Origin: Thermoflexales bacterium
GTDB lineage: Bacteria > Chloroflexota > Anaerolineae > Fen-1058
Assembly: GCA_030834835.1 (NCBI GenBank)
Contig: JAUQXD010000164.1
Location: 1 to 6,867, forward strand
Direction of reading: 5' to 3'
DNA: 6,867 bases
Of this stretch, positions 1 through 6,867 are shown piece after piece. Position 1 is the first letter of the stretch. Every line of letters starts with the position of its first letter. The notes below the pieces were generated by a model. The model did no database searches, had not been told where the DNA came from, and was given only the letters and a program-made list of their open reading frames with translations. The position numbers were made by a program, and so were the translations under genes.

Positions 1-661
1 TCTGGCACGTGCAATATCCGGCGAATTCGCCCGTTGGCGCGATGACGATTAGATCGAGCGTGGGATCGTAATCCGGTGTGCGCATGATGGCGAGCCGATC
101 TTCAAGGGTAAAGTTATCTGCGCCAAACGCGGCTTGATGCAACGCTGTCACATGTTCGGCTTCGCCTTCACCCGCGATGGACCGCACTGTGAAACCGGCC
201 GGCAACTCTGGCTCGGTGATTGGCTCGTCGAGCGAACGAGTCAGATGTAGCGTCCGCATCGCCTGTTCCACGAAACCATATCGTTTGAGCAGCGCGAGGC
301 GTTCGGCGTTATCGTCGCTGCAATTGGTGTCGAGCGTAAGGGCTTCATCCGGCTCGGACACGCTGGCGCTTAAATCGTCGACGCCCCAGCGAATGATCTG
401 ATCCGCGAGTTCGTCAGCGGTTGCGGCCATCTCGAACCACAGATTGTTGTACGCATCGACCAGTGCGAAGGCGGCCAGCGAGCCATCCGGCGATAGCCAC
501 AGCCGCGTGTGCTGCTGCTGTCGTTCGACCGCCAACATCTCGCGCAGATCGATTTCGCCGGGATAATCGTTCAGGCGATTGACGGGCCGCGCTGCGTAGA
601 GCAGATCGATCATGGCTTGCAAGTCGGCGGCATTGGTATAGAGGCGGCTAAGAAAAATCAT
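1..661 (-). CDS. Tandem-domain GNAT family N-acetyltransferase (C-terminus beyond window)
   Basis: The minus-strand reading frame is open from an ATG at 661 through the left window edge: 220 residues, no stop, so the gene is incomplete. It begins MIFLSRLYTNAADLQAMIDL. Residues about 1-138 look like one GNAT fold ending in the typical last segment (RLALLKRYGFVEQAMRTLHL, where the 'LLKRYGF' helix-strand turn is characteristic of GNATs). A second fold starts near residue 150 (GFTVRSIAGEGEAEHVTALH) and is cut near its central strand (LDLIVIAPTGEFAGYCTC, the strand before the acetyl-CoA loop). Such two-domain GNATs resemble mycothiol-synthase-like proteins in layout, but the substrate cannot be read from the sequence. 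The acetyl-CoA-binding loop of domain 2 lies outside the window. No strong Shine-Dalgarno precedes the ATG. It lies 67 nt downstream of the hypothetical gene at 729-1436, same strand, so it may be the last visible member of the same transcript. Confidence 0.8.
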   Translation of the reverse strand, partial: MIFLSRLYTNAADLQAMIDLLYAARPVNRLNDYPGEIDLREMLAVERQQQHTRLWLSPDGSLAAFALVDAYNNLWFEMAATADELADQIIRWGVDDLSASVSEPDEALTLDTNCSDDNAERLALLKRYGFVEQAMRTLHLTRSLDEPITEPELPAGFTVRSIAGEGEAEHVTALHQAAFGADNFTLEDRLAIMRTPDYDPTLDLIVIAPTGEFAGYCTCQ

Positions 662-728
662 CAGTTAGTTCTCGTTTTGTTCAGCTGTGCGCCGTGTTGG
701 GCCGTCAATTCGATCTCTACTTGTTAGC

Positions 729-1436
729 CTATAGTTTGACATGCCATCCGTCGCTGCCCGGAAGCCATAGCGTCACTTCTGCGCTTCCGCGGCCTACACC
801 GCCAAAGCCAAATTCCCCCTCCAAAGTAAACTCCTGCGCAATTTCCTCTGGACGGCTCAAATTGAGTAGCACATTTGCGAACAGGACGTTTCCACAATCT
901 GACCCCGCACATCGAAGGATGTCACGAGCCGCCCATTCTGACGTCTGGGTATCTGGCACTTTGCTGGCGTCGGTTAAGCTGAGTCGCGGTAAGAATTGAT
1001 CTGGAATGCGCAGAATGGAATGGCGGTACTTCTCGGCCGCTTCTGGCCAATAAGTAAACTTATCGGGACGCGTTTGGTACTCAGGGATGAGCGGCCACGT
1101 GCCAATTCGGTAATCTAAGATGATCTCGTGAATATCAGACTCGGCATGTGTAAGCCGGATGTGGATTTCTGGCAACTCTGAGTGAAAGACTCTGGCGAGG
1201 AAGAGCAAGCCAAAGACTCGATAAGTTCGTTTATGGGCTTGGAAATGCAATGCATCAACACGGTTAACCGTGTAAGAATAACTTGTGCGTTCACCCTTTC
1301 GAATCACCAGCTGATTGGTTTCTAAAAGAGGCGGCGGTTGCGGTAGTACTTCAGCGGAGAATACAAACTCAGTATCTTCGCTTGTTGGAATATGGTCTGC
1401 TATGGTTCCGAATATTTCTTCTACATCACAGTTCAC
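729..1436 (-). CDS. Hypothetical protein, low-GC, unrecognised
   Basis: I do not recognise this 235-residue protein. The frame is open upstream to a TTG at 1466, but the GTG at 1436 is the better start because AGGAG (1444-1448) sits exactly 7 nt before it, the clearest ribosome-binding site in the window. The protein starts MNCDVEEIFGTIADHIPTSE. It has a proline run near residue 38, many aromatic/charged beta-like segments (SYSYTVNRVDALHFQAHKRT), a Cys pair in LRCAGSDCGN, and a Gly-rich C-terminus (GEFGFGGVGRGSAEV) ending in DGWHVKL. No signal peptide or convincing membrane helix is visible. It follows purQ after a 30-nt gap. Base composition differs from its neighbours: 52 of 120 bases are G/C in 1321-1440 and 25 of 60 in 1201-1260, against 43 of 60 in a purL stretch (5161-5220). 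This suggests later acquisition. Function unknown. Confidence 0.75.
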   Translation of the reverse strand: MNCDVEEIFGTIADHIPTSEDTEFVFSAEVLPQPPPLLETNQLVIRKGERTSYSYTVNRVDALHFQAHKRTYRVFGLLFLARVFHSELPEIHIRLTHAESDIHEIILDYRIGTWPLIPEYQTRPDKFTYWPEAAEKYRHSILRIPDQFLPRLSLTDASKVPDTQTSEWAARDILRCAGSDCGNVLFANVLLNLSRPEEIAQEFTLEGEFGFGGVGRGSAEVTLWLPGSDGWHVKL

Positions 1437-1443
1437 GATAGCA

Positions 1444-1448
1444 CTCCT
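1444..1448 (-). promoter_or_regulatory. Strong Shine-Dalgarno (AGGAG) for the hypothetical gene
   Basis: On the minus strand AGGAG lies 7 nt upstream of GTG at 1434-1436. It decides the start in favour of this GTG over the upstream TTG at 1464-1466, which would place the motif inside the coding region. The other genes here rely on overlap or have weak sites, so an independent strong site fits an independently acquired gene. Confidence 0.75.
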
Positions 1449-1466
1449 CGTAAGCAACCCACTCAA

Positions 1467-2252
1467 CTACAATTGGTCGGCGTATCTCACGCCATTCTCA
1501 AACAACCTCAACCCCAATCGTCCGCGTTCCCCCCGTGACCAACGCGGATGCTGATAGGCGAACACGTGATCCTCGGGATGCGGCATCAGACCCAGCACAT
1601 TGCCGCGCGGATTGCACACGCCCGCGATGTCGCCGAGCGAGCCGTTGGGGTTGATCGGATATTCGCCGTTCGCGGATTGGCCGTCCTCGCTGGTGTAAGT
1701 CAACGCCACTTGATCGCATTCGCGCAGCCTCTGCAAATCATTCGGATCGCTCAACACGAAGTTGCCTTCGCCGTGCGCGATGGGGCACTCGAGCAAATCG
1801 CTCAGGCCGCGTGTCCACACGCAGGTCTGTGACTGCGGTTTGAGCGTGACCCAGCGGCACTCGAAGTGGCCGTTGACGTTATGAGCAAGCGTGGCGGCAG
1901 ACGTGGTGCGTGATGCGGGTTGCGTGAAGGGCAGTAAGCCCGACTTCACGAGCGCCTGAAACCCATTGCAAATGCCGATGACGGGTTTGCCGCTGTCGAT
2001 GAACTGGGCGACCTCGTCGGCGAAGTAGGCGTTGAGATCGAGCGCGAGGAGTTTGCCCGCGCCCAGCGCATCGGCGTAGGAAAATCCGCCCGGAATGGCC
2101 AGCAGTTGATAATCGGTCCAGCGCCGTTCGTGAGCGCGAAGTTGATTGAGATGCACAATCTCCGGCGTCGCGCCCGCCAGTTCAAACGCTTGCGCCGCTT
2201 CGTGATCGCGATTGGTGCCGTCGGCGTGGAGAATCAAGACCTGTGGTTTCAT
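1467..2252 (-). CDS. purQ: Phosphoribosylformylglycinamidine synthase, glutaminase subunit PurQ
   Basis: PurQ hydrolyses glutamine and passes ammonia to PurL for conversion of FGAR to FGAM, step four of de novo purine synthesis, in the cytoplasm. The 261-residue protein starts MKPQVLILHADGTNRDHEAA and is a class I (triad) glutamine amidotransferase throughout. Visible motifs, numbered from this Met: PGGFSYAD (54-61, oxyanion region), GICNGFQ with the nucleophile Cys95, IAHGEG (158-163), and MPHPE with catalytic His225 and Glu227. It is somewhat longer than the roughly 230-residue Bacillus-type PurQ. The ATG at 2252 overlaps the TGA of the upstream GNAT gene in an ATGA, implying translational coupling. 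A second ATG nine bases earlier (2261) is possible and would add three residues; neither has a good ribosome-binding site. The stop is TAG at 1467-1469. It pairs functionally with purL, from which it is separated by two GNAT genes. Confidence 0.96.
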   Translation of the reverse strand: MKPQVLILHADGTNRDHEAAQAFELAGATPEIVHLNQLRAHERRWTDYQLLAIPGGFSYADALGAGKLLALDLNAYFADEVAQFIDSGKPVIGICNGFQALVKSGLLPFTQPASRTTSAATLAHNVNGHFECRWVTLKPQSQTCVWTRGLSDLLECPIAHGEGNFVLSDPNDLQRLRECDQVALTYTSEDGQSANGEYPINPNGSLGDIAGVCNPRGNVLGLMPHPEDHVFAYQHPRWSRGERGRLGLRLFENGVRYADQL

Positions 2253-2782
2253 GACAGACATTTACCCATGGTGTGAAGATCGACGTAGTCGCCGTCAATG
2301 CACAACGCACATCTGGCCGTGCCTTCGATGGTAAACCCGACCTTGTGATAGAGCGCCAGCGCCGCGGTGTTGTTCGTCATCACGCACAATTCCAGCCGGT
2401 GCAGGTGTTGCTCGCGTGCCCACTGTTCGCACGTTTGCATGAGCTGCGTGCCGATGCCCTGCCGCGTGAACGCCTGCACCACGCCGACGACGATCTGGAT
2501 CGTATGATGATCGTGCCGGTACACGCCGCCCGTCGCACACAGAAAACCGATGAGCGCTTCATTGTCCTCGGCGACGAAGATGGTCTGGTTGTCGCTGGCC
2601 AGCATTAACTCCAGACGGCCGCGCCACCGCCGGGGTGACAGCATACTCGCGTCCGGCGCAAAGACCATGAACTTCGTCTCGCGATCGATTTGCAGGCGCA
2701 ATTGCAGGTAAGCGTCCGCATCCTCTGGCGTGATTTCGCGCACGGTCATGAGGCGCGGCGGCGGTTGAAGTTCGATCAGCAT
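2249..2782 (-). CDS. GNAT family N-acetyltransferase (operon copy 2)
   Basis: A 177-residue single-domain GNAT, predicted to transfer an acetyl group from acetyl-CoA to an unidentified amine. Visible elements: N-terminal MTVREITPEDADAYLQLR, the acetyl-CoA-loop region VVGVVQAFTRQGIGTQLM (98-115, with GIG of the pyrophosphate loop), the helix CEQWAREQHLHRLEL, and the C-terminal ALALYHKVGFTIEGTAR typical of RimI-like members. Start: ATG at 2782 is only 2 nt after the stop of the preceding GNAT; the internal ATG at 2749 (MTVREI) is an alternative that matches the usual family N-terminus. The frame also extends upstream to 2965, but that extension reads through the preceding gene and is not credible. 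It is a paralogue of 2785-3285: about half the residues match, and 16-base identical blocks survive (for example 2418-2433 versus 2951-2966), so the pair arose by tandem duplication. Its stop overlaps the start of purQ. Confidence 0.88.
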   Translation of the reverse strand: MLIELQPPPRLMTVREITPEDADAYLQLRLQIDRETKFMVFAPDASMLSPRRWRGRLELMLASDNQTIFVAEDNEALIGFLCATGGVYRHDHHTIQIVVGVVQAFTRQGIGTQLMQTCEQWAREQHLHRLELCVMTNNTAALALYHKVGFTIEGTARCALCIDGDYVDLHTMGKCLS

Positions 2783-2784
2783 CG

Positions 2785-3285
2785 TTACAACAGCCTGTAC
2801 ATGGTGTACAGATCGACGTATTCGCCATCGACCATCATCGAGTGTTTGGCCGTGCCTTCGATCTCGAAGCCCATTTTCTTGTACAGCGCAAGGCCGCGCA
2901 CATTGTGCGTCATCACAGTGAGTTCCAGCCGGTGCAGTTGCTTCTCGCGCGCCCACTGTTCGCACGCTTCAAACAGCCGCGTGCCGATGCCGTGCCCGAT
3001 GTGCGATTCGCGAATGCCAATGACGATGTGCACGTTGTGATGATTGCGGCGATAATCGCCGCCGTTGGCCCACAGCCAGCCGACCAGCTGCCCATCGTCT
3101 TCCGCGAGGAAGGTCTGCTTGTTGTCGGCCTTGAGAATGTTCGTCAGGCGTTCGCGTTCCTGTTCAACGGTCACTTGCCGTTCGCCCGGTTCAAGCATCA
3201 TAAACTTCGTTTCGTGATCGACTTGTTGCCGCAGCGCCAGAAACGCGGCGGCATCGTCGAGGGTGGCGGGGCGAATCGTGATCAT
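2785..3285 (-). CDS. GNAT family N-acetyltransferase (operon copy 1)
   Basis: A 166-residue single-domain GNAT whose ATG at 3285 overlaps the purL stop (ATGA), so it is probably translated by coupling to purL. It opens MITIRPATLDDAAAFLALRQ, carries an ETKFMMLEPGERQ segment (25-37) seen in a subgroup of small bacterial GNATs, then the core strand LVGWLWANGG, the acetyl-CoA loop in VIGIRESHIGHGIGTRLFEA (88-107; GHGIG with no Arg/Gln at the usual first position), and the C-terminal LALYKKMGFEIEGTAKHSM. A GTG at 3300 would add five residues but lies inside purL and is less attractive. The acceptor cannot be inferred. Nothing in known FGAM synthase chemistry needs an acetyltransferase, so its placement between purL and purQ is either incidental or a regulatory link. 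Its near neighbour 2249-2782 is its duplicate. Confidence 0.9.
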   Translation of the reverse strand: MITIRPATLDDAAAFLALRQQVDHETKFMMLEPGERQVTVEQERERLTNILKADNKQTFLAEDDGQLVGWLWANGGDYRRNHHNVHIVIGIRESHIGHGIGTRLFEACEQWAREKQLHRLELTVMTHNVRGLALYKKMGFEIEGTAKHSMMVDGEYVDLYTMYRLL

Positions 3286-6191
3286 GGCGCTGGATTCCAC
3301 GCGGTCACTAAATCATCAATAGGCAGCGAGATCAACGCTTGCGTGTGCGACGAGATGTTGAGGCGCGGCCCATTCGTCACGACGCCGATTTTGCGAATTA
3401 GCGAATCGGCGAAGTGCGATTCAAAAGCGCGACAATTTTCGGGGCGAACTTCGATGAGCAAACGACTGTTCGCTTCGCCAAACAATGCCTCGATCGGCTC
3501 TTCACCCCCGATCGTGATCGACATGCCCAACCGGCCACCGATGCACATCTCCGCCGCCGCCACCGCCAGCCCGCCCTCGCTCAGATCGTGGCAGGCGCGC
3601 ACGAGGCCCGCGGTCATGGCTTGATGCAGCGTTCGATACGCGGCCAATGCGTACTGCGTACTGCGTGATGCGTGGAGCGTGATGCGTGGTGCGTGATCCA
3701 TGTCCTGCATCTTGCTTCCTGCATCTTGCATCTCGCTTCCCGCATTAAGCAGGTAAATAATGTTCCCCGCCTCTTTCGCATCCATCGTCACGGCTTGATT
3801 CACATCGTCAATCAAACCGATGGCCGAGATCAACAGCGTCGGCGGAATCGCGTGGCGCAAACCGTCTGTGCCGAGATATTCATTGTTGAGCGAATCCTTG
3901 CCGCTGATGAAGGGCGTGCCGTAAGCGACAGCCGCGTCGTAGCAGCCGCGCGCCGCTTCGATGAGTGATCCCAACGTCTCGGGCCGCAACGGATCGCCCC
4001 AGCAGAAATTGTCCAGCAGCGCAATCCGATCGGGATCGGCGCCGACCGCCACCGCGTTGCGAATGGCTTCGTCCACAACATTGATCGCCATCGCGTACGC
4101 ATCGACTTTGCCCAACTCAGGATTGATGCCGTTCGACAACACGATGCCGCGCGTGCCTTTGGTACCAAACGGCTTGAGCACGCACGCATCCGATGGCCCA
4201 TCGTTCTGCGCACCCGTCAACGGCTTGACCACCGTGCCGCCTTGCACCTCGTGATCGTAGATGCGGATGACGGCGGCTTTGGAGCGGATGTTGGGAGAAG
4301 AGAGTAATGCAAGCAGCGTAGCATTTGAGTCGTCGTGGTGCGTAGTGCGTGGTGCGTGTTGCATCCTGCCACTTGCATCTTGCTTCATCTCTGCAATCAG
4401 TGATCGCCTCGGCAGCCCATCATGCAGAAACTCATTCGCTAAATCCAGTACGATGTGGTCGCCGTAACGCACGACGAGGTGGCGCGTGTCGGTGAATGCG
4501 CCGATGTCGGTCAGTTCCACGTCGAAGGTGTCGCACAGCGATTGCAGCACGGCAACATCGCCCGACGGCACAGCCAACACCATGCGCTCTTGCGCTTCGC
4601 TCAGCCAGATTTCCCACGGCGCGAGACCGGGGTACTTCAACGTCACGCGCTTGAGATCAACGTCTGTGCCGATGACGCTGCTCATCTCGCCGACCGCGCT
4701 CGATAATCCGCCCGCGCCGCAATCGGTGATGGCGGTGTACAACACTGCATCCCGCGCCCGCACGATCACTTCGATCAGACCCTTCTCCGTGATCGGATCG
4801 CCGATCTGCACGGACGCGCCAGCCACTTCGCCCGTCTGCGCGTCCATCGTCATCGACGAGAACGTCGCGCCGCGCAGTCCATCACGGCCCGTGCGCCCGC
4901 CCAACACGATGACGCGATCGCCCAACTGTGGCTCGCGCGGATGAGAGTCCTTCGGCGCGAGGCCCACACAGCCGCAGAACACCAGCGGATTTGCGGTGTA
5001 GCCTTCATCATACAGAATCGCACCGTTGACGGTGGGAATGCCGATCTTGTTGCCATAGTCCTGCACGCCTGCGACCACGCCCGATTGAATGCGGCGCGGA
5101 TGCAATACGCCTTCCGGCAATTTATTCGGATCGAGGTCTTGCGGGCCGAAGCAGAGCACATCGGTCGCGGCGATGGGTTTGGCCGAGACCCCCAGCACAT
5201 CGCGGATGACGCCGCCGACGCCCGTATTCGCGCCGCCAAACGGCTCGATGGCCGACGGGTGATTGTGCGTCTCCACCTTGAACGAGACTTCGTACTCGTC
5301 GTCAAAGTCGATGATGCCCGCATTATCGACAAAGGCCGACCGTACCCACGGCGCGTTGATACGTTCCGTCGCGGCGCGGATGTAGGTTTTGAGAATCCCG
5401 TCGATCTGGAAATTGGAGGTTGGAGGCTGGAGGTTGGGAGACGTCCCTCCAACTTCCAATTTCCAACCTCCAACCTCTATCTTCGCCCTAAACGTCTTAT
5501 GCACACAATGCTCGCTCCACGTCTGCGCGATGGTCTCGAATTCCACGTCCGTCGGGTCGCGGTCGATCGATCGGTAGTAGGTCTGGATCGCTTGCATTTC
5601 CGCCAGATCGAGCGCGGCGCGGCGATCACGCGAGAGCGCGAGGAGTTGATCGGCATCGAGTTGTCGAATCGGCAGGATGTCTACTTCGCCGGAGGATTCG
5701 GCCGGGTGGGGGAACACCGGATCAATCGGGCCGAGGGTGTAGCGCTGAATGACATCGTTAGCGAATAAGCGTTTGGCTAACGTCTGTACATCGGCTTGAT
5801 CGAGATCGCCGTGGACGATGAAGCGCTGCCCTGTTGCGGCGCGCTCAACGCCGTTCACACCGATCAACTTCGCGCAGCGCACGATCTGATCGGCTACTGG
5901 ATCGGTGACGCCGGGGCGCAAGGCCGTTTCAATGACTTGGCCGACAAAAGCAGCGACCCCATCGACAGTCCGCCATTGGCAGATTTGTGCGATGGGGTCG
6001 CTGAGCAGTTCAGCGGCAAGGCGATGCAGGTCGTTGGGCGACACGTCGCCTTCGATGAAAAAGAGATCGTTGACCTCCAGACCGGTCAGGTGAGTGAGGC
6101 CCAGCGCGTGCGCATCGGCCAGCAAGCCCGCGGCCCGCGGATCGCGCTCGGTGTGTGATCGAACGATGAGGGTGTGAACGGTCGTCGACAT
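3282..6191 (-). CDS. purL: FGAM synthase large subunit with two N-terminal PurS-like modules (PurS-PurS-PurL), carrying three repeat-derived inserts
   Basis: Catalyses the ATP-dependent amidination of FGAR to FGAM with ammonia from PurQ. Domains, from 969 residues: PurS-like module 1 (about 5-75; ends LAAELLSDPIAQICQW); PurS-like module 2 (about 82-153; contains LRPGVTDPVAD, the hallmark (K/R)PGVxDP, and LFANDVIQRYTLG); the FGAM-synthase linker with WSEHC (225-229, expected catalytic His228); AIRS-type domain pair 1 with FKVETHNHPSAIEPFGG (304-320); pair 2 with YDHEVQGG (645-652), GPSDACVLKP, SGKDSLNNEY (763-772), HDLSEGGLAVAAAEM (868-882) and FGEANSRLL. A stand-alone Bacillus-type small PurL is about 740 residues; the excess is the two PurS modules plus repeat-encoded inserts near residues 238-262, 603-619 and 816-849. 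All recognised catalytic motifs are intact and there is no frameshift, so it is probably functional. ATG at 6191 lies about 29 nt after the predicted transcription start; its ribosome-binding site is weak. First gene of the operon. Confidence 0.95.
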   Translation of the reverse strand: MSTTVHTLIVRSHTERDPRAAGLLADAHALGLTHLTGLEVNDLFFIEGDVSPNDLHRLAAELLSDPIAQICQWRTVDGVAAFVGQVIETALRPGVTDPVADQIVRCAKLIGVNGVERAATGQRFIVHGDLDQADVQTLAKRLFANDVIQRYTLGPIDPVFPHPAESSGEVDILPIRQLDADQLLALSRDRRAALDLAEMQAIQTYYRSIDRDPTDVEFETIAQTWSEHCVHKTFRAKIEVGGWKLEVGGTSPNLQPPTSNFQIDGILKTYIRAATERINAPWVRSAFVDNAGIIDFDDEYEVSFKVETHNHPSAIEPFGGANTGVGGVIRDVLGVSAKPIAATDVLCFGPQDLDPNKLPEGVLHPRRIQSGVVAGVQDYGNKIGIPTVNGAILYDEGYTANPLVFCGCVGLAPKDSHPREPQLGDRVIVLGGRTGRDGLRGATFSSMTMDAQTGEVAGASVQIGDPITEKGLIEVIVRARDAVLYTAITDCGAGGLSSAVGEMSSVIGTDVDLKRVTLKYPGLAPWEIWLSEAQERMVLAVPSGDVAVLQSLCDTFDVELTDIGAFTDTRHLVVRYGDHIVLDLANEFLHDGLPRRSLIAEMKQDASGRMQHAPRTTHHDDSNATLLALLSSPNIRSKAAVIRIYDHEVQGGTVVKPLTGAQNDGPSDACVLKPFGTKGTRGIVLSNGINPELGKVDAYAMAINVVDEAIRNAVAVGADPDRIALLDNFCWGDPLRPETLGSLIEAARGCYDAAVAYGTPFISGKDSLNNEYLGTDGLRHAIPPTLLISAIGLIDDVNQAVTMDAKEAGNIIYLLNAGSEMQDAGSKMQDMDHAPRITLHASRSTQYALAAYRTLHQAMTAGLVRACHDLSEGGLAVAAAEMCIGGRLGMSITIGGEEPIEALFGEANSRLLIEVRPENCRAFESHFADSLIRKIGVVTNGPRLNISSHTQALISLPIDDLVTAWNPAP
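3645..3744. repeat. Composite heptanucleotide array inside purL (insert 3)
   Basis: Plus strand, read in consecutive 7-mers: CAATGCG, TACTGCG, TACTGCG, TGATGCG, TGGAGCG, TGATGCG, TGGTGCG (3645-3693), a 9-nt junction, then TCCTGCA, TCTTGCT, TCCTGCA, TCTTGCA, TCTCGCT, TCCCGCA (3703-3744). In PurL (minus strand) this encodes about residues 816-849, with 7-residue periodicity (AGSEMQD / AGSKMQD and HAPRITL / HASRSTQ). Because 7 is not a multiple of 3, the total length has to be tuned to keep frame. It falls directly after IIYLLN, where other PurL proteins usually carry a conserved GGSEY-type segment. Confidence 0.92.
4336..4384. repeat. Composite heptanucleotide array inside purL (insert 2)
   Basis: Seven 7-mers on the plus strand without interruption: TGGTGCG, TAGTGCG, TGGTGCG, TGTTGCA, TCCTGCC, ACTTGCA, TCTTGCT. 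The order is the same as at 3645-3744: a TGRTGCG family followed by a TCYTGCW family, in the same orientation and read in the same frame (both give a HAPRxT peptide). It encodes about residues 603-619 of PurL, in the linker between the first and second AIRS-type halves, a place expected to tolerate insertion. Confidence 0.9.
5406..5480. repeat. Inverted heptanucleotide array inside purL (insert 1)
   Basis: Left half on the plus strand: CTGGAAA, TTGGAGG, TTGGAGG, CTGGAGG, TTGGGAG (5406-5440). After ACGTC the complementary family follows: CCTCCAA, CTTCCAA, TTTCCAA, CCTCCAA, CCTCTAT (5446-5480). The 20-nt blocks 5406-5425 and 5447-5466 are complementary at 18 positions, so the transcript can form a long hairpin. 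In PurL it encodes about residues 238-262 (VGGWKLEVGG then SPNLQPPTSNFQ), placed between the WSEHC/FRAKI segment and IDGILKTYI, where most family members have only a short loop. Different heptad family from inserts 2 and 3. Confidence 0.92.
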
Positions 6192-6226
6192 GGCACCACA
6201 CTGGATGACGGAATGAATACGGCGCG

Positions 6227-6235
6227 ATTATACCA
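6227..6235 (-). promoter_or_regulatory. Extended -10 promoter of the purL operon
   Basis: The minus strand reads TGGTATAAT: a perfect TATAAT hexamer (6227-6232) with the TGn extension. Transcription would start near 6220, leaving a leader of about 29 nt before the purL ATG, too short for a purine riboswitch. A -35 candidate, TTCGCT at 6249-6254 with a 16-nt spacer, matches TTGACA at only 3 of 6 positions, as is usual when the extended -10 carries recognition. Confidence 0.7.
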
Positions 6236-6260
6236 CCGCCCACCCATGAGCGAATCACCC

Positions 6261-6272
6261 ATTTGCGGTACA
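6261..6272 (+). repeat. 12-bp direct repeat, left copy (ATTTGCGGTACA)
   Basis: Identical to 6412-6423, 151 bp away. The right copy contributes to the -10 box of the methyltransferase gene. The two copies bracket the inverted-repeat element, as a target-site duplication would. Confidence 0.7.
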
Positions 6273-6273
6273 C

Positions 6274-6286
6274 ACACTATCAGTGT
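6274..6286. promoter_or_regulatory. Small palindrome, possible operator
   Basis: ACACT-ATC-AGTGT, two 5-bp arms around a 3-nt centre, located in the divergent intergenic region around 40-60 bp upstream of the purL -10. It has the form of a dimeric-regulator half-site pair but matches no operator I can name; it may be chance. Confidence 0.25.
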
Positions 6287-6317
6287 CACACCGCACCTGC
6301 CGGTGGGTGCAGGTGTT

Positions 6318-6390
6318 GCGAGCGTTTTGTGCGAAGCAATCTCCTTTTGACTGGCGCTGCGATTGCTTCGTCGCAAAAGGCGCTTCTCGC
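6318..6390. repeat. Large imperfect inverted repeat (REP/MITE-like)
   Basis: The left arm 6318-6341 (GCGAG...GCGAAGCAATC) is complementary, with a few gaps, to the right arm 6361-6390 (GATTGCTTCG...CTTCTCGC) around a 19-nt loop. The 10-bp core CGAAGCAATC/GATTGCTTCG is perfect. From memory, the CGAAGCAATC core and the flanking CGATGACGG resemble a widespread dispersed bacterial repeat family (CGTCATTGCGAG...GAAGCAATC). There is no coding capacity for a transposase, so if mobile it would be non-autonomous. Confidence 0.7.
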
Positions 6391-6411
6391 GATGACGGCT
6401 GAGTAATGACA

Positions 6412-6423
6412 ATTTGCGGTACA
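6412..6423 (+). repeat. 12-bp direct repeat, right copy (ATTTGCGGTACA)
   Basis: Second copy of the 6261-6272 sequence, overlapping the TACAAT box of the methyltransferase gene. Confidence 0.7.
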
Positions 6424-6425
6424 AT
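6420..6425 (+). promoter_or_regulatory. Probable -10 box of the methyltransferase gene (leaderless transcript)
   Basis: TACAAT differs from TATAAT at one position and ends 6 nt before the ATG at 6432. Transcription initiated from it would begin at or within a base of the A of ATG, giving a leaderless mRNA. This agrees with the lack of a Shine-Dalgarno sequence. No good -35 is seen at the standard distance (GGCTGA at 6397-6402). Confidence 0.55.
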
Positions 6426-6431
6426 GCGCGC

Positions 6432-6867
6432 ATGACAGACGATGCCCTGAAGTGGAATGAACGTTATCGTTCCAATGTCGAACCGGCGTTCCAACAACCA
6501 CGTGAGTTTTTGATCGAGCAAGCGGCGCATTTGCCTGCGCGCGGCTTAGCGCTAGATGTGGCGATGGGTCTGGGCGGCAATGCCGGTTTCTTGATCGAGC
6601 ACGGCTTGAAGGTGATTGGCCTCGATGTGTCCGAAGTAGGCGCACGCCGCGCGAAAACTCGCTGGCCCAATTTGATGGCGGCCGTGTTCGATCTGTCGCG
6701 CTTCGATCTGCCCGCGACTTCAGTCGATGTCGTGTTGAACTTCTATTTCTTGCAGCGCGCGTTGTGGCCGCTGTATCGCCGCGTGATTCGATCGGGCGGA
6801 CTATTGATCATGGAAACGCTCATGATCGATAATCTGATCAATCGGCCGGATTACAACCCCGATTATC
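6432..6867 (+). CDS. Class I SAM-dependent methyltransferase (C-terminus beyond window)
   Basis: 145 residues are visible and the frame is open at the right edge, so the gene is cut. It starts MTDDALKWNERYRSNVEPAF (the KWNERY opening is common in TehB-like and related small methyltransferases). Motif I is ALDVAMGLGGNAGFLIEHG (40-58), with Ala-Met in place of the more usual Gly-Cys before the Gly-rich loop. Motif II is VIGLDVS (61-67, acidic residue for the SAM ribose). A motif-III-like FDLSRFDLPATSVDVVLNFY and the post-motif SGGLLIMETL (121-130) complete a Rossmann-type fold. The substrate cannot be inferred. It is divergent from the purL operon, sharing a 240-bp intergenic region, and no upstream gene on this strand is visible. 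Confidence 0.85.
   Translation, partial: MTDDALKWNERYRSNVEPAFQQPREFLIEQAAHLPARGLALDVAMGLGGNAGFLIEHGLKVIGLDVSEVGARRAKTRWPNLMAAVFDLSRFDLPATSVDVVLNFYFLQRALWPLYRRVIRSGGLLIMETLMIDNLINRPDYNPDY

What the first reader, a model, noticed from the sequence alone, without database searches (positions are those of the whole stretch)
3645..4384. Two homologous composite heptad arrays inserted in frame in the same essential gene
Arrays at 4336-4384 and 3645-3744 share the same two heptad families, the same order (TGRTGCG then TCYTGCW), the same orientation and the same reading frame, 0.6 kb apart in purL. This looks like one kind of composite repeat element that has entered coding sequence twice, or spread by recombination within the gene. 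The common product, a HAPRxT plus MQDAGS-like peptide, behaves as a portable low-complexity linker. Heptanucleotide short tandem repeats are known mainly from cyanobacterial intergenic DNA; a two-family composite tolerated inside purL is unusual.
Basis: partly seen in the sequence, partly recalled or inferred. Interest (0 to 1): 0.72.

Follow-up and report, generated by a model that had tools for sequence, protein, structure and literature searches.

The report
Drifting seven-letter repeats inside purL linkers
Three variable stretches of a predicted purine-making enzyme gene in this likely Chloroflexota bacterium are written in drifting seven-letter DNA repeats, and relatives fill the same stretches with different seven-letter words that mostly match the words found across their own genomes, so a repeat-making and word-spreading process likely keeps overwriting spare parts of proteins.

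Summary
purL (3282-6191, minus strand) holds three period-7 arrays, not two: 3646-3751, 4334-4405 and 5407-5484. At its own place each beats 1000 dinucleotide and 1000 synonymous-codon shuffles. They belong to a genome-wide set (about 10 per 100 kb sampled) that is patchy through the class, likely Anaerolineae. In 108 purL loci, mostly Chloroflexota, 51 arrays lie in 25 loci; 50 of 51 fall at six variable sites, inside the open frame, with many different heptad words. Two species of one genus use different words at the same sites, and four of six words tested follow the words abundant in each genome. Copies resemble neighbours most and drift with distance. 80 of 186 arrays carry inverted arms (5 of 186 shuffled), usually G-rich arm first (58 to 9).

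The 'two families' are partly hairpin arms (3646-3751) and partly neighbouring variants of one heptad frame. Best reading: a new, coding, word-switching variant of degenerate heptanucleotide repeats. What spreads words between loci is inferred; no enzyme was found.

The parts
3282..6191 (-). purL, 969 aa, phosphoribosylformylglycinamidine synthase subunit with a PurS-like domain near its N-terminus; carries the three arrays
   Evidence: open frame; TIGR01736 577.5 bits against a cut-off of 525.75; PF18072, PF00586, PF02769, PF02700
3646..3751 (-). array at site 3 (PurL residues about 814-849): TGCGTGN-type heptads, then TGCATCY/TGCTTCY heptads
   Evidence: lag-7 score 49.7; synonymous-shuffle maximum 29.4 of 1000; DNA fold z -3.19, 2 of 200 shuffles as good
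3661..3692 (+). G-rich 5' arm of the inverted repeat in the site 3 array
   Evidence: stem score 16, GC skew +0.43
3721..3752 (+). C-rich 3' arm of the inverted repeat in the site 3 array
   Evidence: stem score 16, GC skew -0.29
4334..4405 (-). array at site 2 (PurL residues about 602-620): CGTGGTG-type heptads drifting in register into CATCTTG-type heptads; no stem
   Evidence: lag-7 score 25.9; synonymous-shuffle maximum 24.8; fold z -0.50
   Evidence: lag-7 score 31.9; synonymous-shuffle maximum 28.5; DNA fold z -3.88, 0 of 200 shuffles as good
5407..5426 (+). G-rich 5' arm of the site 1 hairpin
   Evidence: 95% complementary to 5446-5465 (I5); skew +1.00
5446..5465 (+). C-rich 3' arm of the site 1 hairpin
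   Evidence: I5; skew -1.00
1467..2261 (-). purQ, 264 aa
   Evidence: TIGR01737 201.1 bits against a cut-off of 177.8
1902..1926 (-). short heptad run in purQ; weak by score, but before LAHN, where L085, L087 and L113 have arrays before LTHN or LTRN (read by eye from their flanks)
   Evidence: score 11.2, reached by 180 of 1000 shuffles; relatives' arrays

Best explanation
The arrays belong to a genome-wide population of degenerate seven-nucleotide repeats that likely grow by slippage in 7-nt steps, likely gain an inverted arm by fold-back copying, and probably exchange words between loci, and that likely survive in purL where a predicted linker tolerates a stop-free, in-frame filler. Shown: a period-7 excess; drift from copy to copy; inverted arms in 80 of 186 arrays; re-use of the same PurL sites in many genomes with different words; word sets that are more alike within than between genomes; and, between G000 and G001, arrays that diverge about equally at all three codon positions. 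Inferred: slippage as the growth step, fold-back as the source of the second arm, copying of words between loci, and the lack of any function of the peptide. A purifying filter would explain the coding pattern: a pure heptad array has the same reading in all three frames, so it is open in all of them or closed in all of them, and only net lengths divisible by three keep the gene.
For: Period: in 110 purL loci (808,130 bp; two duplicates and the window's own locus included) lag 7 gives 91 segments against 11 at lag 8, 5 at lag 10, 1 at lag 11 and 3, 1, 1 in shuffles; lag 14 gives 52 and the codon-driven lags 6, 9, 12, 15 give 45-47. Sampled contigs: G000 17 arrays in 177 kb, G004 21 in 339 kb, G002 4 in 48 kb, each 0 in three shuffles; G014 0 in 60 kb. 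Drift: match rate falls 0.68, 0.61, 0.54, 0.48, 0.44, 0.42 from one to six heptads apart in 77 arrays of 56 nt or more; arrays were picked by lag 7, so that first value is raised, the later ones not directly. Arms: 80 of 186 arrays have a stem, 5 of 186 shuffled. Sites: 50 of 51 purL arrays in six sites (drawn after seeing them) covering 184 of 969 residues; 45.5% of array residues in columns that at least half of the PurLs lack, against 4.8% of all residues (1000 random placements, maximum 12.7%). Structure: the five stretches of three or more residues below pLDDT 50 in a PurL model of mean 86.6 lie inside the three arrays. Codon positions: identity 0.77/0.84/0.77 in arrays, 0.91/0.96/0.67 outside. 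Word sets: pairs of arrays on different loci share a 9-mer in 116 of 694 cases within a genome and 181 of 4034 between genomes; 0 of 2000 label permutations reach this. Word counts in G000, G001, G002, G003, G004: TGCGTGN 49, 46, 0, 5, 39; TTGGARR 31, 15, 5, 11, 3; TCAGTNN 0, 0, 37, 21, 0; GGAATGN 0, 0, 1, 0, 9; the purL words of G000, G001, G002 and G004 follow them. Other genes of G000 and G004: arrays in the frame of a valine--tRNA ligase, an epimerase, a glycosyltransferase, a polyketide synthase acyltransferase, and between the BTAD and AAA domains of a regulator.
Against: No enzyme or template for spreading words was found. One word breaks the rule: GATCRGG fills site 1 of G004 purL but has only 2 matches in that genome, one of them purL itself. 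GATGCAN has 0 matches in G001 (73% complete) although its purL holds imperfect copies. In G015 lag 7 does not stand out: 17 segments against 20 at lag 8 and 2-6 in shuffles. Arrays are under-represented in genes: 8 of 17 in G000 lie in an ORF of 100 aa or more, while such ORFs cover about 96% of the sample, so coding sites may only be rare survivors. G-first polarity is not universal (G015 2:2, G088 1:2). Low pLDDT at the arrays partly reflects missing homologues in those columns. Within-genome sharing is uneven (G136 1 of 44; G004 with itself 21 of 193, less than G004 with G000, 51 of 357), and random DNA of the same loci gives 6.2% within and 4.5% between. In arrays third-position identity (0.77, 73 sites) is higher than outside (0.67), which simple neutral drift does not predict.
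Confidence: 0.65

Rival explanations
1. Purely local slippage: each array arose on its own from a chance short duplication and expanded by polymerase slippage, with no exchange between loci.
For: Copies resemble their neighbours most; slippage at heptanucleotides has been proposed because 7 nt may be the length that touches the polymerase (passage in PMC4679880).
Against: Word sets are shared across dispersed loci of one genome and differ between species of one genus, which independent births would not give unless slippage favours certain words in each genome.
Confidence: 0.18
2. A composite mobile element with both heptad families entered purL twice, or a MITE/REP-like element moved by a Y1 transposase.
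For: TGCGTR precedes TGCWTCN in 4 of 18 arrays; many arrays have inverted arms; Y1 transposase genes occur in G000 (2 matches).
Against: Words at orthologous sites differ. Y1_Tnp is found in 110 of 150 genomes; array-rich G001 and G066 are listed without it and array-rich G124 is not among those with it, while G014 and G076 have it (4 and 8 matches) and show no match to three common words.
Confidence: 0.09
3. The repeats are selected at the protein level as flexible linkers whose peptide matters.
For: They sit at variable, poorly modelled stretches and inside the open frame.
Against: Peptides at one site differ between genera; DNA periodicity exceeds synonymous shuffles; codon positions diverge about equally; similar arrays fill intergenic DNA.
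Confidence: 0.05
4. Assembly or contamination artefact.
For: The host genome is a fragmented assembly in 1452 contigs with 7% contamination.
Against: Same pattern in many independent assemblies, among them the genome of L096 with megabase contigs (29 TTGGARR matches); the purL matches of the window and of its class-mates in loci L001-L030 have no inner stop.
Confidence: 0.02

Closest known systems
[quoted passage not shown]
   Same: Usually 7-bp units, able to form a hairpin, function unknown (passages of PMC2670836); three heptanucleotides reported for Calothrix (passage of PMC4692102)
   Different: Here the host is likely Chloroflexota, many arrays lie inside conserved protein genes, and words drift along one array; no cyanobacterial genome was obtained for a direct test
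Heptad stems of the Nostoc tRNA-Leu intron P6b (Class I TDNGATT, Class II NNTGAGT)
   Same: Two complementary heptad arms forming one stem; one class of word repeatedly replaced by another at the same site (passages of PMC4476775)
   Different: One intron site and two classes there; here many loci, many words and protein-coding sites
TAACTGA heptamer repeats of Beggiatoaceae, cyanobacteria and Bacteroidetes
   Same: Dispersed heptamer direct repeats; frame-independent stops confine them to one orientation in genes (passages of PMC4679880)
   Different: One conserved word, in the Maribeggiatoa genome mostly just upstream of start codons; here degenerate words that differ between species of one genus
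GGGAATC and GGGGAYT repeats of Xanthomonas and Nostoc
   Same: Heptameric, spread over the whole genome (passages of PMC4692102)
   Different: Described as G-quadruplex formers under-represented in coding regions; TGCGTGN, TGCATCY and TCAGTNN here have no fixed G runs
Rickettsia palindromic elements
   Same: Palindromic repeats inserted in frame in unrelated protein genes (passages of the review PMC10969869)
   Different: Those are about 150-bp families with a conserved peptide; here no common sequence or peptide was seen

Membership tests
Heptanucleotide STRR | tandem units of 7 nt | tested here: met
   lag 7 exceeds lags 4, 5, 8, 10, 11, 13 and shuffles in the purL loci, G000, G004 and G002; not in G015, where lag 8 gives 20 against 17
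Heptanucleotide STRR | several words dispersed over one genome | tested here: met
   17 arrays in 177 kb of sampled G000 contigs with many words
Heptanucleotide STRR | mainly intergenic | tested here: inconclusive
   9 of 17 (G000), 9 of 21 (G004), 1 of 4 (G002) and 14 of 17 (G015) arrays lie outside ORFs of 100 aa or more
Heptanucleotide STRR | direct kinship with cyanobacterial arrays | not tested
   four recalled cyanobacterial plasmid accessions are not held; a typed repeat query found nothing, the low-complexity filter being on
Rickettsia palindromic element | in-frame presence in unrelated protein genes | tested here: met
   purL and other genes
Rickettsia palindromic element | conserved family sequence and peptide | tested here: not met
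   different words and peptides at the same site
MITE or REP element | constant terminal inverted repeats | tested here: inconclusive
   80 of 186 arrays have inverted arms, but the arms are the repeat itself; I saw no constant ends in the printed stems and ran no separate test
MITE or REP element | target-site duplication | not tested
   no clean empty site at close range; G015 purL differs around all three sites
MITE or REP element | a Y1-type transposase in the genomes that carry the arrays | tested here: not met
   not found in array-rich G001, G066, G124; G001 is only 73% complete
Simple sequence repeat contingency locus | near-perfect copies | tested here: not met
   copies drift, match rate 0.68 between neighbours
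Simple sequence repeat contingency locus | on/off frameshifts within a population | not tested
   needs several strains of one species

The most novel reading that the evidence does not exclude
Anaerolineae genomes carry a dedicated writing system for heptad DNA: a genome-specific vocabulary is copied by an unknown template-using enzyme onto hundreds of loci, replacing older words, building G-first hairpins, and repeatedly rewriting the linkers of housekeeping proteins. That would be a new class of concerted, word-switching mobile DNA.
Probability: 0.17. Interest if true: 0.86.

Novelty: new variant of a known kind. Interest (0 to 1): 0.6.

Why it matters
Heptanucleotide repeats have long been known in cyanobacteria, with function unknown (passage of PMC2670836). 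Here several hundred loci (extrapolated from the sample), species of one genus with different word sets, and a set of orthologous protein sites make the question testable: growth, fold-back and word exchange can be read from strain comparisons. If the reading is right, it is also a steady non-adaptive source of linker sequence in conserved enzymes, and a warning that low-complexity insertions in proteins of this group are real DNA repeats and not errors.

Tried and rejected
Shared reading frame as evidence of common origin: rejected, because a heptad array reads one 7-residue cycle in every frame; frame-independent stops were already noted for TAACTGA repeats (PMC4679880, passages). 'The two families are simply the two arms of a hairpin': true for 3646-3751, not for 4334-4405 nor for the similar array at G000:C310. 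Universal G-first polarity: first count 44 to 4; a second set of four genomes gave only 14 to 6; the final table, which includes both sets and uses a skew margin, is 58 to 9 with 13 neutral; kept as a strong tendency, clearest in this genome (22 to 1 in 61 arrays from word-picked loci, one of the 22 being the window's). Loss of mismatch repair as driver: G000 and G001 show only weak MutS1 matches, but array-rich G104, G136 and G088 have full ones. The reversed-pattern control of the word searches is not a clean null: for TGCGTGN it is itself a near-family word (52 matches in G004, 17 in G000). First AlphaFold model (8 sequences) was poor, mean pLDDT 52.8, replaced by one with 60 sequences. Rfam: no match in the window at gathering scores. 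Lag 8 also shows segments in G000 (9) and G015 (20) and was not pursued.

Literature: no paper held has both Chloroflexi and heptanucleotide (0 papers) or Anaerolineae and simple sequence repeats; the 20 of 28 papers listed and 10 of 13 have no title on such arrays in Chloroflexota. The library holds only open-licence PMC papers. All papers cited were seen as passages, not as whole texts.

Sampling: contigs were chosen by number, not content, but two of the 40 G000 contigs (C30, C310) were already known to hold a TGCGTGN match, and one of the eight stretches (G051:C257) was chosen at a known TTGGARR match; its array has no stem and does not enter the polarity count.
Full report
WHAT IS THERE. 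The window is contig C1111 of a 6.48-Mb genome assembly in 1452 contigs (G000; 90.7% complete, 7.0% contaminated). purL runs 3282-6191 on the minus strand and purQ 1467-2261. A lag-7 detector finds three arrays in purL: 3646-3751, 4334-4405 and 5407-5484, with scores 49.7, 25.9 and 31.9. The best score in 1000 dinucleotide shuffles of the window is 21.9; 1000 synonymous-codon shuffles of purL reach 29.4, 24.8 and 28.5 at the same places. So the DNA is repetitive beyond what the protein requires.

WHY THE FRAME AND STRAND AGREE. Three and seven share no factor, so a pure heptad array encodes the same cycle of seven residues in all three frames (CACGCAC gives the cycle HAPRTTH in each). TGCGTGA on the sense strand puts a stop in every frame, so such arrays can lie in genes in one orientation only. 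Shared peptide, frame and orientation therefore say nothing about a shared insertion event. The same frame-independent stops were pointed out for TAACTGA repeats (PMC4679880, passages).

THE TWO FAMILIES. In the whole genome TGCGTGN (three copies) matches 49 times and TGCWTCN 33 times, overlapping matches counted. Of 18 non-redundant TGCWTCN arrays (from the 30 of 33 matches that came with loci), 4 have two or more TGCGTR within 70 nt upstream (the window among them), 4 others have two or more of their own complement GAWGCA there, and none has TGCGTR downstream. In 70-nt stretches of sampled contigs these rates are 0.27% and 0.10%. The association is real but not constant. At 4334-4384 the two words keep one register (CGTGGTG ... 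CGTGTTG CATCCTG ... CATCTTG), so they read as drift within one heptad frame. At 3646-3751 they also form the two arms of a hairpin (fold z -3.19; the third array -3.88; 4334-4405 only -0.50).

A GENOME-WIDE AND CLASS-WIDE POPULATION. In 110 purL loci (808,130 bp) lag 7 gives 91 segments; lags 8, 10 and 11 give 11, 5 and 1; three shuffles give 3, 1, 1; lag 14 gives 52; lags divisible by three, raised by codons, give 45-47. Sampled contigs hold 17 arrays in 177 kb of G000, 21 in 339 kb of G004, 4 in 48 kb of G002, 17 in 454 kb of G015, 2 in 60 kb of G033 and 0 in 60 kb of G014; three shuffles each give 0 for G000, G004 and G002, 2-6 for G015 and 0-1 for the last two. In G015 lag 8 gives 20, so part of its 17 is not secure. 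TGCGTGN matches 59 of 150 class genomes, TTGGARR 33 of 150 and TCAGTNN 51 of 150. 8 of 17, 12 of 21, 3 of 4 and 3 of 17 arrays (G000, G004, G002, G015) lie within ORFs of 100 aa or more, less than the 92-96% that such ORFs cover. Other hosts in the open frame include, in G004, a valine--tRNA ligase, an NAD-dependent epimerase and a glycosyltransferase, and in G000 a polyketide synthase acyltransferase and a regulator whose array fills about residues 267-295, between BTAD (to 262) and AAA_16 (from 296).

SAME SITES, DIFFERENT WORDS. In 108 purL loci (110 less two duplicates, L100 and L104; mostly Chloroflexota, some titled as other phyla) there are 51 array segments in 25 loci. 50 of 51 lie at six sites, drawn after seeing them, that cover 184 of 969 residues: 68-90, 234-266, 593-629, 668-686, 808-852 and 880-906. 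Segments were counted only inside the open frame, and some loci are close kin, so the 51 are not all independent. 45.5% of array residues fall in columns that at least half of the PurLs lack, against 4.8% of all residues (1000 random placements: mean 5.1%, maximum 12.7%). A PurL model from 60 sequences has mean pLDDT 86.6; its stretches of three or more residues below 50 (246-249, 606-614, 616-618, 823-825, 830-840) all lie in the three arrays; thin alignment there contributes. The alignment shows G000 and G001 with TTGGARG at site 1, G002 with TCAGTNN, G004 with GATCRGG, and G015 with none; at site 2, G002 again has TCAGTNN; at site 3, G004 has GGAATGN followed by TGCGTGN read on the other strand, and G002 only a short stretch.

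GENOME-SPECIFIC WORDS. Counts in G000, G001, G002, G003, G004 are: TGCGTGN 49, 46, 0, 5, 39; TTGGARR 31, 15, 5, 11, 3; TCAGTNN 0, 0, 37, 21, 0; GGAATGN 0, 0, 1, 0, 9; GATGCAN 10, 0, 0, 0, 35; GATCRGG 7, 3, 0, 6, 2 (overlapping matches and purL's own included). G002 and G004 are of one genus. The purL words follow the own genome for the first four, partly for GATGCAN (none in G001), and not for GATCRGG. Without choosing words: pairs of arrays on different loci share a 9-mer in 116 of 694 cases within a genome and 181 of 4034 between genomes, 0 of 2000 label permutations reaching the difference; random DNA of the same loci gives 6.2% and 4.5% (99 arrays of seven genomes). By pair of genomes it varies: G136 with itself 1 of 44, G004 with itself 21 of 193, G000 with G004 51 of 357.

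INTERNAL GRAMMAR. Match rate between copies falls from 0.68 at one heptad to 0.42 at six and 0.39 at eight, while off-period lags stay at 0.21-0.28 (77 arrays, picked by lag 7). Stems occur in 80 of 186 merged arrays, 5 of 186 after shuffling. The G-rich arm comes first in 58, the C-rich arm in 9, 13 are neutral. By set, G-first to C-first: G000 with the window 5:1, G004 8:1, G002 1:0, G015 2:2, G104 4:1, G136 6:2, G124 1:0, G088 1:2, eight mixed stretches 6:0, purL loci 24:0. In loci of G000 picked by word it is 22:1. The order reads the same on both DNA strands, so it is not a matter of transcription direction.

MECHANISM. Drift along the array fits growth by slippage from the neighbouring copy. 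Inverted arms fit fold-back copying of a nascent strand; a G-rich first arm would follow if growth starts preferentially in G-rich nascent repeats. Both are inferred. Neither explains shared words, so some copying between loci, by recombination between arrays or by an unknown enzyme, is inferred too. Y1 transposases do not track array load, nor does MutS1; no other gene was tested. Between G000 and G001, array identity is 0.79 (219 sites, 20 gap positions) against 0.85 outside, and nearly flat over codon positions (0.77, 0.84, 0.77; 73 sites each) against 0.91, 0.96, 0.67 outside, as expected if the peptide is nearly free to change; the third position is more alike inside than outside, which I cannot explain.

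PLACE AMONG KNOWN THINGS. It works like the cyanobacterial heptanucleotide repeats (passages of PMC2670836) and most like the Nostoc trnL P6b stems, where heptad classes replace each other at one site (passages of PMC4476775). In sitting in frame inside proteins it works like Rickettsia palindromic elements (passages of PMC10969869), but it lacks their conserved family sequence and is not a member. I file it as a new variant of degenerate heptanucleotide repeats; direct kinship with the cyanobacterial ones was not tested.

Confidence in the best explanation went from 0.66 to 0.65 because lag 7 does not exceed lag 8 in G015.

Noticed in passing
2249-3300: Two adjacent GNAT acetyltransferase genes between purL and purQ look like diverged tandem duplicates (82% over 94 nt; Pfam).
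   Followed up: partly
5951-6003: A perfect 14-nt inverted repeat inside purL; its core GACCCCATCG/CGATGGGGTC is kept in G000, G001, G002 and G004 with different loops and is absent in G015. It sits near site 68-90.
   Followed up: partly
5736-5933: A PurS-like domain (PurL residues 87-152) precedes PurL in the same protein (PF02700, E 1.7e-6).
   Followed up: no
G000 and G001: Both genomes of this genus show only weak MutS1 matches (E 2e-63 and 1e-63), while 135 of 150 class genomes have one over the cut-off; both are incomplete.
   Followed up: no
G000:C871:4-113 (L056): A long nearly perfect TGATGCG array at a contig end, unlike the drifting ones; possibly a young expansion that broke the assembly.
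   Followed up: no
sampled contigs of G000 and G015: Lag 8 also gives repeat segments (9 and 20), possibly a different repeat kind.
   Followed up: no
L085:6061-6135, L087:7211-7299, L113:4666-4752: Heptad arrays in what look like the purQ genes of other Chloroflexota, each ending just before a stretch that reads VTLTHN or VTLTRN, the place of the short run at window 1902-1926 (read by eye).
   Followed up: partly
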